Positions 1-64,000 of a stretch of 64,000 nt of DNA are shown in pieces (within the stretch, counting starts at the first letter, position 1; each line of letters starts with the position of its first letter). The notes under the pieces were generated by a model that worked only from the letters and a program-made list of their open reading frames with translations, did not search any database and was not told the origin of the DNA. The stretch lies in the NCBI RefSeq assembly GCF_005405065.1, contig NZ_BJDI01000001.1, positions 1 through 64,000 of the forward strand. The letters are read 5' to 3'. This DNA is from Lactiplantibacillus nangangensis (GTDB lineage: Bacteria; Bacillota; Bacilli; Lactobacillales; Lactobacillaceae). Made by a program: the position numbers and the translations under genes.

Positions 1-165
1 CTCATTTAAAAAGTTGGTTCAAATTTATTAATTGTTTTCACGAATTGACTTCGCAAATGTTTTGCTAACAATCTCGAAGATTGCTAGACCCTACACATTT
101 GATTTGTCGAAACTTTGTTCAGTTTTCAAAGGTCTAATTTGTTGGTTGATTGCCTCAACGCAACT
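1..165 (-). other. 5' leader of an rRNA operon (16S lies left of the window)
   Basis: Read on the minus strand this is a pre-16S leader. It has a boxA-like antitermination element at about 114-136 (core CTTTGAAAACTGAACAAAG), a hairpin at 65-87, and an AT-rich stretch ending in AAATGAG at base 1. In lactobacilli that ending directly precedes AGTTTGATCCTGG, the start of 16S rRNA. The 16S gene itself is outside the window, so the assignment rests on the leader motif and the promoters behind it. Confidence 0.72.
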
Positions 166-170
166 TAATC

Positions 171-199
171 ATCATAGCATCTGAAGCGCTTACTGTCAA
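171..199 (-). promoter_or_regulatory. rRNA operon promoter, proximal of three
   Basis: Minus strand: -35 TTGACA (194-199), 17-nt spacer, -10 TATGAT (171-176). The spacer contains AAGCGCTT, a cre-like core. It is the last of three tandem consensus promoters pointing to the left edge. Confidence 0.8.
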
Positions 200-264
200 A
201 TACTTTTTTTCAAAGAATTTAACGGGCTTTTTCAACTATCATTGCCGTTGCGACAACAGAAACT

Positions 265-293
265 ATCATATCAATTATTGAAGAAGTTGTCAA
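265..293 (-). promoter_or_regulatory. rRNA operon promoter, middle
   Basis: Minus strand: -35 TTGACA (288-293), 17-nt spacer, -10 TATGAT (265-270), both near-perfect sigma-A elements. It lies about 94 bp behind the proximal promoter. Confidence 0.8.
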
Positions 294-362
294 CAACTAA
301 TTTCAATAATCTTTTTCGTTTCATCAGCGCTTGGCTGACCTGCCGTAGCAGCAACGTATACT

Positions 363-391
363 AATATACCAATTTGAAATGAAAGTGTCAA
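363..391 (-). promoter_or_regulatory. rRNA operon promoter, distal
   Basis: Minus strand: -35 TTGACA (386-391), 17-nt spacer, -10 TATATT (363-368). It is about 98 bp behind the middle promoter; the even spacing is typical of multi-promoter rrn operons. Confidence 0.75.
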
Positions 392-417
392 CAATTTTTG
401 ATAACTTTTTTCATAAT

Positions 418-447
418 TTGTCAAAAACACCTCTTTATCTCTATAAT
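418..447 (+). promoter_or_regulatory. promoter of the VanZ-like gene
   Basis: TTGTCA (418-423), 18-nt spacer, TATAAT (442-447), about 30 bp before the VanZ-like start. It is divergent from the rRNA promoters. Confidence 0.55.
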
Positions 448-478
448 AGAGGTCATTATTAGATAGAGAGGAGTGCCA

Positions 479-1000
479 TTGCACATGTTAGGCTGGCTAC
501 CTTGGTTATTAATGACCATTACAGTTCTTTTCACGGAAATTCACATCTGGCGCTTGCCACTAACAAAGCTTCAGCGGCTTAAACGCAGCGCATTGCTCGG
601 CTTCATCTGGATTTTAACGGCCTTCTGCTACACACCAACCAATTACGATTTTAGTAGTGGCGTTATCCTCCCCTACATTGAGTGGGGACCAACCAAAATC
701 ATTTACAACCCGATTCGCGAATTGGATCTTGGCTTTTGGCTCAACGTGCTGTTAACGATGCCTTTAGGTTTCTTAATTGGTTGGAATCGGCCCAAGTTAG
801 CTTGGCGCCGAATAATCCTGTTGGGACTTTTAACCGGGTTGTCATTGGAAAGTGGCCAATTCATCTTAGATTGGCTCGTTCACATTGATCGTTGGATCGA
901 CATCGACGACGTTCTCACCAATTGGGCTGGTGTCATTAGCGGTTTTGGACTCTATCAACTTTGTGCGCGGACGCCAGGTCTTCGCTGGCTACAAAAATAA
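479..1000 (+). CDS. VanZ-like membrane protein
   Basis: Small integral membrane protein of about 174 residues with four to five hydrophobic segments. The central GFLIGWNRPK loop, the LESGQF motif and the DIDDVLTNWAGVISG motif near the end are hallmarks of the VanZ-like family (the E-x-x-Q and D-D-x-x-N residues are the family signature). VanZ proteins are linked to low-level teicoplanin resistance and envelope traits; a role here is not known. The AGAGGAG ribosome site (467-473) excludes the GTG at 473 and favours TTG at 479; ATG at 485 is the alternative. It is a single-gene unit with its own promoter and terminator. Confidence 0.85.
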   Translation: MHMLGWLPWLLMTITVLFTEIHIWRLPLTKLQRLKRSALLGFIWILTAFCYTPTNYDFSSGVILPYIEWGPTKIIYNPIRELDLGFWLNVLLTMPLGFLIGWNRPKLAWRRIILLGLLTGLSLESGQFILDWLVHIDRWIDIDDVLTNWAGVISGFGLYQLCARTPGLRWLQK

Positions 1001-1044
1001 GCAGTTAGGTCCGCTCAGATGAGTCGACCTAACTGCTTATTTTG
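998..1044. terminator. bidirectional terminator
   Basis: 13-bp perfect stem (998-1010 with 1027-1039) followed by a T-rich tract. It sits between the convergent VanZ-like and serine hydrolase genes. Confidence 0.85.
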
Positions 1045-1049
1045 TTGCA

Positions 1050-2039
1050 CTAGTCTTGATCATTAAAAAACAGATCAAAAACCTGTTGTCGATCACGATT
1101 CCAAACTTGGTTATCACTGGTTGGATAGACCCGATTGGTTAAAAGAACTAATCCGACTTGCCGATCTAAATCAAAAGCAACCGCCGTCCCGGTATAACCA
1201 GTATGTAGATACTGATGTTTGCCATTGTAACGTTCCCAACCAAGGGTGCGACCTTCAACATCGTATTCGCCTAACCAGTCAAAGACATTTTCATCTAAAA
1301 CGCGTTTGCCTTGATACTCGCCAAAGTTCAACATCATTTCAATAAAAACGGTTAAATCAGTCAAAGTCGAAAATAGACCCGCATGACCACTCTCACCATT
1401 GAGTAAGAACGCCTTATAATCATGGACTTGGCCTTGGATTTGCCCACGACGAGGATCAAACTCGGTTGGCACAAACCGAACCTTAGGCCGATTTAAATTA
1501 TAGCCGGTGTTCGTCATGGCTAGCGGATAAAGAACATGATCTTGAATGCTCCGAGCTAAAGCACCATCGACGGTCCGAATGATCCAGCCAAGAATAATGT
1601 ATCCCAAGTCTGAATAAACAAACTTTTCACCCGGCCGATTGATCAGCTTAGCGTCATAAACCGCCGCAATTAAATCTTCACGATTCATATTGGTCAAATT
1701 ATCAATGTCAGCCGGCAGGCCACTATTATGAAGCAACAATTGTTTAATTGTAATTTCTTTATGGGCAAACCCAGGCAGAAAACGTGCTACGGGATCATCT
1801 AAGCGAATCGTATGATCCGAAAGCAATTGAAAAATCCGAGTCGTGGTCCCAACGACCTTAGTTACCGAAGCCAAATCATAAATCATCGATGGATCTAAAC
1901 CAATTGCAAAGTCATCTTTTCCTTGTTTACCACGATAATACTGGGTCACGCCTTTAGGGGTAATTAGGCTAAACGATGCGCCGTAAATATCACCCGCATC
2001 AAGGCAACTCTCAATGTATGCTGCTATTTTATCAATCAC
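1050..2039 (-). CDS. serine hydrolase, beta-lactamase/class C family
   Basis: 329-residue protein of the beta-lactamase-related serine hydrolase family (esterases, D-amino peptidases, class C-like enzymes). The catalytic S-x-x-K is seen as SVTK at residues 58-61 and the second motif as YSD at 142-144. An HTG motif near residue 280 is in the position of the KTG box. There is no signal peptide, so a cytoplasmic esterase or peptidase is more likely than a true beta-lactamase. Start is GTG at 2039 behind AAGGGTGG. The gene stands alone, convergent with the VanZ-like gene. The substrate cannot be told from sequence. Confidence 0.85.
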   Translation of the reverse strand: MIDKIAAYIESCLDAGDIYGASFSLITPKGVTQYYRGKQGKDDFAIGLDPSMIYDLASVTKVVGTTTRIFQLLSDHTIRLDDPVARFLPGFAHKEITIKQLLLHNSGLPADIDNLTNMNREDLIAAVYDAKLINRPGEKFVYSDLGYIILGWIIRTVDGALARSIQDHVLYPLAMTNTGYNLNRPKVRFVPTEFDPRRGQIQGQVHDYKAFLLNGESGHAGLFSTLTDLTVFIEMMLNFGEYQGKRVLDENVFDWLGEYDVEGRTLGWERYNGKHQYLHTGYTGTAVAFDLDRQVGLVLLTNRVYPTSDNQVWNRDRQQVFDLFFNDQD

Positions 2040-2176
2040 GTGTTATCGGCCACCCTTTCATCATCCGTCAGCACGTTAAATCCGTGCGCCATACAGACTG
2101 TTGTACCCTTTTATCATAACGAAAATCCGGATAAAAGCAACGCCAATAACTTTTTAAAATTTCAGCACTTTAGTAT

Positions 2177-2190
2177 TGCAACCGCTTACA
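2177..2190 (+). promoter_or_regulatory. cre-like site before the large RNA
   Basis: TGCAACCGCTTACA matches the cre consensus TGWAANCGNTNWCA with one mismatch. It lies just before a TATACT -10 element (2202-2207), so CcpA could control the large RNA downstream. The matching -35 is weak (TTGCAA at 2176 gives a 20-nt spacer). Confidence 0.45.
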
Positions 2191-2211
2191 TATTCTGTTA
2201 GTATACTAAGT

Positions 2212-2825
2212 GAGGAAAGGAATTAATCCTCATTAGCAAGCTTCTCAATGAGCATTGGCTGTCGCTGTAATGTTAGGCAGCTAGTAAGACAAGTTAGGGT
2301 CGTTATCGAAACCATTTCGGGCGTTGAAAAGCGTTATCGGTCTAGCGAGTGTCGGGAGATTTTACGTTGGATGGCTGAACGTTAACCCTTGAATAAACGA
2401 TAACCGCAACAGCATCAATTGGTGTTATCTAGACTATCAAGTTTTAATCTTTAGATTAGAGACAGGGTGTCGCCGATGCCAAGTTTAAAGTTCCACTAGT
2501 ACAGTTCCATTGTAAGCTTCAGGTTTCTAAAAGTTTAAACGGAGGTGCATGTCTGTTACGAAGACATTCCTAAGTTTTAAACGCGAGTTCGGCTTTCGTT
2601 AAAACCCGTTTGAAGAGTCAAGAATCAAGTATTTAGGTACTTTTGATCGACTAGAGCAGATAGCTACAATAAATACGGGTTAGTCCGTTAGAAGTTGGAC
2701 ACACGTAAAATTGAATAAGCATGAAGGTGTAACGCATTAAGAACACTGAACAAGTATTTCTTGCTAATATGGATTATTCCTCATAAGTAGAACTCAAGTT
2801 GAGAAGCCTTGGGTTCTATTTTTTT
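2212..2825 (+). ncRNA. large structured non-coding RNA, ROOL-like candidate
   Basis: About 610 nt without a credible reading frame, bracketed by a -10 element and a strong terminator. The two ends pair over a long distance: GGAATTAATCC (2219-2229) with GGATTATTCC (2771-2780), and ATTAGCAAG (2232-2240) perfectly with CTTGCTAAT (2760-2768), closing some 520 nt. Inside are further local hairpins, for example ATGTCT/AGACAT at 2549-2567. It is not tmRNA, RNase P RNA or 6S RNA (none of their conserved blocks is present). Size, closing stem and host group fit the ROOL class (about 580 nt, Lactobacillales); GOLLD-type RNA or an unnamed class are alternatives. The non-coding RNA call is firm, the class is inference. 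Confidence 0.65.
2788..2825 (+). terminator. terminator of the large RNA
   Basis: 11-bp stem (2788-2798 with 2808-2818, one wobble) followed by seven T residues. Confidence 0.9.
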
Positions 2826-2913
2826 GTGCTTTCATCGTCTCGGTCCCCTTTTTCACCAGCAAAATAATCGCAATAACTATTATATAGAAGTAAGTGACTC
2901 GTTTTTACAGACC

Positions 2914-2950
2914 CGCAACCGTTTACATCCCTTTCACTAACCCGTATACT
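2914..2950 (+). promoter_or_regulatory. promoter with overlapping cre-like site
   Basis: TTTACA (2922-2927), 17-nt spacer, TATACT (2945-2950), 30 bp before the aldo/keto reductase. A cre-like CGCAACCGTTTACA (2914-2927, two mismatches) overlaps the -35, suggesting CcpA repression. The sequence echoes the cre-like site before the large RNA at 2177. Confidence 0.65.
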
Positions 2951-2979
2951 TAACTTAAACTCTAAGGGGGATTTTTCAC

Positions 2980-3900
2980 TTGAAAACAATCAATTTAGGC
3001 CAAAGTGGGATGCAAACATCCGCAGTCGCTTTAGGCATTATGCGTATGAATAGTTTAACTGTCGACCAAGCCACCAAAGTACTGGAAACCGCAGTTGATC
3101 TCGGCATCAATTATGTTGATTCCGCCGACATCTACGGTGGTGGCGACTCATCAACCATTTTTGGCAAAGCTTTAAAACAATCATCAGTTAAGCGTGACCA
3201 ACTGTATCTCCAATCCAAAGGCGGTATTGTCCCTGGCAAACGCTATGATTTCTCTAAACAGCACATCATTGAAGCCGTCGACGGTGAACTTAGCCGCTTA
3301 GGCGTTGACTACTTAGATAGTTTTCTACTTCACCGTCCAGATCCATTGATGGAACCAGCCGAAGTTGCTGAGGCTTTCAATGAACTTCAGATTAGTGGCA
3401 AAGTCCGTCATTTTGGGGTCTCTAATTTTAATCCGATGCAAGTCGACTTACTTCAATCAGCGCTAAATCAACGCTTGATGATCAATCAGTTGCAATTTGG
3501 TGTCATGCATACCGGTGCCATCGACTTCGGTTTGCACACCAATATGCAAGATGACCGCAGTATTAACCACGACGGCGAAATCATTGAATACTCGCGTCTG
3601 CACCACATGACCATTCAAGCTTGGTCACCTTATCAATACGGTAACTTCGCCGGAATCTTCCTCGACAATCCGAAGTTTCCTAAGTTGAATGACGCCATGC
3701 AAGCCCTCGCCGATGAAAAGCACACCAGCAAGAGTGCGATTGCGACTGCTTGGATTTTGCGGCATCCCGCTAAGATTCAAGTCATCTTAGGCACCATGAA
3801 CCCCAAGCATTTAACTGAGAATGCTGCTGGTGCTGATATTGATTTGTCCCGGCAAGAATGGTACGACATCTACTTTGCTGCCGGCAACGATTTACCTTAA
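2980..3900 (+). CDS. aldo/keto reductase
   Basis: 306-residue NAD(P)H-dependent oxidoreductase of the aldo/keto reductase superfamily (YdhF/YcsN-like), a TIM barrel reducing aldehydes or ketones in the cytoplasm. The catalytic tetrad can be placed: Asp and Tyr in YVDSADIYGGG near residues 45-53, Lys in LQSKGG and His in FLLHRPDP. The phosphate-binding GTMNPKHL stretch is near the C-terminus. Start is TTG at 2980 with AGGGGG nine bases upstream. It is monocistronic, with its own promoter, a cre-like operator and a terminator. Physiological substrate unknown. Confidence 0.92.
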   Translation: MKTINLGQSGMQTSAVALGIMRMNSLTVDQATKVLETAVDLGINYVDSADIYGGGDSSTIFGKALKQSSVKRDQLYLQSKGGIVPGKRYDFSKQHIIEAVDGELSRLGVDYLDSFLLHRPDPLMEPAEVAEAFNELQISGKVRHFGVSNFNPMQVDLLQSALNQRLMINQLQFGVMHTGAIDFGLHTNMQDDRSINHDGEIIEYSRLHHMTIQAWSPYQYGNFAGIFLDNPKFPKLNDAMQALADEKHTSKSAIATAWILRHPAKIQVILGTMNPKHLTENAAGADIDLSRQEWYDIYFAAGNDLP

Positions 3901-3913
3901 TGGTATGTTAGAG

Positions 3914-3943
3914 GCGTTTGGGCGCAATGCTCAAACGCTTTTT
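3914..3943 (+). terminator. terminator after aldo/keto reductase
   Basis: 10-bp stem (3914-3923 with 3929-3938) and a T run. Confidence 0.85.
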
Positions 3944-4179
3944 AGTTACTCAAAAAAATACCAACTTGCGTTAAACTCTTGCTGTTTGAAATAACAATTA
4001 CCAATCTGTTCACGCATTGGCCTGGTTGTTTAGTTAAATTTCGCATAAGAAGCGTTAAATCACCTTAAATTCAAGTTTTTATATTTCGATTTTTAGTAAA
4101 ACTGCGCTATCATTGACGATGTAAACACCTAAATAAAATCAATAATCATTTTAAATGCATGATCAAGGGGAGCCCTGCT

Positions 4180-4602
4180 ATGTCAAAATTCAACATTACG
4201 CTTATCAACGCTGACCGCGCCAAGGCAATGCTGACGGAATATAAGGAACAACGTAAGAATTCGATTCCGCGGTTAGCCCATCCGGGACGCTATATTTTAC
4301 CGGATTATAAATTAACTCGTCGCCGGGCGGCATTTAAGATCGTCAAACATACCTTCTTAACCCCCCATTACAAATCCTACGTTGCCATGGATTCTGACAA
4401 TGGCCACACCCTCTGGTTTCATAACTTTGGCTCCCTTACCGAAGCTTTGTTCTGGCTAGAAACTGGCTTAAAGATTAGCGACACGGACTCACATTCAAAC
4501 TACAAAGAATGGTCCGTTAAGCACGCCGATAAAATTGTCACCTTTAAAGACGCGCTACGTGATCTCAAAAAACAACAACCTGCTAAAAAGAAAACCAAAT
4601 AA
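4180..4602 (+). CDS. basic cytoplasmic protein, unknown function
   Basis: 140-residue protein not recognised. It is strongly basic, has no membrane segment, and ends in a lysine-rich tail (KKQQPAKKKTK). The ATG at 4180 is chosen over the upstream ATG at 4159 because AAGGGGA (4165-4171) sits eight bases before it. The upstream region is AT-rich. It is a single-gene unit closed by a strong terminator. A nucleic-acid-binding role would fit the charge but nothing more specific is visible. Confidence 0.65.
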   Translation: MSKFNITLINADRAKAMLTEYKEQRKNSIPRLAHPGRYILPDYKLTRRRAAFKIVKHTFLTPHYKSYVAMDSDNGHTLWFHNFGSLTEALFWLETGLKISDTDSHSNYKEWSVKHADKIVTFKDALRDLKKQQPAKKKTK

Positions 4603-4621
4603 GCAGTCGAGATACCACCAA

Positions 4622-4666
4622 AACAGCGCCTCAGAAATCAGGTTAAGATTTCTGAGACGCTGTTTT
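4622..4666. terminator. bidirectional terminator
   Basis: Long stem CAGCGCCTCAGAAATC with GATTTCTGAGACGCTG, one mismatch, flanked by A and T runs; it serves the convergent genes at 4180 and 4676. Confidence 0.9.
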
Positions 4667-4675
4667 GCTATCCTA

Positions 4676-5905
4676 TTAGCTTTCCCCATTCAAATAAGCT
4701 GGGAAGAGCTCCTCATACAACTTAATGAAGTCAAGATACATAGTTGCTGAAATCGACTCATTGGCTTGATGGGACGTAAAGTTACCCGGTCCAAAGACTG
4801 TGTAATCGGCGCCTAATGGCCGGTCAATTAAGAATTGCCGCGCATCGGTACCTCCAGCAGCTCCCATGGCGGGAATCGTTTTGTCTGTAATCAACACACC
4901 CATCGCTTGAGCTGCTAGTTGCGTCATTTTTTCTTCCGCTGGCGTAAAACTGACCTGTTCTAAATAAGGCTGGCCTAGTCGTTGAATCAAGCGTAGCATC
5001 CGGCCATCGGGATCACCGACGACGGGATGAACCGACATTTCAACGTGTAAACTGATGTCACTGCCATTAGCGGCATTATAGTCGGCTAGCGTCGTTTTAA
5101 ACGTCTTGATCAAGGCGTCATTGCTAATTTCTGGAATCGTCCGCATATTGATTTGTGCTTGAGCTAAGTTTGGAATCGTATTGACCTGATTACCGCCATG
5201 GAAAACATCGATATTAAACAACGTTTCCGTGTTCAAAACATCATTCCTAACCCCAGCCGTCAAAGTTTTGACCTTTTCCTGAATCTGAACTAAGGCATTT
5301 ACTAAATGAGCTACCGCATTGTTGCCCATTTTCGGCATTGAGCTATGTGCTGTCTGCCCTTTAGACGTTAAAGTAACATCGACAGATCCCGCTTGCGCGT
5401 AACAAATATTATAACCAGTTGGTTCAGCAATCATTAAAGCGGCCACGTCTTGCATATACCCAGCTGCCGTCAAATCAGCCGCCCCTTGTTCTGCGAATTC
5501 CTCACCATATGTGGCTAACAACCGTATCGTCCCATTTAGCGGAACCTGATGGTCTTTTAACTCGATCATCGCGATTACTAAGGCTGCCAAACCACTCTTC
5601 ATGTCACAACTGCCACGACCGACTAACTGGTCGCCAACCGTGGTCAGGGTAAATGGGTCCTGATTCCACTCAGCGGCAGTGACTGCGACCGTATCCATAT
5701 GCCCAGAAACAGCTAAAACAGGTTGCCCAGTGCCAACCTCAGCAACCAAATTCGCCCGCTGATCCCCAGCTGGCAGGACTTGGCACTTAATCCCTGCTTG
5801 ATCAAATAATGTCTTGAGGTAAGTTGCAACTGCTAATTCGTTCCCGTTAACAGACTGAATCTTAACTAATTGGCGTAAAATTTCAATTTTTTCGGCAGAT
5901 TCCAT
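4676..5905 (-). CDS. M20 family metallopeptidase, ArgE/DapE-type deacylase
   Basis: 409-residue zinc-dependent amidohydrolase. The metal ligands are visible: SGHMDTV near the N-terminal quarter, GRGSCDMKSG, the catalytic YGEE pair, AEPTGYN, and a late His in TSHQANES. GGTDAR is the dimer-domain motif. The best family match is ArgE/DapE/ACY1, so succinyl-diaminopimelate desuccinylase is the usual annotation in lactobacilli, although acetylornithine or dipeptide substrates are equally compatible. Start is the ATG at 5905, with AGGGG eight bases before it; the ATG 27 bases upstream has no site. Confidence 0.88.
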   Translation of the reverse strand: MESAEKIEILRQLVKIQSVNGNELAVATYLKTLFDQAGIKCQVLPAGDQRANLVAEVGTGQPVLAVSGHMDTVAVTAAEWNQDPFTLTTVGDQLVGRGSCDMKSGLAALVIAMIELKDHQVPLNGTIRLLATYGEEFAEQGAADLTAAGYMQDVAALMIAEPTGYNICYAQAGSVDVTLTSKGQTAHSSMPKMGNNAVAHLVNALVQIQEKVKTLTAGVRNDVLNTETLFNIDVFHGGNQVNTIPNLAQAQINMRTIPEISNDALIKTFKTTLADYNAANGSDISLHVEMSVHPVVGDPDGRMLRLIQRLGQPYLEQVSFTPAEEKMTQLAAQAMGVLITDKTIPAMGAAGGTDARQFLIDRPLGADYTVFGPGNFTSHQANESISATMYLDFIKLYEELFPAYLNGES

Positions 5906-6046
5906 AAATGCATCCCCTAATCTGATTTTCAATAACTGTACACATCAGTTTAGTCTCATCATAGTCTGATTTCCCCGTCGATACAATTATTGCCAACAGT
6001 CATTCACAAAATTCTATCCAACTGATCATTGCACGACCGTCACTAA

Positions 6047-6564
6047 CTACCAGTCATCAAGCTTGGTAGCAATGACCACGCGTTTGTCAGGTGACTTTCA
6101 AAAAACGATTCCAATCGCTTACCACGCAAAAAAGGACTTGGTCACCCAAGCCCAACCCAATCATGTCGCCTAGCTCAACAAAACCTGCCGAGGCCCACCT
6201 AGGCATCATGACAGCTCCAAATAACTACTCCCCAAACCTGCAATCCTAATCTCTTTTGACCTTGGTTATACCAACCATGACTTAATTCGAAACGGGCTTA
6301 AACATTCCAACTCGTACGCTCGATTGCCAATGAACCGCATTGGGTATTGGACCAGTCGTCAATCGGGTTGGTAGTTCTGGCGGTAAGGTGACCGCTCGCA
6401 GTCGTTGTTGCCGATGTCGCAAGACTGGTAAACTGGTTGCCGCCGCTGGATTATCAGCGAAAGGAAACGGGATGTGGCTGATGCCACCGAACTAGGGTCC
6501 CCCAACCACTAATTAATAAGCCCAATCCTAAAACCGTCATCAATTTACCGAATGTCTTCATCAT
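6047..6564 (-). pseudogene. decayed sortase (class A/D-like)
   Basis: On the minus strand AAGGTGG precedes ATGATG at 6564 and a hydrophobic N-terminus (LMTVLGLGLLISGWGTLV). The frame then stops after 36 codons. Shifting frame recovers ADNPAAATSLPVLRHRQQ and LPPELPTRLT, then HGWYNQGQKRLG, GVVIWSCHDA, FVELGDMIGLGLGDQVLF and finally RVVIATKLDD. In order these match sortase landmarks: N-terminal anchor, P-x-x-L strand, GWY, G-x-V-I-x-G-H (active-site His), L-x-x-L-x-x-GD, and the R-V-V-V strand after the catalytic Cys. At least two frameshifts and two stops are present and the TLxTC cysteine motif is lost. Total length (about 170 codons) suits a sortase. Confidence 0.6.
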
Positions 6565-6695
6565 TAGTAACCACCTTACATTGACTTATTTCGATTACAG
6601 TTATGAGTATAGATTGTCGGTGTAAAGGGATGATCACCGTCCGGTAAAGTTATTGTTTAGATTGCGTAAACTAGGGCAAAATTGTCGCTTAAGCT

Positions 6696-6731
6696 GAAAA
6701 AAAGAGGCCTGTATTTTGCATACAGACCTCT
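6696..6731 (-). terminator. terminator of the BCCT gene
   Basis: Stem AGAGGTCTGTATG / ATACAGGCCTCT followed by a T7 run on the minus strand. Confidence 0.9.
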
Positions 6732-6774
6732 CCTGAGTCATTTTAAATTTTAGCCTCGAAACAGTTCACTCAGC

Positions 6775-8442
6775 CTAATCCGTTTCCGAAGCCGACTTCC
6801 GACTGGTACGCCGTTCACCAGCGTAGTCAGATTTCGTCGAGATTTCGACATCGCGCGCCAACGCTTTCCGTTTAGCCGCAACTTTAGCTTTCGCCGCAAT
6901 TTTAGCCGCCTCTTCCACTGGATCCGTCGTCAAATCATGATAGATGGAAACTAGCAAAATCAAACAGACTGCAATCAATGGGAAGCCCGACATCGCACAA
7001 ATCGACTGAATAGCTTTGAAGCCACCGACCGTCACTAATCCTAATGAGAACAAGAGGAAGATGACGACCCAGCTCATCCGATTGAAACGACTAGGCTGTT
7101 GCCCAACTGATAATTCTTTACTTGTAAATGATGACGTAATAAAGGCAAATGAAGAGACCGTCGTTGCCAAGAAGATGAAGCACGATAAGCAATACAAGGC
7201 TAACATGATCATCTTAAGCGGCAAGGTCGTTAAGACGGCAGCAATCACCGCTGCTTGGCCTTGAGTATTCAAAATGTGAACCAAGTTGACGATGCCCATC
7301 TTTTGTAAGTACAACGCGTACCCACCAAGGATGGCATAGAAGCTGACACAGCCTAATGAGCCCCATAACAACATCCCACCTAAGACTTGGCGAATTGTCC
7401 GGCCACGTGAGATCCGTGCAATGAACAAGCCCATCACTGGCATAAAGGATAACCACCAGCCCCAATAGAAAATCGTTTGGCTTTGCATAGCAGTCATTGG
7501 CCCATTTGGTGATGAATTGAAACTTAAACTAACAAATTTATTGATAAATAACCCGATACTATTCGTTTCAGAATTCAAAATATAAGTCGTTGGGCCGACT
7601 AACAAGACAACCACTAAGAACCCAATCGCTAACCAAATGTGGGCTGAACTTAACCGGCCAATCCCACGTTTGAGGCCATTAAAGACGGCCGCCGCAAAGA
7701 TGACAAATAGAATGGCAAATAGTCCAAGCTTTAACGTCATCGTATCTGCGACACCGGTAACGGTACTCAAAACCTTCGAAATAACTGGGATTTCCATCCC
7801 AACAGAAGTCCCGACACCACCCATGATGCCGATAATGACTAAGAAATCAATGACATTGCGGGCCAGCTGTTTGGCGAGACCCGGACCTGCTAAAACTGAA
7901 ATGGCGGCACTGAGCCGTTGTACTTTGACATGCTTCACATACATCGCATAAGCGATCCCAATCGTGGCTGGTGCAAACATCATCCACGCCATAGGGCCCC
8001 AGTTAAACTGACCGAGCATGTGCGCATAATTATACGCGGAATTTGAAAATGGCTTGACGCCAAATGATGGACTTTGTAAATAACGCAAAGGATCAGCAAT
8101 ACTCAACATCAAGATGCTGGCATCGATCCCAGTTGCGTAAACCATGCTACCCCAATGGAATGTTGAAAATTCCGGTTTGTCTTTGGGGCCACCTAGTTTC
8201 GTTTTACCGAGCTTACTAAAAGCGAGGTAAATGAAGAAGATAAAGTTGATGACGTAAACGAGCATGTACAGCCAACTCATGTTAACCGTCAACCAGTTCA
8301 GGATTGAGCCCAAGCCAGTTTCCAAGGATTTACCACCGACTAACAGAAAAATTGAAGCGACAGCGAATAATCCAATCGTTGGTAAGTACACCCACCAATC
8401 AATATTCTTGCTTTTTAAAATAATAAACCTGCTACTGAACAT
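6775..8442 (-). CDS. BCCT family transporter (betaine/carnitine/choline type)
   Basis: 555-residue membrane protein with about twelve transmembrane helices. FHWGSMVYATG, the ADPLRYLQ stretch and FIARISRGRTIR identify the BCCT family, which imports quaternary ammonium compounds with Na+ or H+. The usual 'WWxxWxPFxGxFIARISRGRT' tryptophan box reads WWLSFMPVMGLFIARISRGR, so one Trp of the substrate cage is replaced and the substrate may not be betaine. The C-terminal tail is long, charged and Ala/Lys-rich (about 50 residues), as in osmosensing members. The start (ATG 8442) has only a weak AGAAAG site and lies behind a hairpin-rich leader. Confidence 0.85.
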   Translation of the reverse strand: MFSSRFIILKSKNIDWWVYLPTIGLFAVASIFLLVGGKSLETGLGSILNWLTVNMSWLYMLVYVINFIFFIYLAFSKLGKTKLGGPKDKPEFSTFHWGSMVYATGIDASILMLSIADPLRYLQSPSFGVKPFSNSAYNYAHMLGQFNWGPMAWMMFAPATIGIAYAMYVKHVKVQRLSAAISVLAGPGLAKQLARNVIDFLVIIGIMGGVGTSVGMEIPVISKVLSTVTGVADTMTLKLGLFAILFVIFAAAVFNGLKRGIGRLSSAHIWLAIGFLVVVLLVGPTTYILNSETNSIGLFINKFVSLSFNSSPNGPMTAMQSQTIFYWGWWLSFMPVMGLFIARISRGRTIRQVLGGMLLWGSLGCVSFYAILGGYALYLQKMGIVNLVHILNTQGQAAVIAAVLTTLPLKMIMLALYCLSCFIFLATTVSSFAFITSSFTSKELSVGQQPSRFNRMSWVVIFLLFSLGLVTVGGFKAIQSICAMSGFPLIAVCLILLVSIYHDLTTDPVEEAAKIAAKAKVAAKRKALARDVEISTKSDYAGERRTSRKSASETD

Positions 8443-8454
8443 ATACTTTCTATA

Positions 8455-8600
8455 TCAAATATTCGTGGTTCTGCCTCCCAGCTAACTGGAAGTCCCCACG
8501 CGTTAATTTCCGACTAGCAATCGGTACACCCCTCCGAGATTGATTCCTCGGAGCACTCAGTACCCTTATTAAATAAGGTTTAATCGGCATTGTCTGCAGA
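8455..8600 (-). promoter_or_regulatory. hairpin-rich 5' leader of the BCCT gene
   Basis: Between the BCCT start and about 8600 the minus strand holds three consecutive perfect or near-perfect hairpins: 8532-8553 (CTCCGAG arms), 8510-8524 (CCGAC/GTCGG type) and 8475-8492 (CTTCCAG/CTGGGAG), plus a small CTTATTTAATAAG hairpin near 8565. There is no reading frame and no terminator T run. I could not match it to a known riboswitch; the AGGGGTG block and target class leave c-di-AMP sensing as one untested possibility. Confidence 0.35.
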
Positions 8601-8740
8601 ACTCGGTTTGTGCTAACTCAAAATCAGTAGCAGAATTTCCTTCTTTCCGTTGGTTGAATTCCGCGGGACGCCATACTGACAATTTTTAATTGCATAATCT
8701 ACGTTGGTATTCACCATATTTAGCGCTGATAGCTAGTGCA

Positions 8741-8990
8741 AGAGTGTGAGCTGACACGGGTTGCGACTGAGCATTAGGCTAACTAGGTAAGTACTCGGTG
8801 CTTTTCCGAGTAATTGCCTAGTTACCCTAAGCGGAGGTCGCAGTGTCGGCGAGCACGTTTCTACTATAATAGTCGAAACGTGCTTACTCAGGCAGCGGGC
8901 TCCGCTTGCTACGCCAATCACAGAATGCCAAGAACGCATTATGTGATTAGCTAGGCAATGCTCACCAGCTCCCGCCTTCGCGCACACTCT
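8741..8990. repeat. multi-hairpin intergenic repeat element
   Basis: A GC-richer 250-bp island in an AT-rich gap. It is closed by AGAGTGTG (8741-8748) and CACACTCT (8983-8990). Inside are perfect hairpins: 8780-8824 (TAACTAGG/CCTAGTTA plus ACTCGG/CCGAGT), 8852-8884 (AGCACGTTTC/GAAACGTGCT), 8895-8905 and 8917-8947 (ATCACA/TGTGAT). An open frame crosses it on the minus strand, but the composition is that of a folded element. From memory, similar frames recur as spurious hypothetical proteins in L. plantarum genomes, which suggests a dispersed repeat. Confidence 0.6.
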
Positions 8991-9113
8991 GACACACAAC
9001 GTAACGATCAAATTGTTACATTCAATATCTTGCTAATGGATAACCCCCTTGAATTTATCAGATAAGTTAGTTGCATGCAGTCACCTAGCAAGTTTAAATG
9101 GTGCCATCATACA

Positions 9114-9213
9114 CAAAAAGGTCGCACGACAGGGTAACAAGTTACCACCTGTACAGCGCGACACCGCTAATACAAATGCTGATTTCAGTATTTATTCTGA
9201 TATCTGATATTCA
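9114..9213 (-). ncRNA. small RNA candidate, about 95-100 nt
   Basis: Minus strand: -35 TTTACA (9242-9247), 16-nt spacer, -10 TATACT (9220-9225). About 50 nt downstream a long stem starts (GTCGC, ACAGG and GTAAC arms at 9121-9162) and is followed by TTTTTG at 9114-9119, a good intrinsic terminator. No frame of useful size lies between. The unit is therefore a promoter-terminator pair around roughly 100 nt, antisense to nothing annotated. Confidence 0.45.
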
Positions 9214-9248
9214 TCTATTAGTATACTAGCATTAGAAAATATGTAAAA

Positions 9249-9308
9249 TAACCGGTTTGACGGGCGTTTAAGCCTATCACGATAAGCTTAAGCCACCTTT
9301 TAACCGGT
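9249..9308. repeat. 60-bp imperfect palindrome
   Basis: AACCGGT arms (about 9250-9256 and 9302-9308) enclose a second inverted repeat GTTTAAGC/GCTTAAGC. T runs follow on the plus side (TTTTTACC), so it could be a weak terminator or a regulator site upstream of the metal ATPase. Confidence 0.35.
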
Positions 9309-9366
9309 CATTTTTACCGATTTTTCAGAAAATAAATCTTCTTTTCCGCAAATTATTATGTTTTGT

Positions 9367-9381
9367 TTAGAACCATTCTTA
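9367..9381 (+). promoter_or_regulatory. PerR-like box (weak)
   Basis: TTAGAACCATTCTTA resembles the PerR consensus TTATAATNATTATAA with four mismatches. It is located just upstream of the metal ATPase promoter. Suggestive only because P1B-4 ATPases such as PfeT are PerR-controlled in Bacillus. Confidence 0.2.
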
Positions 9382-9391
9382 TCTGTTTAAA

Positions 9392-9420
9392 TTAACGATG
9401 TTTAGTGTTAACATTATGCT
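9392..9420 (+). promoter_or_regulatory. promoter of the metal ATPase
   Basis: TTAACG (9392-9397), 17-nt spacer, TATGCT (9415-9420), 45 bp before the start codon. Confidence 0.5.
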
Positions 9421-9465
9421 AATCACAAAGGAACCGGTTACAAAATTCAAGAGGAGGGATTATCA

Positions 9466-11304
9466 ATGCGACATTATTACAAATTAACTTTAACTGTTAG
9501 TGTCGGAATTGTGGCATTAATCTTAGAATTTGGCTTACATCAACAGTTAGCCGCACAAATAATCATTACTTTGACGGGGTCAATCATGGCCCTCTCCATG
9601 TTTGTTGAAATGGTCAAAACATTACGTTCAGGGAAATATGGGGTCGATTTGCTCGCCATTACCGCAATTGTGGCGACCTTAGCCGTTAGTGAATACTGGG
9701 CCGGCCTCGTTGTTTTGATCATGCTGACTGGTGGGGATTCGTTGGAAGACTACGCCGCTAAACGTGCCAGCACCGAGCTAAAGGCTTTATTGGATAACTC
9801 GCCACGGACTGCCCACCGACTTGTCAATGGTCAACTGACCGATATCGCGGTTGAAGATGCGAACGTTTCAGACCAACTCGTCGTCAAACCAGGTGAGCTC
9901 GTCCCCGTCGATGGTCATTTAATCGATGGTACTGCCCTGTTTGATGAATCTTCCTTAACCGGTGAATCCAAACCAGTTGAAAAAGTTGTGGGTGACGACT
10001 TAATGTCTGGGGCCGTTAACGGCGACAGTGCTGTCACGATGGTCGTTGACAAAGTCGCAGCCGACAGTCAGTATCAACAACTGGTTAAATTAGTCAAAGA
10101 ATCTGAAGCTCGCCCAGCTAAATTCGTTCGGCTGGCTGACCGCTATGCAGTCCCATTTACCCTCGTCGCTTACGTCATTGCTGGTGTCGCTTGGGCCATG
10201 AGTGGTGACCCGCATCGCTTTGCCGAAGTTTTGGTTGTCGCCTCCCCTTGTCCATTGATTCTAGCGGCACCCGTTGCGCTAGTCTCTGGGATGAGTCGTA
10301 CGAGTCGAAATGGGATCGTCGTTAAAACTGGGGATATGTTGGAAAAATTGTCCACCGCTAAATCTGCCGCCTTTGATAAGACCGGGACGATTACGAGTGG
10401 CCAATTGACCGTTAATAAAATTGTGCCTCAAGCAGCCTTTACCGCTGAGACCGTTTTACATTTAGCCGCCAGTGCTGAACAAAATTCTAGTCATATTTTG
10501 GCGCGTTCGATTGTTAAATATGCCAACGATACGCCATTAAGCCCAGCCAATGACTTAGCCGAAGTCACCGGGAACGGGGTCACGGCTCAAGTTGATGATC
10601 ACGAAGTCAAGGTCGGAAAATTAAGCTTCGTTGACCCAGAAACGGCTCAAAAGCCCTTAGCAGAAACCGCCATTTATGTGGCAATCGATGGTCACTACGC
10701 TGGCTACATTACCTTTATCGATAATGTCCGGCCAGAAGCCATCGCCACGTTGCAAGCCTTACACGCAGAAGGCGTTAAAAACGTCATGATGCTCACGGGG
10801 GATCAACGCGCGATTGCGGATAAAATCGCCACTGAAGTTGGCATCGATACCGTGCAAGCGGACTTGCTGCCAGCCGATAAAATCAAAAACTTAAAAACCA
10901 TTCCCAAAGCTGGTCGCCCCGTGATCATGGTCGGCGACGGTGTTAACGACGCCCCTTCTTTAGCGGTTGCCGATGTTGGCATCGCCATGGGGGCTCATGG
11001 TTCCACGGCGGCAAGTGAATCGGCCGACGTCGTCATTTTAAAAGACGACCTCAGCCGCGTCGTCACGGCCATTCAAATTGCTAAGGATACGATGGCCGTG
11101 GCAAAACAGTCCGTTTGGATTGGGATTGCCATTTGTACAATTTTGATGCTGATCGCCAGTTCCGGGATTATTCCTGCGCTCTTTGGGGCCATGCTCCAAG
11201 AAGTCGTCGATACGGTTTCAATTTTATGGGCACTCCGCGCTTTACGTGACCGGCCGCGCCTAGCCATCAAAGCTGCACCAACCAAAACAATTCGTCAAAA
11301 TTAA
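9466..11304 (+). CDS. heavy-metal P1B-type ATPase (SPC motif)
   Basis: 612-residue cation-exporting ATPase without an N-terminal metal-binding domain. Motifs in order: membrane segments, TGES (LTGESKPVE) in the actuator, SPCP in the translocation helix, DKTGT phosphorylation site, SSHILA in place of SEHPLA in the nucleotide domain, and GDGVNDAPS. SPC rather than CPC/CPH places it in the P1B-4 group (Co, Fe, Zn or Cd efflux), and the late EVVDT stretch corresponds to the HEG-x-T helix of that group in diverged form. Start ATG 9466 follows a strong AGAGGAGGG. It has its own promoter. The exact metal is unknown; Fe(II) or Zn efflux is a guess. Confidence 0.9.
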   Translation: MRHYYKLTLTVSVGIVALILEFGLHQQLAAQIIITLTGSIMALSMFVEMVKTLRSGKYGVDLLAITAIVATLAVSEYWAGLVVLIMLTGGDSLEDYAAKRASTELKALLDNSPRTAHRLVNGQLTDIAVEDANVSDQLVVKPGELVPVDGHLIDGTALFDESSLTGESKPVEKVVGDDLMSGAVNGDSAVTMVVDKVAADSQYQQLVKLVKESEARPAKFVRLADRYAVPFTLVAYVIAGVAWAMSGDPHRFAEVLVVASPCPLILAAPVALVSGMSRTSRNGIVVKTGDMLEKLSTAKSAAFDKTGTITSGQLTVNKIVPQAAFTAETVLHLAASAEQNSSHILARSIVKYANDTPLSPANDLAEVTGNGVTAQVDDHEVKVGKLSFVDPETAQKPLAETAIYVAIDGHYAGYITFIDNVRPEAIATLQALHAEGVKNVMMLTGDQRAIADKIATEVGIDTVQADLLPADKIKNLKTIPKAGRPVIMVGDGVNDAPSLAVADVGIAMGAHGSTAASESADVVILKDDLSRVVTAIQIAKDTMAVAKQSVWIGIAICTILMLIASSGIIPALFGAMLQEVVDTVSILWALRALRDRPRLAIKAAPTKTIRQN

Positions 11305-11343
11305 TGATCGAATTGTGGTAAGCTGGAATGAAACGAAACGGAC

Positions 11344-11529
11344 GTGATTGACTTGCCTAAATGGGTCCTCGATTGGTCAGAAGGCTCCCTAATTTTTATC
11401 GTAGTCCTGACACTAGTTTCCGTAATCTTACTAAACGTACCCTTACGTGAAACCATTCCAGTCGACTTTTTCTATATGCTAATAACTTTTTACTTTGCTT
11501 GGCGTCGCAGCAAACGCTCAAAATCATAA
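11344..11529 (+). CDS. small membrane protein, unknown
   Basis: About 61 residues with two hydrophobic segments (residues 15-31 and 40-52) and a basic tail (RRSKRSKS). It follows the metal ATPase by 40 bp, and no terminator separates them, so it may be co-transcribed. The start is uncertain: GTG 11344 has only a weak site, TTG 11353 is an alternative. No family recognised. Confidence 0.5.
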   Translation: MIDLPKWVLDWSEGSLIFIVVLTLVSVILLNVPLRETIPVDFFYMLITFYFAWRRSKRSKS

Positions 11530-11535
11530 CTCATC

Positions 11536-11588
11536 AAAAAACAGCCGCTCATCCTAGAAAATCTTTTCTTGGATGAGCGGCTGTTTTA
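11536..11588. terminator. bidirectional terminator
   Basis: Perfect CAGCCGCTCATCC / GGATGAGCGGCTG stem with A and T runs on the two sides. Confidence 0.92.
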
Positions 11589-11600
11589 GTTGTGCCGCAT

Positions 11601-13277
11601 TTATTTAATTTCAACTGGGATAAAGTCAAAGGACTCATAATCAAACAATCCACGATCCGTTAATTTCAAGGTTGGAATGACAGGTAAAGTTAAGAAAGAC
11701 AGGGTGATAAATGGATCAAATGGAATGTCAGTTTCACAAATTTGATTATATGCCGCTTTGATCGTTGCCAATTGTTCGGCTGCAACTTGGTAAGCACTCG
11801 CTGATAATAGTCCGCCAATCGCTAGTGGCATATTAGCCATAATCTGCTCATCATCCGCCACTGCAATGCCACCGTTAGTCTTGGTGATTTGGTCGATGGC
11901 ACGTAAAATTGCCAAATCTGACGTCCCAACCGCTACGATATTATGCGCATCATGTGCGACGGAGCCCGCCACAGCACCGTGTTTTAATTGAAAGCCATGG
12001 ACCAAGCCAACCCCCACACGGCCGGTATTTTTATGCCGTTCAACAACGACCATTTTCAAAATATCTTGTTGTAGGTCTGGTTGGAAGACGCCATCCGCGA
12101 CCGGCACGTCGCAAACTAAATGATCCGTTTCAATATGGTTCGGTTGCACGCCAATCACATTCACATGACCAGTCGTTAAAGGTAAGTTCAACTGGGCTAA
12201 AGTCGCATGCTGATGAATCCGTGTGGCGGTAAATGGTAACGGCTGAGTCTTGGCTTCCGAAGTGAGCCACTGACCGTTTTTCATGGTACGGGCCACTTTG
12301 ACCTGCGTCACATCATCTAAGACGACTAAATCGGCCAACTTGCCAGCAGTTAAACTGCCGCGATCGTTGAGTCGATGGGCTAACGCCGCATGATAACTTG
12401 CGAGCGTATAGGCTAAAGCGGGGCGCATGCCACTTTGAATCGCCAATTTGACGTTGTAATCGATTGACCCTTCCGTCATCAGATCAGCAATCGTTTTATC
12501 ATCCGTACAAAAGGCAAAACGACCCGCATTAGCTTCTGTAACGGCGCCAATCGTGCCTAACACATCCCGTTCAACCGTGCCCTCACGTAAAAAGACCCAC
12601 ATACCTGCTTTGACCCGGTCTAACGCTTCAGCCACCGTCGTACATTCGTGGTCAGTATCTAGGCCGGCGTTGCGCATCACGTTTAATTGATGGGGATTCA
12701 AACCTGCCGCATGGCCATCCGCATGATAGCCGTGGGCGTTGGCATCACGAATCTTTGCCAGTGTATCTTGATCACCTCGCTCGACAGCGCCGTAATCCAT
12801 CACTTCGGCCAAGCCGTGCACTTCTGGTTCAGCATATAATGGCCGCAAATCTGCCGCATGCAAAGTCGCACCATTATCATCAAATGGCACACACGGAACT
12901 GAGGATGGCAACATGAAAAAGACATCTAGTGGGGTCTGTCGCGCATCATCAATTAAATACTGAATGCCCGCGGTCCCGGCAACGTTCGCTAACTCATGTG
13001 GATCAGTCGCAATCGCCGTAACGCCATGTTTCAGCAAAACTTTGCCCAGTTCACTCGGTGCCACCATGGCACTTTCCATGTGGACGTGCGCATCGATCAT
13101 GCCAGGGACGATCCATTTGCCAGTCGCATTATACTGTTGCGCCGCCACATACGGTTCATCCTTTAAATTACTAATGATCTGCCCATTTTTAATCCACAAA
13201 CTAGTCGCCTCAAACTCACGCGTTAAGACGTTCAACACTTGCGCACCAGTGATCACCAAATCTACTTTTTCTGTCAA
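11601..13277 (-). CDS. ade: adenine deaminase
   Basis: 558-residue Ade-type adenine deaminase (adenine to hypoxanthine plus ammonia), a metal-dependent amidohydrolase of purine salvage. Seen: IDAHVHMESAM (first metal site), TDPHELANV, GHAAGL, DTDHECTT, and the C-terminal Ade domain with VAVGTSD and GGIAVADDEQ. Length is close to the usual 570-590. Start TTG 13277 follows AGAAGGAG by six bases; an upstream in-frame GTG lies inside the riboswitch terminator and is excluded. A guanine-class purine riboswitch with terminator immediately precedes the gene, so transcription should fall when guanine or hypoxanthine is plentiful. Confidence 0.95.
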   Translation of the reverse strand: MTEKVDLVITGAQVLNVLTREFEATSLWIKNGQIISNLKDEPYVAAQQYNATGKWIVPGMIDAHVHMESAMVAPSELGKVLLKHGVTAIATDPHELANVAGTAGIQYLIDDARQTPLDVFFMLPSSVPCVPFDDNGATLHAADLRPLYAEPEVHGLAEVMDYGAVERGDQDTLAKIRDANAHGYHADGHAAGLNPHQLNVMRNAGLDTDHECTTVAEALDRVKAGMWVFLREGTVERDVLGTIGAVTEANAGRFAFCTDDKTIADLMTEGSIDYNVKLAIQSGMRPALAYTLASYHAALAHRLNDRGSLTAGKLADLVVLDDVTQVKVARTMKNGQWLTSEAKTQPLPFTATRIHQHATLAQLNLPLTTGHVNVIGVQPNHIETDHLVCDVPVADGVFQPDLQQDILKMVVVERHKNTGRVGVGLVHGFQLKHGAVAGSVAHDAHNIVAVGTSDLAILRAIDQITKTNGGIAVADDEQIMANMPLAIGGLLSASAYQVAAEQLATIKAAYNQICETDIPFDPFITLSFLTLPVIPTLKLTDRGLFDYESFDFIPVEIK

Positions 13278-13302
13278 AATCTGCTCCTTCTGCCTATTCA
13301 GA

Positions 13303-13357
13303 AAGAAAAAGAGCCGACTGCAATCCACGGCAAAAAGCGCGCGAATGACATCGGCTC
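13303..13357 (-). terminator. riboswitch-controlled terminator before ade
   Basis: GAGCCGA (13351-13357) pairs with TCGGCTC (13311-13317), followed by T5 on the minus strand. This is the expression platform of the purine riboswitch. Confidence 0.8.
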
Positions 13358-13361
13358 AATT

Positions 13362-13428
13362 CGCTTATAGTCCAACATTTACGGTGCTGGGTAGAAACTC
13401 GCCATCCTTATCATGGCATTATATAGGC
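13362..13428 (-). promoter_or_regulatory. purine riboswitch, guanine/hypoxanthine class
   Basis: Minus strand carries the conserved aptamer blocks in order: TATATAAT, GTTTCTACC, CCGTAAA and GGACTATA. The two hairpins with pairing loops (P2, P3) lie between them. The ligand-contact base in J3/1 is C (GACTATA), as in guanine-sensing xpt aptamers; adenine sensors have T (GATTAT). It controls ade through the downstream terminator. Confidence 0.92.
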
Positions 13429-13706
13429 AATTAATTTAGTTAATGGTTTTTGTTTGTCAGTAACCTTAGCAGAATTCAGGCGCAATTGCAAACACGAACA
13501 TTGATTTGACCGAATAACCAAGCCCAATCTCAGTAAAACCGTAACCAATTGAGATGACGACTACCGTTTAGCCGCATCCAAACAGGTTAGTATCCGGATT
13601 TCACAACCGTTTGTCGTTGCTTTCACTCGGTAGACCGGCTATGATGTTGATAATTAATCGCATTTAAATTTAATTAACTAATTAATTTTATAAGGAGCCA
13701 TCGCTC

Positions 13707-14804
13707 ATGATGATGATGAATAATCCCACAATGTTGTCCTATATTCGCCGCGAACAAACAGTACTCGGCAATTTATTAACGGCCTATCCAACCGCGACCT
13801 CCCAAGCGCTGGCCAATGTCCCGGCAACTACCGCACACTGGTTGATTTTAACCAATGCTTCCAGTTTAAATGCCGCCAAAAGCGCGCGGCCGTATATGCA
13901 AAAAACAGCCAATCTTCAAGTTGACGTCGTTGACGCTGCCGCCTATTTAAACTATGGACATGTCAATCCAGCCATCGACACCATTATCGGCATTTCACTC
14001 AGCGGGTCAGACCCACTCACTCTGGCCGCTGTTAAGAAAGCCCAAACTAGTAGCAACGCCACGACAATTGCCATGACCGCACAACTGGAAAGTCCACTCG
14101 TGACGTTAGCGCAAACAAGCTTTAACTTGCTGACTGGCAAAGAAACCATTCCATACATTACACTCAGTTACAACGCCATCGTGCTCGCACTGATGTTTTT
14201 AAGTTTACGGAGTGCCGCCGACCGTGACTTGCTCACAAAATTAGCCGCCAACCAGGAACTCGATGATTTCGGCTTGATCATTGAGCATATCAATGAAACA
14301 ATTCAACGCGCCAATGACTATTATCGGAAATTTACGATTGACTTCGGTCTTGCCACCGAGTTTACAAGTATCGGTGCCAGCAGTTTAGCGGGCACCTTAA
14401 CTGAAATGGAAACGAAATTTACGGAAATCGTTCGCGTTCCGACGCACGGCTATACACTGTCTGAATTTACCCATGGCGGCTATCTCGGTGCTCACGAAAC
14501 GCACCGCCAATTCTATCTAGAGATGTCCACGCAGCCAGACGTTATGCTAGCACTACAAGCGGTCAAAGCCTACGAATCCCGGTTGACACCACACATTTAC
14601 ACAATCAGCTTTACTGGTGAACAGCCGGAAATTAACGACGAACAAACGTTGCAACTTTATCCAATTGAAGATGGCTTGAAAGTGCCACTCTTAGCCATTA
14701 TTCCATTCCAAGTGCTCGCTTGGTTCATTGCCAAGGCTAAGGGTATCAATTTATCGCACCCCATTTTCGACGACTTCCAAACTAACTTAACTCCTGAAAA
14801 GTAA
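13707..14804 (+). CDS. SIS-domain sugar isomerase/deglycase-like protein
   Basis: 365-residue cytoplasmic protein with two SIS domains, similar in layout to the isomerase half of GlmS and to AgaS/FrlB-type enzymes that handle amino-sugar phosphates. Seen: LTNASSLNAA and GISLSGSDPLTL in the first SIS domain (phosphate-binding Ser loop), SIGASSLAGT in the second, and TLSEFTHGGYLG equivalent to the GlmS ELSEFRHGP stretch. AAGGAG lies nine bases before ATG 13707; the three following ATG codons make the exact start uncertain by a few residues. It stands alone, without a PTS or kinase next to it, so the substrate is open. Confidence 0.75.
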   Translation: MMMMNNPTMLSYIRREQTVLGNLLTAYPTATSQALANVPATTAHWLILTNASSLNAAKSARPYMQKTANLQVDVVDAAAYLNYGHVNPAIDTIIGISLSGSDPLTLAAVKKAQTSSNATTIAMTAQLESPLVTLAQTSFNLLTGKETIPYITLSYNAIVLALMFLSLRSAADRDLLTKLAANQELDDFGLIIEHINETIQRANDYYRKFTIDFGLATEFTSIGASSLAGTLTEMETKFTEIVRVPTHGYTLSEFTHGGYLGAHETHRQFYLEMSTQPDVMLALQAVKAYESRLTPHIYTISFTGEQPEINDEQTLQLYPIEDGLKVPLLAIIPFQVLAWFIAKAKGINLSHPIFDDFQTNLTPEK

Positions 14805-14814
14805 GCAAGCATTA

Positions 14815-14857
14815 AAAAATACCAGCGCCGGTCATTATAACTCGCGCTGGTATTTTT
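14815..14857. terminator. bidirectional terminator
   Basis: ATACCAGCGC/GCGCTGGTAT perfect stem with A6 and T5 flanks. Confidence 0.9.
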
Positions 14858-14895
14858 AGTTATCACTCAGTGTTTAGCGTCTCTATCACTATAAA

Positions 14896-16326
14896 TTAGT
14901 TAATTTCAGTCGCTTGAGTAACTTTAGCCTGTGCAGACTTGGATTGACCCACATGCGCTAACCCGACACCGGTAAAGCCACTGATGATAGAAATAATTGG
15001 GCAAAGTAGACTGAAGAAAGCAAATGGCAAGTACTGAACCGTTGGGACCCCTAACGTCGTGGTTAAAAAGACCCCACCAACACCCCATGGCACTAAGTAG
15101 TTGATGACTGTCCCACCATCCTCCAGCACACGACCTAAGGATTGATCCGCTAAGCCACCGTCGTTAAAGGCCTTACGAAAGGCCCGGCCGGGTAAGATAA
15201 TAGATAGGAATTGTTCCCCGACAAAGACATTGACGCCGATACAAGTGAGAATTCCGGCTGTAATCAATTTGCCGTCACTCGTTAAGCGTTTCGCAATTGG
15301 GGTCATGATTTGACCGATTAAACCAAATTTCATCAACAACCCACCAAGTGACAACGTGACAACAATCAGTGCCACCATACTCATCATGCTGACGATACCG
15401 CCCCGTGATAACAATGTATCCACACTCGTGTTACCCGTTTTAGAAACAAAGCCGGTATTAATAATTCCCGCTAACTTCGTCATGGTGATTTTCGGTTGTT
15501 CAACTAAAATTAAGCCCGCTGAAACAAAGATGTTTAAGAGCATCGTTGGAATGGCCGGCATTTTAAAGCCAGCACAAACGAAAACTAAGATAATTGGCAA
15601 TAATGATAATGCGGAAATACTGAAGTTACCAGTCAAGACTGCGACCGTTTCATTAATCTTGGCTAAACTGACATTGGCATTGTCATGCCCTAGGATGGCA
15701 AACAATCCGAGGCTGATCACCCCAGCTGGTAGCGTCGTCCAGAGTAAGTGTTTGATATGGGCAAATAAATCCGTATCAACGACCGCCGAAGCCAGATTAT
15801 TCGTTTCAGATAATGGGGAAAGTTTGTCACCAAAAATACCGCCACTGATAATTGCGCCTGCGACTAATGCTGGATTCAGGTTCATCGTGACCCCCATGCC
15901 GAAGAAGGCGATTCCAACTGTTGAGGTTACGGTAAAGGCACTGCCGACTGCGGCACCGACTAACGTACAAACGATGAAGACTGATGGCAAGAACCACTGA
16001 ATATTGATCAGCTTAAAGCCAATCACCATCAACGTTGGAATCGTGCCGGCAGCGATCCAGGTGGAAATCATCGCGCCAATGAGAATAAAAATAAAGATGG
16101 GAATAATCCCTTGATCGATACCTTCCTTAATACCGGCATTCACTGCTGACCAAGGAAAGCCACGCAACATGGCCCAAGCAGTCACAACGCCCATGGCAAG
16201 TAACACGGGAACTTGAGGTGACAAACCGAACCCAATAACACCAAGGCTCATAATGCCTAACACAACTAATAAGACAATGACTGCTTCTAAGGTACTAATT
16301 TTTGGGGTGCTTTTGGTTTTATTCAT
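14896..16326 (-). CDS. nhaC: NhaC-family transporter, probable tyrosine/amino-acid transporter
   Basis: 476-residue membrane protein with about eleven helices. GGIFGDKLSPLSETNN is the diagnostic NhaC stretch (Asp and Ser of the ion site), and the EDGGTVINYLVPWGVGG block supports the family. NhaC members include Na+/H+ antiporters, MleN malate-lactate exchangers and predicted tyrosine transporters. The T-box leader in front argues strongly for an amino-acid role over pH homeostasis, because T-boxes read uncharged tRNA. Start ATG 16326; an AGGAGTT ribosome site is seen on the minus strand. Confidence 0.85.
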   Translation of the reverse strand: MNKTKSTPKISTLEAVIVLLVVLGIMSLGVIGFGLSPQVPVLLAMGVVTAWAMLRGFPWSAVNAGIKEGIDQGIIPIFIFILIGAMISTWIAAGTIPTLMVIGFKLINIQWFLPSVFIVCTLVGAAVGSAFTVTSTVGIAFFGMGVTMNLNPALVAGAIISGGIFGDKLSPLSETNNLASAVVDTDLFAHIKHLLWTTLPAGVISLGLFAILGHDNANVSLAKINETVAVLTGNFSISALSLLPIILVFVCAGFKMPAIPTMLLNIFVSAGLILVEQPKITMTKLAGIINTGFVSKTGNTSVDTLLSRGGIVSMMSMVALIVVTLSLGGLLMKFGLIGQIMTPIAKRLTSDGKLITAGILTCIGVNVFVGEQFLSIILPGRAFRKAFNDGGLADQSLGRVLEDGGTVINYLVPWGVGGVFLTTTLGVPTVQYLPFAFFSLLCPIISIISGFTGVGLAHVGQSKSAQAKVTQATEIN

Positions 16327-16435
16327 GATTAATAACTCCTTTAATCAAAGCTTCAGTAACAACCAACTAGCAGACCCAATATCGCGCAATCCCACCACAA
16401 CGTTTAATTTCCATCCTAATCATCCTCTTCTATAC

Positions 16436-16660
16436 AAAAAATCGCCCCCATTGTTCGTTAGAACAACAGGGACGATTAGACTAGTCGCGGTACCACCCAG
16501 GTTGAGGATTCATTAAAAAATCCCCCACTCACTAGAAGATAACGGTTCTAGTTATTACCCGTTCAAATCTGAAACTCCGCTACCGTATTTCAACCACAGC
16601 TCCTGATCGGTTCGCAGCAACCACCGACTTCCTGACACCCAGACCTGCATCTACTTGATG
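16436..16660 (-). promoter_or_regulatory. T-box riboswitch before nhaC
   Basis: Minus strand: T-box sequence TGGGTGGTACCGCG (16486-16499) precedes a terminator hairpin (16441-16456 with 16461-16476) and T6. Upstream are Stem I elements: AGTAG near 16651-16655, GGTGGTTGCTGCGAACC in the distal part, and the specifier region TTGAAATACGG. Read as GAA-codon this gives ATA; one base further it gives TAC (16585-16587), Tyr. Tyr is preferred because NhaC-type transporters under Tyr T-boxes are known from comparative work, but the register is not certain. Confidence 0.88.
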
Positions 16661-16768
16661 TAACGTTTAACGTTCGCTTATTAACTTGTGATTAACAATA
16701 CCACCGTTATTTTTAATCGTCAAGCCATATCTTTAATCTTTTTCTAATTTAGCAGTCAGCCACCCAAC

Positions 16769-17758
16769 TTAATCACGGGGTTGCACTGGCGCTTTCACCC
16801 CATTCACAACAGCCTGTGGAATTTCATCATTCAAGACGGCAATCGCATTATCCGTCACGATTTTAGCCATGGCATCCCGCGCTTCGACCGTGGCATTGCC
16901 AATATGGGGCGTCAAAACCACATTTTTTAAGTCCGCAAAACCAGGCGTTAACGTCGGTTCCGTTTCATAAACGTCCAAGGCCGCTCCTGCCAGTTTACCT
17001 TGTTGCAATTGAGTTAATAAGGCGTGCTCATCAACTAATGGGCCCCGGGCCGCGTTAATGAGATAGGCGCTTGATTTCATCAAGGCCAATTGGTCAGCAC
17101 CCAATAAGTGTTGCGTTTCACTCGTCAGCGGTGCGTGTAAGCTGACAACATCCGCCGTCTGCAATAATTCCGTTAATGGTAAGTACGTCGCATCCGTCTT
17201 GCTAGCAGTAAACACGTTCAATTGGTGACGTTGCGTATAAACGATATTCATCCCAAAGGCATGTAGTCGTTTGGCAACGGCTTGTCCAATCGCACCCATC
17301 CCAACAATCCCAAGCGTCTTGCCTTTCACTTCATGACCTAAGAAGAAGAGCGGTGCCCAACCATCAAAACCAGTCGTCCGCATCAGCTGGTCGCCTTCGA
17401 CCATGCGGTGCATCAACGCTAATATCAGCCCGACCGTGACCTCTGCCGTGCTAGCTGTCGAAACGTCCGGCGTATTCGTTACCGCAATCGCCTTGTTGGC
17501 TGCATAATTTACATCGATATTGTTAAAACCAGCCCCAAAGTTGGCAATTAATTTCAATTTAGGCGCATGGTCAATCACATCTTGATCGACTTGTGTTGAA
17601 AGCGGCGTAATCAAAACTTCGGCATCCGCCACACCTGCTACGAGTTCAGCATGTGAAATAAGCCCGTTGCCTTGATACACATCCGGTTGATAACCAGCCG
17701 CTTGTAAACTCGTGATACCACTCGTGGGAATTGCCGCTGAAATAAAAATTTTTGCCAA
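16769..17758 (-). CDS. D-isomer 2-hydroxyacid dehydrogenase
   Basis: 329-residue NAD(P)-dependent dehydrogenase that interconverts 2-oxoacids and D-2-hydroxyacids, in the glyoxylate/hydroxypyruvate reductase branch. Seen: substrate loop NFGAGFNNID, Rossmann GMGAIGQAVA near residue 155, catalytic Arg in NAARGPLVDE, Glu in DVYETEP and His in LTPHIGNAT. Start TTG 17758 with GGAAG upstream, directly after the terminator of the neighbouring gene. The substrate is not determined; it lies just upstream of the T-box but is separated by a promoter-sized gap. Confidence 0.9.
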   Translation of the reverse strand: MAKIFISAAIPTSGITSLQAAGYQPDVYQGNGLISHAELVAGVADAEVLITPLSTQVDQDVIDHAPKLKLIANFGAGFNNIDVNYAANKAIAVTNTPDVSTASTAEVTVGLILALMHRMVEGDQLMRTTGFDGWAPLFFLGHEVKGKTLGIVGMGAIGQAVAKRLHAFGMNIVYTQRHQLNVFTASKTDATYLPLTELLQTADVVSLHAPLTSETQHLLGADQLALMKSSAYLINAARGPLVDEHALLTQLQQGKLAGAALDVYETEPTLTPGFADLKNVVLTPHIGNATVEARDAMAKIVTDNAIAVLNDEIPQAVVNGVKAPVQPRD

Positions 17759-17775
17759 TTGTATTGCTTCCTTTC

Positions 17776-17804
17776 AAAAAAGGCGTTCCCGTCAAAAGGA
17801 ACGC
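17776..17804 (-). terminator. terminator after the DUF915-type hydrolase
   Basis: GCGTTCC / GGGAACGC stem followed by T6, minus strand. Confidence 0.85.
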
Positions 17805-17814
17805 ACAACTAAAC

Positions 17815-18708
17815 TCACCATAAAAATGAAATCATCGACCGCGCCACTTGTGGGTTCTGATTTAACGCACAGTGCGCCGCCGCAGTCCCACTATAGAACC
17901 GTTCTTCATACTTAGCTAATTTGTGACGTAAGACATAGCTAATCGATCGGGCCGAAGCGACGCCCACGTAACCGTCGTTATTAAAGCCAGCGTTGGTATC
18001 TCCAATCACGTTCAACATCTGAACATTTTTGGGAAAATTCTGTCTTTTTGATAACATGGTCGCAAAATGACGCGTAAACCGGGCTGGTTTTGCCGCCATT
18101 TGCCGCACCTGATGCTCCGTTTCAGCATTCAAGTAGCCCGTAAGCCCGTCGAATGGCCCGCCAATCGTCACAATTTTATTCAGTGTGGGCAGCTTTCGGT
18201 CATGCCCATACGTCAACGCCTGGTTCACAATATCATTCGCGCCTAGGGAATGACCGACCGCGTTGTACCGATCGACCCCATACTTCGCTTTCAGTTGGAC
18301 TAAAACTTGATGTAACCAATAGATCTGGGCCTTTTGCGAAGCATGATTATCTTGAAAGACCACTTGGACCATTGGATTCTTCAGTGAATGGTGCCAATAC
18401 CCCTTAAAGGCCATGACCCCATTCTTATAGACGTGGACCACCAATGCCTTTTGAGCCGCTCCTGCCTTTTCAGCATGCTTGATCAAATAATTGGTTGAAT
18501 TAGCGCCACCGTTGTACCCATGTAAAAATATTGTTGCTGTCTTCGATTGCTGATACTGACCATTGAGTTTTACCGCCGTTTTTGGGGTTAATTGACTCGT
18601 CACCTTTGTAATCTTTGGATCACTCTTGCGGGCCCCGATTAAAACCACAGCCGCGCCGATTACAAAAGTCAGTAGCAGAAATTGAAGTGTTATTCTAAAC
18701 CGTTTCAC
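17815..18708 (-). CDS. cell-surface alpha/beta hydrolase, DUF915-type
   Basis: 297-residue protein with an N-terminal signal anchor (hydrophobic residues about 7-24) and an extracellular alpha/beta hydrolase fold. IFLHGYNGGANST gives the oxyanion loop and AVGHSLGAND the nucleophile elbow (Ser in GHSLG). The late Asp and His are in VIGDTNAGFNNDG and AAHCALN. This family is much expanded in L. plantarum, usually annotated as membrane-bound cell-surface hydrolase. GTG 18708 is favoured over TTG 18711 by spacing to GGAG. Substrate unknown. Confidence 0.85.
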   Translation of the reverse strand: MKRFRITLQFLLLTFVIGAAVVLIGARKSDPKITKVTSQLTPKTAVKLNGQYQQSKTATIFLHGYNGGANSTNYLIKHAEKAGAAQKALVVHVYKNGVMAFKGYWHHSLKNPMVQVVFQDNHASQKAQIYWLHQVLVQLKAKYGVDRYNAVGHSLGANDIVNQALTYGHDRKLPTLNKIVTIGGPFDGLTGYLNAETEHQVRQMAAKPARFTRHFATMLSKRQNFPKNVQMLNVIGDTNAGFNNDGYVGVASARSISYVLRHKLAKYEERFYSGTAAAHCALNQNPQVARSMISFLW

Positions 18709-18933
18709 CAAAATCTCCTACGCTCCCCGTTATGTTCACTCTTTCTATTCTAACCGATTCGGGGTAAATCTCAATTATTATCTTTATCGTTGGCGGCGTC
18801 CGCCAATGATTGGTTCTCAAATACTGAATCTGAGACCCCTTCAATATCGTTTTCCTCATAACACGCCTATAATTGAGCTTGTGTCAGTAAACAAAATATC
18901 TTAACCAACATTTTGATTAACTTGGAGGAAATT

Positions 18934-19434
18934 ATGTACGATAAAAATTTCAAATACCCCGATAAAGCGGCTTATGAATTCGTTGTTAATGCCTTGGCAG
19001 CCAAGGGTATCACCTATCGCGAAATCGCTCAGATCACTTATAACTTGCAAATCAATTACATTCCAGACTTAACCGTTGCCGAATGTGAAACCGAGACACA
19101 AGAAGTTTTGCATAAACGGGAACTCCTAAACAACGCCATGGTCGCACTCGAACTAGACCGACTCGCAACTGAAGGTCAACTCAAAGAACCGTTACAGACC
19201 ATCGTTGCTAGTGATGCGGGCGTTTTTGGGGTCGACGAAGGTATTGCTTTAAACATGGCCAATATCTACGGCACGATCGGCGTCACCAACTATGGTTATG
19301 TCGACAAAGTCAAAGAGGGCGTCATTAAAAAATTAGACACCGACAAATCTGGCGTCGTCAATACCTTTATCGATGATTTGGTTGGCGCGATTGCCGCTGC
19401 CGTCGCTGCCAAGATTGCGCATAAATACGCATAG
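18934..19434 (+). CDS. pgpA: phosphatidylglycerophosphatase A, YutG family
   Basis: 166-residue PgpA/YutG-type protein. Members dephosphorylate phosphatidylglycerol phosphate, giving phosphatidylglycerol for membranes. The family signature is seen: GVDEGIALNMANIYGTIG, TNYGYVDKVKEG, KLDTDKSG, and the acidic TFIDDLVGAIAAAVAA close. The ATG at 18934 is preferred because GGAGG lies seven to eight bases upstream; the earlier in-frame start overlaps that site. Monocistronic, with a clear terminator. Confidence 0.85.
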   Translation: MYDKNFKYPDKAAYEFVVNALAAKGITYREIAQITYNLQINYIPDLTVAECETETQEVLHKRELLNNAMVALELDRLATEGQLKEPLQTIVASDAGVFGVDEGIALNMANIYGTIGVTNYGYVDKVKEGVIKKLDTDKSGVVNTFIDDLVGAIAAAVAAKIAHKYA

Positions 19435-19520
19435 ATTGACCGCACCCTTTTCGGCAGTATACTTCATTGTGATACATTTCACACAATCAATTATTCATAT
19501 CCAGTGAGTTATAAAAGTAA

Positions 19521-19574
19521 AGAGTCGTTAACTGTTTACATCAGTTTTTGATGACAGTTAACGGCTCTTTTTTT
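19521..19574 (+). terminator. terminator after pgpA
   Basis: AGAGTCGTTAACTG/CAGTTAACGGCTCT stem (one mismatch) and T7. Confidence 0.9.
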
Positions 19575-19622
19575 GTTTTTTATTACCCCAGCACTAATGC
19601 ATCACTCTTAGACGCACTAGCA

Positions 19623-20027
19623 TTATGCCATTTGGTGTTCGGACAATGACTTCAGCTTCAAAACACGTTGATCACGCGGAATGAACATCCGAATTTCGTC
19701 TTGATTAAAGCCACATAACAAACGATGGTCATCAAAAATAATTGGCCGACGTAGTAACTGTGGCGTCTGACTCAAGACATGTACCGCTTCGCTTAGTGAC
19801 ATATCTTCAATTGGTGTGGTTCGACTTAATTGTTGGTACGCATTCGACTTAGTACTGATCAAATCATCAATCCCGTCGTACGTGTACTGGAGCAAATGTT
19901 TAATTTCAGCTTCAGTTAATGGTTGTGCATTCATATTCCGTTCATGGAATGGAATCCGATGTTCTAATAACCAGCGATGGGCTTTCCGACAACTTGCGGT
20001 ACTTGGTAACACACATAAGTTTATCAT
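19623..20027 (-). CDS. Spx/MgsR family protein lacking the CxxC switch
   Basis: 134-residue ArsC-like regulator of the Spx family, which binds the RNA polymerase alpha C-terminal domain. Core motifs are present: SCRKAHRWL, RNMNAQPLT, and the DDLISTKS stretch. The redox pair, usually CTSC at residues 10-13, reads TASC here: the first Cys is Thr and the second remains. Thiol switching by an internal disulfide is therefore impossible. The RPI motif (LLRRPIIFDD) that follows the RNA-polymerase interface is kept. Start ATG 20027 behind GGGGA. It is one of several Spx paralogues expected in this group. Confidence 0.85.
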   Translation of the reverse strand: MINLCVLPSTASCRKAHRWLLEHRIPFHERNMNAQPLTEAEIKHLLQYTYDGIDDLISTKSNAYQQLSRTTPIEDMSLSEAVHVLSQTPQLLRRPIIFDDHRLLCGFNQDEIRMFIPRDQRVLKLKSLSEHQMA

Positions 20028-20235
20028 AATATTATCCCCAATCTTGCTTGAATCACAATGCAACCCCCATTATTGTGCACTGTAATAGTTGACGTCATTA
20101 ATTAACAACCTAATCATAGCAAAATTTGCGGCTAATTGCTAGCGTTTTCAAGAAAATAATAAAATTAATTTGATAGTCGCAGTTTATAAGCCGAATTATT
20201 CCAATTTTATAAAGAGTATTATAAAGAATTTAATA

Positions 20236-20610
20236 TTAAAGAGACGGTAATTGACCACTATCCCGTAAGTAATCGCGTAAAACCACCGCTTGGTTGTGCT
20301 GTTCGTCTTTGGCGCCGTATAATAAAATGACGTTAGTTTGTTTAAGTTGTTCAGCTACTTTTTTTACAAACTCAGCGGTTGCAGGATTTGCCTCAATTTC
20401 TGCTAAATAGCGAGTCTGAAAGTCCGCAAACTTCTCAGAATCATGATTGAACCATTTTCGCAATTCCGTGCTGGGTCCCATGACTTTTGCCCAGTCATCC
20501 AAATGCGCGTTCACTTTGGAAATTCCCCGTGGCCATAACCGGTCGACTAAAATACGGTAACCATCTAGGTCAGCGGGCTTTGTATAAATACGTTCTAATT
20601 TTAAGGTCAT
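20236..20610 (-). CDS. DUF488 family protein (YeaO-like)
   Basis: 124-residue cytoplasmic protein of the DUF488 family. The signature YRILVDRLWPRGISK lies near the N-terminus and LLYGAKDEQHNQAVVL near the end. Function is unknown; members are small and often near stress genes. The ATG at 20610 is favoured by a GATGG-like site; a TTG at 20625 is possible. Its start is only about 40 bp from the divergent glycosylase gene, so the two promoters must overlap each other's leaders. Confidence 0.85.
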   Translation of the reverse strand: MTLKLERIYTKPADLDGYRILVDRLWPRGISKVNAHLDDWAKVMGPSTELRKWFNHDSEKFADFQTRYLAEIEANPATAEFVKKVAEQLKQTNVILLYGAKDEQHNQAVVLRDYLRDSGQLPSL

Positions 20611-20648
20611 CAATACCATCTTCAATCTATAGAATTCGAGGGATTATT

Positions 20649-21305
20649 TTGTCTCATTCATCATTTGCAAACACCGATTTTTTCACCGGGCGACCGACAA
20701 CTGAAATTGCACAAGCCCTGTTAGGAACAACTTTATTATATCGCACTCCGACCATGACTGTCGGCGGCCTAATCGTCGAAACTGAAGCCTATCTCGGAAC
20801 CAACGATACCGCCGCACATGCGTACAACGGCCGGCGCAGCGCTTTTAGTGAGCCGTTGTACCGTGGCCCCGGCACACTTTATATTTATCGTTTACGCGCT
20901 AATTACCTGTTAGACATTGTGACCCAACCGGCAGAAACTCCAGAAGGCGTCCTCATCCGCGCCATCGAGCCGAGCATTCAGCCTGAACAACTCGTCGCCA
21001 ATCGTGGTAAAAGCGGCGTCCTAGTATCCAATGGTCCCGGAAAACTGATGCAAGCGCTCGGCATTCAAGACCAAGCAATGAATTTACAGCCAATTACCGA
21101 CAGTGAGTTAGCCATTGACCTCAGCCACCGGAAAGTGCCACGAGAAATTCTGGCACTACCACGAGTTGGCGTAAACCCGACCGCCGCCAGTGGCCAACTA
21201 CCACTCCGTTTTGTCGTCGCCGGTAACCCCTATTTAAGCGACATCAAAAAACGCGACTGGCAGCCAGATCATGGTTGGCAAGCCGCAAACGACGCTTTAA
21301 ACTAA
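20649..21305 (+). CDS. mpg: DNA-3-methyladenine glycosylase, AAG/MPG family
   Basis: 218-residue base-excision repair enzyme of the eukaryote-like AAG family, excising alkylated purines such as 3-methyladenine and hypoxanthine. Seen: VETEAYLGTNDTAAHAYNG (catalytic Glu of the E-A-Y motif and the H-A-x-x-G loop), RGPGTLYIYR, LIRAIEP, and the NGPGKLMQALGI block. Length is usual for the family. Start TTG 20649 with GAGGGA six to seven bases before it. The ORF extends far upstream, but that part is antisense to the DUF488 gene and not family sequence. Confidence 0.93.
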   Translation: MSHSSFANTDFFTGRPTTEIAQALLGTTLLYRTPTMTVGGLIVETEAYLGTNDTAAHAYNGRRSAFSEPLYRGPGTLYIYRLRANYLLDIVTQPAETPEGVLIRAIEPSIQPEQLVANRGKSGVLVSNGPGKLMQALGIQDQAMNLQPITDSELAIDLSHRKVPREILALPRVGVNPTAASGQLPLRFVVAGNPYLSDIKKRDWQPDHGWQAANDALN

Positions 21306-21314
21306 TCGTCACGT

Positions 21315-21370
21315 CAAAAAAGATTCAGTTTGGTCAACCCAATAACGGCTGACCAAACTGAATCTTTTTT
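21315..21370. terminator. bidirectional terminator
   Basis: 16-bp perfect stem (21321-21336 with 21350-21365) with A6 and T6 flanks, between convergent genes. Confidence 0.93.
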
Positions 21371-21372
21371 AC

Positions 21373-21696
21373 TTAGCCTTCACCGACGACAACTTCAACT
21401 TGGCCACGTTTCGGCACAAAGTTAATCTCATAAATCGGTTCACGTAAGATCTTTTCATATTCATCAAGCACATCGGCAGGCAATGGCGTGTGGGCTGATA
21501 AGGCTTGTAAAAGATCGTCCACGGCGTAAATCTCCGTCATATTAACAAACAACTGCATATTGCTGACGACGTCATTGAGCAACTCCGTTAAAACGGCATT
21601 GGGCTTACCATTGCCATCAGTTACCACGATCTGGTTACTGTCGATTTCCTTGTGATTTATCTTAGTTAACTTAACGATATCAAATACATTCAGCAT
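21373..21696 (-). CDS. hypothetical acidic protein
   Basis: 107-residue cytoplasmic protein, acidic, no membrane segment or recognisable motif. It starts at ATG 21696 with a GGAGGG site on the minus strand. It ends against the shared terminator. It lies between mpg and mutY but in its own unit. Not recognised. Confidence 0.65.
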   Translation of the reverse strand: MLNVFDIVKLTKINHKEIDSNQIVVTDGNGKPNAVLTELLNDVVSNMQLFVNMTEIYAVDDLLQALSAHTPLPADVLDEYEKILREPIYEINFVPKRGQVEVVVGEG

Positions 21697-21778
21697 GTGG
21701 CGCCCTCCATTGTGTTTAGTCCTGATTATTAGTTGCTAATAGTTTAACACAATCTCAACACGTTGCGGCCCTCAGCGC

Positions 21779-22888
21779 TTACTCAGGGTCAGCCTGCCGA
21801 TAACGATCCCAAATTTTGGCTTGGACTTTGGGCATCGGCAACGTCGCCAAGTCAGTGGGAGACACGCGTTCTCCTGCAAAAAAGGCCAGTTCTGCCGGTT
21901 CAACTTGCCCTTGTAGCAACTGAATCGTCCACTTCTGATGCGTAAACGTATGCGTTACCGGGCGGACGGCCAGAGTAGTCGCCGTTAAAATCAACTGATA
22001 TTCCTGTTTAAAATACTGACGAACTGCGCTAATTAAGTCAGCTGCCGAATCATCGGTCGTCACGTCTAGATCCGTGAGCTTGATCAGTGGTACTGTCCAA
22101 AGGTTGGCCAGCATCCCTTTGCTACCACGTTGTGTCATTAACCAGTCTGGCCCCATTTTAGTAACGACAGCCACGTAATCGACCGGTTGTGGCCGTGGCT
22201 TCTTGGTTCGAACAGGATAGTCGAGTTCCTTGCCATCCAAATAAGCTTGGTTGAACGCTTTGACTGGCGAGTGCGCCGTATCTGGTTGCCGTGCCGTCAT
22301 ATAACTCGCACCCAGGTCCATGATGGCTTGATTGAAATCTCCCGGGCGATCCGTTGACATAATCCGACTAATCGCCTGTTCAAAGATTTCCCGCGTGCCC
22401 GGCTTCGTAATATCCGCATCGATCTCTAACAAACGGCTAAAAACGCGATAGGCATTGCCATCGACCGCGGGTACCGGCTCGTTGAAGGCAATACTGGCGA
22501 TAGCGCCAGCCGTATACGGGCCAATCCCGATCAAATCACTCAGTTCAGCCGCGGTTTGTGGCCACTGACCATCATAATCGGCCAATAACTGCCGCGCACA
22601 GCGTTGCATGTTACGAACTCGTGAATAATACCCGAGTCCTTCCCACGCCTTTAACAGTCGTTCCTCGGGGGCCTGCGCTAAGGCCGTCACCGTTGGGAAC
22701 CAAGCCATGAAGCGCTCATAATATGGAATCACAGTTTGGACTTGGGTTTGTTGCAACATGATTTCTGATACCCAAATATGGTAAGGCTCATGATCATGCC
22801 GCCAAGGTAAATCCCGACCAGCCTTGTCATACCAGTCTAGTAAGGTCGTTTGAAAAGCCTTAATTGTGGTTGATGACCACTCAATCAT
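21779..22888 (-). CDS. mutY: A/G-specific adenine glycosylase without iron-sulfur cluster
   Basis: 369-residue MutY. It removes adenine opposite 8-oxoguanine. The glycosylase core is intact: LPWRHDHEPYHIWVSEIMLQ (N-terminal), QQTQV, GLGYYSR, the helix-hairpin-helix LIGIGPYTAGAIASIAF with catalytic Asp in PAVDGN, and a C-terminal NUDIX-like 8-oxoG domain. The four cysteines that bind a [4Fe-4S] cluster are absent: where the family has C-x6-C-x2-C-x5-C, this protein reads SYMTARQPDTAHSPVKAFNQ. Start ATG 22888 after AGGAGG. Confidence 0.95.
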   Translation of the reverse strand: MIEWSSTTIKAFQTTLLDWYDKAGRDLPWRHDHEPYHIWVSEIMLQQTQVQTVIPYYERFMAWFPTVTALAQAPEERLLKAWEGLGYYSRVRNMQRCARQLLADYDGQWPQTAAELSDLIGIGPYTAGAIASIAFNEPVPAVDGNAYRVFSRLLEIDADITKPGTREIFEQAISRIMSTDRPGDFNQAIMDLGASYMTARQPDTAHSPVKAFNQAYLDGKELDYPVRTKKPRPQPVDYVAVVTKMGPDWLMTQRGSKGMLANLWTVPLIKLTDLDVTTDDSAADLISAVRQYFKQEYQLILTATTLAVRPVTHTFTHQKWTIQLLQGQVEPAELAFFAGERVSPTDLATLPMPKVQAKIWDRYRQADPE

Positions 22889-22901
22889 TTGATTTCCTCC
22901 T

Positions 22902-22941
22902 AAAAACGCCACGCACCCCATTTAGCAGGGCTCGTGGCGTT
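22902..22941 (-). terminator. terminator between the 22957 gene and mutY
   Basis: AACGCCACG/CGTGGCGTT stem, T5 on the minus strand, directly before the mutY ribosome site. Confidence 0.8.
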
Positions 22942-22956
22942 ACTTTTTAGCTTAAC

Positions 22957-23325
22957 TTATTCTAACCGGTTTGCTAAATCAACCAAAGTTTTTTCATAGT
23001 GATCAGTCACACTAGCATCTTGAAAATCCGCGTTAAACACGGCCAAGGTCATGTACTCTGGATACTTAACGATGATCGTCGCTAAGCGGTCATTAGACTC
23101 CGGATATTTTTGATCTTCATTATTTAAAATATCTAAACTAGCTTGATAACAAACGTTTGCCAAAAATAAATAGTCGACAAAATAGTTAAATCCCAATTCA
23201 TTTTTTAATTTATAATGCGCGTCTGCATCCACCGTTTCCTTGATATTCGTTAAATACTTGGTCACGATTTCTTGATATTGACGCAACAACTCTTGCTTAG
23301 CTTCCGCATGTGCTTCGGTCGTCAT
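22957..23325 (-). CDS. hypothetical protein
   Basis: 122-residue acidic, helical, cytoplasmic protein, not recognised. It is rich in Tyr and Asn and has no Cys-rich or membrane part. ATG 23325 is chosen because GGTGGGG lies just before it; the GTG at 23337 falls inside that site. Together with the following gene it forms the small cluster downstream of the Imm5-like gene, with only a 20-bp gap. Confidence 0.65.
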   Translation of the reverse strand: MTTEAHAEAKQELLRQYQEIVTKYLTNIKETVDADAHYKLKNELGFNYFVDYLFLANVCYQASLDILNNEDQKYPESNDRLATIIVKYPEYMTLAVFNADFQDASVTDHYEKTLVDLANRLE

Positions 23326-23357
23326 AATTTTCCCCACCTAACTTAACTCTGTGAGAA

Positions 23358-23864
23358 TTATAACATATGCCGTAGCCCCAAATTGATGTTCTGGACTAAT
23401 TCAGCTAATTGCTGATATTGCCATTGGCGTTCCGCGGTAACTGCCGCCGGATCATTCGGTTGGGTCAAATTAACCAACTTAATACCCTGATCAGCTGCCC
23501 GCAAGGCATTTTCATCGACATAGGCCGACGCAATCGCCCAGCTAATACATTCCAAAGCGGCCGCCCCAATTGAGCTAGTACTATTGGCAATCATCGCCTC
23601 AACTTTGGCGCTTGCTTGCCGTACTTGATAGACACTTGCTAAATTGACCTGCCATAATTCATTGGCATCGATTGCCAACCGTAATTGCCGATCGTGCTTC
23701 TGATTGTCATCGACATACTGCATCGCTTTTTTAGCGATAACCAACGCCCATTTGGCGAGTTGTTGTTGTGAGAGTTCACCAGTTAACCCTTCGATTTGGG
23801 ACCGTATTCCAGGGTCATCGTCAATCGATATCTTAGGGTGACTCGGTCTAAAACCTTCCGTCAT
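23358..23864 (-). CDS. Imm5-like putative immunity protein
   Basis: 168-residue helical protein. The layout KWALVIAKKAMQYVDD, RLAIDANELW, AALECISWAIASAY and a C-terminal AERQW-QYQQLAEL helix matches the Imm5-like family of putative immunity proteins, seen next to polymorphic toxins. No toxin gene is adjacent. Start is either GTG 23867 or ATG 23864. The family assignment is from pattern memory and is moderate. Confidence 0.55.
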   Translation of the reverse strand: MTEGFRPSHPKISIDDDPGIRSQIEGLTGELSQQQLAKWALVIAKKAMQYVDDNQKHDRQLRLAIDANELWQVNLASVYQVRQASAKVEAMIANSTSSIGAAALECISWAIASAYVDENALRAADQGIKLVNLTQPNDPAAVTAERQWQYQQLAELVQNINLGLRHML

Positions 23865-23950
23865 CACGCATTCCTACTTTCTGCTAATCCTACGACTATT
23901 CCAAATACTAACTGATAGCACAACTTGCCGCCATCAACCCGTCGCTAGCT

Positions 23951-23991
23951 GTTAATGAGCTTGGCTCAATTAACTAGCCAAGCTCATTAAC
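23951..23991. repeat. 16-bp perfect inverted repeat, no T run
   Basis: GTTAATGAGCTTGGCT (23951-23966) and AGCCAAGCTCATTAAC (23976-23991) around a 9-nt loop. Neither strand continues in a T tract, so it is not a normal terminator. It sits in the 317-bp gap between the Imm5-like and Hsp20 genes; nothing else is seen there except the Hsp20 terminator. Confidence 0.6.
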
Positions 23992-24133
23992 CTCAACGAC
24001 TGATATTACTGAATTGTACCAGAAAATCAGGCCGGTTGGGCAATCAAAACTCAAATTATTGAAAATCTTTAGTTCTAAAGCCAATGACCCAATTTCCACT
24101 TAAAAGTTAAGCTAAACGACCAATAAATCTAAG

Positions 24134-24172
24134 TCAAAAAAGCGGCGCCTGAGCAGCATTGCTCAAAGCACC
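24134..24172 (-). terminator. terminator of the Hsp20 gene
   Basis: CGGTGC..TGAGC with GCTCA..CGCCG stem and T6 on the minus strand. Confidence 0.8.
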
Positions 24173-24184
24173 GGTTTAAGTTAA

Positions 24185-24628
24185 TTATTGAATTTCAATG
24201 TGATGGGTATCGGCCGCAGCCTTCTTAGGCAACGTCAATTTCAAAACACCATCTTCATAGTGCGCTTCGATCTTCGACGCGTCCACATCTGGTAACGCGT
24301 ATTGACGGCCAAAACGCCCCGTCCGACGTTCACTCGCAATCATGTTGCCGTCTTTATCGCTGTCATCACTAATGCTATCACGTTTAACGGCAATTGATAA
24401 GTTGCCATCACGATACTTCAAAGCAATGTCATCCTTCTTAATGCCGGGAACATCAACATGCATCTCATATTGTTCGTCAGTTTCTTTGATATCAGTCTTT
24501 AAAACTGAACTACTCCCAAAATTGCCGGAGAATGACCGTTCCAAACCATTAACCAGATCATCCATCTTCGTCAAATCATTAAATCGATCAAATAAGTCAT
24601 TGTGCCAATTCATCATATCGTTAGCCAT
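24185..24628 (-). CDS. Hsp20 small heat-shock protein
   Basis: 147-residue small heat-shock chaperone that holds unfolding proteins in the cytoplasm. The alpha-crystallin domain spans about residues 40-135 (VDVPGIKKDDI, GNLSIAVKR, GRFGRQYALPD, YEDGVLKLTLPKK) and the C-terminal IxI motif is IEI, two residues from the end. A perfect CIRCE lies about 70 bp upstream, so HrcA should control it. L. plantarum has three such genes; this one stands alone between small hypothetical genes. Confidence 0.95.
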   Translation of the reverse strand: MANDMMNWHNDLFDRFNDLTKMDDLVNGLERSFSGNFGSSSVLKTDIKETDEQYEMHVDVPGIKKDDIALKYRDGNLSIAVKRDSISDDSDKDGNMIASERRTGRFGRQYALPDVDASKIEAHYEDGVLKLTLPKKAAADTHHIEIQ

Positions 24629-24695
24629 ATCTAAATCACCCTTTCAACTTGTTTACAGTTTCTATCCTAATCATTTGGAACTTGAATGCAAGAAT

Positions 24696-24722
24696 TTAGC
24701 ACTCAATACGCCGGAGTGCTAA
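24696..24722 (-). promoter_or_regulatory. CIRCE operator (HrcA)
   Basis: TTAGCACTC, nine bases, GAGTGCTAA: a perfect inverted repeat of the HrcA operator. It starts only eight bases after the stop of the 24731 gene and precedes hsp20. Confidence 0.95.
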
Positions 24723-24730
24723 ATTTAACT

Positions 24731-25069
24731 TTAATCAACTTGATAAACACTCATATCGACCGGAATAACCCGTACCACTTTATGTGGTGTGATCGTCAAA
24801 TTTTTGGTCGAGCTTTGACGTGGCCAATGTGCTTTTGGCCGATCAGCGAGTTCCAGACCAACTAACATCCGAATCCGGTCTAAAATATCTGGGACAGCAA
24901 ACACATTGTCCCCTTGATTAAACGAGGTTTGAAGCATATTAATCTCAACTTGTAAGTGTTGGTCATGATAACTAAACGTTACTGGCACATAGACTAACTC
25001 CGTAGTAGCCAACTTTTCTTGCGCTAACGTTTGGTCTAACGCCGCGATAAAAGTCGTAAATTCAGCCAT
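24731..25069 (-). CDS. hypothetical protein
   Basis: 112-residue soluble protein, beta-rich in the middle, not recognised. ATG 25069 is preferred, with GGGGTGG five bases before it. It ends just before the CIRCE of hsp20. No terminator intervenes, so read-through into hsp20 is possible. Confidence 0.6.
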   Translation of the reverse strand: MAEFTTFIAALDQTLAQEKLATTELVYVPVTFSYHDQHLQVEINMLQTSFNQGDNVFAVPDILDRIRMLVGLELADRPKAHWPRQSSTKNLTITPHKVVRVIPVDMSVYQVD

Positions 25070-25136
25070 GTGAGCCACCCCCATCCGTTTGTTAATATTA
25101 TACTGCGCCCCTATCAGAACGGCTATCTTTAAGCTA

Positions 25137-25177
25137 AAAAAATCAGGTCAATCACACAAAATGTGATTGACCTGATT
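25137..25177 (-). terminator. terminator after the 25194 gene
   Basis: AATCAGGTCAATCACA/TGTGATTGACCTGATT perfect 16-bp stem, T6 on the minus strand. Confidence 0.92.
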
Positions 25178-25193
25178 GCTATCGTGTTAGAAA

Positions 25194-25337
25194 TTAGTTG
25201 TTGGATAATTTCTTAGCATCTTCATCGATCGTTTCAAAACCGGAAACGCCGTTCTTTTGCTTTGGATGCTTTGCACGTTCTTCTTCAGCTTTTTGAATCA
25301 TAGCCTTTTTTTGTTCCTTGCTAAGCTTTTGTGCCAT
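25194..25337 (-). CDS. small charged protein, 47 residues
   Basis: Short gene (47 codons and stop) with ATG 25337 preceded by AGAGGCGAG and closed by a strong terminator, so it is likely real. The product begins MAQKLSKEQKKAM and ends DEDAKKLSNN; it is highly charged, probably helical, with no membrane part. No family recognised with certainty. Confidence 0.6.
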   Translation of the reverse strand: MAQKLSKEQKKAMIQKAEEERAKHPKQKNGVSGFETIDEDAKKLSNN

Positions 25338-25502
25338 GAGACTCGCCTCTTTTATTTGGAAAACGGATTCATCATCCGTTACAAGTTCATTATAGTGCTA
25401 ATTTTTAGAAGTGGCACAATTTTGCTCAAAAAAGTTTGAAGCGTGTCACTTGCATTCTGTAATCATAAGATTTACAGTTAAGCTATTCAGGAGGGGATAT
25501 TC

Positions 25503-26141
25503 ATGACAAACGTATTAATCCTCGGTGCCGCTGGCCAAATTGCCCGGTTAGCCGAACAACAATTTTTAGCAGAAACAGATTCAAAACTCACACTTTACTT
25601 ACGAAATGCCCAACGTGTGGCGGATTTAAAGTCTGATCGTGTCACGGTTATCGATGGTGATACCACGGATGTTGAAAAATTGACCCAAGCGATGCAAGGT
25701 CAAGATGTCGTTTATGCCAACTTGGCTGGTAAAAACATTAAAGCCCAAGCTGAAACCATCTTAAAAGCGATGCACACCACTGGTCTCAAACGACTGATTT
25801 GGATTTCAACCTTAGGCATTTACGACGAAGTGCCCGGCAAATTCGGTGAATGGAACAATGCCACTCTAGGCAGTTATCTGACCACCTATTACAGTGCCGC
25901 CGAAGTCCTCGAAAACTCGGACTTAGACTACACGATTATTCGACCAGCTTGGCTGACGGATAAAGACGAAATCGATTACGAAACAACCGGTCGCCATGAC
26001 GCCTTCAAAGGAACCGAAGTCTCACGCAAGAGTATCGCAGCGTTAGTGGTTAAACTTGCTGAAAACCCAAGCGAGAGTATTCGCGAGTCACTCGGTGTTA
26101 ACAAACCAAATACCGATGGCGACAAGCCTGCTTGGTATTAA
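25503..26141 (+). CDS. NAD(P)-binding oxidoreductase, SDR/NmrA type
   Basis: 212-residue atypical short-chain dehydrogenase. The N-terminal dinucleotide loop is LGAAGQIAR, TVIDGDTTD follows the second strand, and DLDYTIIRPAWLTD is the conserved late strand. Similar proteins (YwnB-like) bind NAD(P) and act as quinone or flavin-linked reductases, or as redox sensors. The usual Y-x-x-x-K pair is in YYSAAEVL, with the Lys replaced. AGGAGGGG precedes ATG 25503; monocistronic. Confidence 0.85.
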   Translation: MTNVLILGAAGQIARLAEQQFLAETDSKLTLYLRNAQRVADLKSDRVTVIDGDTTDVEKLTQAMQGQDVVYANLAGKNIKAQAETILKAMHTTGLKRLIWISTLGIYDEVPGKFGEWNNATLGSYLTTYYSAAEVLENSDLDYTIIRPAWLTDKDEIDYETTGRHDAFKGTEVSRKSIAALVVKLAENPSESIRESLGVNKPNTDGDKPAWY

Positions 26142-26165
26142 TAACTAAATTTAAATGTAATCAAC

Positions 26166-26206
26166 ATGTCGCCATTATTTTTTAGATAATGACGGCATAT
26201 TTTTTA
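26166..26206 (+). terminator. terminator after the 25503 gene
   Basis: ATGTCGCCATTAT/ATAATGACGGCAT stem with one mismatch and T6. Confidence 0.85.
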
Positions 26207-26255
26207 ATTTATTTTCAATATTACCCCTGGTAGCGACAATATAAGCCTTCAGAAG

Positions 26256-26915
26256 TTAGTTGCAAGTTTTTGACAGCTTATTTCCGTCCCCTTTCGTCAA
26301 CGCCAGATAGGCTTTAAGTGCCTTTAAATCGGCCTCGACAGTCGGTAAAACGGCCTTAAATCGCCGACTATATGAGGGATGGTATAGTGGAAAAATCACA
26401 TACTCATCCGCTGACCACTCAAAACGCTGGTTCTGGGCCGACCACTGCTGAATTGGGGCGTGTAAGGCTTGCCCATGGACCGCGCTAATTTTGACTTTCG
26501 GCCCCAACAGACGTTGTAATCCCGTATTGCCAAGCGGAACTAGGACATGTTGCTGCAACTGTTGTAATTCTGAATCCAGCAACGGCGCACTGGCTGCCAC
26601 TTCTGCTTTCGTTGGACGGCGATCACTTTTGCGGCCGGTCGCGCCAATTTTATATGGCCGTGAACGTACGGCCCCAGTCAAATAGATCTGATCACGAGTT
26701 AACTCAAGCTCAGCTAACCAACGATCCAACTCAGTTCCCGCTAGTCCTTGAAAAGGATGACCGACTTGCGCTTCAACCCGCCCTGGGGCTTCCGAAACCA
26801 TCACAATCACTGGATTGAGTGACCCTTCGCCAGGAACAAAACCGGCTAAATGGTCAAACTCAGTCAAAATTTTACGCCCTTGTGCTTGTTGTGCCGCTGT
26901 CAATAATGTTGCCAT
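26256..26915 (-). CDS. uracil-DNA glycosylase family protein without Fe-S cysteines
   Basis: 219-residue member of the UDG superfamily, close to families 4/5. Seen: VSEAPGRVEAQVGHPFQGLAG (the G-E-A-P-G-x-x-E-D motif), LTGAVRSRPY, and LYHPSYSRR (the H-P-S-x motif). Families 4/5 usually bind a [4Fe-4S] cluster with four Cys; here there is no Cys except at the extreme C-terminus, so the cluster is absent. Start ATG 26915 with GGAGGG before it; ATG 26930 overlaps the site. Confidence 0.8.
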   Translation of the reverse strand: MATLLTAAQQAQGRKILTEFDHLAGFVPGEGSLNPVIVMVSEAPGRVEAQVGHPFQGLAGTELDRWLAELELTRDQIYLTGAVRSRPYKIGATGRKSDRRPTKAEVAASAPLLDSELQQLQQHVLVPLGNTGLQRLLGPKVKISAVHGQALHAPIQQWSAQNQRFEWSADEYVIFPLYHPSYSRRFKAVLPTVEADLKALKAYLALTKGDGNKLSKTCN

Positions 26916-26995
26916 CCGATATCCCTCCATTGATTAATCCTGAATCTTAAGTTACCGCCCAAAGTTTGTGTCGTCAACTGTAGCCTGAACTGCGC

Positions 26996-27039
26996 AAAAA
27001 AATCAGTGATAACTTGAAATGATCCAAGTTATCACTGAT
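26996..27039 (-). terminator. terminator of the EamA gene
   Basis: ATCAGTGATAACTTG/CAAGTTATCACTGAT perfect stem, T7 on the minus strand. Confidence 0.92.
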
Positions 27040-27054
27040 CGATTTAAGTTAAGC

Positions 27055-27972
27055 CTAGTCTAAATTGGGATCACTGCGGAACCGTTGGAGAATATAAATT
27101 GCCACAACGACCAGCACTGACCCAATAATTTCAACAATGCTGACTTTTAAGCCCAAGAAAATGATACTTAAAATAAACGTCACAACTGGCTGAACCGCGT
27201 CCACGATACTGACAACGGCTGACGGCGCAAATTGCAAACTGTGTAACAGTGATAGGAACGCAAAGATCGTCCCAATCAACACGATTGCGCCAATCGAAGT
27301 CACTAAACTGGGCGTGATTTTCGGCGCCCCTCGCCAGAGTGGATGGTACAAGTTAAAGAGCACCCCAGCAATCAACGTCCCCCAGCCTAAAATGACGACG
27401 GGCGAATTTTCGGCCACAATTTTACGCGGTAAAACCACATAAAGGGCTGCCGTGACCCCAGATAACACGCCCCAAGCCAAGGCATCCATTGGAATCGCTA
27501 ATTCATGAATATTGCCGCGCGTAATTGCCAGAAAGACGCCTAATAACGAGACGCCAAACGCAATCATATCCGTTCGTAACGGTAATTCACGTTTGAAGGC
27601 TAAGGTCCCTAATACAATAAATAGCGGACTCAAATATTGCAAAATCGTAGCGGCAGCGGCCGTCCCTTTTTCAATACTGACATAAAAAGTGTACATGTTC
27701 GCCATCAAACCGAGTGTGGCGTATGCGACCAATTGGCCGACTGACGCCCAAGAATGGAACACTTTAAAAATGCCCCGGCCTTGTTGGATGGCTCCAATAG
27801 CTAATAAAATGACCCCAGCAGATAAGGTCCGGACCGATAAGAACCAGTCAGCGGGAATTGCTTGATTTTGTGAGACAAATTGCATGACGGTCCCGGAGAT
27901 TCCCCAGAGTGTCGACGCCAACATTGCCCACATAATGCCTTGCATATAGCGACTAGTGGTTTTAGTTTTCAA
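27055..27972 (-). CDS. EamA/DMT family transporter
   Basis: 305-residue membrane protein with ten helices in two homologous EamA repeats (first near residues 12-150, second about 155-295), ending in a basic tail. Members export amino acids, nucleosides or other metabolites, or import carboxylates. GISGTVMQF and the second-half AVQPVVTFILS stretch are the repeat motifs. Start TTG 27972. Substrate not deducible. Confidence 0.88.
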   Translation of the reverse strand: MKTKTTSRYMQGIMWAMLASTLWGISGTVMQFVSQNQAIPADWFLSVRTLSAGVILLAIGAIQQGRGIFKVFHSWASVGQLVAYATLGLMANMYTFYVSIEKGTAAAATILQYLSPLFIVLGTLAFKRELPLRTDMIAFGVSLLGVFLAITRGNIHELAIPMDALAWGVLSGVTAALYVVLPRKIVAENSPVVILGWGTLIAGVLFNLYHPLWRGAPKITPSLVTSIGAIVLIGTIFAFLSLLHSLQFAPSAVVSIVDAVQPVVTFILSIIFLGLKVSIVEIIGSVLVVVAIYILQRFRSDPNLD

Positions 27973-28060
27973 TTCTCGTTTACCCCTGTTTATAGATTAA
28001 TGGCAACATTATACCGGGGCTTGATTAAAACTCACTGAAAATTCAACGCATATTTTCAAC

Positions 28061-28098
28061 AAAAAAAGACGGGTCCGTCTAATTTTGACGAATCCGTT
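28061..28098 (-). terminator. terminator of the VIT1/CCC1 pair
   Basis: ACGG-x-TTCGTC with GACGGA-x-CCGT stem and T7, minus strand. Confidence 0.8.
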
Positions 28099-28123
28099 TC
28101 ATGACTGATTTAATATTAATCGT

Positions 28124-28822
28124 TTAAAATAACGTCCCAACATAGTAGTGAATAAACATGGTAATAATCCCGACAATCACATTTCGAATAACTGCAGTCT
28201 TCACGTTCCCTTTACCAAGAACGGCTGATAAGTAACCGGTCAACGCCACAGACAATGAAACGGCGATGATTGTCCCCGGCCATTTCATGGCCGTCGGTAA
28301 AAACGTCATGGCAAATAGTGGAAAAATCCCACCGGCCGAAGCCGAAAACAGTGATGAAAAGGCCGCGTCCCAGGGATTCATATAATGGCCAAGTTTCATG
28401 TCATACTTAACACTTACGACCGTCTCCAATGGTTTCTTCGCTAACAAGTCTTTGGCGATCGCCATTGCCGTGGTTTCAGTCACGCCTAAGGTCATATAAT
28501 GGCGTTTAACCGCCGCTAATTCATCCTCAAAATTTGTCTTTAACAGTTGCCGTTCTTTTTCAACCACGGCCTTCTCAGTATCTTTTTGTGTGCTAACTGA
28601 CGCGTATTCACCTGACGCCATCGAAAATGCACAGGCTAACAGGTCGGATAATCCCGCAATAAAGATCGTGAATTGATTGCTAGTGGCCGCCGCCACACTG
28701 AACAACACCCCGACAACGGTCAAAATACCATCGTTAGAACCAAGGACGCCCGCTCGCAACGTATTCAGTTTTTCGTCCATCGTTTGTTGGGCTTTTTTTG
28801 GTTTCGTTTTTGACATAATCAT
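28124..28822 (-). CDS. VIT1/CCC1 family iron/manganese transporter, second of pair
   Basis: 232-residue membrane protein of the vacuolar iron transporter/nodulin family, which moves Fe(II) or Mn(II) out of the cytoplasm. The five-helix layout is visible: GVLGSNDGILTVVGV (first helix, with the conserved Asp), GLSDLLACAFSMASGEYASVSTQ (second) and SASAGGIFPLFAM. A charged cytoplasmic loop with Glu residues (residues 85-140) is the metal-binding domain. Start ATG 28822 behind GAGGGGG. It follows its paralogue by 24 bp. Confidence 0.88.
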   Translation of the reverse strand: MIMSKTKPKKAQQTMDEKLNTLRAGVLGSNDGILTVVGVLFSVAAATSNQFTIFIAGLSDLLACAFSMASGEYASVSTQKDTEKAVVEKERQLLKTNFEDELAAVKRHYMTLGVTETTAMAIAKDLLAKKPLETVVSVKYDMKLGHYMNPWDAAFSSLFSASAGGIFPLFAMTFLPTAMKWPGTIIAVSLSVALTGYLSAVLGKGNVKTAVIRNVIVGIITMFIHYYVGTLF

Positions 28823-28846
28823 CTGCTCTTTCCCCCTCAATTAACG

Positions 28847-29524
28847 CTAAGCAAATAAATGCCCAATAAAATACGTCACTAACATGGTTAACAATCCGGC
28901 AAAGACATTCCGGAAAACACTGTGCTTCCGATCCGCGTTACCAAGAATTGCCGCCGTATAGCCAGTAATCGCTAACGCAATCGCCACCGCAATCACGGTC
29001 GCTAGCACTTTAATGTGGGCTGGGAAAAAGGTGATCGACACTAGTGGCAAGATGGACCCCGTTGGAAATGAGATCATCGACGCAATCCCAGCCGCATAAG
29101 GACTAATAAATTCACTCGGATTAAAGCCGTAGCGTTCACGAACCGTCGTCACTAAGGCATCCTCTTGCATCATTTCCGCCGTTGCTTGCTGTGCTAAAGG
29201 AGTACTAATGCCTTGATCCACATACTTTTTAGTCACCATCGCGACTTCATCGTCGTAATTGTCGGCCAACGCCTTTTTTTGACGTTGAATCGCCATCTTT
29301 TGAGCATCTTTTTGTGTATTGACCGACACATATTCACCCATTGCCATGGAAATCGTCCCAGCCAGCATCCCAGCTAGACCAGAAATCAGGATTGAATAGC
29401 TGTTAGTGGTCGCACCTGCGACCCCCACAACGATCCCGGCGACCGATAAGATGCCATCGTTGGCACCCATGACACTCGCCCGTAAAATATTTACGCGTTG
29501 TGCTAAGGTCATTTTTTGTTTCAT
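28847..29524 (-). CDS. VIT1/CCC1 family iron/manganese transporter, first of pair
   Basis: 225-residue paralogue of the neighbour, about 45 per cent identical by eye in the helices. Motifs: GANDGILSVAGIVVG, GLAGMLAGTISMAMGEYVSV and PTGSILPLVSITFF. The loop (residues 75-135) carries the E-D-x-x-M-V type acidic residues for metal. ATG 29524 with GGGGG before it; tandem duplication within an operon. The two may form heteromers or have different metals. Confidence 0.88.
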   Translation of the reverse strand: MKQKMTLAQRVNILRASVMGANDGILSVAGIVVGVAGATTNSYSILISGLAGMLAGTISMAMGEYVSVNTQKDAQKMAIQRQKKALADNYDDEVAMVTKKYVDQGISTPLAQQATAEMMQEDALVTTVRERYGFNPSEFISPYAAGIASMISFPTGSILPLVSITFFPAHIKVLATVIAVAIALAITGYTAAILGNADRKHSVFRNVFAGLLTMLVTYFIGHLFA

Positions 29525-29683
29525 TTTGCTAACCCCCATCAGCTACTTTATAATCATTATCACTTAATAGATGTTATTCCTTTTTAGCTGAAAATGCAAG
29601 CGCGATCCGCACTTAAAGTTATGTATCCCTAAACTCAGTTAAAGTGTAGCATTAATGACATTGTTTTGTTAAATGAACTCAAT

Positions 29684-29716
29684 AAAAAAACGTCTAACCA
29701 ACATTAGATTAGACGT
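29684..29716 (-). terminator. terminator of the Ntn-hydrolase gene
   Basis: CGTCTAA/TTAGACG stem with T7 on the minus strand. Confidence 0.85.
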
Positions 29717-29723
29717 CTTTGTT

Positions 29724-30713
29724 TTAGTTCACTTGATTGAATTGTTGTGCCGTCGCTAACGCAAATTCCGTCGGTGCTGAAGCAGTCATTAAGTCTTCGG
29801 TTAAAGCGACCCGCGTAATGGTTTGATCATTATACGGTTGCATATAGAAGGCTGGTTCATTCATGCTCATATATGACCGATATTGCGTATAATCGGCAGA
29901 CCCATCGGCCTTAATCTTGACGCCCTTAGGAATCTCGACTGAGTTTAACATGTGTGATAAGGCGTTCACAGCTTCCCCATCGGTCGCCACCGCTTCTGTA
30001 TGTTCACGGTTAAAGACCGTCCGGATGAAGCGTGATGGTGAAGTGTAATCCCCAGGCATCCCTAGCGCACCAGTCCCAGGTCCAAAAGCATTGATCTGGA
30101 GGTCACCATATTGACGCGTTTCCGCATGCGGTTCTGGTTGAAGTTCCACATAGTTACTCAAGTTTTGTAAATGCCAGCCGAAATCTGGTGAGTTCGTCAT
30201 CACACCCACAGGATCCTTCATAAAGTGCATCCCATCCGCTTCTTGTTCCAAAACATAAGTGTTGCCTTCGCGATCACTGATGATCCAATGCAATGGCACC
30301 ACGATGTTCAATAACGGTGCGGCGGATTCAGTAATCGTTAAATCTGCCAAACGGTCACCCAATTCAGCCGTGCTCTTAACGTTACCTAAAATCCACATGA
30401 TCACTTCATGGGGAGCCAAATTGATTTGACCGTCAACAGGTTCGGCCGCGTAATGTGCCTGACCGGAGAAATACAAGGCGGCTGCGCTGACACCATATTC
30501 ATTGACGCCATCGACTAAGATATAGCCATTGAGATCCCGTCCAGTTCCCGCGAAACTGTATGGTGCATCAAAGCCCGCCGCAGTCGTCACACTCGTAAAG
30601 TGGTGTTGCCGAGGGATGACCACTGGCCGACCACCGAGTTCAAAAGCAAAATCCATCGTTCGAGCTAAGAATTGATCACCGCCCGTTGTTTGATACGTTA
30701 AACTTGTACACAT
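29724..30713 (-). CDS. choloylglycine hydrolase/penicillin V acylase family
   Basis: 329-residue Ntn hydrolase. The start must be ATG 30713 so that Cys2 becomes the N-terminal nucleophile (MCTSLTYQ). Other active-site residues: Arg in FLARTMDF, Asp in the same block, Asn in MTNSPDF, and a late Arg in PSRFIRTVF. The sequence is unlike the major bile-salt hydrolase of L. plantarum and fits the penicillin-acylase-like paralogues, which have weak or no bile-salt activity; that distinction is from published family knowledge, not measured here. Adjacent to copB. Confidence 0.9.
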   Translation of the reverse strand: MCTSLTYQTTGGDQFLARTMDFAFELGGRPVVIPRQHHFTSVTTAAGFDAPYSFAGTGRDLNGYILVDGVNEYGVSAAALYFSGQAHYAAEPVDGQINLAPHEVIMWILGNVKSTAELGDRLADLTITESAAPLLNIVVPLHWIISDREGNTYVLEQEADGMHFMKDPVGVMTNSPDFGWHLQNLSNYVELQPEPHAETRQYGDLQINAFGPGTGALGMPGDYTSPSRFIRTVFNREHTEAVATDGEAVNALSHMLNSVEIPKGVKIKADGSADYTQYRSYMSMNEPAFYMQPYNDQTITRVALTEDLMTASAPTEFALATAQQFNQVN

Positions 30714-30804
30714 GGGACTCACTTCCTTGATTTAAGTACTTCAATTTTAGCACCTAAACCAAGCAGTTACACGCATTTGCAACATTTAATTTACGGTCAT
30801 CAGT

Positions 30805-32868
30805 TTAATCTTTAATATGCAGTGTCATTGCATTGATAGCTACGACCACCGTGCTTAAACCCATCACAGCGGCCCCGACCATTGGGTTTAAAATAAAGCC
30901 AATCGGTGCTAAGATGCCGGCTGCCAGTGGAATCGTAATCACGTTGTAACCAGCCCCCCACCAGAGGTTTTGGGCCATTTTCCGAGTGGTTTGACGAGCT
31001 AATTCCAAGAATTCAACGACATCATTTGGGTTACTCTTAACTAAGACAACATCCGCCGAATCAATCGCGACATCCGTCCCAGAACCAATCGCAACGCCAA
31101 TATCTGCACTAGCTAGACTAGGCGCATCATTGACGCCATCACCAATCATCATGACCCGACTCCCATCACCTTGATATTGTTGAACTAATTTAGCCTTGTC
31201 TTCAGGCAACAAACTCGCATGAACTTCAGTAATCCCCAATTGTTTAGCTACAACTTGGGCACTCTGCGCGTTATCACCGGTCAACATCACTGGCGTAATC
31301 TTTTGCGCTTTCAAACTATCAATCAAATTCTTCGCTTCTGGTTTGATCTGGTCACCTTGAGCCACGTAGCCAAGCACTTGTTGATCTTGAACTAAGAAAC
31401 TAACGGAATTCCCAGCTGAAGCTAGACGGTTAAAAGCAGCTTGATCATAAGCCAATTTTTGTTTGTCCAAATAGGCAGCAGACACAACTTGATACGTCTG
31501 ACCTGAAACTGTTCCGCTGAGACCGACCCCAGTAATTTGATGACCATCAGTGGCGGTTGCTAAAGTCAGCTTTTGCGCTTTAGCAGCCTTTAAAATGCCG
31601 ACTGCCAACGGATGACTGGACCCATTTTCCAAACTTGCCATGAGACTTAAAACCTCATCAGCTTTAACTTGCGGATCTAAACTTTGATATTCGGCTACTT
31701 TGAAGTTACCAGCAGTCAACGTGCCTGTTTTGTCCATTAAGGCGTAGTTTAATTCTTTGACTTTTTCCATTGAATCCCGGTTCCGAATCAATAAGCCGTG
31801 ACTAGCCGCAATCGCGGTACTACGTGCGACTACTAATGGCACTGCTAAACCAAGTGCGTGCGGGCAAGCAATGACTAAAACAGTAACTGCAATCGACAAG
31901 GCCAACGCTAAATTACCAACGAGCATCCAAACAATGAAAGCCACGATAGCAACCGTTAAAGCAGCATAGAATAGTAGCCCAGCCACTCGATCAGCCATGT
32001 TTTCTTGTGCTGATTTAGCCGCCTGAGCGTCTGTCACTAGCTTCATGACTTGGGCCAAATACCCAGTTTCACCAGTCCCAGTGACATGCATTTCAAACGT
32101 CCCTTCACCGTTCACTGAGCCACCAACGACTTTGCCATCTGGGCCTTTTTCAACTAAACGTGCTTCACCAGTGACCATGGACTCATTGACTGATGTATTC
32201 CCACTCACAATGACCCCGTCGGCTGGAATCTTTTCACCGGCACGAACTTGAATATGGTCATCTTCAACTAATTCTGAAATATCAATGTCTTTCGTCTCAC
32301 CATTAACGACTTTGTGCGCCGAACTTGGCAATAACTTCGCTAAATTATCAACCGCTGAACCGGCATTCATGACCGTATTCATTTCAATCCAATGACCTAG
32401 TAACATGATATCGATCAAAGTAGCCAGTTCCCAGAAGAAGTCGGTCACTTGTGGGGTGACATTTAAGAGGTTATTGGCGATCACTGCATAAATACTGTAG
32501 ATGAAGGCAACCCCAATCCCCATCGCAATCAAGGTCATCATTGCGGGCTTTTTATTCGCCAATTCAGCTTTCGCCCCGCTGAAGAACGGTTGACCACCAT
32601 AAATGAAGACAATCGTCCCGATCACCCCGACTAAATAGTCTGACCTTGGATGAAAAACTAATTGGAATGGCAATTGCATCCCCATCATCGGACTCATCAG
32701 GAGAATCGGTAGCGTCAAAATCAAGGAAACCCAGAACTTCCGTTTCAAGTTTCCCATGTGCATCATTTGGCCGCCACCCATATCCATGTCCATATCAGAC
32801 ATATCCATCTTACTCATGTCCATTTCTGGTGCCATTTTTGGCATATCGTTCATTTCTGCTTTATTCAT
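30805..32868 (-). CDS. copB: copper-exporting P-type ATPase
   Basis: 687-residue P1B-3 ATPase for copper export. The N-terminus is Met- and Asp-rich (residues 1-40, repeated DMSKMDMSDMDMD-like metal-binding tail). The membrane motif is CPH (CPHALGLAV), the phosphorylation site DKTGT, SSHPLAVG the nucleotide motif, TGEA in the actuator and GDGVNDAPS. CPH marks the CopB subgroup. Two CopY boxes lie directly upstream, so it should be copper-induced; a CopY gene is in the window but 10 kb away. No copper chaperone gene is next to it. Confidence 0.95.
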   Translation of the reverse strand: MNKAEMNDMPKMAPEMDMSKMDMSDMDMDMGGGQMMHMGNLKRKFWVSLILTLPILLMSPMMGMQLPFQLVFHPRSDYLVGVIGTIVFIYGGQPFFSGAKAELANKKPAMMTLIAMGIGVAFIYSIYAVIANNLLNVTPQVTDFFWELATLIDIMLLGHWIEMNTVMNAGSAVDNLAKLLPSSAHKVVNGETKDIDISELVEDDHIQVRAGEKIPADGVIVSGNTSVNESMVTGEARLVEKGPDGKVVGGSVNGEGTFEMHVTGTGETGYLAQVMKLVTDAQAAKSAQENMADRVAGLLFYAALTVAIVAFIVWMLVGNLALALSIAVTVLVIACPHALGLAVPLVVARSTAIAASHGLLIRNRDSMEKVKELNYALMDKTGTLTAGNFKVAEYQSLDPQVKADEVLSLMASLENGSSHPLAVGILKAAKAQKLTLATATDGHQITGVGLSGTVSGQTYQVVSAAYLDKQKLAYDQAAFNRLASAGNSVSFLVQDQQVLGYVAQGDQIKPEAKNLIDSLKAQKITPVMLTGDNAQSAQVVAKQLGITEVHASLLPEDKAKLVQQYQGDGSRVMMIGDGVNDAPSLASADIGVAIGSGTDVAIDSADVVLVKSNPNDVVEFLELARQTTRKMAQNLWWGAGYNVITIPLAAGILAPIGFILNPMVGAAVMGLSTVVVAINAMTLHIKD

Positions 32869-32903
32869 CTTAACAACCTCCCCAAAGTTCTCTCCGTGTC
32901 GTT

Positions 32904-32939
32904 TACATTTGTAATTTATGACTAAAGTTTACAATCGTA
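32904..32939 (-). promoter_or_regulatory. two CopY operators before copB
   Basis: TACATTTGTA (32904-32913) fits TACAnnTGTA perfectly. TACAATCGTA (32930-32939) fits with one mismatch and lies in a longer palindrome GTTTACAATCGTAAAC. Spacing is 26 bp. Confidence 0.85.
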
Positions 32940-33116
32940 AACGATAAAAGTCAAGCACTTGCCTCATAAATTTTTTATTACTGTGATATTGAAGTGTATT
33001 ACAAATCAACAACTGCTGGAAAACACGGTTATTATCGAATTCATAGTGACTTGATGAGCTTGGTGGAAAATAGTTTGTCAATTTTGCATTATTGAATTCA
33101 GGAGGCCAATAAGTCT

Positions 33117-33143
33117 AAAAAAAGACAGCCTACATAGACTGTC
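33117..33143 (-). terminator. terminator after the antitoxin gene
   Basis: GACAGTC/GGCTGTC stem and T7 on the minus strand. Confidence 0.85.
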
Positions 33144-33169
33144 AAATACGATATTTATCAATTGCAAAT

Positions 33170-33433
33170 CTACCAAACGATTTCGTTAGGCATAGCTGGT
33201 CCCCAATCTAATTCACTGTCTCGCTGACTATCATCTTCCCAATCAGCAAACAACTCATGAATATTTGTCGGCTGCTTTTCAATTGGTGTTAGGACAATTG
33301 AGTCACCTTGAACAGATATGGTCAAAAGCTGATTGTCTTTCAAATTAAGCTCTTTAATAATCTGGTGTGGAATTTTAACTGCCAGTGAACGATTCCATTT
33401 TTCGAGAGACGTTTGTTCGTTGATTCTTGCCAT
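33170..33433 (-). CDS. orphan PemI/MazE-type antitoxin
   Basis: 87-residue AbrB-fold antitoxin. The DNA-binding part (SLEKWNRSLAVKIP) is at the N-terminus and the acidic tail (ELFADWEDDSQR...LDWGPAMPNEIVW) is the toxin-wrapping segment typical of PemI. In this family the toxin gene (PemK/MazF) starts at or over the stop. Here the stop is followed by about 30 bp and a terminator, with no toxin. ATG 33433 is set by GGAGGAATTG; the longer frame upstream is not family sequence. Confidence 0.75.
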   Translation of the reverse strand: MARINEQTSLEKWNRSLAVKIPHQIIKELNLKDNQLLTISVQGDSIVLTPIEKQPTNIHELFADWEDDSQRDSELDWGPAMPNEIVW

Positions 33434-33580
33434 CAACAATTCCTCCAATTTTTCTAACCGCTCAAGCATATCAAAGCCGCAATAACCAATAGTCCTGAGT
33501 GCCACAATTCTACACTTATTAAATCTGTCTCAATTGATCATCACCAGAAAAACAGCCATTGAGGTAAAACACTAAAATTC

Positions 33581-34111
33581 TTAATCTTCTCTCCCAAATA
33601 TCAGCCGAATATGATCTTGAACGTTTAGGTATGGGTCAGTTGTTGCCATGTCTCCTGGGTTATTTTCACTCAACGCTTTGGCATTTTTCACTGCAGTGGC
33701 CACACTATCAATCAAATGTTTATCATATTCTGAGCCCTTAAACTTTTTATAATCTTGATCAAAACATTTAGATCCTGATAAAGTTTGTATCAATTCTGGC
33801 CTCGTGTAAGACTTACTAAATGCTTTAAAATGCAACAAAATAAACACTTCAAAATCAATGCTGGAGAAAATTATTCGATATCCCGCCATTTTTGCTTGCC
33901 GTTCAGCAGTCTTAATTTCGTTAACGGTCAGGTCATCCCGGTCGAACATCAGATAAACTTCTTCTGCATGCTTCCGATTGCCATTAGCGACTTGTCTTTT
34001 AGCTGTACTAACTAGCGCTGGGCCTTTTTTACCAGACAATTGCTTAATCCGTAAAACATTGCTTGCACTATACTTTCGTTGGAGCATTTTTAAATATTGC
34101 AGTTCTGATTC
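33581..34111 (-). pseudogene. rloB: rloB, 3' part (interrupted defence gene)
   Basis: C-terminal about 170 residues of an RloB/AbiLii-type protein. The core is well kept: ESELQYLKML, EVYLMFDRDD (metal-site Asp), and SSIDFEVFILLHF (the conserved F-E-x-x-x-L-L-H-F). It reads on from ESEL with no ATG for the real N-terminus, because the 5' end is 1.6 kb away beyond a tnpB element. A short ORF starts at ATG 34087, but this would be a truncated protein. RloB partners an AAA ATPase in abortive-infection systems such as AbiL. Confidence 0.75.
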
Positions 34112-34310
34112 TGCTATGCAAAATATGGAGAAATGTAGAAAAACATTACTGATTTCTACATTCAGAAAGGTTGCATATTTCCTTTTTTTATTTTACTTGC
34201 TACCGTTATCACGCCGGTTTTCCGATATTCCACTAAGGAGTAATCACATTGACCAACTATGACAGCATGAGGACTTAGCCAGCCCCGTTTAGTTGTGATT
34301 TTTTTTGCTT
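34112..34310 (-). ncRNA. omegaRNA candidate at the tnpB 3' end
   Basis: In IS200/IS605 elements the guide RNA of TnpB is made from the 3' end of tnpB and the right end, and its guide is the flanking DNA. This 200-nt region after tnpB has no gene and ends in the rloB junction, so the guide would begin with GAATCAGAACTGC. It is inferred from the family, not from a seen promoter. Confidence 0.4.
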
Positions 34311-35464
34311 TAGATTAAAGCTAGTAAATTAGCAACCGCATTTTCATCACGATCAATCACAGCTCCACAACTGTAACAAACATATTCATTATGCTTAGTC
34401 TGATGTGTTGCATTACCTTGGAGCGTGATTTTGTTGTTTCCAGATTTGATATGACCACACTTTGAACAGCGCTGGGTTGAGGGATACTGTCGATCTGCCA
34501 AAATCAGTTCTTTACCATACCAGTCGCACTTATAAGTTAATATCTGCCGGAAGTAGCCGAACATTGACCGTTGCAAACCTTTAGAAGCAATGTGGCTCAT
34601 TTGCATAGACTTAACTGACAGGTCTTCAATCACGATTGTATCGTAATCGTTGACTAGCTTTGTCGTAAACTTTTGCATAATGTCATGTTGGATATTAGCA
34701 ACTTTGCGATAGTCACGTTGCAATTTGGCTCTCATTGCAACGTAACGACCACTTTTGGTTGCTTTATTACCATTCATGACTCGCTTATGAGCTAACTGCT
34801 TTTGGTAAAACTTGATTCGCTGATATAATTTGCGTAATCGTTTCGGCACTGCACCAACAACACCGGCTGTATAGTTTAAATGTCCAACATTCACGTCAAC
34901 AGCCGATACATCACCAGTTCGTAGTTTGGCATCAAGCTCAACTTCTAAAGGAAGACTGGCCCAGTATTTGCCATTTTCACGATAAATACTGATTACCTTC
35001 AGCACGCCTGACAAATCCGAATGTTTGCTAATCCTGATGTCATACCAATCTTTAACACCACGTGGTTTATCCAAGCGAACCTTACCAGCGACAAGTTTAG
35101 CCCGGTCGGTTTTAAAGCCTTGTCGAGCGGCCTTTTTCGACTTGAAAGTTGGCTTACCCCAATCAGGTTGTGATTTGTCAAGGAAGTTTTGCCAAGCATG
35201 TCCTAAATCAGCCACAGCTAATTGGAGGGTACGTGCTGATAACTCGTACTGCCAATCTGCTTTATTTCCGACTAACTCATTCCGAACTGAATAAGCACTG
35301 GGACGGGGACTACTTAAATCAAGTGTATGCAAATCATACATATCATTCCAAGTGGACAGCCCCTCATTCCAGCAATATCTTCGATAATCGCAAAGGCTAT
35401 CGAGTACCTTTGCCATATGACGGTTGGGGTAAAGCCTTACCTTTTGTGTTCGAATCATCAGCAT
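34310..35464 (-). CDS. tnpB: TnpB RNA-guided nuclease of an IS605-family element
   Basis: About 385 residues. The RuvC-like site is complete: Asp in SAVDVNVGHL, Glu in IVIEDLSVKSM and Asp in DRDENAVANLL. A zinc finger is present (CSKCGH and CYSCGA). The N-terminal KVRLYPNRHM motif is typical. TnpB proteins are RNA-guided DNA nucleases that help IS elements persist. The gene seems intact. ATG 35464 is favoured by GGGTGG five bases before it; ATG 35458 is an alternative. The orientation is that of rloAB. Confidence 0.92.
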   Translation of the reverse strand: MLMIRTQKVRLYPNRHMAKVLDSLCDYRRYCWNEGLSTWNDMYDLHTLDLSSPRPSAYSVRNELVGNKADWQYELSARTLQLAVADLGHAWQNFLDKSQPDWGKPTFKSKKAARQGFKTDRAKLVAGKVRLDKPRGVKDWYDIRISKHSDLSGVLKVISIYRENGKYWASLPLEVELDAKLRTGDVSAVDVNVGHLNYTAGVVGAVPKRLRKLYQRIKFYQKQLAHKRVMNGNKATKSGRYVAMRAKLQRDYRKVANIQHDIMQKFTTKLVNDYDTIVIEDLSVKSMQMSHIASKGLQRSMFGYFRQILTYKCDWYGKELILADRQYPSTQRCSKCGHIKSGNNKITLQGNATHQTKHNEYVCYSCGAVIDRDENAVANLLALI

Positions 35465-35736
35465 CGTCACCACCCAAATTAGTGTTGTCTATTAGTTTGT
35501 AAGCACACTTCTAATTATAATTTAGGCGACTATCGATGTCAGTGATTTGATCATTAAAGTGGTATAAATAACACGATTCTTATTTGGGAAAGACATTTTG
35601 CACTTTTTTACGAAATTCGAACTGTGGAATCAAAATCACTAGCTTTAATCATTACCAAGCTCGCTACCTCCATATTTTCTCTCTGTGGCCGCTTGGTATT
35701 TTCTTCTACATATTTCAACGTTTTTCTACGTTTTAG

Positions 35737-35829
35737 TTAATGATTACTTCCTCCTTCAACAAATATGTCAATCGTTTTATGATAGGCCTTCTCGCCCCTG
35801 CCATTTCCTTTCTTCTGCCTACCCCTCAT
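35737..35829 (-). pseudogene. rloB: rloB, 5' part
   Basis: ATG 35829 overlaps the rloA stop (ATGAGGGGTAG, 11-bp overlap), a classic translational coupling. The frame reads MRGRQKKGNGRGEKAYHKT then IDIFVEGG and stops after entering the IS. A basic N-terminus followed by a 'FVEG' strand is the RloB N-terminal pattern, and it joins in sense to ESELQYLKML at 34111. Confidence 0.7.
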
Positions 35830-37096
35830 GATTAGGTCCCTTACCTTTTATGTCACCCAAGGACTCTAGCATTTCATCTGAATCAATGATCGGTTTAGCA
35901 CCGAATCTTCCTTCTAAATACCGCTTCATATAGCTAACTCCACTGCGAGAAATATTACGGGGATCATTGAAATCAAAGATTGAGCTTAAATCACTGATAC
36001 CGTGAAAATCTTTTTCTACAAAGTATATTTGATCGACTCGTACTTTTGAATCTAACAGTTGTAGTTCATGTGTCGTTAAGATGAATTGGTTCTTATTTGC
36101 TTCTGAGTTAAATATCTTGATTAAGGCTTGCGACAATTCCAAGTGAAGTGAATCATCAAACTCATCAAAAAGTAGCGTCTTCCCATTATCATTTAACTCT
36201 GCATTAATAATTGATAACGCAATCATCAGTATCTTTTGAGTTCCGCGAGATTCGCTATCGATTGGCATCTTCTTGGTTTTCCCCAAGAATACACCATCAG
36301 TACCATATTCTTTATGCATCGTAAAAAGTTCAGTCCTGTTGGTCTGTAAAGGTATGCTGTAACCAGAAACTGGGATTGAAGTTTTGGCAGAATCTATCAC
36401 TTCAATATCCGTGATATTAAAATCAGCAAAATGTAAAAATCTAAGCAATTGTTCTTTCACACTATTATTCTTGATCAACAGTGCTAGGTTATCAGGAATT
36501 GCCGCTCTACTATAATCCCCAACAAAAATTAAATCTTCATCAAACCATGTGACGACTTCAATAGCATTAAAATCATTGTTTTGTTGTGCAGTAAACAAGA
36601 AAAGCGAATTAGGTTTGGTTCTTTTTGAAACGGACACTAACTCCTTGGGCAAGATTTCAAATCGTTTACCCACCCGTTTAAAATAAGGGGTCTTCTTATT
36701 ATTTATAGTTAGTTCCTCACGAGTAATCATTTTTTGATTATAGGAAAATTCATACTTAAACTCATTGCTATTTCTTTTAAAATCAACACAGAATGTCGTT
36801 TGTGGCTCATCTTCAAGTAACTCCGGATCTAGTTGAAACAGGTTGATAGGTAACGAATCGGTGGCTTTGGCAGGATCGTTTAAAACCATATTTTTCATCG
36901 TCTTGATGCCATCTAAAAGATTTGACTTGCCGGCACCATTTGGACCAAAGACTAACAGGTTTTTTAAAACCGACGTTCTGCCAATATCCAGTGTATTCGT
37001 CTTTTTATATTTACTTAGTCGCTGACCGGCTTCAGAAGATAAAGTTACCTTGTCTTTGAAAGATTTAAAGTTCTCCATTGAAAAATCAATTAACAA
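35819..37096 (-). CDS. rloA: AAA family ATPase, RloA/AbiLi type
   Basis: 425-residue ATP-binding protein of the AAA15/21 group. Walker A is FGPNGAGKSNL near residue 50, Walker B is LLFDEFDDSL near residue 300, the ABC-like signature is SRGTQKIL, and LTTHELQLL contains the switch His. The C-terminal RYLEGRFGAKPII is the characteristic RloA end, usually followed by RloB. The pair acts in abortive infection against phages. Start TTG 37096 with GGAGGGG before it. The partner gene is broken, so the system is probably dead. Confidence 0.88.
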   Translation of the reverse strand: MLIDFSMENFKSFKDKVTLSSEAGQRLSKYKKTNTLDIGRTSVLKNLLVFGPNGAGKSNLLDGIKTMKNMVLNDPAKATDSLPINLFQLDPELLEDEPQTTFCVDFKRNSNEFKYEFSYNQKMITREELTINNKKTPYFKRVGKRFEILPKELVSVSKRTKPNSLFLFTAQQNNDFNAIEVVTWFDEDLIFVGDYSRAAIPDNLALLIKNNSVKEQLLRFLHFADFNITDIEVIDSAKTSIPVSGYSIPLQTNRTELFTMHKEYGTDGVFLGKTKKMPIDSESRGTQKILMIALSIINAELNDNGKTLLFDEFDDSLHLELSQALIKIFNSEANKNQFILTTHELQLLDSKVRVDQIYFVEKDFHGISDLSSIFDFNDPRNISRSGVSYMKRYLEGRFGAKPIIDSDEMLESLGDIKGKGPNHEG

Positions 37097-37495
37097 TTTA
37101 GGCCCCTCCTTTTAGTGATTAAGATGTATCTCATTATATCATTTAACGAAGTTTTTCTGTGATTTATCCTACCAAAATATGGAAGTCTCAAAAAAATTGT
37201 GTCATTAAATACATTGATATGTATTTATAATCAAAATTCCAAGACCTCTTGTACGCTAATAATCGTTCCCTCCGTTCACACAATAATCATCGTTAGCACG
37301 CATTTAATCACAAGCCCCCAATAAAATGTTTAAAAACTAGACCTACACAGAATAGTAATACTCGCATTGGTTATGCCTAAAATGGTTTCATACCAATCAT
37401 TACTCCCATCAGGCGGAATCCGTTCTTGCCGACACGGCACACTAATTCTGACTGACTCTGCTAAATTTAAACAATTGACTAATAGCTGTAGGTTG

Positions 37496-37655
37496 TTGTT
37501 GATGGCATCGGCCGTGTAGGTGGCGTTTGACCGGCGAATTTCCGGTCTTACACCACGGACCGGCCGGGAGATTTGCGGTTTAGGCAAAGCTTCCGGGCGA
37601 GGGACAAGACGTTTCTCAGGCTTGCCCCGGTCCCTCGGCCGCATGTTATCAACAA
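37496..37655. repeat. second multi-hairpin intergenic repeat
   Basis: GC-rich 160-bp element in an AT-rich gap between rloA and the PTS gene. Outer arms TTGTTGAT (37496-37503) and ATCAACAA (37648-37655); inside, perfect hairpins GACCGG/CCGGTC (37529-37547) and CGAGGGAC/GTCCCTCG (37598-37637). A proline/arginine-rich frame crosses it but its codons follow the palindromes. The rest of the 37097-37800 gap shows only the PTS terminator. Confidence 0.55.
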
Positions 37656-37748
37656 CAACCGGAAGCGGCAATTATCAACTAGCTTTCATAGCCTGATTAG
37701 GCATCACCGCGGGATAGTCCAGCGGTTTTCAATTTTCAGCTTCGAATC

Positions 37749-37779
37749 AAAAAAAGCCACGATAAATTACTATCGCAGC
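37749..37779 (-). terminator. terminator of the PTS EIIC gene
   Basis: 9-bp stem with two wobble pairs followed by T7, minus strand. Confidence 0.8.
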
Positions 37780-37800
37780 CTTCTCCAACTGATTAACTAT

Positions 37801-39168
37801 TTAGTTATCAGCTTTCGTGCCTTCACTGATATCAATACCATCAGTATCAGCTTGTAACTTCGTTTGTTCTTGTTTGTATAGGATCGCATCTTGCTTACGC
37901 GCAAATGGCCAATAAACGAAGAATGATAAGACAATCATCCCACCTTGCCAAACAGCGGTCCGCCAGTCACCAACTAATAACCCTGAAATAATTGGCGGCG
38001 TGGTCCAAGGCACCATTGGTCCACGGAAGTATGGAATCACCCCAAACTTAATAGCTAAATAAGTGGCACCCATGGAAATAGCTGGCATCAAGATAAATGG
38101 TGCAGCCAAGATTGGGTTCATGACAATTGGTGTCCCAAAGAGGACAGGTTCGTTAATGTTGAAGACCCCAGTCCCAATACCTAAACGGCCAATTGATTTC
38201 ATTTGTTGTGATTTGGCAAAGAAGACCATGAAGACAACCAAGCCTAAAGTCATCCCAGAACCAGTCACCGTCCCGAATTGATCAAGTAATGATTGGGTGA
38301 CAATGTGTCCACCGTTGCTAGCAGAAGCAATGTGGCCAGCAGCCGTGATCTTAGCGTTAGCTAATGAGTTGGCTTGCAATAATGGTCCCATGATACCGCC
38401 AATAATAACGGCACCGTGAACCCCGAAGAACCAGAATAATGGAATGAGTAACGCAATAATCAACATTCCGCCAAAAGTATCCGTTAACCCTTGTAATGGA
38501 GTTTGAACAACTTTGTAAATAAATTCAACTAAAGTCGTATTGCCGAAGACATCGAACAGGCCATAAACGACTAACCAACCAACGGTAATCGCAGTGGCTG
38601 GAATCAAAGCAGTAAATGACCCAGCAACAGCAGCTGGCACTTGTTCTGGTAATTTGATTCGAATATCGCGCTTTAAGAACCATGAGTAGATCCAGCCTGA
38701 GATTAACCCGATTAAAATAGCTGCAATCATGCCTTGGCCGCCTAACCAAGTCCGGTCGATCATTGGGACTTGAGCAGCTTGGGCTGCGGTAACTGCCACT
38801 TTACCATTAATCATAATGGCAGTGGTTGGCCGCTGAATAATTAAGAAACTAACGAGTGCGGTTAATCCCGCTGGCATCGCATCAAAGCCGTCATCTTTAA
38901 CCCAGGTATATGCAATCCCAGAAACGGCAAAGATTGACATTACCCCGAATGACGCGTTATAAATCTGCATACAAATCGCTGATAGTCCGGTCTTGGTCAT
39001 CCATGCAGCCCAAGAAGCGACTGGCAACGATGCTAAGATCAAGAACACTGAGCCAATCATGATAAATGGTAAGGTGAAAAGCATCCCATTTTTCAGAGCA
39101 GTGATGGCTTTGGTGTTAACGAACTTCATTATTGGTGGCAAGATTTTGTTGTTCATAAAATCGCCCAT
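37801..39168 (-). CDS. PTS sugar transporter EIIC, cellobiose/lactose family
   Basis: 455-residue membrane permease of the CelB/LacE type (PTS EIIC, TC 4.A.3). It has ten or more hydrophobic segments; the family motif FNINEPVLFGTPIVMNP is present (GINEPxxFGxP) as is HGAVIIGGIMGP. The ATG 39168 is preferred with GGAGGGG nine bases before it. No EIIA or EIIB gene adjoins, so it must work with components encoded elsewhere. An RpiR regulator lies upstream in the same direction. Confidence 0.9.
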   Translation of the reverse strand: MGDFMNNKILPPIMKFVNTKAITALKNGMLFTLPFIMIGSVFLILASLPVASWAAWMTKTGLSAICMQIYNASFGVMSIFAVSGIAYTWVKDDGFDAMPAGLTALVSFLIIQRPTTAIMINGKVAVTAAQAAQVPMIDRTWLGGQGMIAAILIGLISGWIYSWFLKRDIRIKLPEQVPAAVAGSFTALIPATAITVGWLVVYGLFDVFGNTTLVEFIYKVVQTPLQGLTDTFGGMLIIALLIPLFWFFGVHGAVIIGGIMGPLLQANSLANAKITAAGHIASASNGGHIVTQSLLDQFGTVTGSGMTLGLVVFMVFFAKSQQMKSIGRLGIGTGVFNINEPVLFGTPIVMNPILAAPFILMPAISMGATYLAIKFGVIPYFRGPMVPWTTPPIISGLLVGDWRTAVWQGGMIVLSFFVYWPFARKQDAILYKQEQTKLQADTDGIDISEGTKADN

Positions 39169-39304
39169 AATTGAACACCCCTCCATGCTGAATAATTGCA
39201 AATCAATCGCGAATCATGACTGGCCAGTCGTTTTCTGTATCCGCTTTCATTTACAACTATAACGAACGCCTATCGCTTTGAAAAGGCTAAATGGCGCTAA
39301 AAAA

Positions 39305-39349
39305 ACAGGTGTTCCAAATATAACCTGTCACAAAAAAGTAACCTGTTAC
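39305..39349 (-). promoter_or_regulatory. repeats between RpiR gene and PTS gene
   Basis: TAACCTGTCAC (39321-39331) and TAACCTGTTAC (39339-39349) are direct repeats 18 bp apart; ACAGGTGTT (39305) is in the opposite sense. ACAGGT..ACCTGT plus a T7 run also makes a terminator for the rpiR gene. Likely operator of the RpiR regulator. Confidence 0.45.
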
Positions 39350-39367
39350 ATTTCAGGGTAGTATCCG

Positions 39368-40138
39368 CTAGCTATCGGCTTTTGCACGCCGGGCTGCTTG
39401 AATCTGATGTGTCTTATGCATAATTTGTTCCATCGTCAAAACAACTGGGACTTGGGTCGTCAAATCAACATCATCATTAATGATGTCACGAACTTCATGC
39501 GCATTGTATGCAATATTAATATCTGAAAGTCGGGCCAAGGTTGAAACAGCCGTATTGGTAATTGAGACGACCTTCGCCCCGAGTTCATGGTAAAACTGTG
39601 CTTGCTTTAACACTTGTTCACGTTCACCAGAAACGGAAACATCGACTAGCACAATCTTTTCAGCATGCCGTAATTGTGTCGGTTGTGGTTGAAATGGATC
39701 AATAATGGATAGTGTATATAGCCCTAGATTAGCCAATAAACGGGCCCCATATTGCGCAAAAGTAGCGCTGGTCCCAATCCCGAAAAATAAAATCAAGTCG
39801 GCGTCAACCATCATCTCCGCCACTTGTTGCACATGATCCTGATAAGTTTGATCATTAAACCGACCTAAAAATTCATTAACGGAATCAACGACCCGGGTCA
39901 TTTTAGGTTGCTCCAGCTGTTGGTGTGCCAAATCCCGTTTGATGGCATACTTCAGTTCCATAAAGCCATCTAAACCCACCTTATTGCAAAATCGTAAGAC
40001 AGTCGTGGTCGAAACATGACTTTGATTAGCCAATTCACGAATCGTCATATTAATTACAGCGCTTTTATTCTGAATAATATAATCATAAACCGTCAGCTCT
40101 AACCGATTTAAGCTTTCAATCTCCTGATAATTAAACAC
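39368..40138 (-). CDS. MurR/RpiR family transcriptional regulator
   Basis: 256 residues: N-terminal HTH_6 domain (about 1-77, SHVSTTTVLRFCNKVG) and C-terminal SIS domain (about 110-240, FFGIGTSATFAQYG and SVSGEREQ) that binds a phosphosugar. It is located directly upstream of a cellobiose-type EIIC, so it probably controls it in response to a sugar phosphate. Start ATG 40138 behind AGGGGG. Confidence 0.9.
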   Translation of the reverse strand: MFNYQEIESLNRLELTVYDYIIQNKSAVINMTIRELANQSHVSTTTVLRFCNKVGLDGFMELKYAIKRDLAHQQLEQPKMTRVVDSVNEFLGRFNDQTYQDHVQQVAEMMVDADLILFFGIGTSATFAQYGARLLANLGLYTLSIIDPFQPQPTQLRHAEKIVLVDVSVSGEREQVLKQAQFYHELGAKVVSITNTAVSTLARLSDINIAYNAHEVRDIINDDVDLTTQVPVVLTMEQIMHKTHQIQAARRAKADS

Positions 40139-40199
40139 CAGCTTAACCCCCTACGTTTTTCCTTTAATCATACCATTTTAAGGACTTTAATCACGGGTC

Positions 40200-40231
40200 A
40201 AAAAAAGTCATGGCAAAACTCACCATGACTA
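40200..40231 (-). terminator. terminator after the DUF4811 gene
   Basis: AGTCATGG/CCATGACT stem and T7 on the minus strand. Confidence 0.85.
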
Positions 40232-40241
40232 CGCTAATAGA

Positions 40242-40934
40242 CTAATTTTGTCCGTTTTGAACTTGCTTAATGACTGTACTAATCGCGGTTTGTTCCGCCT
40301 GTTTAACTAAAGTTGCTTTTTGACTGGCCAACTGTGGCTGGGCTTTCAGCTTAGTTGCCACTTGTTGTTTTACAGTTTGTTGTAGTTGCGCTTGTACAGC
40401 TGGCTGCTTTAAGCGCCGACTTAAAGTGGTCAGTTGGGCCTTAGTCAAAACATGCCACGTTGATGACAAGCGATAAGTGACCGTCTGTTGCTGGCGTTGG
40501 TTTTCAGCTGTCACACCGCTAAATAACCATTTCAGCCAGGCTTGACGATAAACGTAACACCGATTCTGGGTCACTTTTGCCACCTGATCGTCACGAACGC
40601 CCGTCACGATTCGGACTCGCTTTTGATGGTTCAAAATCAGCTGTGTTTTCCGAGTTCGTGGTTGCCGCGTGGCATAAGCGGTATAACTTGTTTTACCTTG
40701 CTTGAGCTGCTTAGTGACCAATAACTGATTGCCCTTAATACTAGCGACAGGCGCAATTTTAGTCGTCACAGTTTGGGTCGTTAAACTAGTCCCAAAGTGA
40801 GCGACCGTATCTAATAGTAATAGCCCCTGACAGCCCAGCATCACCACAACAGCCACAATTCCCCATAGCCGATGACGGGTAATCAATAACCAACCGGCAG
40901 TGAAACCGGCAATCAGCATGATAATAATTAACAT
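40242..40934 (-). CDS. DUF4811 protein, partner of the exporter
   Basis: 230-residue membrane-anchored protein with two hydrophobic N-terminal segments (about 1-20 and 23-45) and an extracellular basic Gln/Lys-rich part. DUF4811 proteins are encoded directly after DHA2 exporters in lactobacilli. Its ATG overlaps the exporter stop (TAAATG), so they are translated together. Role unknown, maybe a regulator or accessory of the exporter. Confidence 0.75.
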   Translation of the reverse strand: MLIIIMLIAGFTAGWLLITRHRLWGIVAVVVMLGCQGLLLLDTVAHFGTSLTTQTVTTKIAPVASIKGNQLLVTKQLKQGKTSYTAYATRQPRTRKTQLILNHQKRVRIVTGVRDDQVAKVTQNRCYVYRQAWLKWLFSGVTAENQRQQQTVTYRLSSTWHVLTKAQLTTLSRRLKQPAVQAQLQQTVKQQVATKLKAQPQLASQKATLVKQAEQTAISTVIKQVQNGQN

Positions 40935-42362
40935 TTATGCCACCGCCTTTGTTTTTACGCTTAAGAATAAGGCCGGGATAATTGCCACGGCCGTTCCAAC
41001 AGCAATCCAGATAAAGGTATGATAGTAAGCCGTTGCCATCATCGCGGTCGTAGCGACGTTATTCCCCTCATCACTCGCAATCACCGCGGCTAAAATGGCG
41101 GTCGCAATAGACCCACCAATATTTTGTGCCATTCGCGTGGTGACGGTTGCTTCCGGAATCAACTCTGGATTCAACCCAGTATAACTATCACTCATGATTG
41201 GAATCGTCACACCACTACGGCTGAGGCCCATGAGGAATAACATCGTCAAAATTAACCAATCTGGGGTACTTTCCGTAAAATACGCAAATGGGATCGTTGT
41301 GACCACGGCCATGACCAGCGAAATAATCACGACCCACTTGGCGCCATACGTATCGGTGATCTTACCCACCTGCGTTCGCGTGACCAACATGCCCGCGCCC
41401 AGTGCAATCAAATAAACGCCAGTCATAATGACGCTCAAATGACGACTCGTTTGCAGAAACAGCGGCAACGCAAACATCGCCCCATTGACCATCAGCCCGG
41501 ACATGAATAACAAAATCGCCGAGGCAGAAAAATGAGCATTATTGAACAGCTTCAGCGGGAGCAAAGCGCGTCGTGGCCACTTGGCGGCATACACGACATA
41601 GCCTAACAAGCAATCGAGTGCCAGTAACCCCGGTGCCAAGACACTCAATTTACCAAAAATATCGTCCTGACTAAAGTTCGTGACGGCCACGATCAAGCCA
41701 GAAAATAACCCAACAATCAAGGTAAAGCCCACGAAATCGAAGGGGCGCCGTTTGTCAGGATTGGGCGCAAACGTCGGTAAGTAAGCTTGCACCAAAACAA
41801 GCGCGACCACGATCACTGGGATATTGATGTAAAATAACCAGTGCCAACTCCAAAACTTAATCAATGCCCCGCCAACCGTGGGACCAAGAATTGGGGCAAA
41901 AACGATCGGCAAGCCGACAACAGACATCAAGTGGCCTAAATTTTGCCCTTGTGCCATCCGAATCATCAAAGTCGTGGCCAGCGGAATAATAATCCCAGCG
42001 GCCGCCCCTTGAACGATTCGCCCAATCAGCAACATCGAAACGTTACTAGCCATGCCGGAAACCAGCGAGCCAACTAAAAATGCAACCTGCGCAATTTCCA
42101 TCAATAACTTGCCAGATAATTGATCAACGAGCCAACCGGCCAGTGGTACGGCTAAGCCTAACGCCAAGACATAGGCCGAAGTGACCCACTGAATAGTGTT
42201 GACAGTCGAGTTTAAGTCTTTCAAAATAGTGTTGATGCCAATATTGGTCATCGTGGTATCTAGCATTGGGGCCATCATCACTAAGATCATGATTAAGGCA
42301 GCTTTCATATCCATTTGACCAGCCGGAGCAGTCGGCTGAGTCGTTTCATGACGTGTTTTCAT
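40935..42362 (-). CDS. MFS exporter, DHA2 (EmrB/QacA) family
   Basis: 475-residue drug/H+ antiporter with 14 helices. Seen: LDTTMTNIGINTIL (helix 1 motif D1, LDxTxVNVALP form), WVTSAYVLALGLAVPLAGWLVDQ (helix 2 and motif A) and GRIVQGAAAGIIIPL (motif B). ATG 42362 is preferred with AGGAGAGG before it. It is divergent from a TetR gene with an operator between the two, which suggests an inducible efflux unit; DUF4811 follows. Substrates unknown. Confidence 0.92.
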   Translation of the reverse strand: MKTRHETTQPTAPAGQMDMKAALIMILVMMAPMLDTTMTNIGINTILKDLNSTVNTIQWVTSAYVLALGLAVPLAGWLVDQLSGKLLMEIAQVAFLVGSLVSGMASNVSMLLIGRIVQGAAAGIIIPLATTLMIRMAQGQNLGHLMSVVGLPIVFAPILGPTVGGALIKFWSWHWLFYINIPVIVVALVLVQAYLPTFAPNPDKRRPFDFVGFTLIVGLFSGLIVAVTNFSQDDIFGKLSVLAPGLLALDCLLGYVVYAAKWPRRALLPLKLFNNAHFSASAILLFMSGLMVNGAMFALPLFLQTSRHLSVIMTGVYLIALGAGMLVTRTQVGKITDTYGAKWVVIISLVMAVVTTIPFAYFTESTPDWLILTMLFLMGLSRSGVTIPIMSDSYTGLNPELIPEATVTTRMAQNIGGSIATAILAAVIASDEGNNVATTAMMATAYYHTFIWIAVGTAVAIIPALFLSVKTKAVA

Positions 42363-42378
42363 CTGCACCTCTCCTTTA

Positions 42379-42395
42379 AGGTACTTGCAGTACCT
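42379..42395. promoter_or_regulatory. TetR operator candidate
   Basis: Perfect AGGTACT-TGC-AGTACCT inverted repeat in the 87-bp intergenic space between the divergent exporter and TetR genes. Confidence 0.8.
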
Positions 42396-42449
42396 AAGTA
42401 GAGATGATACACGCTTTTATTAAAAAAACAAGGGAATGGTGACAAAAAA

Positions 42450-43040
42450 ATGGCCACTGAACATCGTAAACGAGGCGCCGAACTTGAAGCCGCAATCTTA
42501 GACGCCGCTTTAACAGTGATGCAAACTAACGGCTACGACCAAATGACGATGGCTCAGATTGCCACCGCCGCTCATACAAACAAAAATGCGATTTATCGGC
42601 GCTGGGACAGCAAGGCAGCCGTCGTTTCCGCGGCTGCACGGCACTATTTTAAAACCCATCCAGACCTGCTCAAACGCGATATTCCAAATACCGGAAATTT
42701 GCGAACCGATTTAATTCAGTTAATGCAATTACCGCTACCAGCAATTAAAGTCATTGGAATTCACAACCTCAAAGCCATCGCGCTGGATTTGTTTCCTAAC
42801 GTCTCAAATATTGAATTTGATTTTCTTAATGACAATTACTTCCAACGTTTCTTGGCAGAAATCCTGCAACACGCAGCTGAACGGGGCGACTTAAATACGC
42901 CACCGGCAAAACTGTCAGCCGCGGCCAAAGGGCAACCGACCTTGCTATTACTGTCGTATGTTTTAAGCGAACGGCCGTATGATGAAGCCGCTGTGATCAC
43001 CGTCGTCGATGATATTTTGTTACCCGTATTGACTAAATAA
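42450..43040 (+). CDS. TetR/AcrR family regulator
   Basis: 196 residues. HTH at residues 12-60 (AILDAALTVMQTNGYDQMT, then AAHTNKNAIYRRW as the recognition helix). The C-terminal ligand domain is diverged, with PAxLSAAAKGQ and a LxxxL dimer helix. It is divergently placed from the DHA2 exporter and presumably represses it. AAGGGAATGG precedes ATG 42450. Confidence 0.92.
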   Translation: MATEHRKRGAELEAAILDAALTVMQTNGYDQMTMAQIATAAHTNKNAIYRRWDSKAAVVSAAARHYFKTHPDLLKRDIPNTGNLRTDLIQLMQLPLPAIKVIGIHNLKAIALDLFPNVSNIEFDFLNDNYFQRFLAEILQHAAERGDLNTPPAKLSAAAKGQPTLLLLSYVLSERPYDEAAVITVVDDILLPVLTK

Positions 43041-43042
43041 TC

Positions 43043-43094
43043 AAAAAAGTTCCAGTACCGTGACATCTGATGACGTCTAGGTACTGGAACTTTT
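43043..43094. terminator. bidirectional terminator
   Basis: AAAAGTTCCAGTAC with GTACTGGAACTTTT, between convergent tetR and copY. Confidence 0.9.
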
Positions 43095-43116
43095 AGTTAT
43101 TTTCATAATCAGTCGC

Positions 43117-43548
43117 TTAGCATTTTGTGACGCCCGGTACGCAGTCACAATCGACTTCTGCCGGGGCTGTTTTCGCCTTTTCCGCTAAGACTGTTTGTAG
43201 TTGACCAATATCCGCTTGGCTCAGGGTCAATTTACCAACTAAGTCGGTCAACGTCTGGCCGACCCGCATTTGACAAAGATGGCCAAACAACGTTTCCACT
43301 GCTTCATCCATCGACGGTTGTTCATCGACCGTTGGATAGTAAGTAAACGCACGGCCATTTTTTTCGGCCCGCAAAGCGCCCTTTTTGATCAAACGACCGA
43401 GTAACGTCTTCACCGTCGCAGTCTTCCAACCCATCTTTTCGGCCATGATTTCAGCCATTTGACTACTCGTGACGCTGCCTAAAGTCCACGTGACCCGCAT
43501 GACTTCCCATTCAGCATCGCTGATTTCTAATTGTGTTTGTGCTTCCAC
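43117..43548 (-). CDS. copY: CopY/TcrY copper-responsive repressor
   Basis: 143-residue BlaI/MecI-type repressor. Winged helix at residues 1-75 (SDAEWEVMRVTWTLG, WKTATVKTLLGRLIKKG), dimer segment after it, and a C-terminal CDCVPGVTKC, a shortened form of the CopY metal-binding C-x-C-x4-C-x-C (one of the four Cys is missing). GTG 43548 is preferred with AAGGTGG eight bases before it. A CopY box lies 52 bp upstream, implying autoregulation. copB with matching boxes is 10 kb away. Confidence 0.9.
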   Translation of the reverse strand: MEAQTQLEISDAEWEVMRVTWTLGSVTSSQMAEIMAEKMGWKTATVKTLLGRLIKKGALRAEKNGRAFTYYPTVDEQPSMDEAVETLFGHLCQMRVGQTLTDLVGKLTLSQADIGQLQTVLAEKAKTAPAEVDCDCVPGVTKC

Positions 43549-43599
43549 TTGATTAGCCACCTTTCCATTTATATCTCTAGGATTAACTTTTATATAGTT

Positions 43600-43609
43600 T
43601 ACATCCGTA
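43600..43609 (-). promoter_or_regulatory. CopY operator before copY
   Basis: TACATCCGTA, one mismatch to TACAnnTGTA, within the longer palindrome GTTTACATCCGTAAAC. Confidence 0.8.
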
Positions 43610-43795
43610 AACGTCAAAATACAACTAATTGTCTTTACTATCATAGCGCAAATGCGATCATTAACTAAATTAATTTAATTATCACTGAGGATAATTGCGG
43701 CCAACTTATTGAACGACTTTCTGATGTATATTACAATAAGTTTAAACTGGTTTACTTATTAAATCACTCATTTTCGTTGTCAAAGGGGGAAGACT

Positions 43796-44446
43796 ATGAC
43801 CTACAAATTCTTTGTCCAACCACAAGTCAATGAAACGGACCATTCGATTTATGGCTATGAAGTCTTATTGCGCAAACACCAAAAAGATACCTGGACGCTG
43901 CCAACTAACTTTTCTGAAATTTCGCTGAACGAACAATCAAAACTGTTAGAGCAAACGGCGGCGGCGCTAAAAACATCCGTAACTAACAAAGTCATCGCGT
44001 TCAACTTGAACCATGACCAAATCGAGAATCCGCTCACCTTGGGCACAATCGTTGCCTTAAAAAAGCGGCTAAATCCTTCAGCCTTAACCATCGAACTGAC
44101 CGATGCACCGACGCTTGAAGAAGTGCAACGATATAGCATTTTACTGCATCAGAATGACATGCAGCTCGTTTTAGACGATGTTGGTACTGGAACCAACACC
44201 TATGAAAATATCAAAGACGCCTTACCTTACGTCGACCAGATCAAATTCGCCATGCAAAATCTGCGGATGAGCGGCGAAGCCAATAAAATTCCAGAATTAT
44301 TGGCATTCTGGACGAAGATTGCTCGTGAGTACCGTTTAGATATGGTACTAGAAGGCGTTGAGGATCAACATGATCAGGATTTAGCCGCTAAGTTTGGGAT
44401 TAAGATCCACCAAGGCTATCTCTACGGTAAACCGATGCCCGCCTAA
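43796..44446 (+). CDS. EAL domain protein (c-di-GMP phosphodiesterase type)
   Basis: 216 residues, one EAL domain only. Metal and catalytic positions seen: YEVLLR (EAL as EVL near residue 21), FNLNHDQI (Asn), IELTD, LDDVGTGT (DDFGTG motif), IKFAMQ (Lys), EGVEDQ and QGYLYGKP. All acidic ligands appear kept, so activity is plausible. It is followed 43 bp later by the GGDEF gene, an operon for c-di-GMP turnover. Start ATG 43796 behind AAGGGGGAAG. Confidence 0.9.
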   Translation: MTYKFFVQPQVNETDHSIYGYEVLLRKHQKDTWTLPTNFSEISLNEQSKLLEQTAAALKTSVTNKVIAFNLNHDQIENPLTLGTIVALKKRLNPSALTIELTDAPTLEEVQRYSILLHQNDMQLVLDDVGTGTNTYENIKDALPYVDQIKFAMQNLRMSGEANKIPELLAFWTKIAREYRLDMVLEGVEDQHDQDLAAKFGIKIHQGYLYGKPMPA

Positions 44447-44489
44447 CACCGGCACGCTTCATTTTATAGGCAGATGGGGGGCCAATCTC

Positions 44490-45620
44490 ATGACACTAAC
44501 GCACTGGTATGTGCCATCGTTAGTAACCAGTATCTTCTTTTTACTTGGCATGATTACGTTATATTGGACTTTAGCCGACCGCGCCATCCGTTACCTCGAG
44601 AAACGGGGTAAAAAGTTTGACCGTGAAGGTGTCCGAACAATGGTTGGCCTGATCTATATGGCTGCCTTTGTTATCCTGCTCCAACTCATCGTCAGTCATC
44701 AACAGACGACTTGGGTCTTCATGAATTTCCAACTATTTGCGGTCGTTTTTGTGAGTTACTTCCTATTGCTTGGCATCAAGCTCTGGCAATGGGTCGTGAC
44801 CGCAGTGCTCTTTATGCTGATCAACGGGACGATCACCGAAACGTTATCTTGGCTGTATACCATGCTGTTCGTCGCTTTCTTCTTTATTATGAAGCTGTTA
44901 AAGCGACGCAAACATTATAACCACTGGGATTTCGTCAAATATATCATCGTCGCCATGTTGTTTTCAACGGCGCTGTGGGCGATTGTTGCGTTGCGGCTAC
45001 ACTTAACCGTCAATATCGTTTTAGCAGAATTACTCTACATGTTCATTATGCTGGTCATCGTGTATTTCTACGTCAACTTGTTGTACCGAGACGCGGCAAC
45101 GTTAGCACAATTAACTTACAATACGAACTTCGACGAGCTGACCCATGCGAAGAACTTCTTTGCCTTTCGGACTAAATTTGGCACAAGTTTTTCAGAGCAA
45201 CGTGACAATGATCGACCATTCACCGTCATGTTATTCGATATCGATCATTTCAAATCGATTAACGACACTTACGGTCATTTAGCCGGCGATTATGTGCTAG
45301 AACGACTAGCCTTATTGATTGAAAAATATTTACACAGTATCGATAAAGACTTAGTCCTCTATCGAACGGGTGGCGAGGAATTCACCATTCTGTTCAACGA
45401 CTATGACTTGGAGGATGCGCTCATCCATGCTAAACGGATCGGTGAGATCATCCGGACGGCACCTTTCAGGTATGATAATCAGGATATTAAGTTGAGTATT
45501 TCAATCGGTTTGACCCAACAACATCCAGATGATGAAGACAGCACCACCCTCTATAAACGAGCTGATGGGTATCTTTACCACTCTAAGAATAACGGTCGTG
45601 ATCAAGTTACCGCTAAGTAA
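44490..45620 (+). CDS. membrane-bound GGDEF diguanylate cyclase
   Basis: 376 residues: six hydrophobic segments (about 1-210) and a C-terminal GGDEF domain (residues about 215-376). The active site is GGEEF (YRTGGEEFTILF), with FDIDHFKSINDTYGH and LSISIGLTQ. There is no RxxD inhibitory site at the usual place. ATG 44490 with GGGGGG before it; an upstream frame reading over the EAL stop is excluded. Works with the EAL gene to set c-di-GMP. Confidence 0.93.
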   Translation: MTLTHWYVPSLVTSIFFLLGMITLYWTLADRAIRYLEKRGKKFDREGVRTMVGLIYMAAFVILLQLIVSHQQTTWVFMNFQLFAVVFVSYFLLLGIKLWQWVVTAVLFMLINGTITETLSWLYTMLFVAFFFIMKLLKRRKHYNHWDFVKYIIVAMLFSTALWAIVALRLHLTVNIVLAELLYMFIMLVIVYFYVNLLYRDAATLAQLTYNTNFDELTHAKNFFAFRTKFGTSFSEQRDNDRPFTVMLFDIDHFKSINDTYGHLAGDYVLERLALLIEKYLHSIDKDLVLYRTGGEEFTILFNDYDLEDALIHAKRIGEIIRTAPFRYDNQDIKLSISIGLTQQHPDDEDSTTLYKRADGYLYHSKNNGRDQVTAK

Positions 45621-45637
45621 TTAACTGGAAACAAATC

Positions 45638-45681
45638 GCCCGGATACCGGTCATTTTTTGACAAGCATCCGGGCTATTTTT
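45638..45681 (+). terminator. terminator of the c-di-GMP operon
   Basis: GCCCGGAT/ATCCGGGC stem (45638-45645 with 45667-45674) and T5. Confidence 0.85.
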
Positions 45682-45744
45682 CTAATCAATCAGTTGCTGT
45701 CAGCACATTGCCAGCAACATCGGTATCCTGATACGGCACCTTAT

Positions 45745-45782
45745 AAAAAAGTTCAGCCATCCTAATCGACGGCTGAACTTTT
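45745..45782 (-). terminator. terminator after the 45781 gene
   Basis: GTTCAGCC/GGCTGAAC stem with T6 on the minus strand. Confidence 0.85.
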
Positions 45783-46056
45783 ACTTATCTTGTTTAACGA
45801 ATTGTGCCAATAACGTCATCAATGTGGTGACGGTTGTTGGATAATCCGCAGTGTTTTGTAATAAATAACTGACTAGTTTGCTCTGATACAAAACAGTTGT
45901 CGCTGATTGACCAGCCGTTTGTAACAAGGTTTTCCGAAAATCATTCAATAATTGCTGTAAGTTAGCTTGCGCTGGATCGGCACGATCTAAGGTCAGAGCC
46001 GCCCGACTGATCGCATCTAAAACCATTGCTTGTGTAATTTGTTGTTTCGTTGTCAT
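45781..46056 (-). CDS. small helical protein, bacteriocin-immunity-like
   Basis: 91 residues, all-helical, no membrane segment. The arrangement of an N-terminal helix, LQQLLNDFRKTLLQ, and a C-terminal SKLVSYLLQNTADYP stretch resembles the enterocin A-type immunity family (four-helix bundle of about 90 residues). No bacteriocin gene is next to it. ATG 46056 with GGTGGGGG upstream; the assignment is a weak pattern match. Confidence 0.45.
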   Translation of the reverse strand: MTTKQQITQAMVLDAISRAALTLDRADPAQANLQQLLNDFRKTLLQTAGQSATTVLYQSKLVSYLLQNTADYPTTVTTLMTLLAQFVKQDK

Positions 46057-46189
46057 AAAATTCAGGCCCCCACCCTTTTTGGAATAACCCTTAGTATACA
46101 CTGACTTTTCAGCAAAGTACTACTAAAATTGCCCACCACCCTTAAATATGTTAGGATATGCCATTACTACTCTTGGGAGGTTTGCAAAA

Positions 46190-46606
46190 TTGAAACCAAA
46201 TTCAAAATTTATACAACGTCTACAACGCTTTATGATCGGTCGTTATGGGCAAAATGATACTTTGAATAAATTTTTAAATAACCTGGCATTAATTTTAATC
46301 GTCGTTAGTTTCTTTCCTAAAGTAACTTGGTTAGCTCTCGTCGCCTTAATTTTATTAATCGTGAGTTATTGGCGCCTTTTTTCAAAAAAAATCTATACAC
46401 AGGTCGCCATTAATCGTGGCTTTCAACACGTTTGGTTCCCATTAGTACGGCCATTTACGCGTTTAGGTTACCACGTTAAACAACATTGGCAATACCGCTT
46501 CTTCCACTGTGCCAATTGCCACCAGCGGATCCGAATTCCACGACATCATGGTCACGTGCGCGTCACTTGTCCAAAGTGCGGTCACCAATTTGACGCACGA
46601 ACTTAA
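46190..46606 (+). CDS. membrane protein with C-terminal zinc ribbon
   Basis: 138 residues with two hydrophobic segments (about 30-47 and 50-67), then a zinc ribbon CANCHQRIRIP...CPKCGHQF (two CxxC knuckles). Similar proteins are common in lactobacilli with unknown role. TTG 46190 is set by GGGAGG ten bases upstream; a longer upstream frame lacks a site. Single-gene unit. Confidence 0.75.
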   Translation: MKPNSKFIQRLQRFMIGRYGQNDTLNKFLNNLALILIVVSFFPKVTWLALVALILLIVSYWRLFSKKIYTQVAINRGFQHVWFPLVRPFTRLGYHVKQHWQYRFFHCANCHQRIRIPRHHGHVRVTCPKCGHQFDART

Positions 46607-46613
46607 TAAAACT

Positions 46614-46643
46614 GTTTCTGAAATATGAAAACATTTTTCAGAA
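46614..46643. repeat. inverted repeat before the MFS gene
   Basis: TTTCTGAAA and TTTCAGAAA arms in the gap between the zinc-ribbon and exporter genes; no T run follows, so an operator is possible. Confidence 0.4.
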
Positions 46644-46716
46644 ATCACTTACGAAGAACGCTTTTTTCTGTTACAGTAACCTATTGTGTTTATTGTATGG
46701 AAAAAGGAGATTTAAT

Positions 46717-48168
46717 ATGCAAACCAAGTCACATTCAAACCCTAATTTAATTATGATTGGGTTATTACTTGGGGGCTTTGTAGGGATGTTTAGTGAAACT
46801 GCTTTAAACATTGCCCTCCCTCAATTAGAACAACAATTACACGTCAATACTGGGACGATCCAATGGCTCGTTACCGGTTATCTATTGATGGTCGGTATCG
46901 TGTTACCACTATCAAGCATGTTGACGAAACATTTCACAACACGCCAACTGATTATTTTTGCCTTATGCGATTTTATCGTTGGGGCAATTGTTTCAGCCTT
47001 AGCCAATGGTTTTGCCATGTTGCTGGTTGGCCGAATGATTCAAGGGATTGCCACTGGGTTAATCCTACCGCTAATTTTTATCGTTCTATTGGCGATCTAT
47101 CCGCCACAAAAACGTGGGGCCGCGATGGGACTCGTTGGACTGGTCATCATGTTTGCCCCAGCCTTGGGACCGACTTTAGCCGGCTTGATTTTAGGCGCTT
47201 TGTCTTGGCACTGGATTTTTTGGTTATTCGTGCCATTATTAGCAATTGCCCTCATTATTACGTTAATTTTCATGGAAAATGTTTCCGAAGTCACTAAACC
47301 TAAAGTTGATATTTTATCAATTATTTTATCAACAATTGGTTTCGGTGGTTTAGTTGTCGGCGCTAGTTTAGCCGGCGACCGTGGTTGGGGCAATCCGATG
47401 GTTCTGATTGCGTTATTAGTTGGAATCGTCTTCCTTTACTTCTACTGCCACCGTCAATTACATTTAGACACCCCAATCTTGAACTTACGGGCTTTCAGCT
47501 TTAAAAAGTTCAGTGTCGGAACTAGCTTGGTCATGATTGACTTCGGGATTATCATGTCATCCATGTATTTATTACCAATGTACTGGCAAAAGGGACTCGT
47601 GGTACCAGTCGCCTTGACTGGAATTTTGATGTTACCAGGTGGGATTATCAACGCCATCGTCTCAGCAACGTCTGGTCGGCTATTCGATAACTATGGTGCA
47701 AAATATTTAACTCGCATCGGCTTTGCCTTGACCTTCGTCGGCGCCTTAATGCTGATCTTCACGACGACGCATTCAGCTTACTGGTACGTTGTTTTGGCCC
47801 ATATCATCTTAATGATTGGTGCACCATTAGCCATGTCACCAGCCCAAACGTACGGATTAAACGCCTTACGTGGCCCAGTTGCAGCCGATGGAAGTACCAT
47901 TTTGAACACCTTACAACAAATCTTGGGGGCTTTAGCGACTGCCATTGCCACCAGTTTGTTAGGTATCGGCCAAGCTGCCAGTCACGCAACTGGTTCAACT
48001 GCCTTTGTTCACGGGATTCATTACGGTTTCTGGTTCACCTTAGCCCTCTCCGTATTAGGCTTCTTCCTCTCAATGTTGGTCAGCAACAAACCGGAAAAGT
48101 CGATTGATCCTTTAGCGGAAAAACGCGCTGCTGAAGCTGCACAACAAGCCCCTGCAGAAGAAAACTAA
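46717..48168 (+). CDS. MFS multidrug exporter, DHA2 family
   Basis: 483-residue 14-helix exporter (LmrB/EmrB type). Seen: FSETALNIALPQL (helix 1), IQWLVTGYLLMVGIVLP, GRMIQGIATGLILPL (motif B), GLVIMFAPALGPTLAG (motif C), and a polar C-terminal tail. ATG 46717 with AAGGAG before it; the longer frame upstream has no site. It has its own promoter region. Second DHA2 exporter in the window, without an adjacent regulator. Confidence 0.92.
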   Translation: MQTKSHSNPNLIMIGLLLGGFVGMFSETALNIALPQLEQQLHVNTGTIQWLVTGYLLMVGIVLPLSSMLTKHFTTRQLIIFALCDFIVGAIVSALANGFAMLLVGRMIQGIATGLILPLIFIVLLAIYPPQKRGAAMGLVGLVIMFAPALGPTLAGLILGALSWHWIFWLFVPLLAIALIITLIFMENVSEVTKPKVDILSIILSTIGFGGLVVGASLAGDRGWGNPMVLIALLVGIVFLYFYCHRQLHLDTPILNLRAFSFKKFSVGTSLVMIDFGIIMSSMYLLPMYWQKGLVVPVALTGILMLPGGIINAIVSATSGRLFDNYGAKYLTRIGFALTFVGALMLIFTTTHSAYWYVVLAHIILMIGAPLAMSPAQTYGLNALRGPVAADGSTILNTLQQILGALATAIATSLLGIGQAASHATGSTAFVHGIHYGFWFTLALSVLGFFLSMLVSNKPEKSIDPLAEKRAAEAAQQAPAEEN

Positions 48169-48183
48169 CTGAACTCAAACTAA

Positions 48184-48228
48184 AATAGACTTTCAGAAAC
48201 AAGTGACAAGTTTCTGAAAGTCTATTTT
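48184..48228 (+). terminator. terminator of the MFS gene
   Basis: 17-bp perfect stem (48184-48200 with 48210-48226) followed by a T-rich tract. Confidence 0.9.
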
Positions 48229-48330
48229 CATCAGCAAAAGGAACACCCAAAAGTCCTTTTTTTGATTGCACTTTTACCAACTATCCGCCACAATAGACTA
48301 GTAGGATTAGACAGGAGCTTTCAACTTTTA

Positions 48331-48522
48331 ATGGAAATTACAATTAATTTAATTGTCGGCACCAGCGCCATTTTAGCTCTAATTTGTTGGGGTTTGGGTG
48401 CCTATTACTTTCATTTAGAACAAAAATTAGTCGCCATCATTTGGGCCATCGCTGGCGTTGCCGCCGCCGGATTAGCCGGCTTCTTCATTTGGGCCGCAAT
48501 ACCGCTTTGGACCAGTATCTAA
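48331..48522 (+). CDS. small membrane protein, two helices
   Basis: 63 residues, almost wholly hydrophobic with a short HLEQK loop between two helices. AGGAG lies 13 bases before ATG 48331, rather far. The next gene begins 10 bp after its stop, so the two form an operon. No family recognised. Confidence 0.55.
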   Translation: MEITINLIVGTSAILALICWGLGAYYFHLEQKLVAIIWAIAGVAAAGLAGFFIWAAIPLWTSI

Positions 48523-48532
48523 GGAGTTACGC

Positions 48533-48829
48533 ATGATGAATCCAGCTGATGTTTTTAATAAGTATCTCAATAAGTATCAAATAACGATGCAACATCCTGA
48601 ACATGGCCTAGTCATGTTAACATCGCCAGTTTGGCCAGAGCATCCAGAATTACAAGCACAAGTTTTACAAGCGTTGGAAGGCTTTAATGGGGTTCACCAA
48701 GTGACCGTTAACAGTTCTGAGCAATTAGTCATGCGTTACGATTCAGAACAATTACGTAAACTGAACCCGCTCACCTTGATTTCAGTCGAGCGTCGTTTAA
48801 GCCGCCAATATCATCACGCTGGATATTAA
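48533..48829 (+). CDS. hypothetical protein in operon with the small membrane protein
   Basis: 98-residue soluble protein, not recognised. AAGGAG lies seven bases before the ATG at 48533 (a second ATG follows at 48536). The middle (HQVTVNSSEQLVMRYDSEQL) looks like a beta-alpha fold. Closed by a terminator that starts at the stop codon. Confidence 0.6.
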   Translation: MMNPADVFNKYLNKYQITMQHPEHGLVMLTSPVWPEHPELQAQVLQALEGFNGVHQVTVNSSEQLVMRYDSEQLRKLNPLTLISVERRLSRQYHHAGY

Positions 48830-48857
48830 AAAAGTCGGACAACTGTCCGGCTTTTTG
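48830..48857. terminator. terminator
   Basis: GTCGGACA/TGTCCGGC stem with T5. Confidence 0.8.
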
Positions 48858-48865
48858 TTTGCTTG

Positions 48866-49249
48866 TTAAAATTTAACGGTGGCCATGAACTTACCTTCAT
48901 CACCACTAAAATCAATCACATTGCGCTTCAAGTTAGCCGTCCAAGCTTGGCAACCAGCAGCGGCTAAACGTTTAACAGCTTCTGCCAATGACAATTTGCC
49001 ATCAACGTATTCTTGACCAACTTTGGCAACTTCTTTAGGATCTTCTTCCAAAGCAACCTTTGTCCCAAAACCATTCGTGCGCCGTTCAACTAAGTAGCCA
49101 TCCGCGCCAAAGTAAGTTGTCGAACCGGCAGCCACTTCATATTGGAAATGTTGAACGCCTAAATCGGCTTGCTTTTTAGCGACTGTGGCGAAATCCACAT
49201 GGTCCCCGAGTTCAGCTAAAACTTTATCAATTGCATCTAATTTAAACAT
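48866..49249 (-). CDS. DUF1398 family protein
   Basis: 127 residues, no membrane segment. The pattern LGVQHFQYEVAAGSTTYFG and AAAGCQAWTANLKRNVIDF is the DUF1398 (YbcV-like) signature; function unknown. GGGGCG-type site precedes ATG 49249. It lies alone between the exporter operon and the permease. Confidence 0.85.
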   Translation of the reverse strand: MFKLDAIDKVLAELGDHVDFATVAKKQADLGVQHFQYEVAAGSTTYFGADGYLVERRTNGFGTKVALEEDPKEVAKVGQEYVDGKLSLAEAVKRLAAAGCQAWTANLKRNVIDFSGDEGKFMATVKF

Positions 49250-49296
49250 AGTTACGCCCCTTTAAATTTCGTTTACTCCTCCATTGTAATCCAAAT

Positions 49297-50658
49297 TTAA
49301 GCTGATTTGGTTTTCATGGGGTAGAAAATCCGCATTAATCCCATATAAAGGAACCCAACAATTACCATATCGATGAAGGTGGCCCCTAAGATGTCCGCGA
49401 CAAACGGAATATGTTTCAATAGCAAATAAATAATGACACCCAGCACCCAACAAGCTAGCGCAATCCAATTAATCCCATGGGAATACCAATACTGTCCCTG
49501 CGAACTCGCCAATTCATTAACATCATAGTTTTGATGATGCCGCCAATAATAATCAACCAACATGACGGTAATCATCGGTCCCAGCACCATCCCGATATAG
49601 TCCAAGAACGCCGTAAACGCGGCTAAAAAGCTCCCAATCACTAGTGGAATCAAGGTAACCAATGTCGCAATCAAGGTGACGGCCCACAAGGCTGGTCGTA
49701 AGCGAATCTTGGGAAAAATGTTCGAGAGCGCCGAGCCCGCCGCCAACAAATTGACCGCGTTGGCCGTCATACTCGTTAAAATAATGACGAGTAACGCTAA
49801 AACCCCTAAACCCAAACGACTGGCAATCGTGCTGGGGTCCGAATTATTCGGATCATAAGTCCCAGAAGTAATTGCAATACTAATGGTTGCGGCCAGCCCA
49901 ATAAAGGCAAACCAGAATACCCCAGTAAACGCGCCTAAGAACGGCATCTTCGTCGACCCCGACCGTTTGGTAAAATCGGCACCAGCAATCACCCAGGCGA
50001 GATTAAACGCCGCTAACGTGTCCATCCCAGCCCCCGCAGTCATGTGCAACTTAATTGGGGCATGCCAGGCAAACAATTGTGGGAATGTGACCGTTTTGAA
50101 GACTACGACTGATTCCCACAAGACGAAAGCAATGACTAAAATAATCCCAATTCGTTCAACAATTTGAACAGAACGTTGTCCGACTGATACGCTTAAAAAA
50201 TGGAGGATGCTCATGACGATGACCCCCATGATCAGACCCTTGGCCCCACCCGGCTGACCATAGATTGGCCAACCAATAATATCGTGTAACAAATAACTCA
50301 CCGAGGTGGCGGCAATAAATGTATTCACGGCGGTCCAACCAATGTAAATGGTTAAATTAACGAATGATGGCACGTAGCTCCCACGCACGCCAAACGACCC
50401 ACGAATCAAACTCATGGTTGACGCACCGGTCTTGTAACCCATAAAACCGACCAATGATAAGCACAAATATGATAACGTCGACGAAGCAATAATCACCTTC
50501 AAAGCAGTTAATAACCCACAAGCTGCTAAGACCCCACCAACATACCATGTCCCGTTGTTGGCATTGGCACCGATCCAAGTGGCAAACATGTCCCAGTTCG
50601 ACATGTGCCGGTGTTCTGGTGCCACGACTTCAATCTGATATTTTGGTTCTTGCTTCAC
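49297..50658 (-). CDS. NCS1 family nucleobase/cytosine permease
   Basis: 453-residue membrane protein with 12 helices of the NCS1 family (cytosine, allantoin, hydantoin or hydroxymethylpyrimidine import with H+ or Na+). Seen: NNGTWYVGGVLAACGL near the N-terminus, GYKTGASTMSLIRGSFGVRG, and GPMITVMLVDYYWRHH late. Start GTG 50658 with AAAGGGTG before it; the longer frame has no site. The substrate cannot be set. Confidence 0.9.
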   Translation of the reverse strand: MKQEPKYQIEVVAPEHRHMSNWDMFATWIGANANNGTWYVGGVLAACGLLTALKVIIASSTLSYLCLSLVGFMGYKTGASTMSLIRGSFGVRGSYVPSFVNLTIYIGWTAVNTFIAATSVSYLLHDIIGWPIYGQPGGAKGLIMGVIVMSILHFLSVSVGQRSVQIVERIGIILVIAFVLWESVVVFKTVTFPQLFAWHAPIKLHMTAGAGMDTLAAFNLAWVIAGADFTKRSGSTKMPFLGAFTGVFWFAFIGLAATISIAITSGTYDPNNSDPSTIASRLGLGVLALLVIILTSMTANAVNLLAAGSALSNIFPKIRLRPALWAVTLIATLVTLIPLVIGSFLAAFTAFLDYIGMVLGPMITVMLVDYYWRHHQNYDVNELASSQGQYWYSHGINWIALACWVLGVIIYLLLKHIPFVADILGATFIDMVIVGFLYMGLMRIFYPMKTKSA

Positions 50659-50881
50659 GACGTTCACCCTTTCTACAATTGTTAACCATTGTCCTTTTTT
50701 CAGCGGCAATGGTCAAGTCACTTTTACCTAAATTCGGTCGTTGTACTTACTTTTAAAAAGCCGTAAGATGAAGAGTAGAACATGATTGCATCAGTTTAAC
50801 CGACTTATTTTCAAAAATAAAAAATGAACTGCTGGTAGTTTGCGTAATTAATTAGTAAGTAGCATCAGAGGAGGCTTCCAT

Positions 50882-52099
50882 TTGAAAGGGGCACTTGAAG
50901 GTTGGCGACGAAATCTCGCCGTTTTATGGTTAGGCACATTTATTGCGGGGATGGGCTTTTCAGAAGTCATGCCCTTTCTATCACTTTATGTAAGTGAACT
51001 GGGCCACTTCACCCGCGGACAATTGACGATGTACAGCGGCCTGACTTATGCAGTCACCTTTTTTGTGATCGCAATTGTCTCGCCACTTTGGGGTAAGCTG
51101 GCCGACCGGCGTGGCCGTAAGCTCATGCTCTTACGTTCATCGCTCGGGATGGCCATAGTCATTGGCGCAATGGGCTTTGTCCACAATATCTGGATGCTAA
51201 TTCTCTTGCGATTCTTGCAAGGACTCTGCGCAGGTTATATTCCTAACGCGAGTGCCTTAATTGCCACCGAAACACCCAAAGAAAGCAGTGGCACTGCAAT
51301 TGGGATTCTCACCACCGGCTATGTTTCTGGTAACCTAATTGGCCCCATTTTAGGCGGTGTCTTGGCACAAGTTTTCTCAATTCGGCTCACTTTTATCATT
51401 ACTGGGATTCTCTTGTTGATTGTCTTCGTCCTAAGCTTAACGTTGGTCCACGAAAATTATCATCCAGAACCACAAAAAGCTGACGCTGAAACGGGGAGTT
51501 TGCTGAGTCAATTCAAAAATCCAACGTTAATCGTGACGTTGCTTGTTTCTACCATGATTATTCAGATGGGGAATAACTCCATTACCCCGATTATCAGTCT
51601 GTACGTCAAACAATTGATGCATAATGTCGGTCCAATTACGGTCGTTGCCGGGATTATTGCCGCCTTGCCCGGGATTTCTACCCTATTGTCGGCACCGCGC
51701 TTAGGCCATCTTGGCGATACGCGTGGGACTGATCGTATTTTAGTTTTCGGCTTTGTCTTTGCCATTTTGATGTACTTCCCGCAAGGCTTCGTTTCCAGTA
51801 TTTGGACATTGGGCCTATTGCGGTTCATGATTGGGATTTCCGATGGCGCACTCTTTCCCACAGTTCAAACGCTATTGTCGAAAAACACCCCACATCGGCT
51901 AACGGGGACTATTTTTAGTTGGAATCAATCCTTTCAAGCACTTGGTAGCATGTTAGGTTCCCTACTGGGTGGGGCCGTATCGAATTGGTTTGATTACAAT
52001 GGTGTTTTCATTTTCACCGCATTATCACTACTATTGAACTTCATTGTCGTTTTGATTTTCATTCCTAGTATGCGGCATCCTTTTCGAAATAAAGCGTAA
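50882..52099 (+). CDS. MFS multidrug exporter, MdtG-like
   Basis: 405-residue 12-helix MFS transporter of the DHA1 type. Motifs: GMGFSEVMPFLSLYV (helix 1), GKLADRRGRKLMLL (motif A), RFLQGLCAGYIPNASALI (motif B) and GYVSGNLIGPILGG (motif C). TTG 50882 with AGGAGG six bases before it. Single-gene unit with a bidirectional terminator after it. Fluoroquinolone or tetracycline-like export is typical, not shown. Confidence 0.9.
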   Translation: MKGALEGWRRNLAVLWLGTFIAGMGFSEVMPFLSLYVSELGHFTRGQLTMYSGLTYAVTFFVIAIVSPLWGKLADRRGRKLMLLRSSLGMAIVIGAMGFVHNIWMLILLRFLQGLCAGYIPNASALIATETPKESSGTAIGILTTGYVSGNLIGPILGGVLAQVFSIRLTFIITGILLLIVFVLSLTLVHENYHPEPQKADAETGSLLSQFKNPTLIVTLLVSTMIIQMGNNSITPIISLYVKQLMHNVGPITVVAGIIAALPGISTLLSAPRLGHLGDTRGTDRILVFGFVFAILMYFPQGFVSSIWTLGLLRFMIGISDGALFPTVQTLLSKNTPHRLTGTIFSWNQSFQALGSMLGSLLGGAVSNWFDYNGVFIFTALSLLLNFIVVLIFIPSMRHPFRNKA

Positions 52100-52101
52100 A
52101 C

Positions 52102-52137
52102 AAAAGTACCACCAACCGTTGAGTTAGTAGTACTTTT
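52102..52137. terminator. bidirectional terminator
   Basis: AAAAGTAC/GTACTTTT outer arms around an inner hairpin, between convergent MFS gene and licT. Confidence 0.85.
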
Positions 52138-52139
52138 AT

Positions 52140-52973
52140 TCACTTCAGAATCCGTTGAATTTGCATTGCCATTAACATAATCTCTTCATCCGGCAACGGG
52201 TCCGAAAACTTCATATTCAAATAAGCCGCTACTTTTTCTGCAATTTGGTAAGCTCGTCGATTTTGTCCCTGAACCAATGCCACCATTGCGGGATCACCAT
52301 CCGTTAATAAATTGTGGGCAATTGCACGCTCAACTAAGAACTTCACGTGAACTAAACAGCGCTGATAATTTGGATCAGATTCATCCAAAGTCCCACCAGC
52401 CTGATATTTAATAATATTAATTACCCGACCGATCAGTTGACCCGCTTTTAACGCATCTTTCCGTTCATCCGTGCCATTCTCTGCATTAATAACATGTGCT
52501 GCAATATTAGCTGCCTCTTGATCGGAGAAATCAGTGCCTAAATGGTCATTCATCAGTTTTACAGCAAAGCTGCCAGTCGCAAACTCAGCCGCATAATAAG
52601 TCTTGATTTCCCAATAAACCCGATTTGTAATGACAATTCCTTTTTCAGCTCGCTCTAAGGCAAACTTTAAATGATCAAGCAGTGATATAAAGAGCGTATC
52701 GCTGAGCTTCATGTGTAACCGATCAGTAGCGTGGTTAATCACTTGTTGCGTAATTTCAATCAGCTGAGGTGATGATGAGGCGATTGTCGTCAATAGTTGC
52801 TCAACATTGGGATCAGGTGCTGGAACGAAAACTTGATTAAAGTCCCCATCAGTCACGACTGTTCCGGATTTCTTGCCATAGCCGATGCCTTTACCAAGCA
52901 AAATGAATTCTTGGTCACGCTCATTCGTGGCCAACACAACACTAGAATTCAAAACTTTTTTGATGTGCAGCAT
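52140..52973 (-). CDS. licT: BglG/LicT family transcription antiterminator
   Basis: 277 residues: N-terminal RNA-binding CAT domain (MLHIKKVLNSSVVLA, LLGKGIGYGKKSG), then PRD1 and PRD2 with His residues phosphorylated by HPr and the PTS. When the beta-glucoside PTS is active, it binds the RAT hairpin and stops termination. It is the last gene of the operon it controls. Start ATG 52973 behind GGAGGTG. Confidence 0.93.
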   Translation of the reverse strand: MLHIKKVLNSSVVLATNERDQEFILLGKGIGYGKKSGTVVTDGDFNQVFVPAPDPNVEQLLTTIASSSPQLIEITQQVINHATDRLHMKLSDTLFISLLDHLKFALERAEKGIVITNRVYWEIKTYYAAEFATGSFAVKLMNDHLGTDFSDQEAANIAAHVINAENGTDERKDALKAGQLIGRVINIIKYQAGGTLDESDPNYQRCLVHVKFLVERAIAHNLLTDGDPAMVALVQGQNRRAYQIAEKVAAYLNMKFSDPLPDEEIMLMAMQIQRILK

Positions 52974-52994
52974 CTCATCACCTCCACTCTCAGT

Positions 52995-54449
<1,455 letters not shown>

Positions 54450-56294
54450 TTAAACTCCTAACTTTGCAATATTCATGACTGAGTCATTAATTGAGTTCTC
54501 ACCAGTTTCATCGACAGCAACTGTGTAATCATTTTGATTGGTCACAACCATCATAGTCACTGGATTATAGCCCGCAGCTTTAATTTTATCGAGGTCAAAT
54601 GTTTCGAGTAATTCGCCAGCTTCAACATGTTGGCCGACTTTAACATCTGATTCGAAATACTTTCCGTTAAGTTGCACTGTATCCAGCCCAATATGGAATA
54701 ACAACTCGGCCCCATTATCAGTCTTCATACCCAATGCATGCTTAGTTTCGTAAACCATTTCAATTGTCCCAGCAGTCGGCGCAACTAGTCGGCCTTCACT
54801 TGGATCGACCGCAATCCCTTGACCAATCAAGCCCTGAGAGAAAACATCATCAGGTACTTCGGAAAGCGGCATTACTCTGCCCGCAATTGGTGCATTTAAA
54901 TCTTCAGCAGCAACTTCGGTAGTCGTCGATTTGGGTTCATCTGTTGTAGTATCGGTTTCATTTTTCCAAGAAATCAGACCAGCAATGAATGCAACCCCAA
55001 ACGAAATCACAAAACCAATCAAAGCATGAATTAAATTAGCTGGATTACTCTTATCTACAAACATCGGCAAACTAGCTAGTCCAGGACCAACTGCTACAAA
55101 CCCTGCTAACCCAACCAATCCAACATAAGCACCACCAATAACACTACCTATAATAACGCTAATTAATACTCTTTTATGCTGAATCGTCACACCATATAGT
55201 GCTGGTTCGGTAATACCAAACATTGCCGAAATCCCAGCAGAAATCGCAGTTGCACGTAATTTTGTATCTTTAGTTCGTAAAGATACAGCAAAGCAAGCAC
55301 CACTTTCTGCCAAATTATGCGCCAATGACGCAGGATTATACAGTGATTCTCGTCCTGTTGAACTGAGACTAGAAATAACATATGGAATCATTGGTTTGTG
55401 CATTCCTGTTATAACCATAAACGGTAAAATCCCAGCCAACAAAGCAGTTGCAATCCAGCCAAAGTGAACATTCAAGAATAAAATAACACTAACAAAACCC
55501 TCACCAACGACATAACCCAATGGTCCAAGAAATAGTAATGTAACCGGTGCCGTAGTCAGCATTGACATCATTGGGACAAAAAAGATTCGAATGTTTTTTG
55601 GCGAATACTTCGTGAACAACTTTTCCATGGCTGCATAGAATAAAACGCTTAGAATTGCCGGAAAAACCTGCGAACTATAAGTCACGTTCATCATTTTCAA
55701 GCCAAATAATTCTGTTCCTTTAGTCAGCATGGTAACAATATCTGGTAAAATCAAGACACCCACGATTGACATCGCAACCAGCTCATTAACTTTTAACTTC
55801 TTTGCAGTTGTTACAGCAACTATAAGTGGTAAAAAATATAATGGCGCTGTACCAATTAAGTTCAAGACTTGATATGTTTGACTCTTATCACTCATCCAAC
55901 CGAACATAGAAACTAACATCAGCATTGCTTTAAGAATCCCACCACCGGCAATCGCAGGTACTAGCGGTTGGAAAACACCAATAATAAAGTCTAAAGTGAC
56001 TTTACCAAATGATTGCTTAGGTCCTTTAGCACCTGAGCCACTGGTTTTGCCGTCCAATTCTGATTCAACAGCGTCAAACATTTCAACAACATCATTTCCG
56101 ATAATAACTTGGCATTGACCCCCGGCAATCACCGCACCGAGAACCCCATCAATTTTCTTTAATTGTTCCAAATCTGCTTGATCAAAATCATTCAAGGTGA
56201 ATCGTAGCCGGGTTGAGCAATGAATTAACGTAGCTACATTTTTTGCGCCACCAACGCCGGCAATAATTGCTTTAGCACTTGTCTTAAAATCCAT
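54450..56294 (-). CDS. PTS beta-glucoside transporter EIIBCA
   Basis: 614-residue membrane protein in the order IIB-IIC-IIA. IIB at about 1-80, phosphorylated Cys26 in LIHCSTRLRF; IIC at about 100-440 with GITEPALYGV-type loop; IIA at about 475-610 with the phospho-His in LLFHIGLDTVQ. It imports and phosphorylates aryl-beta-glucosides. First gene of the operon, with an antitermination leader and a cre-like site. Confidence 0.95.
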   Translation of the reverse strand: MDFKTSAKAIIAGVGGAKNVATLIHCSTRLRFTLNDFDQADLEQLKKIDGVLGAVIAGGQCQVIIGNDVVEMFDAVESELDGKTSGSGAKGPKQSFGKVTLDFIIGVFQPLVPAIAGGGILKAMLMLVSMFGWMSDKSQTYQVLNLIGTAPLYFLPLIVAVTTAKKLKVNELVAMSIVGVLILPDIVTMLTKGTELFGLKMMNVTYSSQVFPAILSVLFYAAMEKLFTKYSPKNIRIFFVPMMSMLTTAPVTLLFLGPLGYVVGEGFVSVILFLNVHFGWIATALLAGILPFMVITGMHKPMIPYVISSLSSTGRESLYNPASLAHNLAESGACFAVSLRTKDTKLRATAISAGISAMFGITEPALYGVTIQHKRVLISVIIGSVIGGAYVGLVGLAGFVAVGPGLASLPMFVDKSNPANLIHALIGFVISFGVAFIAGLISWKNETDTTTDEPKSTTTEVAAEDLNAPIAGRVMPLSEVPDDVFSQGLIGQGIAVDPSEGRLVAPTAGTIEMVYETKHALGMKTDNGAELLFHIGLDTVQLNGKYFESDVKVGQHVEAGELLETFDLDKIKAAGYNPVTMMVVTNQNDYTVAVDETGENSINDSVMNIAKLGV

Positions 56295-56316
56295 TTTGTT
56301 CCACTCCTTTAGACAT

Positions 56317-56374
56317 AAAAAAACAGGATCTGAAAAGCGATTGGGTCGTCACCCAATAACTTTTTAGATCCTGC
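56317..56374 (-). terminator. LicT-controlled leader terminator
   Basis: CAGGATCT/AGATCCTG arms with T7 on the minus strand, 20 bp before the PTS gene; its 5' arm overlaps the RAT. Confidence 0.9.
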
Positions 56375-56396
56375 CTGCTTTACCAGTTACATGTCT
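56368..56396 (-). promoter_or_regulatory. RAT site for LicT
   Basis: Minus-strand block TGTAACTGGTAAAGCAGGCA matches the ribonucleic antiterminator pattern GGATTGTTACTGCnAAAGCAGGCAAAACC in most positions. It overlaps the terminator stem, so LicT binding would block termination. Confidence 0.85.
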
Positions 56397-56421
56397 AATT
56401 TTATTCGTTTGTATGTCATTA

Positions 56422-56450
56422 ATGTAAGCCCTTACTTGGCTGCTGTCAAC
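56422..56450 (-). promoter_or_regulatory. bgl operon promoter with cre-like site
   Basis: TTGACA (56445-56450), 17-nt spacer, TACATT (56422-56427). A GTAAGggCTTAC palindrome at 56424-56437 (cre with two mismatches) covers the spacer and -10, suiting CcpA repression. Confidence 0.65.
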
Positions 56451-56483
56451 CTTTTTTATAATTGTTTTTATTCTGAAACATCA

Positions 56484-56530
56484 AAAAAGCTAGTCGCTTA
56501 GGAATGCTTAATCCAATCAACTAGCCTTTT
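56484..56530 (-). terminator. terminator of the secreted hydrolase
   Basis: GGCTAGT/ACTAGC arms with T6 on the minus strand. Confidence 0.8.
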
Positions 56531-56533
56531 TGC

Positions 56534-57472
56534 CTACTTCATATACTGACCCATAAAAGCTGAAACTTTTTCCTCATACTGCTTGGGTTGCTTATTTAAG
56601 GCTTCACCATGCTTAGCACCAGGAACGACCCACAACTTCTTGTCTTTAACCGTCGTTGCTTTGTAATTCTCGTAAACCATTTTAGTTGGCACAAACGTAT
56701 CGACCGACCCATGAATAAAGAAGATGGGTAACTTGTTCTTCTTCAATTGGTTAACCGAACTTGCTTCAAGGAAGTTGAAATGGGCTTTCCAATCTGCGAC
56801 CCAGCCTGCCGTATAGATCAACGGGAATTTTGGTAAGTGATACAGCTGTTTTAATTCATACGACAATTCATCGCTAACACTCGTATAACCACAGTCTTCA
56901 ACAATCGCTTTAACTTGAGTTGGTAACTTTTCACCACTCATCATCATTACGGTCGCGCCACCCATCGAAACCCCAAACAGCCCAATTTGGCTATCGGTTC
57001 CTAAGCGTCGTACCACTTGCTTAGTCCATTTGACGTAATCTAAACGATCTGGCCAACCGAAGCCATAGTAATTGCCTTGACTTTGACCATTACCACGATC
57101 ATCTGGGGCCAAAACATTATAGCCTTGGCGATGCCAGAGTCGAATATAGCTCGCCATCTGTTCCTTATTTCCCATATAACCATGGGCCACGACAATCGTT
57201 CGCTTAGTCTTCTTAGTAGCCGGCACAAAGTCCGCAACCAATTTAAGATTATCCGTTGCCGAAGTTTCATGCCAAGTTTGCTTATCGACTTGCTTGAGCC
57301 ACGCCTTATTTTTAACCAGAATCGCGTGACTCTTCTTCGAGGTCGAAGTTAACACTTTGGGGGTCGGTTCAAACGCAAAGTGATACAAATAGAAGCTCCC
57401 ACCAGTAATCCCAATTACGAGAACAGCTACAATCCCCACCAATGCAAGTGTCCATTTTTTCTTAGTTGTCAT
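56534..57472 (-). CDS. membrane-anchored alpha/beta hydrolase
   Basis: 312 residues with an N-terminal signal anchor (about 5-28) and an extracytoplasmic alpha/beta hydrolase domain. Nucleophile elbow GVSMGG, acid in HGSVDTFV, His in PGAKHGE, oxyanion strand IVVAHGYMGN and DDRGNGQS. YqkD/Bem46-like family; a peptidase or esterase on the cell surface is likely. ATG 57472 behind GAGAGG. Confidence 0.88.
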   Translation of the reverse strand: MTTKKKWTLALVGIVAVLVIGITGGSFYLYHFAFEPTPKVLTSTSKKSHAILVKNKAWLKQVDKQTWHETSATDNLKLVADFVPATKKTKRTIVVAHGYMGNKEQMASYIRLWHRQGYNVLAPDDRGNGQSQGNYYGFGWPDRLDYVKWTKQVVRRLGTDSQIGLFGVSMGGATVMMMSGEKLPTQVKAIVEDCGYTSVSDELSYELKQLYHLPKFPLIYTAGWVADWKAHFNFLEASSVNQLKKNKLPIFFIHGSVDTFVPTKMVYENYKATTVKDKKLWVVPGAKHGEALNKQPKQYEEKVSAFMGQYMK

Positions 57473-57501
57473 GCTTTTAATTCCTCTCTCATGTCCAAAA
57501 C

Positions 57502-57954
57502 TCATGCCAAAGTTTCTCGTGTCAATAAATGATAAGCAACTGTCTGGGCTGCAAATTGAATAACTTGCGTTGTCTTATCTGCGCTGCTAACTAATACTGG
57601 CTGTGCCTGTATCGCTTGTTCAAAAGCCATAGCGAATTCTACATAGCGTTTCTCAATCAAGCGAGAATCCCGAATAGCCAAAATTGCGCGACTAATCGTA
57701 TTTAAGGAAAAATCTTGCTTTAAAATCGTCACGACTAGCACGGCCACAATTTGATTACGTTGATATTGGCGATTCACTGGTCGACTAAAAAAGTGTTGTT
57801 TAACATAGCTGTTCACCATCGTTTTAGTAACAGCTGGCAAACCAAGTGGTGCTAACCTTTGATTCACAAATTGCAGTAATTGATCCATATAGATTGGCAT
57901 CGTTGGCAACTGTTGCCACGGCACCAATTTAAATTCTGTTAAAGTTGTTGTCAT
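57502..57954 (-). CDS. DUF1836 protein, predicted DNA-binding
   Basis: 150-residue protein of the DUF1836 family, thought to be MerR-like regulators. The pattern VTKTMVNSYVKQHF followed by YQRNQIVAVLVVTILKQ is the signature. GGAGG lies eight bases before ATG 57954. It is followed by the secreted hydrolase 30 bp later and may be its regulator. Confidence 0.8.
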   Translation of the reverse strand: MTTTLTEFKLVPWQQLPTMPIYMDQLLQFVNQRLAPLGLPAVTKTMVNSYVKQHFFSRPVNRQYQRNQIVAVLVVTILKQDFSLNTISRAILAIRDSRLIEKRYVEFAMAFEQAIQAQPVLVSSADKTTQVIQFAAQTVAYHLLTRETLA

Positions 57955-58165
57955 CAAAAAAGCCTCCAAATACTACGTCTTAATTTACCTGAAACTAGCT
58001 TTGATTACAAGACCTCTTAGTTTAATCATTAGGTTATGTAGAATTATAATCTATATAATAAATAATCATTATTTACTTAATATTGACAAGACTTGAAACC
58101 CATAGCTGCTTTCGGCTAAAATAAGACATACCTAAAACTACTGCACCAAAGAAAGGACGTTCTTC

Positions 58166-58639
58166 ATGAATAACGTTTATTTAGCAGCTCCCTTTTTTGA
58201 CGATGCGCAACAAGCCCGTATTGAACAAGTAAAGGCCGCATTAATTGCGAATCCAACGATCAATTCTGAGGGAATCTTCTTACCTCAAGAACATCAATTT
58301 GAAGATGAACCTTTCGGCAGCCGTGCTTGGCAACAATACGTTTACGCCTCGGACATGCGTCAAGTTCACCGGGCCGACTTAGTGGTTGCTTTGCTCGACT
58401 TTGACATGACGAGTGATACCAACGAACCCGACTCTGGCACCATGTTTGAAATTGGCGCCGCTGTCGCTGAAAAGACGCCAGTGTTAGTCGTTCAATTCGA
58501 TGCTGACAAGCAGTTAAATCTCATGATTTCCCAAGGCTTGACAGCTTACTTCGATGCTAGCAAGGATGGGTTGCAAGAATTAGCCACTTACAACTGCGAT
58601 GATTTGAGATCTAAGCCAGCCAATCGACCAGTCTTCTAA
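58166..58639 (+). CDS. ntd: nucleoside 2-deoxyribosyltransferase
   Basis: 157-residue enzyme exchanging bases between 2'-deoxynucleosides, a lactobacillar salvage hallmark. Motifs: VYLAAPFFDD at the N-terminus, DLVVALLDFD, and GTMFEIGAA with the catalytic Glu; the C-terminus ends NRPVF. Monocistronic with GAAAGGAC site and a terminator. Start ATG 58166. Confidence 0.95.
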   Translation: MNNVYLAAPFFDDAQQARIEQVKAALIANPTINSEGIFLPQEHQFEDEPFGSRAWQQYVYASDMRQVHRADLVVALLDFDMTSDTNEPDSGTMFEIGAAVAEKTPVLVVQFDADKQLNLMISQGLTAYFDASKDGLQELATYNCDDLRSKPANRPVF

Positions 58640-58660
58640 ACTAAACGATAACTTCTCAAG

Positions 58661-58687
58661 TCACTGCCTAATCGCAGTGATTTTTTT
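58661..58687 (+). terminator. terminator of ntd
   Basis: TCACTGC/GCAGTGA stem and T7. Confidence 0.9.
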
Positions 58688-58692
58688 CGTGC

Positions 58693-58721
58693 AAAAAGCT
58701 ACGCTGATTTTCCAGCGTAGC
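58693..58721 (-). terminator. terminator of the 58751 gene
   Basis: GCTACGCTG/CAGCGTAGC perfect stem, T5 on the minus strand. Confidence 0.9.
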
Positions 58722-58750
58722 CAATTTATTGTCTATTATAATCAGTCTTC

Positions 58751-59422
58751 TTAGCTTAGTGTATAAATCACTGAAGTAGTCGCACCGGTTGGCGTTAAAT
58801 ATTGCAGTGTAAAGTCGCGCAACTGCTTTTCTGGGTATTCCGGACTAATTGGTAGGTTAATCTTCACAATGCCATCCGAAGTCCGATGATCATCGTTAAA
58901 GACGGTATCGCCGACAGGTTGAGCTTGCCAAACTTGCTCCCCCGTTTTTAGTCGAATGAGTTTGGAAATATTATAGAAATGACGATTTTTACCAGGATGA
59001 AAACCTTGCATCATTTCAATATGATAAGGGACTTGGACTTGTAACACCGATAATCCCGACCGATTCGCTTTGATGATGGTCGGGCGTTTCAACGTCGTGC
59101 TATAAATGCCATTCAGAACTTGGTTGTATTTGGCGGGAGTCGTAATGGCCTTCGCAAAATGGAAATGGTTCTCAACGCGACGGGCCTCTTGCTCATTTTT
59201 AGTAAACTGTTCTTCTGAATCATTTAGGCCGATAAAGTCAGCGTTAGTTGCTGGTTTTGCCAGTTCATCGGTTACGCCCAATGTCACGGTCACGGGCTGC
59301 TTGACCCGTGGTTTAGCCGTCGTGACCCGCTGTTGCGCCGCTGATTGTGTGCGCGTATATAAATGACCGCTGATTGCCCCCAGCGCAGCTAGGCCAGTTA
59401 CAATTAAAAGTAATTTTTTCAT
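58751..59422 (-). CDS. secreted or anchored protein, unknown
   Basis: 223 residues with a signal-type N-terminus (MKKLLLIVTGLAALGAISG). The rest is extracellular, with FHFAKAITTPAKYNQVLNG and a beta-rich C-terminal half. No cysteine lipobox and no known domain. ATG 59422 behind GGGGAAATC; the longer frame has no site. The 330-bp gap before the next gene shows nothing clear. Confidence 0.7.
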   Translation of the reverse strand: MKKLLLIVTGLAALGAISGHLYTRTQSAAQQRVTTAKPRVKQPVTVTLGVTDELAKPATNADFIGLNDSEEQFTKNEQEARRVENHFHFAKAITTPAKYNQVLNGIYSTTLKRPTIIKANRSGLSVLQVQVPYHIEMMQGFHPGKNRHFYNISKLIRLKTGEQVWQAQPVGDTVFNDDHRTSDGIVKINLPISPEYPEKQLRDFTLQYLTPTGATTSVIYTLS

Positions 59423-59750
59423 AAGTGATTTCCCCATTTGATTTGCTGATGTCACAAGCATAGCTTTAACAATCAACCCCAACAAGGCATAACCCAATAT
59501 AACTAATACTTGAAATTAAAATTACTATTAGAACCAACTTCCTGATAACTAGGCGACTAGACAGTCATTTGAATATAACATTTTTTATTTTCACAGAAAC
59601 AACCAAATTTTCGTCTCAAACATTTAAGAACCTAACGGCAAACCACCTGATTACTCTCACAATAACCTTACAAACCTGATTAATCGCCGGCTGTACCCAT
59701 TCGCGCTACAATGCGGCCCAAATATCATTCAATGATAGGTGGTGATCTGA

Positions 59751-60188
59751 ATGCAGCTACTAAAAACTTGGGGCCGTGCCTATTGTCAGACCGGCCTATT
59801 CTTTGCATTAACCTTCTATTCAGTCACGGCACCCCCATATGGCCCATTCGTTTTCAAATGGACTAACGTTAACCGTTACTTTTTACTATCCTATTTAGTC
59901 GGTTACCCACTAGTCATGTGGCTTGCCCCACGATTAACGCAGCCCCCAATCCACCTGATTTCACTGCAGGCACAAGTCTTAAAACAACTCATCAGCGAAC
60001 GAACCACACACAATAACAATAGCCGCCAACCGGCATTGCATCTCGACCGTCTCTTATTACGTCAAGAAGCCACCGATGATTTTATGAACGCTTGCTTGGG
60101 CTTTATTTGGCACGGCATTTTGATGCTAGTTGCGTTTCCTGGGCTCCTCATCATTCTAATCATTCGACTGCTACGAAAAATCAGATAA
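59751..60188 (+). CDS. membrane protein, unknown
   Basis: 145 residues: N-terminal helix (about 14-27), helix (43-60), a polar Asn/Gln-rich stretch (75-110), then a hydrophobic C-terminal segment (115-140) and basic end. AGGTGGTG precedes ATG 59751. Not recognised. It is followed by a long palindrome rather than a normal terminator. Confidence 0.6.
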   Translation: MQLLKTWGRAYCQTGLFFALTFYSVTAPPYGPFVFKWTNVNRYFLLSYLVGYPLVMWLAPRLTQPPIHLISLQAQVLKQLISERTTHNNNSRQPALHLDRLLLRQEATDDFMNACLGFIWHGILMLVAFPGLLIILIIRLLRKIR

Positions 60189-60321
60189 ATTACATTACTC
60201 ATGAGAACCACAGTTATACTAAAGAAATTTACTCATCGGTATTTCATGATGTGTTGATTGAAGCGTGTACACCAATCTTAAAGTGTCGAAACCAATCATT
60301 TTAATGACACAAAATAAAAAT

Positions 60322-60379
60322 CATACTAAAACTAGCTCTGTAAAATCTGATTTGATTTTACAGAGCTAGTTTTAGTATG
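60322..60379. repeat. 26-bp perfect palindrome
   Basis: Arms 60322-60347 and 60354-60379 match perfectly around a 6-nt loop (TGATTT). It lies between a plus-strand gene and the convergent aldolase gene and can serve both as terminator, with short T tracts inside the arms. Confidence 0.85.
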
Positions 60380-60403
60380 TTTATTAAACAATCAATCTAT
60401 CAG

Positions 60404-61039
60404 CTAATTGTTTTCACGATATGCAGCTAATTGATTGGTTAAACGTTGCGCGTTTTGTTGGATATGTTCCATACTGCCATTCGCTAAGAGACCGCCAAAG
60501 GCAACACAATCAGCCCCAGCATCTAGGAAGTCATTAAAATTATCAAATGTCCCGCCTCCGGATGCCAAGATAGGCATATTAGGAATTGGTGTCTTGATCA
60601 CGTTAATTAGCTTTGGACCATCGACTGCGGACCCAGGGAAAATCTTAACGAAGGCCGCACCATAGGTCATGGCTTCAACTGCTTCCGAAACGGAGTTGCA
60701 TCCCGGCAAGTATGGTACTTGATACCGGTTAGCCATCAATGCAACTTCTTTGTTAAATTGTGGTGAGAGGATGAAGTCGGCCCCACTCATGATTGCTAAG
60801 CGCGCGGTAACTTCATCTAAAACTGTCCCAGCACCGATCAAAATCTCAGGGAACTGTTTCTTAACTTCTTGAATTGACTCCTGGGCTGTCGGAACAGTGT
60901 AGCTCAATTCAATCAGCTTAACGCCGCCTTTTAGTCCAGCTTCGGCGATGTTAAGTGATGTTTGAACGTCAGCACGAACGACTGACATAATGCCATAGTC
61001 ACGAATCTTTTTAGTAACAGTTGCTTTCTGAATATCCAT
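60404..61039 (-). CDS. eda: KDPG/KHG-type aldolase
   Basis: 211-residue class I aldolase of the KDPG/KDPGal/KHG group, splitting 2-keto-3-deoxy-phosphosugar acids to pyruvate and glyceraldehyde-3-P. Glu in AGTVLDE, Schiff-base Lys in AFVKIFPGS, and SPQFN. It is the last gene of the PTS cluster, so it probably acts on a product of the imported sugar acid. The intermediate kinase or dehydratase steps are not in the window. Confidence 0.92.
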   Translation of the reverse strand: MDIQKATVTKKIRDYGIMSVVRADVQTSLNIAEAGLKGGVKLIELSYTVPTAQESIQEVKKQFPEILIGAGTVLDEVTARLAIMSGADFILSPQFNKEVALMANRYQVPYLPGCNSVSEAVEAMTYGAAFVKIFPGSAVDGPKLINVIKTPIPNMPILASGGGTFDNFNDFLDAGADCVAFGGLLANGSMEHIQQNAQRLTNQLAAYRENN

Positions 61040-61054
61040 TTATAATACCTCGTT

Positions 61055-62317
61055 TTAGAAGATGCTAAATACTTGTTTCAAGAGAATCCCAACGACGTTG
61101 TAATCAACATTAGGGAACGTTGATCCTTGAATACCCATTTGTTGGAGTACAGGCAATAATAATAATGGTAAGAATGCTAACATCAAGCCCATTACGAATG
61201 AGCCAGCTAAAGCACCCCGCCAACCACCGGTAGAATTACCAAAGACACCAGCGGCCCCGCCTGAGAAGAAACAGATATGGGCTGCAGGGATGATAACAGT
61301 TGAGAAATGGAACACCGTCATGATGACAATCCCTAACAGACCGGCAGCGTATGAGCCAAGGAAGCCAACTAACACAGCGGTTGGCGCGTAAGGGAAGATT
61401 GTTGGAACATCAAGTGCAGGACGTGAACCAGGAATGAATTTCGTTGAAATTGAAACGAACGCATTCGTAATTTCTTCAAGGAACATCCCAACACCATACA
61501 TCAAGACACTCATTGCGGCGGTAAAGGTTAATGCTTGAATTAGAGGGAAGACTAACCAGTGAACACCACCGGCAATTTTAGCTGTAGCTGCTTGGCCAGC
61601 CGCAAAGGTAGCCACGTAAAACATGATGAGCATAACGATTGCAACACCAATGATGAAATCTTTGAATAATGACAGAAACTTAGGAAATTTAATATTTTCG
61701 GTTGTTTCATTTGCATGCTTTTTGAAGAGCATACCGACTAGGCCAGAGGTCGCATAACCGATCATGTTGAAATGACCAATCGCTTGGGCATCCCCACCGG
61801 TAATCTTCCGCATAAACGGTTGACATAGGGCTGGTAAAGCCGTTGAACAGAAGCCTAAGATCGTCCCACCGAGGATAATGGCCCAGGCATCGTTCAAGCC
61901 TTCAAACTTCAAAATCAACGCTAGAACACAGGCGAAGAATAATGAATGGCCACCGGTGAAGAAGATGTTTTTAAATGGTGTGATCCGTGCAAAGACTAAG
62001 TTCATCGCAAAGCCTAGAATTAAGGTCAACGCAACAACGAACCCGTATTTACCTTGGGCCATCGCAGTCGCCGCTTCGGGTGCCGCAATGACACCGTGAA
62101 TATGAAATCCGTCTTGGAAAAGCACGTTGAATGATTGTAACGTGCTGGTAATCGTGGTTGCCCCAATTTGGAAGATTAAGAAACCAACGATGGTCTTCAA
62201 AGTCCCTTTAGTGACATCCGTGAAATCCTTACCTTTTTGAGCAACTAAACCAATGAAAGCCACGGCACCTAGTAGGATAGCCGGACTACTAAATAAACTG
62301 ATTAAGAACTTTAGCAT
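61055..62317 (-). CDS. PTS EIIC, ascorbate (UlaA/SgaT) family
   Basis: 420-residue membrane permease of the L-ascorbate class of PTS. About 11 helices; GGHSLFFACVLAL, QAIGHFNMIGYATSG and FSGGAAGVFGNSTGGWRG are family motifs. It works with the adjacent EIIB and EIIA. Ascorbate is a possible substrate, but the aldolase partner and lack of UlaD/E/F-type enzymes suggest another sugar acid. Confidence 0.9.
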   Translation of the reverse strand: MLKFLISLFSSPAILLGAVAFIGLVAQKGKDFTDVTKGTLKTIVGFLIFQIGATTITSTLQSFNVLFQDGFHIHGVIAAPEAATAMAQGKYGFVVALTLILGFAMNLVFARITPFKNIFFTGGHSLFFACVLALILKFEGLNDAWAIILGGTILGFCSTALPALCQPFMRKITGGDAQAIGHFNMIGYATSGLVGMLFKKHANETTENIKFPKFLSLFKDFIIGVAIVMLIMFYVATFAAGQAATAKIAGGVHWLVFPLIQALTFTAAMSVLMYGVGMFLEEITNAFVSISTKFIPGSRPALDVPTIFPYAPTAVLVGFLGSYAAGLLGIVIMTVFHFSTVIIPAAHICFFSGGAAGVFGNSTGGWRGALAGSFVMGLMLAFLPLLLLPVLQQMGIQGSTFPNVDYNVVGILLKQVFSIF

Positions 62318-62326
62318 GGGTTACGC

Positions 62327-62602
62327 CTACTTTCCTACAAATGGGGCCATCTTTCGTTCAATTTCATTTGCATCCATTAAGCTTTGAATCCCAATAACTG
62401 GGGTTTTAACGCCTTCGTCTTTAAGTTCTTGGGCAACATCACTCAATGAGATAATTAGGTCACCATGGAAGCTACCAACGGCATCGAGACTGGCATGTTC
62501 ACAATCAACATCCCAACCATTCTTGCTGGCCACGTTACGAACTTGCACTGTTAACATTGTGCTGGTACCCATACCATTGCGACACGTTACTAAAACTTTC
62601 AT
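62327..62602 (-). CDS. PTS EIIB, ascorbate/galactitol type
   Basis: 91 residues. The phosphorylated Cys is in the P-loop TCRNGMGTS (Cys7). It sits between EIIA (7-bp gap) and EIIC (10-bp gap); EIIA TGA and the EIIB ribosome site overlap. Confidence 0.9.
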   Translation of the reverse strand: MKVLVTCRNGMGTSTMLTVQVRNVASKNGWDVDCEHASLDAVGSFHGDLIISLSDVAQELKDEGVKTPVIGIQSLMDANEIERKMAPFVGK

Positions 62603-62608
62603 AATTAA

Positions 62609-63046
62609 TCACCTTTCATTAACTAGCTTGACGACATCATCAATATTCTGTGCCTGTTCGATATTCTCAATCAGACCAGGCTTTTGTAAGACGTTGACCA
62701 ATTCTGCCATTTGGTTCAAGTGAACGTCATCCCCCACTGAACTAAGCGTGAATACTAGTTTCACTGGATCATTGACCTTATTACCAAACGGCACTGCTTT
62801 GACCAACACCGATAGCCCCAAACCATTCTTGATTGCACCATCTTCGACTGCTGCATGTGATAAAGCAATCTTGGGTGCAATCACGATATAAGGGCCATCC
62901 TTTTGTGCAATTTCAATCACACGTTCCGGATAATTAGCAGTTACAAAACCCTGATTAACTAAGGGTTCTGCCGATTTCCTAATTGCCGCTTGCCAATTAC
63001 TAGCCCGAACGTTTAATTGAATTAAACTAGGATTAAGTAACTGCAT
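62609..63046 (-). CDS. PTS EIIA, mannitol/fructose type
   Basis: 145-residue EIIA of the PTS_EIIA_2 fold. The phosphorylated His is in KIALSHAAVEDG (about residue 66). First gene of the EIIA-EIIB-EIIC-aldolase operon; AGGAGGTGGAG precedes ATG 63046. Cre-like and operator repeats lie in the divergent space behind it. Confidence 0.9.
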   Translation of the reverse strand: MQLLNPSLIQLNVRASNWQAAIRKSAEPLVNQGFVTANYPERVIEIAQKDGPYIVIAPKIALSHAAVEDGAIKNGLGLSVLVKAVPFGNKVNDPVKLVFTLSSVGDDVHLNQMAELVNVLQKPGLIENIEQAQNIDDVVKLVNER

Positions 63047-63095
63047 CTCTCCACCTCCTATGTGCTTTACTTAACAAAGGTTAGTTTACTCTTGA

Positions 63096-63147
63096 TAAAA
63101 GCGCTTACAAGTGCAACAATTGCAGATAGATTAGTGCAACTATTACA
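63096..63147. promoter_or_regulatory. cre-like site and operator repeats
   Basis: TAAAAGCGCTTACA (63096-63109) fits cre with one mismatch. GTGCAACAATTGCA (63111-63124) and GTGCAACTATTACA (63134-63147) are direct repeats 23 bp apart, a likely operator of the adjacent PRD regulator controlling both divergent units. Confidence 0.65.
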
Positions 63148-63168
63148 CTACGAAAGGAAGTCACTGTC

Positions 63169-64000
63169 TTGTCACTAGAAACAATCAAGCACGGTAAAGC
63201 TGTTTTGAACCTATTACTGGAACCTCAAATCTACGTTAGCTTCGATAAAATCAATAGCAGCTTGCACATTTCAAGACGCACCTTCTTTTACACGGTCAAG
63301 AAACTAAATGACTATTTAGCTGACCGCGACCTAGACCCCATTCAGAATATGAAGGGTGTGGGCTACTATCTATCGACCGACACAAAAAAGGCGCTGTTGC
63401 AGGAATCACAACAGGCCGCACCAGCTACACCAGTATTTCCACAACAGGAACGCCATATTCTAATCATGCTGTCCCTGGTTAATGGCGATAAAGTTTCACT
63501 CGAAAACACTCAACGCCGTTTTAACGTCACGCACCATACTGCAGTCTCTGACTTTAAAGCATTGCGTGAATCAGTCAAGAAGTACCATTTAACGCTGGTA
63601 TCATCATCCGCTGGTACAACAATCAAAGGTATTGAACGTGATCAACGTAATTGGTTTTTAACCGCCATTAGCGATCATGGAGCACTCATCAATACTGTTT
63701 TGGCCATTGACCCGGAAATGTCATTAAAAATCACGGAACTACTGCGTCAACTAGAAAAACAAACCGGCAATTATTTCAGTGATGATACGCTAACTATCTT
63801 TATTACCTTTTTTTGTTGGTATCTCAACCGGTTGACGAATTCAAACGAAAACCACTTGTTATCATCTGCAGATAAGGCGTCATTAGCACATGACACGCTG
63901 ACGGACTGGGCACGCTCGCTTCTGTCTATGTATAAGGTCGAAAGTGAGGAAGAAGTTGCGTTTATTACCTACTTAGTAAAGAGTGGACAATTTGTTCATG
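63169..64000 (+). CDS. PRD-type transcription activator (BglG/MtlR-like), 3' truncated by window
   Basis: The first 277 codons are in the window. Start TTG 63169 follows GAAAGGAAG. Two helix-turn-helix parts are seen: SFDKINSSLHISRRTFFYTV at about residues 25-44, and a second at about 105-130 (NTQRRFNVTHHTAVSDF). A PRD with a His-poor helical part begins near residue 185. It is divergent from the ascorbate-type PTS operon and probably activates it. The remaining PRD/EIIA-like domains lie beyond base 64000. Confidence 0.82.
   Translation, partial: MSLETIKHGKAVLNLLLEPQIYVSFDKINSSLHISRRTFFYTVKKLNDYLADRDLDPIQNMKGVGYYLSTDTKKALLQESQQAAPATPVFPQQERHILIMLSLVNGDKVSLENTQRRFNVTHHTAVSDFKALRESVKKYHLTLVSSSAGTTIKGIERDQRNWFLTAISDHGALINTVLAIDPEMSLKITELLRQLEKQTGNYFSDDTLTIFITFFCWYLNRLTNSNENHLLSSADKASLAHDTLTDWARSLLSMYKVESEEEVAFITYLVKSGQFVH

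Follow-up and report, generated by a model that had tools for sequence, protein, structure and literature searches.

The DNA analysed here, called the window, comprises the first 64 kb of a 352 kb contig in the 2.9-Mb genome of Lactiplantibacillus nangangensis, and close to its start it carries the gene for a large RNA that almost certainly is noncoding and is built from a closing stem, a promoter with a cre box and a terminator. Our reading is that this is a free-standing structured RNA of the Lactobacillaceae that would be repressed by CcpA and act in trans, to which as a whole we give a probability of roughly 0.5. The gene occupies the intergenic stretch 2040–2979, between a minus-strand gene (1050–2039) presumed to encode a serine-hydrolase-like protein and a plus-strand gene (2980–3900) whose product we take to be aldo/keto-reductase-like. 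An initial annotation had described a noncoding RNA of about 610 nt, which agrees with the promoter, the terminator, the homologs and the lack of a credible open reading frame reported below, and with predicted ends at 2211 and 2825 (Table 1). The first 480 positions of the window, the very start of the contig, have no open reading frame of more than 64 amino acids.

Table 1. Predicted features of the RNA gene, in window coordinates
Feature	Position	Strand	Basis
cre box (CcpA operator) TTGCAACCGCTTACA	2176..2190	+	Sequence; first six bases are the -35 hexamer
Extended -10, TGtTAGTAT	2196..2204	+	17 nt after the -35; TGnTAnnnT upstream of 73/73 homologs
Whole RNA gene, ~614 nt	2211..2825	+	Predicted start near 2211, predicted end in U-run; promoter/terminator anatomy and homologs of 439–1103 nt with like ends
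Closing stem, outer helix, 5' strand UGAGGAA	2211..2217	+	Pairs with 2777–2783; covariation between genera
Closing stem, inner helix, 5' strand	2224..2238	+	Pairs with 2762–2776 (genus consensus fold)
CU-rich segment CUUCUCAA	2241..2248	+	Complementary to terminator loop; both partners in 49/73 homologs
5' module	2257..2426	+	Includes long hairpin domain (within 2302–2404); homologous to unit repeated four times in tandem in L. herbarum (G018)
Module of ~112 nt	2407..2518	+	Absent or not recognisable in congeners G001 and G002
GGAGGU motif and hairpin AUGUCU/AGACAU	2541..2571	+	Start of conserved ~280-nt 3' core
Most conserved primary sequence, AAUUGAAUA and UGAAGGUGUAA	2709..2732	+	Alignments A1, A3
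Closing stem, inner helix, 3' strand	2762..2776	+	Pairs with 2224–2238
Closing stem, outer helix, 3' strand UUCCUCA	2777..2783	+	Pairs with 2211–2217
Intrinsic terminator	2788..2825	+	11-bp stem 2788–2798/2808–2818 (one U-G), 9-nt loop 2799–2807 (UUGAGAAGC), U7; loop pairing with 2241–2248 backed by covariation

The RNA is found by BLAST in all 21 sampled Lactiplantibacillus genomes at one locus each (three of them, G001, G002 and G018, give several matches inside that locus), the closest being L002 of genome G009 with 97% identity at the RNA locus. In a wider sample 22 of 100 genomes match, namely the genus and one further genome, G024, where the match spans only 43 promoter bases; behind these lies an RNA of about 640 nt with the same start and end and little else that can be aligned. 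Used as a query, the G024 RNA matches 53 of 397 family genomes at E 0.01, many of them through short end pieces. We describe the family through two profiles of its 3' part. For the first, R1, a plain MAFFT alignment of the 3' domain (A1) gave no pairs on consensus folding, probably because the terminator arms were misregistered, so R1 is a sequence-only model; it matches 113 of 397 Lactobacillaceae genomes at E 0.1. The second, R2, was built on the 3' core of 30 diverse members and matches 122 of the 397 genomes in 16 of 40 genera at E 0.05, although these are model matches rather than verified genes, regions having been fetched for part of the R1 and R2 matches, and both counts include chance matches at the weak end. 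Genera with the RNA include Lactiplantibacillus, Pediococcus, Furfurilactobacillus, Paucilactobacillus and Secundilactobacillus. All 16 R2 matches at E 0.05 in an order-level sample of 295 genomes are Lactobacillaceae, and a class-level sample of 299 genomes searched at E 0.01 has no match except the window's own genome. The RNA class thus appears so far only in Lactobacillaceae, as judged with R2, which may be blind to more distant relatives.

The comparisons below use a homolog set of 73 sequences from 14 genera, with lengths of 439–1103 nt and a median of 614. Left out are L002, which the search pattern missed, L152, which a contig end truncates, the unsettled loci and L172, as well as L179, L182 and L169, which by inspection are close to members that were kept. 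Of 26 regions fetched as matches to the Pediococcus RNA of G024, 13 showed both ends to a strict script. Six more were inspected: L062, L073, L077, L079 and L080 carry the RNA, and L074 has a cre and a -10-like promoter without a recognisable RNA of the family; L072, L075, L076, L078 and L081–L083 stood outside that inspection. R1 supplied 34 regions, 15 of them with an exact or one-mismatch cre promoter; seven of the other 19 were inspected, and six have a cre promoter in altered form or spacing and L154 has one weakly. L171 was recovered through its 5' motif and L172 resembles it, whereas L153, L155, L164–L168 and L170 look like chance matches and L151 and L158 were left unsettled. R2 supplied 20 regions, of which 15 have both cre and closing stem, L189 and L194 look like chance matches and L190–L192 (genus g12) were left unsettled.

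The -35 hexamer of the RNA promoter, TTGCAA (2176–2181), is the left part of the cre box TTGCAACCGCTTACA. The initial annotation had noted a -10 and a cre-like site upstream of the RNA; both are present, but the cre box covers the -35 and does not merely lie upstream. The terminator that it placed at the 3' end is supported by the stem and U7 tract of Table 1 and by a terminator-type hairpin in 73 of 73 homologs. A generic promoter and terminator scanner lists neither element, the promoter because it has 8 of 12 hexamer matches by our own count against a threshold of 9, and the terminator because its 9-nt loop exceeds the scanner's limit of 8. Both are thus putative assignments that draw on conservation.

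Conservation of the promoter centres on the cre box, scored with the consensus as generally known. The strict form TTGNAANCGNTTNC is found upstream of 63 of 73 homologs and in none of 1075 background windows, and a relaxed form with at most one mismatch upstream of 72, counts that are partly circular because promoter similarity led to L022 and to several loci of Pediococcus and Furfurilactobacillus, and some distant starts were placed with the cre motif or by eye. Among the 63 homologs with a strict cre, 62 have a cre-to-TGn offset of 19 or 20 nt. In a sample drawn independently of the promoter, the 54 regions from 3'-core matches, the cre promoter recurs in 15 of 34 (R1), and 15 of the 20 from R2 have a cre as well as the closing stem. 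A cre box over the -35, here at 2176–2190 and cre-like in 72 of 73 homologs, is also a feature of 6S RNA genes of lactic acid bacteria, for which the accessible text of the source argues that the overlap is likely inhibitory (PMC8414754). By this analogy the cre box would be expected to repress the present gene as well, and from its position and conservation we consider CcpA repression quite probable. 6S RNA differs in being about 190 nt long, and L. nangangensis encodes its own 6S RNA separately. On the minus strand of the L074 region, at about 1900–2700, a cre and an extended -10 precede a noncoding-looking stretch without the ends of this RNA family, which is possibly another cre-controlled RNA.

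The predicted fold of the RNA has an energy of -164.8 kcal/mol (z -2.71), and none of 20 shuffles is as low. The closing stem joins its two ends. The initial annotation had proposed such a long stem, and its pair ATTAGCAAG (2232–2240) with CTTGCTAAT (2760–2768) overlaps the inner helix of Table 1. In each of the 73 homologs, the 5' end finds a partner as good as the 3' end in no more than 1 of 100 internal segments of 35 nt sampled. The two ends form a duplex of -23.3 kcal/mol on average with their own partner, whereas partners exchanged between genera give -12.9 (sd 0.9) and, at best in 400 exchanges, -15.5; for the inner helix alone the values are -14.1 against -7.4 (sd 0.77), with -10.5 as the best of 1000 swaps. 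Between genera 87.0% of cells in the outer helix are paired and 22 cells are altered on both sides; its covariation score of 0.300, against 0.141 (sd 0.019) for shuffles, is reached by none of 500 shuffles and by no slid version, while on two weaker measures 8 and 19 of the 500 shuffles do as well. Within the genus the stem barely varies: the outer helix has no pair changed on both sides and the inner helix a single one, with 13 of 247 inner cells broken, and the covariation evidence therefore lies between genera and not within the genus. Covariation in the closing stem had been named beforehand as a test of the proposed structure, and between genera it speaks strongly in its favour; the pattern of compensating changes shows that the ends of the RNA are kept together by selection.

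A second contact would join the same ends. In 49 of 73 RNAs, from nine genera, a CUUCUC (or CUCCUC, CCUCUC) near the 5' end faces a terminator loop with GAGAAG (or GAGGAG, GAGAGG). Own partners form 202 of 260 pairs against 189.6 (sd 2.9) when shuffled, the best of 2000 shuffles reaching 200, and the covariation score of 0.150 against 0.079 is reached by none of 500 shuffles. The column before the core of the contact is G-C, A-U, C-G or U-A depending on lineage, with 14 of 26 distinct rows unpaired there. The contact was not found in 24 of the 73 RNAs (all of g13, g14, g16, g26 and g32, four of five g12 members, L062 and L193), and over all 14 genera its duplex energy of -7.9 is not separated from that of swapped partners (-6.4, sd 0.6, best swap -8.2). 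In the pseudoknot-free genus consensus fold the CU-rich segment pairs instead with 2711–2720. A kissing contact between two molecules would give the same covariation signal as a contact within one. It is possible that the CU-rich segment is kept mainly for pairing with its own terminator loop, which weakens the case for it as a seed for mRNA pairing.

The conserved 3' core opens with the GGAGGU motif. Of the 73 RNAs, 59 have GGAGG in the core, where shuffles give 19.2 (sd 3.8). Its usual position is 260–302 nt from the 3' end, or 326–331 nt in second Pediococcus copies, and 14 RNAs lack it, including all members of g14, g16 and g32. On the 20 rows that remain once the Pediococcus, g3 and g21 forms are set aside, the hairpin behind the motif has 12 doubly changed cells and a covariation score of 0.283 against 0.184, reached by 2 of 500 shuffles; on two weaker measures 55 and 109 of 500 do as well. 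The top conserved sequence across the homologs is AAUUGAAUA...GA(A/G)GGUG, and AATTGAAT and ATTGAATA are present in 12 of 14 genera.

A GGAGGU followed by an AUG raises the question of translation. The only kept frame on the RNA strand has 17 codons, lies behind this motif and is found in 16 of 18 congeners; a 45-aa frame retains its length in none of the 18. As a dual-function mRNA, the RNA would encode a basic peptide of about 17 amino acids, a reading for which one can cite, besides the 17-codon frame of the congeners, a frame of 18 codons in g26 and, in four Pediococcus RNAs, one of 17 codons with AUC. However, the frame shows neither a protein-like substitution bias nor a synonymous excess: synonymous to nonsynonymous changes number 47/169, similar to 40/175 and 39/134 in the other frames, and the counts of variable sites per codon position (3, 5, 6) give no clear third-position excess. 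In L186 and L187 a stop comes early, after four codons, the start is missing in g3 and g21 members and some others, and the gap between GGAGG and AUG is just 3 nt. Within-genus pairwise gap events, which are not independent, are multiples of three in 222 of 2000 cases. A small-peptide gene is therefore rejected on codon statistics, though the frame is kept in Lactiplantibacillus and g26, and we regard a peptide as very improbable; the statement of the initial annotation that no open reading frame fits stands.

The same motif could instead meet the ribosome without being translated. The RNA would then bind ribosomes of the starved cell, its GGAGGU before a hairpin-locked AUG occupying the 16S anti-Shine-Dalgarno sequence without productive initiation. 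Beyond the enrichment of GGAGG at a mostly near-constant distance from the 3' end and the covarying hairpin around the AUG, an AUG lies eight bases past the motif start in members of six genera, and at roughly 100 nt from the 3' end many members carry another site, GA(A/G)GGUG-like. However, the AUG is not conserved in g12 or in Pediococcus, where four RNAs have AUC, and the motif is partly paired in the predicted fold. The lack of GGAGGU in g14, g16 and g32 argues against such a decoy as a universal mechanism, and we consider it unlikely.

The 5' arm is more variable than the core. In the 5' module the helices 2302–2308/2398–2404, 2316–2325/2384–2393 and 2341–2347/2365–2371 have doubly changed pairs within the genus. 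The matches of the two congeners in which the ~112-nt module is not recognised cover only query positions 1–227 and 340–645 (G001) or 340–648 (G002), and both RNAs are 535 nt long. Four RNAs contain tandem repeats, with about 174 nt in four copies in L. herbarum (G018), 111 nt in four (L162), 69 nt in 5.7 (L163) and 119 nt in 3.6 (L188), and three Pediococcus RNAs (L061, L063, L064) have other internal duplications.

The position of the gene before the aldo/keto-reductase-like gene, on the same strand, could suggest a cis-acting leader or attenuator of that gene. Against this, a terminator-type hairpin ends all 73 homologs (ends were picked at U-runs), most genera differ in their flanking genes as far as the flanks of limited length extend, and the reductase-like gene has a promoter-like site of its own at 2922–2950, identified by consensus match. 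In these limited flanks no neighbour gene family is common to all genera; neighbours are shared only by the genus pairs g1-g5, g1-g34, g11-g12, g13-g26, g5-g26 (transposase-like) and g21-g22 (ABC-ATPase-like). A cis-regulator is rejected because there is no constant neighbour gene, and we find this reading hardly credible. A homolog of the small protein gene at 4159–4602 (plus strand) flanks the RNA in Pediococcus and is the only neighbour found common to both genera.

A diverged housekeeping RNA (tmRNA, RNase P or 6S RNA) was likewise rejected, as the locus has no Rfam match and RNase P and 6S RNA are encoded elsewhere in the genome; ARAGORN finds no tmRNA in the 64-kb window. More generally, the 4227 families of Rfam 15 give no match at gathering cut-offs within the RNA, either in the window or in 33 homologous loci (19 scanned loci, among them the non-homolog L074, and 15 others). 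At E 0.5, seven loci yielded one sub-threshold match, mir-5928 in L001, which lies outside the RNA. Elsewhere in the window the scan found a Purine riboswitch aptamer (RF00167, 13348–13446, minus strand, 68.3 bits) and a Transposase-1 RNA (RF03014, 34209–34265, minus strand) barely over its cut-off.

Large bacterial RNAs with a fold of their own are few, and several, including ROOL and GOLLD, have no known function. The initial annotation had likened the RNA to ROOL, with a new class as the alternative. As a ROOL or GOLLD, it would be a phage-linked RNA forming a homo-oligomeric cage, and it does share a similar size, a complex fold, a large variable segment and a Lactobacillales host with these RNAs; ROOL (RF03087) in particular is stand-alone, about 570 nt long and highly structured, has one variable segment and occurs in Lactobacillaceae. 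However, the ROOL model is silent on the RNA even at E 10, yet scores 130.4 bits on the ROOL of L. salivarius pMP118, on which R2 in turn finds no match. No ROOL match was found in the whole L. nangangensis genome either, in a search whose built-in controls were silent too. For GOLLD, whose model we presume to be among the Rfam 15 families, the gathering cut-off was not reached in the cmscan of all 4227 families, the positive control being ROOL only. The 64-kb window has no tRNA (ARAGORN), and searches of 50,697 phage records and 72,556 plasmid records gave no match to the RNA. In the available text of PMC12286853, ROOL is phage- or prophage-borne and often close to tRNA islands, and GOLLD, also large and made up of distinct 5' and 3' regions with a variable linker, is said to be encoded by phages or prophages; intermolecular kissing contacts are reported for such RNAs, and that text does not mention cre control for ROOL. 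ROOL is phage- or plasmid-borne, whereas the present RNA is genus-wide at one locus. Membership in ROOL is refuted by sequence, and the chance that the RNA is a ROOL or GOLLD seems to us minimal.

A different comparison is offered by the L. plantarum supermotifs (LPSM), long noncoding elements of 800–1000 nt in L. plantarum. According to the accessible part of PMC5643018 these are multi-copy elements that other Lactobacillus species were not found to carry, in contrast to an RNA with a single locus in 21 of 21 genus genomes and in several other genera; the two are set apart on the basis of this description. None of the titles and abstract starts retrieved by searches of an open-access library describes the RNA, and so by Rfam 15 and these searches it appears to be a new class, as the initial annotation had allowed. 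If g12 is Lacticaseibacillus, a small-RNA catalogue of L. casei (PMC8220740, as far as its text is available) may contain fragments of the g12 homolog.

For its function, a possible model is RsaI (RsaOG) of S. aureus. RsaI also has a pseudoknot, but it is far smaller, at 144 nt, and we know of no modular repeats in it. The accessible text of PMC8383071 describes RsaI as CcpA-controlled and linked to glucose limitation, with CU-rich and G-rich segments, and the CU-rich and G-rich elements of the present RNA recall it as a working analogue. Most likely the RNA would act as a post-transcriptional regulator, or as a sponge, when sugar is limited, in the manner of RsaI but at a much larger size. 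As long as the cell has a preferred sugar, CcpA and its cofactor would occupy the cre box over the -35 and block RNA polymerase; when sugar is scarce the RNA would be made, as its promoter anatomy suggests. Its ends, as covariation shows, would zip into the long closing stem, and in most lineages examined the terminator loop would pair with the CU-rich 5' segment, so that both ends would be buried and presumably protected from exonucleases. The functional centre would be the ~280-nt 3' core with its GGAGGU hairpin, AAUUGAAUA, and GAAGGUGU or GAGGUGU, while the lineage-variable 5' arm, several times expanded to tandem modules, would be a multivalent binding platform, as its repetition suggests.

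We infer both the release at low sugar and the action in trans. For the latter, whether by RNA or by protein binding, we see the odds as even, while regulation through base pairing at ribosome-binding sites is a tentative and rather doubtful proposal. More tentative still is a starvation-induced RNA machine in which the 3' core possibly sits on the ribosome via GGAGGU, the valency of the 5' arm is set by module duplication and a 5'-3' clamp has the terminator loop docked on the 5' end; to our knowledge no bacterial RNA with such a clamp and an arm of tunable valency has been described. Lactiplantibacillus and Pediococcus are food bacteria open to genetics. The RNA thus offers three handles that ROOL and GOLLD do not, a candidate regulator in CcpA and cre, genetically tractable food-bacterium hosts and natural variants in the number of 5' modules. 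It could reveal that lactic acid bacteria also control carbon use at the post-transcriptional level, and it makes the purpose of giant RNAs directly testable.

Where modules are expanded in tandem within the RNA, the unit length differs by lineage (L162, L163, L188, L024). Whole genes are duplicated too: in five Pediococcus genomes (G295, G229, G133, G248, G265) a further locus holds a diverged second version of the RNA behind a cre promoter of its own (L139, L140, L141, L146 and L152, the last cut by a contig end), and Secundilactobacillus malefermentans (G115) has two copies, L070 and L071.

Follow-up and report, generated by a model that had tools for sequence, protein, structure and literature searches.

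Does the interval between a divergently oriented gene for a beta-lactamase-fold hydrolase (minus strand, 1050-2039; PF00144) and a gene for an aldo/keto reductase (plus strand, 2980-3900; PF00248) of Lactiplantibacillus nangangensis encode a giant RNA, and does such an RNA belong to a known class? The window analyzed was a stretch of 64,000 nt (GCF_005405065.1, NZ_BJDI01000001.1, positions 1-64,000, forward strand). A conserved start (GTGAGGAAAGG, from 2210 on the plus strand) was followed by ~560 nt without a long ORF, and the locus is, as judged from sequence comparison, a free-standing gene whose product would be a large non-coding RNA with extensive structure (Table 1). A preceding sequence-only reading, which had proposed a non-coding RNA of ~610 nt, was right in extent (~2210-2825) and in the lack of a long ORF. 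Homologues were found in all 20 genus mates.

Table 1. Predicted features of the RNA locus (positions in the window)
Feature	Position	Strand	Evidence
Predicted RNA gene, ~615 nt	2210-2825	+	Homologues in 20/20 genus mates and 10/40 genera
cre-like (CcpA) operator TTGCAACCGCTTACA, in the -35 region	2176-2190	+	Exact consensus match; kept in genus alignment
Extended -10 TGT-TAGTAT	2196-2204	+	Genus alignment; similar in other genera
Closing stem P1a, 5' strand GTGAGGAA, pairs with 2777-2784	2210-2217	+	Swapping test
Closing stem P1b, 5' strand (2224-2229 with 2771-2776, 2232-2240 with 2760-2768)	2224-2240	+	Swapping test
Conserved CTTCTCAA, complementary to terminator loop 2799-2806	2241-2248	+	Sequence comparison, swapping test
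5' arm closed by TCGTTATCG/CGATAACCG, part of a module tandemly duplicated in G018 (same genus)	2300-2406	+	Covarying pairs
Hairpin GGA[GGTGC]ATGTCT...AGACAT[]TCC with conserved GGAGG	2541-2570	+	Drawn by eye
Conserved AAATTGAATA...ATGAAGGTGTAA stretch	2708-2732	+	Alignments
Closing stem, 3' strands	2760-2784	+	Swapping test
Intrinsic terminator, hairpin and T run, loop TTGAGAAGC carrying the partner of 2241-2248	2788-2825	+	Sequence, genus consensus

The cre-like site TTGCAACCGCTTACA was the sole exact match to the cre consensus TTGYAANCGNTTNCA within the 64-kb window, and overlaps the extended -10 promoter predicted for the RNA gene. Across the genus alignment, TG and the initial TA of the -10 region never varied, and most of the following bases were nearly invariant; transcription would start at ~2210-2212. 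The cre-like site, a -10 element (here read as an extended -10) and a terminator (a hairpin with a T run ending at ~2825) had all been noticed in the sequence-only reading, and each was upheld. A simple consensus scanner called neither promoter nor terminator at the RNA locus, the terminator probably being missed because its loop of 9 exceeded the scanner limit of 8. Just upstream of the aldo/keto reductase gene, at 2915-2950 of the window, another cre-like sequence (GCAACCGTTTACA) was accompanied by a promoter-like match.

The RNA sequence was single-copy in its own genome. When 100 genomes were searched by blastn, 23 matched: the own genome, all 20 genus mates (one match in 17, and split matches at a single site in the remaining three) and two genomes of other genera, in which only the promoter and start were matched. 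The pattern GTGAGGAAAG-N(10-40)-CTTCTCAA was found in 30 of 397 Lactobacillaceae genomes (5 of 40 genera), and a stricter pattern including half of the cre site recovered 24 loci among GTDB representatives: 11 named Lactiplantibacillus (including L. plantarum EGD-AQ4), one 'uncultured Lactobacillus' MAG, 5 Pediococcus, 5 Furfurilactobacillus, Paucilactobacillus wasatchensis and Secundilactobacillus malefermentans. P. pentosaceus was among the species carrying relatives of the RNA. The stricter pattern is no evidence for cre because it required the half-site, a requirement that the GTGAGGAAAG-N(10-40)-CTTCTCAA pattern did not contain.

A profile built from 19 sequences of the 3' part (221 positions), which with 8 base pairs is mainly a sequence profile, matched 63 places in 58 of the 397 family genomes at E 0.01, distributed over 10 of the 40 genera (g1, g3, g5, g11, g15, g21, g22, g25, g26 and g34), one match being false: L150 (genome G034), the weakest (E 0.0035), resembled coding DNA and was dropped. 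Among these 63 places, 31 were fetched, 26 scanned and 24 read. The strict cre consensus was present in 19 of the 26 scanned loci, all found via the 3' end; the seven misses were the false match L150, then L143 and L147 (last base changed), L138, L139 and L151 (g26; decayed) and L137 (unassigned). Promoter, cre and terminator were retained along with the RNA across relatives. Five genomes (G115, G133, G229, G248 and G295) gave a second, weaker profile match. A second divergent RNA copy with its own cre was observed in L132, L133, L134 and L135 (Pediococcus, ~500 nt) and in L131 (Secundilactobacillus), and the closing stem and terminator-loop complementarity of these copies were examined in L131, L132 and L133. 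In an order-wide sample of 198 genomes, 5 matched, all of them Lactobacillaceae and one being the false G034 place, and no match was found outside this family. Furthermore, blastn with the window's own sequence found nothing in 50,697 phage or 72,556 plasmid records, and the stricter pattern nothing in viral contigs, searches that diverged relatives may escape. As far as sequence searches can tell, the RNA is confined to Lactobacillaceae within the genomes searched.

Folding of the RNA gave a z score of -2.71, and none of 20 shuffled sequences was as stable. Of the long closing stem in the sequence-only reading, the inner pairing proved real, ATTAGCAAG (2232-2240) with CTTGCTAAT (2760-2768), 519 nt apart, while the outer one (GGAATTAATCC/GGATTATTCC) was better redrawn as GTGAGGAA (2210-2217) with TTCCTCAT (2777-2784), plus TAATCC (2224-2229) with GGATTA (2771-2776). 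The genus alignment (A1) comprised 18 of 21 genomes, without L006 and L025, which are close to rows that were retained, and without G018, with its assembly gap and tandem copies. In the consensus of these 18 sequences, 17 of 133 pairs had both partners changed; 14 of these pairs are in the 5' arms, and the closing stem, a 3' hairpin and the terminator contain one each. Covariation, which the sequence-only reading had proposed as a check on the closing stem, was found within the genus, with only one of the 17 pairs in that stem. Since P1a was invariant in the 18 sequences, the genus alignment alone is no proof of it. Across genera, on the other hand, the sequence of P1a turns over while its pairing is kept: GUGUGGAAAG-type starts accompany CUUUCCAC-type ends in g34, and the closing pairs elsewhere were UGUAGAAAGAUAGCUUGG/CCAAGCUAUUUUCUACA (G220 of g26), GGGAACAA/UUGUUCCC (g22) and GUAAAGAGG/CCUCUUUAC (g15). 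In a swapping test, the duplex energy between the first 34 nt and the 42 nt preceding the terminator was compared between native pairs and pairs swapped between representatives, using 24 of 25 hand-chosen representatives (L137, from genome G126 of g34, was left out since no start was found). The means for these 24, from ten genera, were -26.4 (native) and -15.9 kcal/mol (swapped), and none of 20000 permutations, in which kinship was ignored, was as good. Within these limits, the conserved structure of the putative large non-coding RNA has covariation support.

In addition to the closing stem, the terminator loop was complementary to CUUCUC near the 5' end in most lineages. Over 35 sequences (31 distinct; some species twice), the run of pairs between loop and 5' element ranged from 6 to 11. 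The flanks are mainly informative here because the core (CUUCUC/GAGAAG) was nearly invariant and its 5' half sat in the search patterns. In 21 distinct rows, the pair adjoining the core was G-C in 14, C-G in 2, A-U in 1 and unpaired in 4; the two helices jointly formed 87.7% of their pairs, versus 45-52% when slid; and the covariation score was equalled in 4 of 500 shuffles, with two of five covariation measures not above shuffling (double-change pairs, 290/500; pair types, 106/500). The 5' element and loop were CUCCUCGGU and ACUGAGGAG in g34, and CUUCUCGCAA and UUGCGAGAAG in g11. When loops and 5' segments were swapped among the 24 representatives, native combinations (-10.1 kcal/mol) were more stable than swapped ones (-7.8 kcal/mol; 0/20000, kinship ignored), and the native pair was mid-ranked in many representatives because the core is shared. 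Loop pairing was weak in g15, and either weak or missing in Pediococcus G159 and the three representatives of g26. In the RNAalifold genus consensus, the same 5' segment paired with the AAUUGAAUAGC stretch instead, with no double changes there. The predicted loop/5' pairing could form inside one molecule or between molecules, and would serve either.

The predicted arms of the 5' domain are tandemly duplicated in some species. Tandem 5' modules were detected in three loci: L129 (69 nt x 5.7) and L137 (111 nt x 4), both of g34, and L026 (174 nt x 4), which belongs to the window's genus and contains an assembly gap. The repeat finder reported no tandem module in L053 or in the window's copy. One stem of L129 varied by copy (GACUGUU/AGCAGUC, GACUGCU/AGCAGUC and GACCACC/GGCGGUC, the last with one A-C mismatch), and the corresponding stem of L137 was GACCACU/AGUGGUC.

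The sequence-only reading had likened the RNA to ROOL on size and host, had named a new class as the alternative, and had pointed to the Rfam models of ROOL and GOLLD as a check; neither model matched at the RNA. With Rfam 15, nothing was found over the RNA at gathering thresholds, and a search of 2000-3000 of the window to E 10 returned only two unrelated chance matches. Elsewhere in the window, Rfam matched a purine riboswitch (13348-13446, minus strand) and a Transposase-1 RNA (34209-34265, minus strand). In 19 loci with relatives, Rfam gave nothing over the RNA, and outside it only tRNA and two sub-threshold miRNA matches. The ROOL model (RF03087) found nothing in the own genome or the 20 genus mates and scored 228.3 bits for a ROOL RNA in another family of the order, as a positive control. 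The GOLLD model (RF02032) found nothing in the own genome, its controls being also without a match.

The RNA shares with ROOL its large structured nature, similar length and occurrence in lactic acid bacteria; a 520-nt RNA of L. salivarius, which is encoded on a megaplasmid (PMC5643018, in the part available), has been assigned to ROOL (PMC12286853, likewise). In contrast to ROOL, it has a cre promoter and neighbours kept within genera. ROOL and GOLLD are described in the accessible part of PMC12286853 as phage- or prophage-encoded RNAs that form octamers and 14-mers, the cages being held partly by kissing loops. ROOL identity was rejected on the lack of a model match, of phage, plasmid or viral matches at the sensitivities used, and of tRNA in the window. 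ROOL RNAs are encoded by phages, prophages or, in L. salivarius, a megaplasmid, and are often near tRNA islands, whereas the flanks of the RNA here are common within genera and, among the loci scanned, only the g15 relative was close to tRNA genes. GOLLD is likewise large and ornate, its 3' part being better conserved than its 5' part, but many members exceed 800 nt and GOLLD RNAs are prophage- or phage-encoded (PMC12286853, accessible part); it was set aside because of the lack of a model match (with silent controls) and of a phage or viral match at the sensitivity used. The L. plantarum supermotifs (LPSM, Wels 2009) are long structured intergenic transcripts of the same genus, but, by the second-hand description that sets them apart (PMC5643018, in part), are 800-1000 nt long, multi-copy and limited to L. 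plantarum, whereas the RNA here is single-copy in its own genome, without the many copies per genome of LPSM, and has relatives in 10 genera.

6S RNA (RF00013) has a long closed stem, which the closing stem here resembles. No 6S model match was found at the RNA, which is about three times longer, and a substitute for 6S was rejected because the own genome has a 6S match elsewhere (G000 contig 3, 47.4 bits). A further likeness lies in the promoter: cre lies over the 6S promoter in about one third of lactic acid bacterial species, an overlap read as repression by CcpA (PMC8414754, in the part available). The accessible text of Weinberg 2010 (PMC2864571) makes no mention of L. plantarum or Pediococcus, and no earlier description was found in the literature covered, subscription papers, preprints and supplements (e.g., the candidate list of PMC8040213) lying outside its scope, so that an earlier prediction is possible. 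In our reading, the RNA represents a class of its own among large structured RNAs, and the alternative named in the sequence-only reading, a new class, fits.

In 17 + 16 loci, flanking genes were mostly common within a genus, and no gene was common to all genera. Two clusters and a 139-aa protein recurred across genera: the protein in Lactiplantibacillus and Pediococcus, one cluster in g22 and beside a Secundilactobacillus second copy (an ATPase-like protein), and the other in g34 and L. fabifermentans. Neighbours that are mostly genus-specific, with none in all genera, favor a trans-acting RNA over a cis element. Among the examined loci of Lactiplantibacillus and Pediococcus, 10 encoded the 139-aa protein (4183-4602 of the window, plus strand; no Pfam or NCBIfam match) close to the RNA, in either orientation. 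The protein was found in 107 of 397 Lactobacillaceae genomes (genera g1, g5, g14, g16, g21, g27 and g33), while G022 and G044 contained the RNA without the protein; it was rejected as an obligate partner because its distribution differs from that of the RNA, and its proximity was read as shared gene order. No tRNA was found within the 64-kb window. The g15 relative was located ~0.6 kb downstream of a five-tRNA cluster (L171 9-463); no other scanned locus had this arrangement.

From the promoter, CcpA probably represses the RNA gene while a good sugar lasts. The explanation that we favor, tentatively and at rather less than even chances, is that of a CcpA-repressed, end-locked RNA acting in trans as a scaffold or sponge that tunes the cell to carbon limitation. 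The ends of the RNA would be locked by the two-part closing stem, together with the loop/5' pairing in most lineages. CcpA bound to the -35 region would, from the anatomy of the promoter, repress the gene in the presence of a preferred sugar, and the RNA would accumulate on poorer sugars or in stationary phase. Less certainly than any of this, it may act as a stable scaffold or sponge for a protein or another partner, in a single copy or in several, and the holding of this partner may adjust the cell to a shortage of carbon. The proposal of a trans-acting scaffold or sponge was based on protected ends, neighbours that differ between genera and arms that can multiply; it leans on tandem modules, which the window's copy lacks and the finder left unreported in L053. 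The three g26 loci with a decayed cre count against an explanation based on CcpA.

A related account, possible and still doubtful, makes the RNA a machine induced by sugar depletion, in which the terminator loop would seal the 5' end and each tandem arm would bind the same partner, the number of arms setting the dose, or in which molecules would join to each other via the loop. It is unlikely that the RNA resembles ROOL and GOLLD, without being either, in forming a closed self-assembled particle, in which each copy would use its 5' CUUCUC to kiss the terminator loop of its neighbour. Its size, closing stem and several arms are in line with such a particle, as are the conserved loop-to-strand complementarity, which is as serviceable between molecules as within one, the kissing loops of the ROOL and GOLLD cages (PMC12286853, accessible part) and the g15 relative near five tRNA genes, a setting reported for ROOL and GOLLD. 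However, neither model matched, phage, plasmid and viral searches were negative, tRNA was absent from the window and from the vicinity of the RNA at the other scanned loci, the pairing is equally explained inside one molecule, and a variable number of arms fits a fixed symmetric shell poorly. A base-pairing regulatory RNA, whose conserved single-stranded stretches would pair with mRNAs of carbon metabolism, appears quite unlikely: the CcpA-type promoter and sequence blocks more conserved than the predicted pairing requires speak for it, but the RNA exceeds in size and structure the usual base-pairing sRNAs, which are smaller and less structured.

Two other readings concern the conserved GGAGG, which is the complement of the anti-Shine-Dalgarno end of 16S rRNA. 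That it captures 30S subunits in starved cells is improbable; GGAGG occurred in at least one member of each of ten genera, with UG next in six, but in the hairpin drawn by eye its GGA is able to pair with a UCC further downstream (in the genus consensus, the stretch 2541-2570 is paired differently), and GGAGG was altered or missing in L137, L143 and L147. The longest internal frame of the window's copy (45 codons; 2248-2385) was not kept in half of the genus rows. Behind GGAGG, a frame of 17 codons (2549-2602) ended at a common column in 18 of 18 genus rows, and started with ATG or GTG at the same place in 17 of them, L024 having GTG one codon earlier; it was the only frame of at least 12 codons ending at one column in at least half of the 18 rows. 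A micro-peptide mRNA, with the RNA as its long leader and trailer, could account for this fixed end and start position, and on reading, a short frame was present at that place in some other genera as well. Against it, the gap from GGAGG to the start is only 3 nt, no such start was seen by eye in Pediococcus, Paucilactobacillus or Secundilactobacillus, replacements within the genus appeared mostly non-synonymous (by eye), and the identical bases build the hairpin, of which we regard the frame as a probable by-product; a micro-peptide is very improbable. Hardly credible at all is a cis-acting leader, or an intergenic repeat without its own function. The RNA does lie upstream of the aldo/keto reductase gene, which was nearby in five Lactiplantibacillus loci examined, but it has its own terminator, different neighbours in other genera, a single copy in the genome and a structure kept across genera.

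Very large bacterial RNAs with a conserved structure are few, and OLE, ROOL and GOLLD are, in the accessible part of PMC12286853, still poorly understood. The RNA here, for which we tentatively prefer the role of a CcpA-repressed scaffold or sponge acting in trans, is encoded by food bacteria, including L. plantarum and P. pentosaceus, with one copy in the window's genome and a promoter that predicts when it would be expressed. Because of these three properties, the function of a giant RNA may become approachable by ordinary deletions and sugar shifts.
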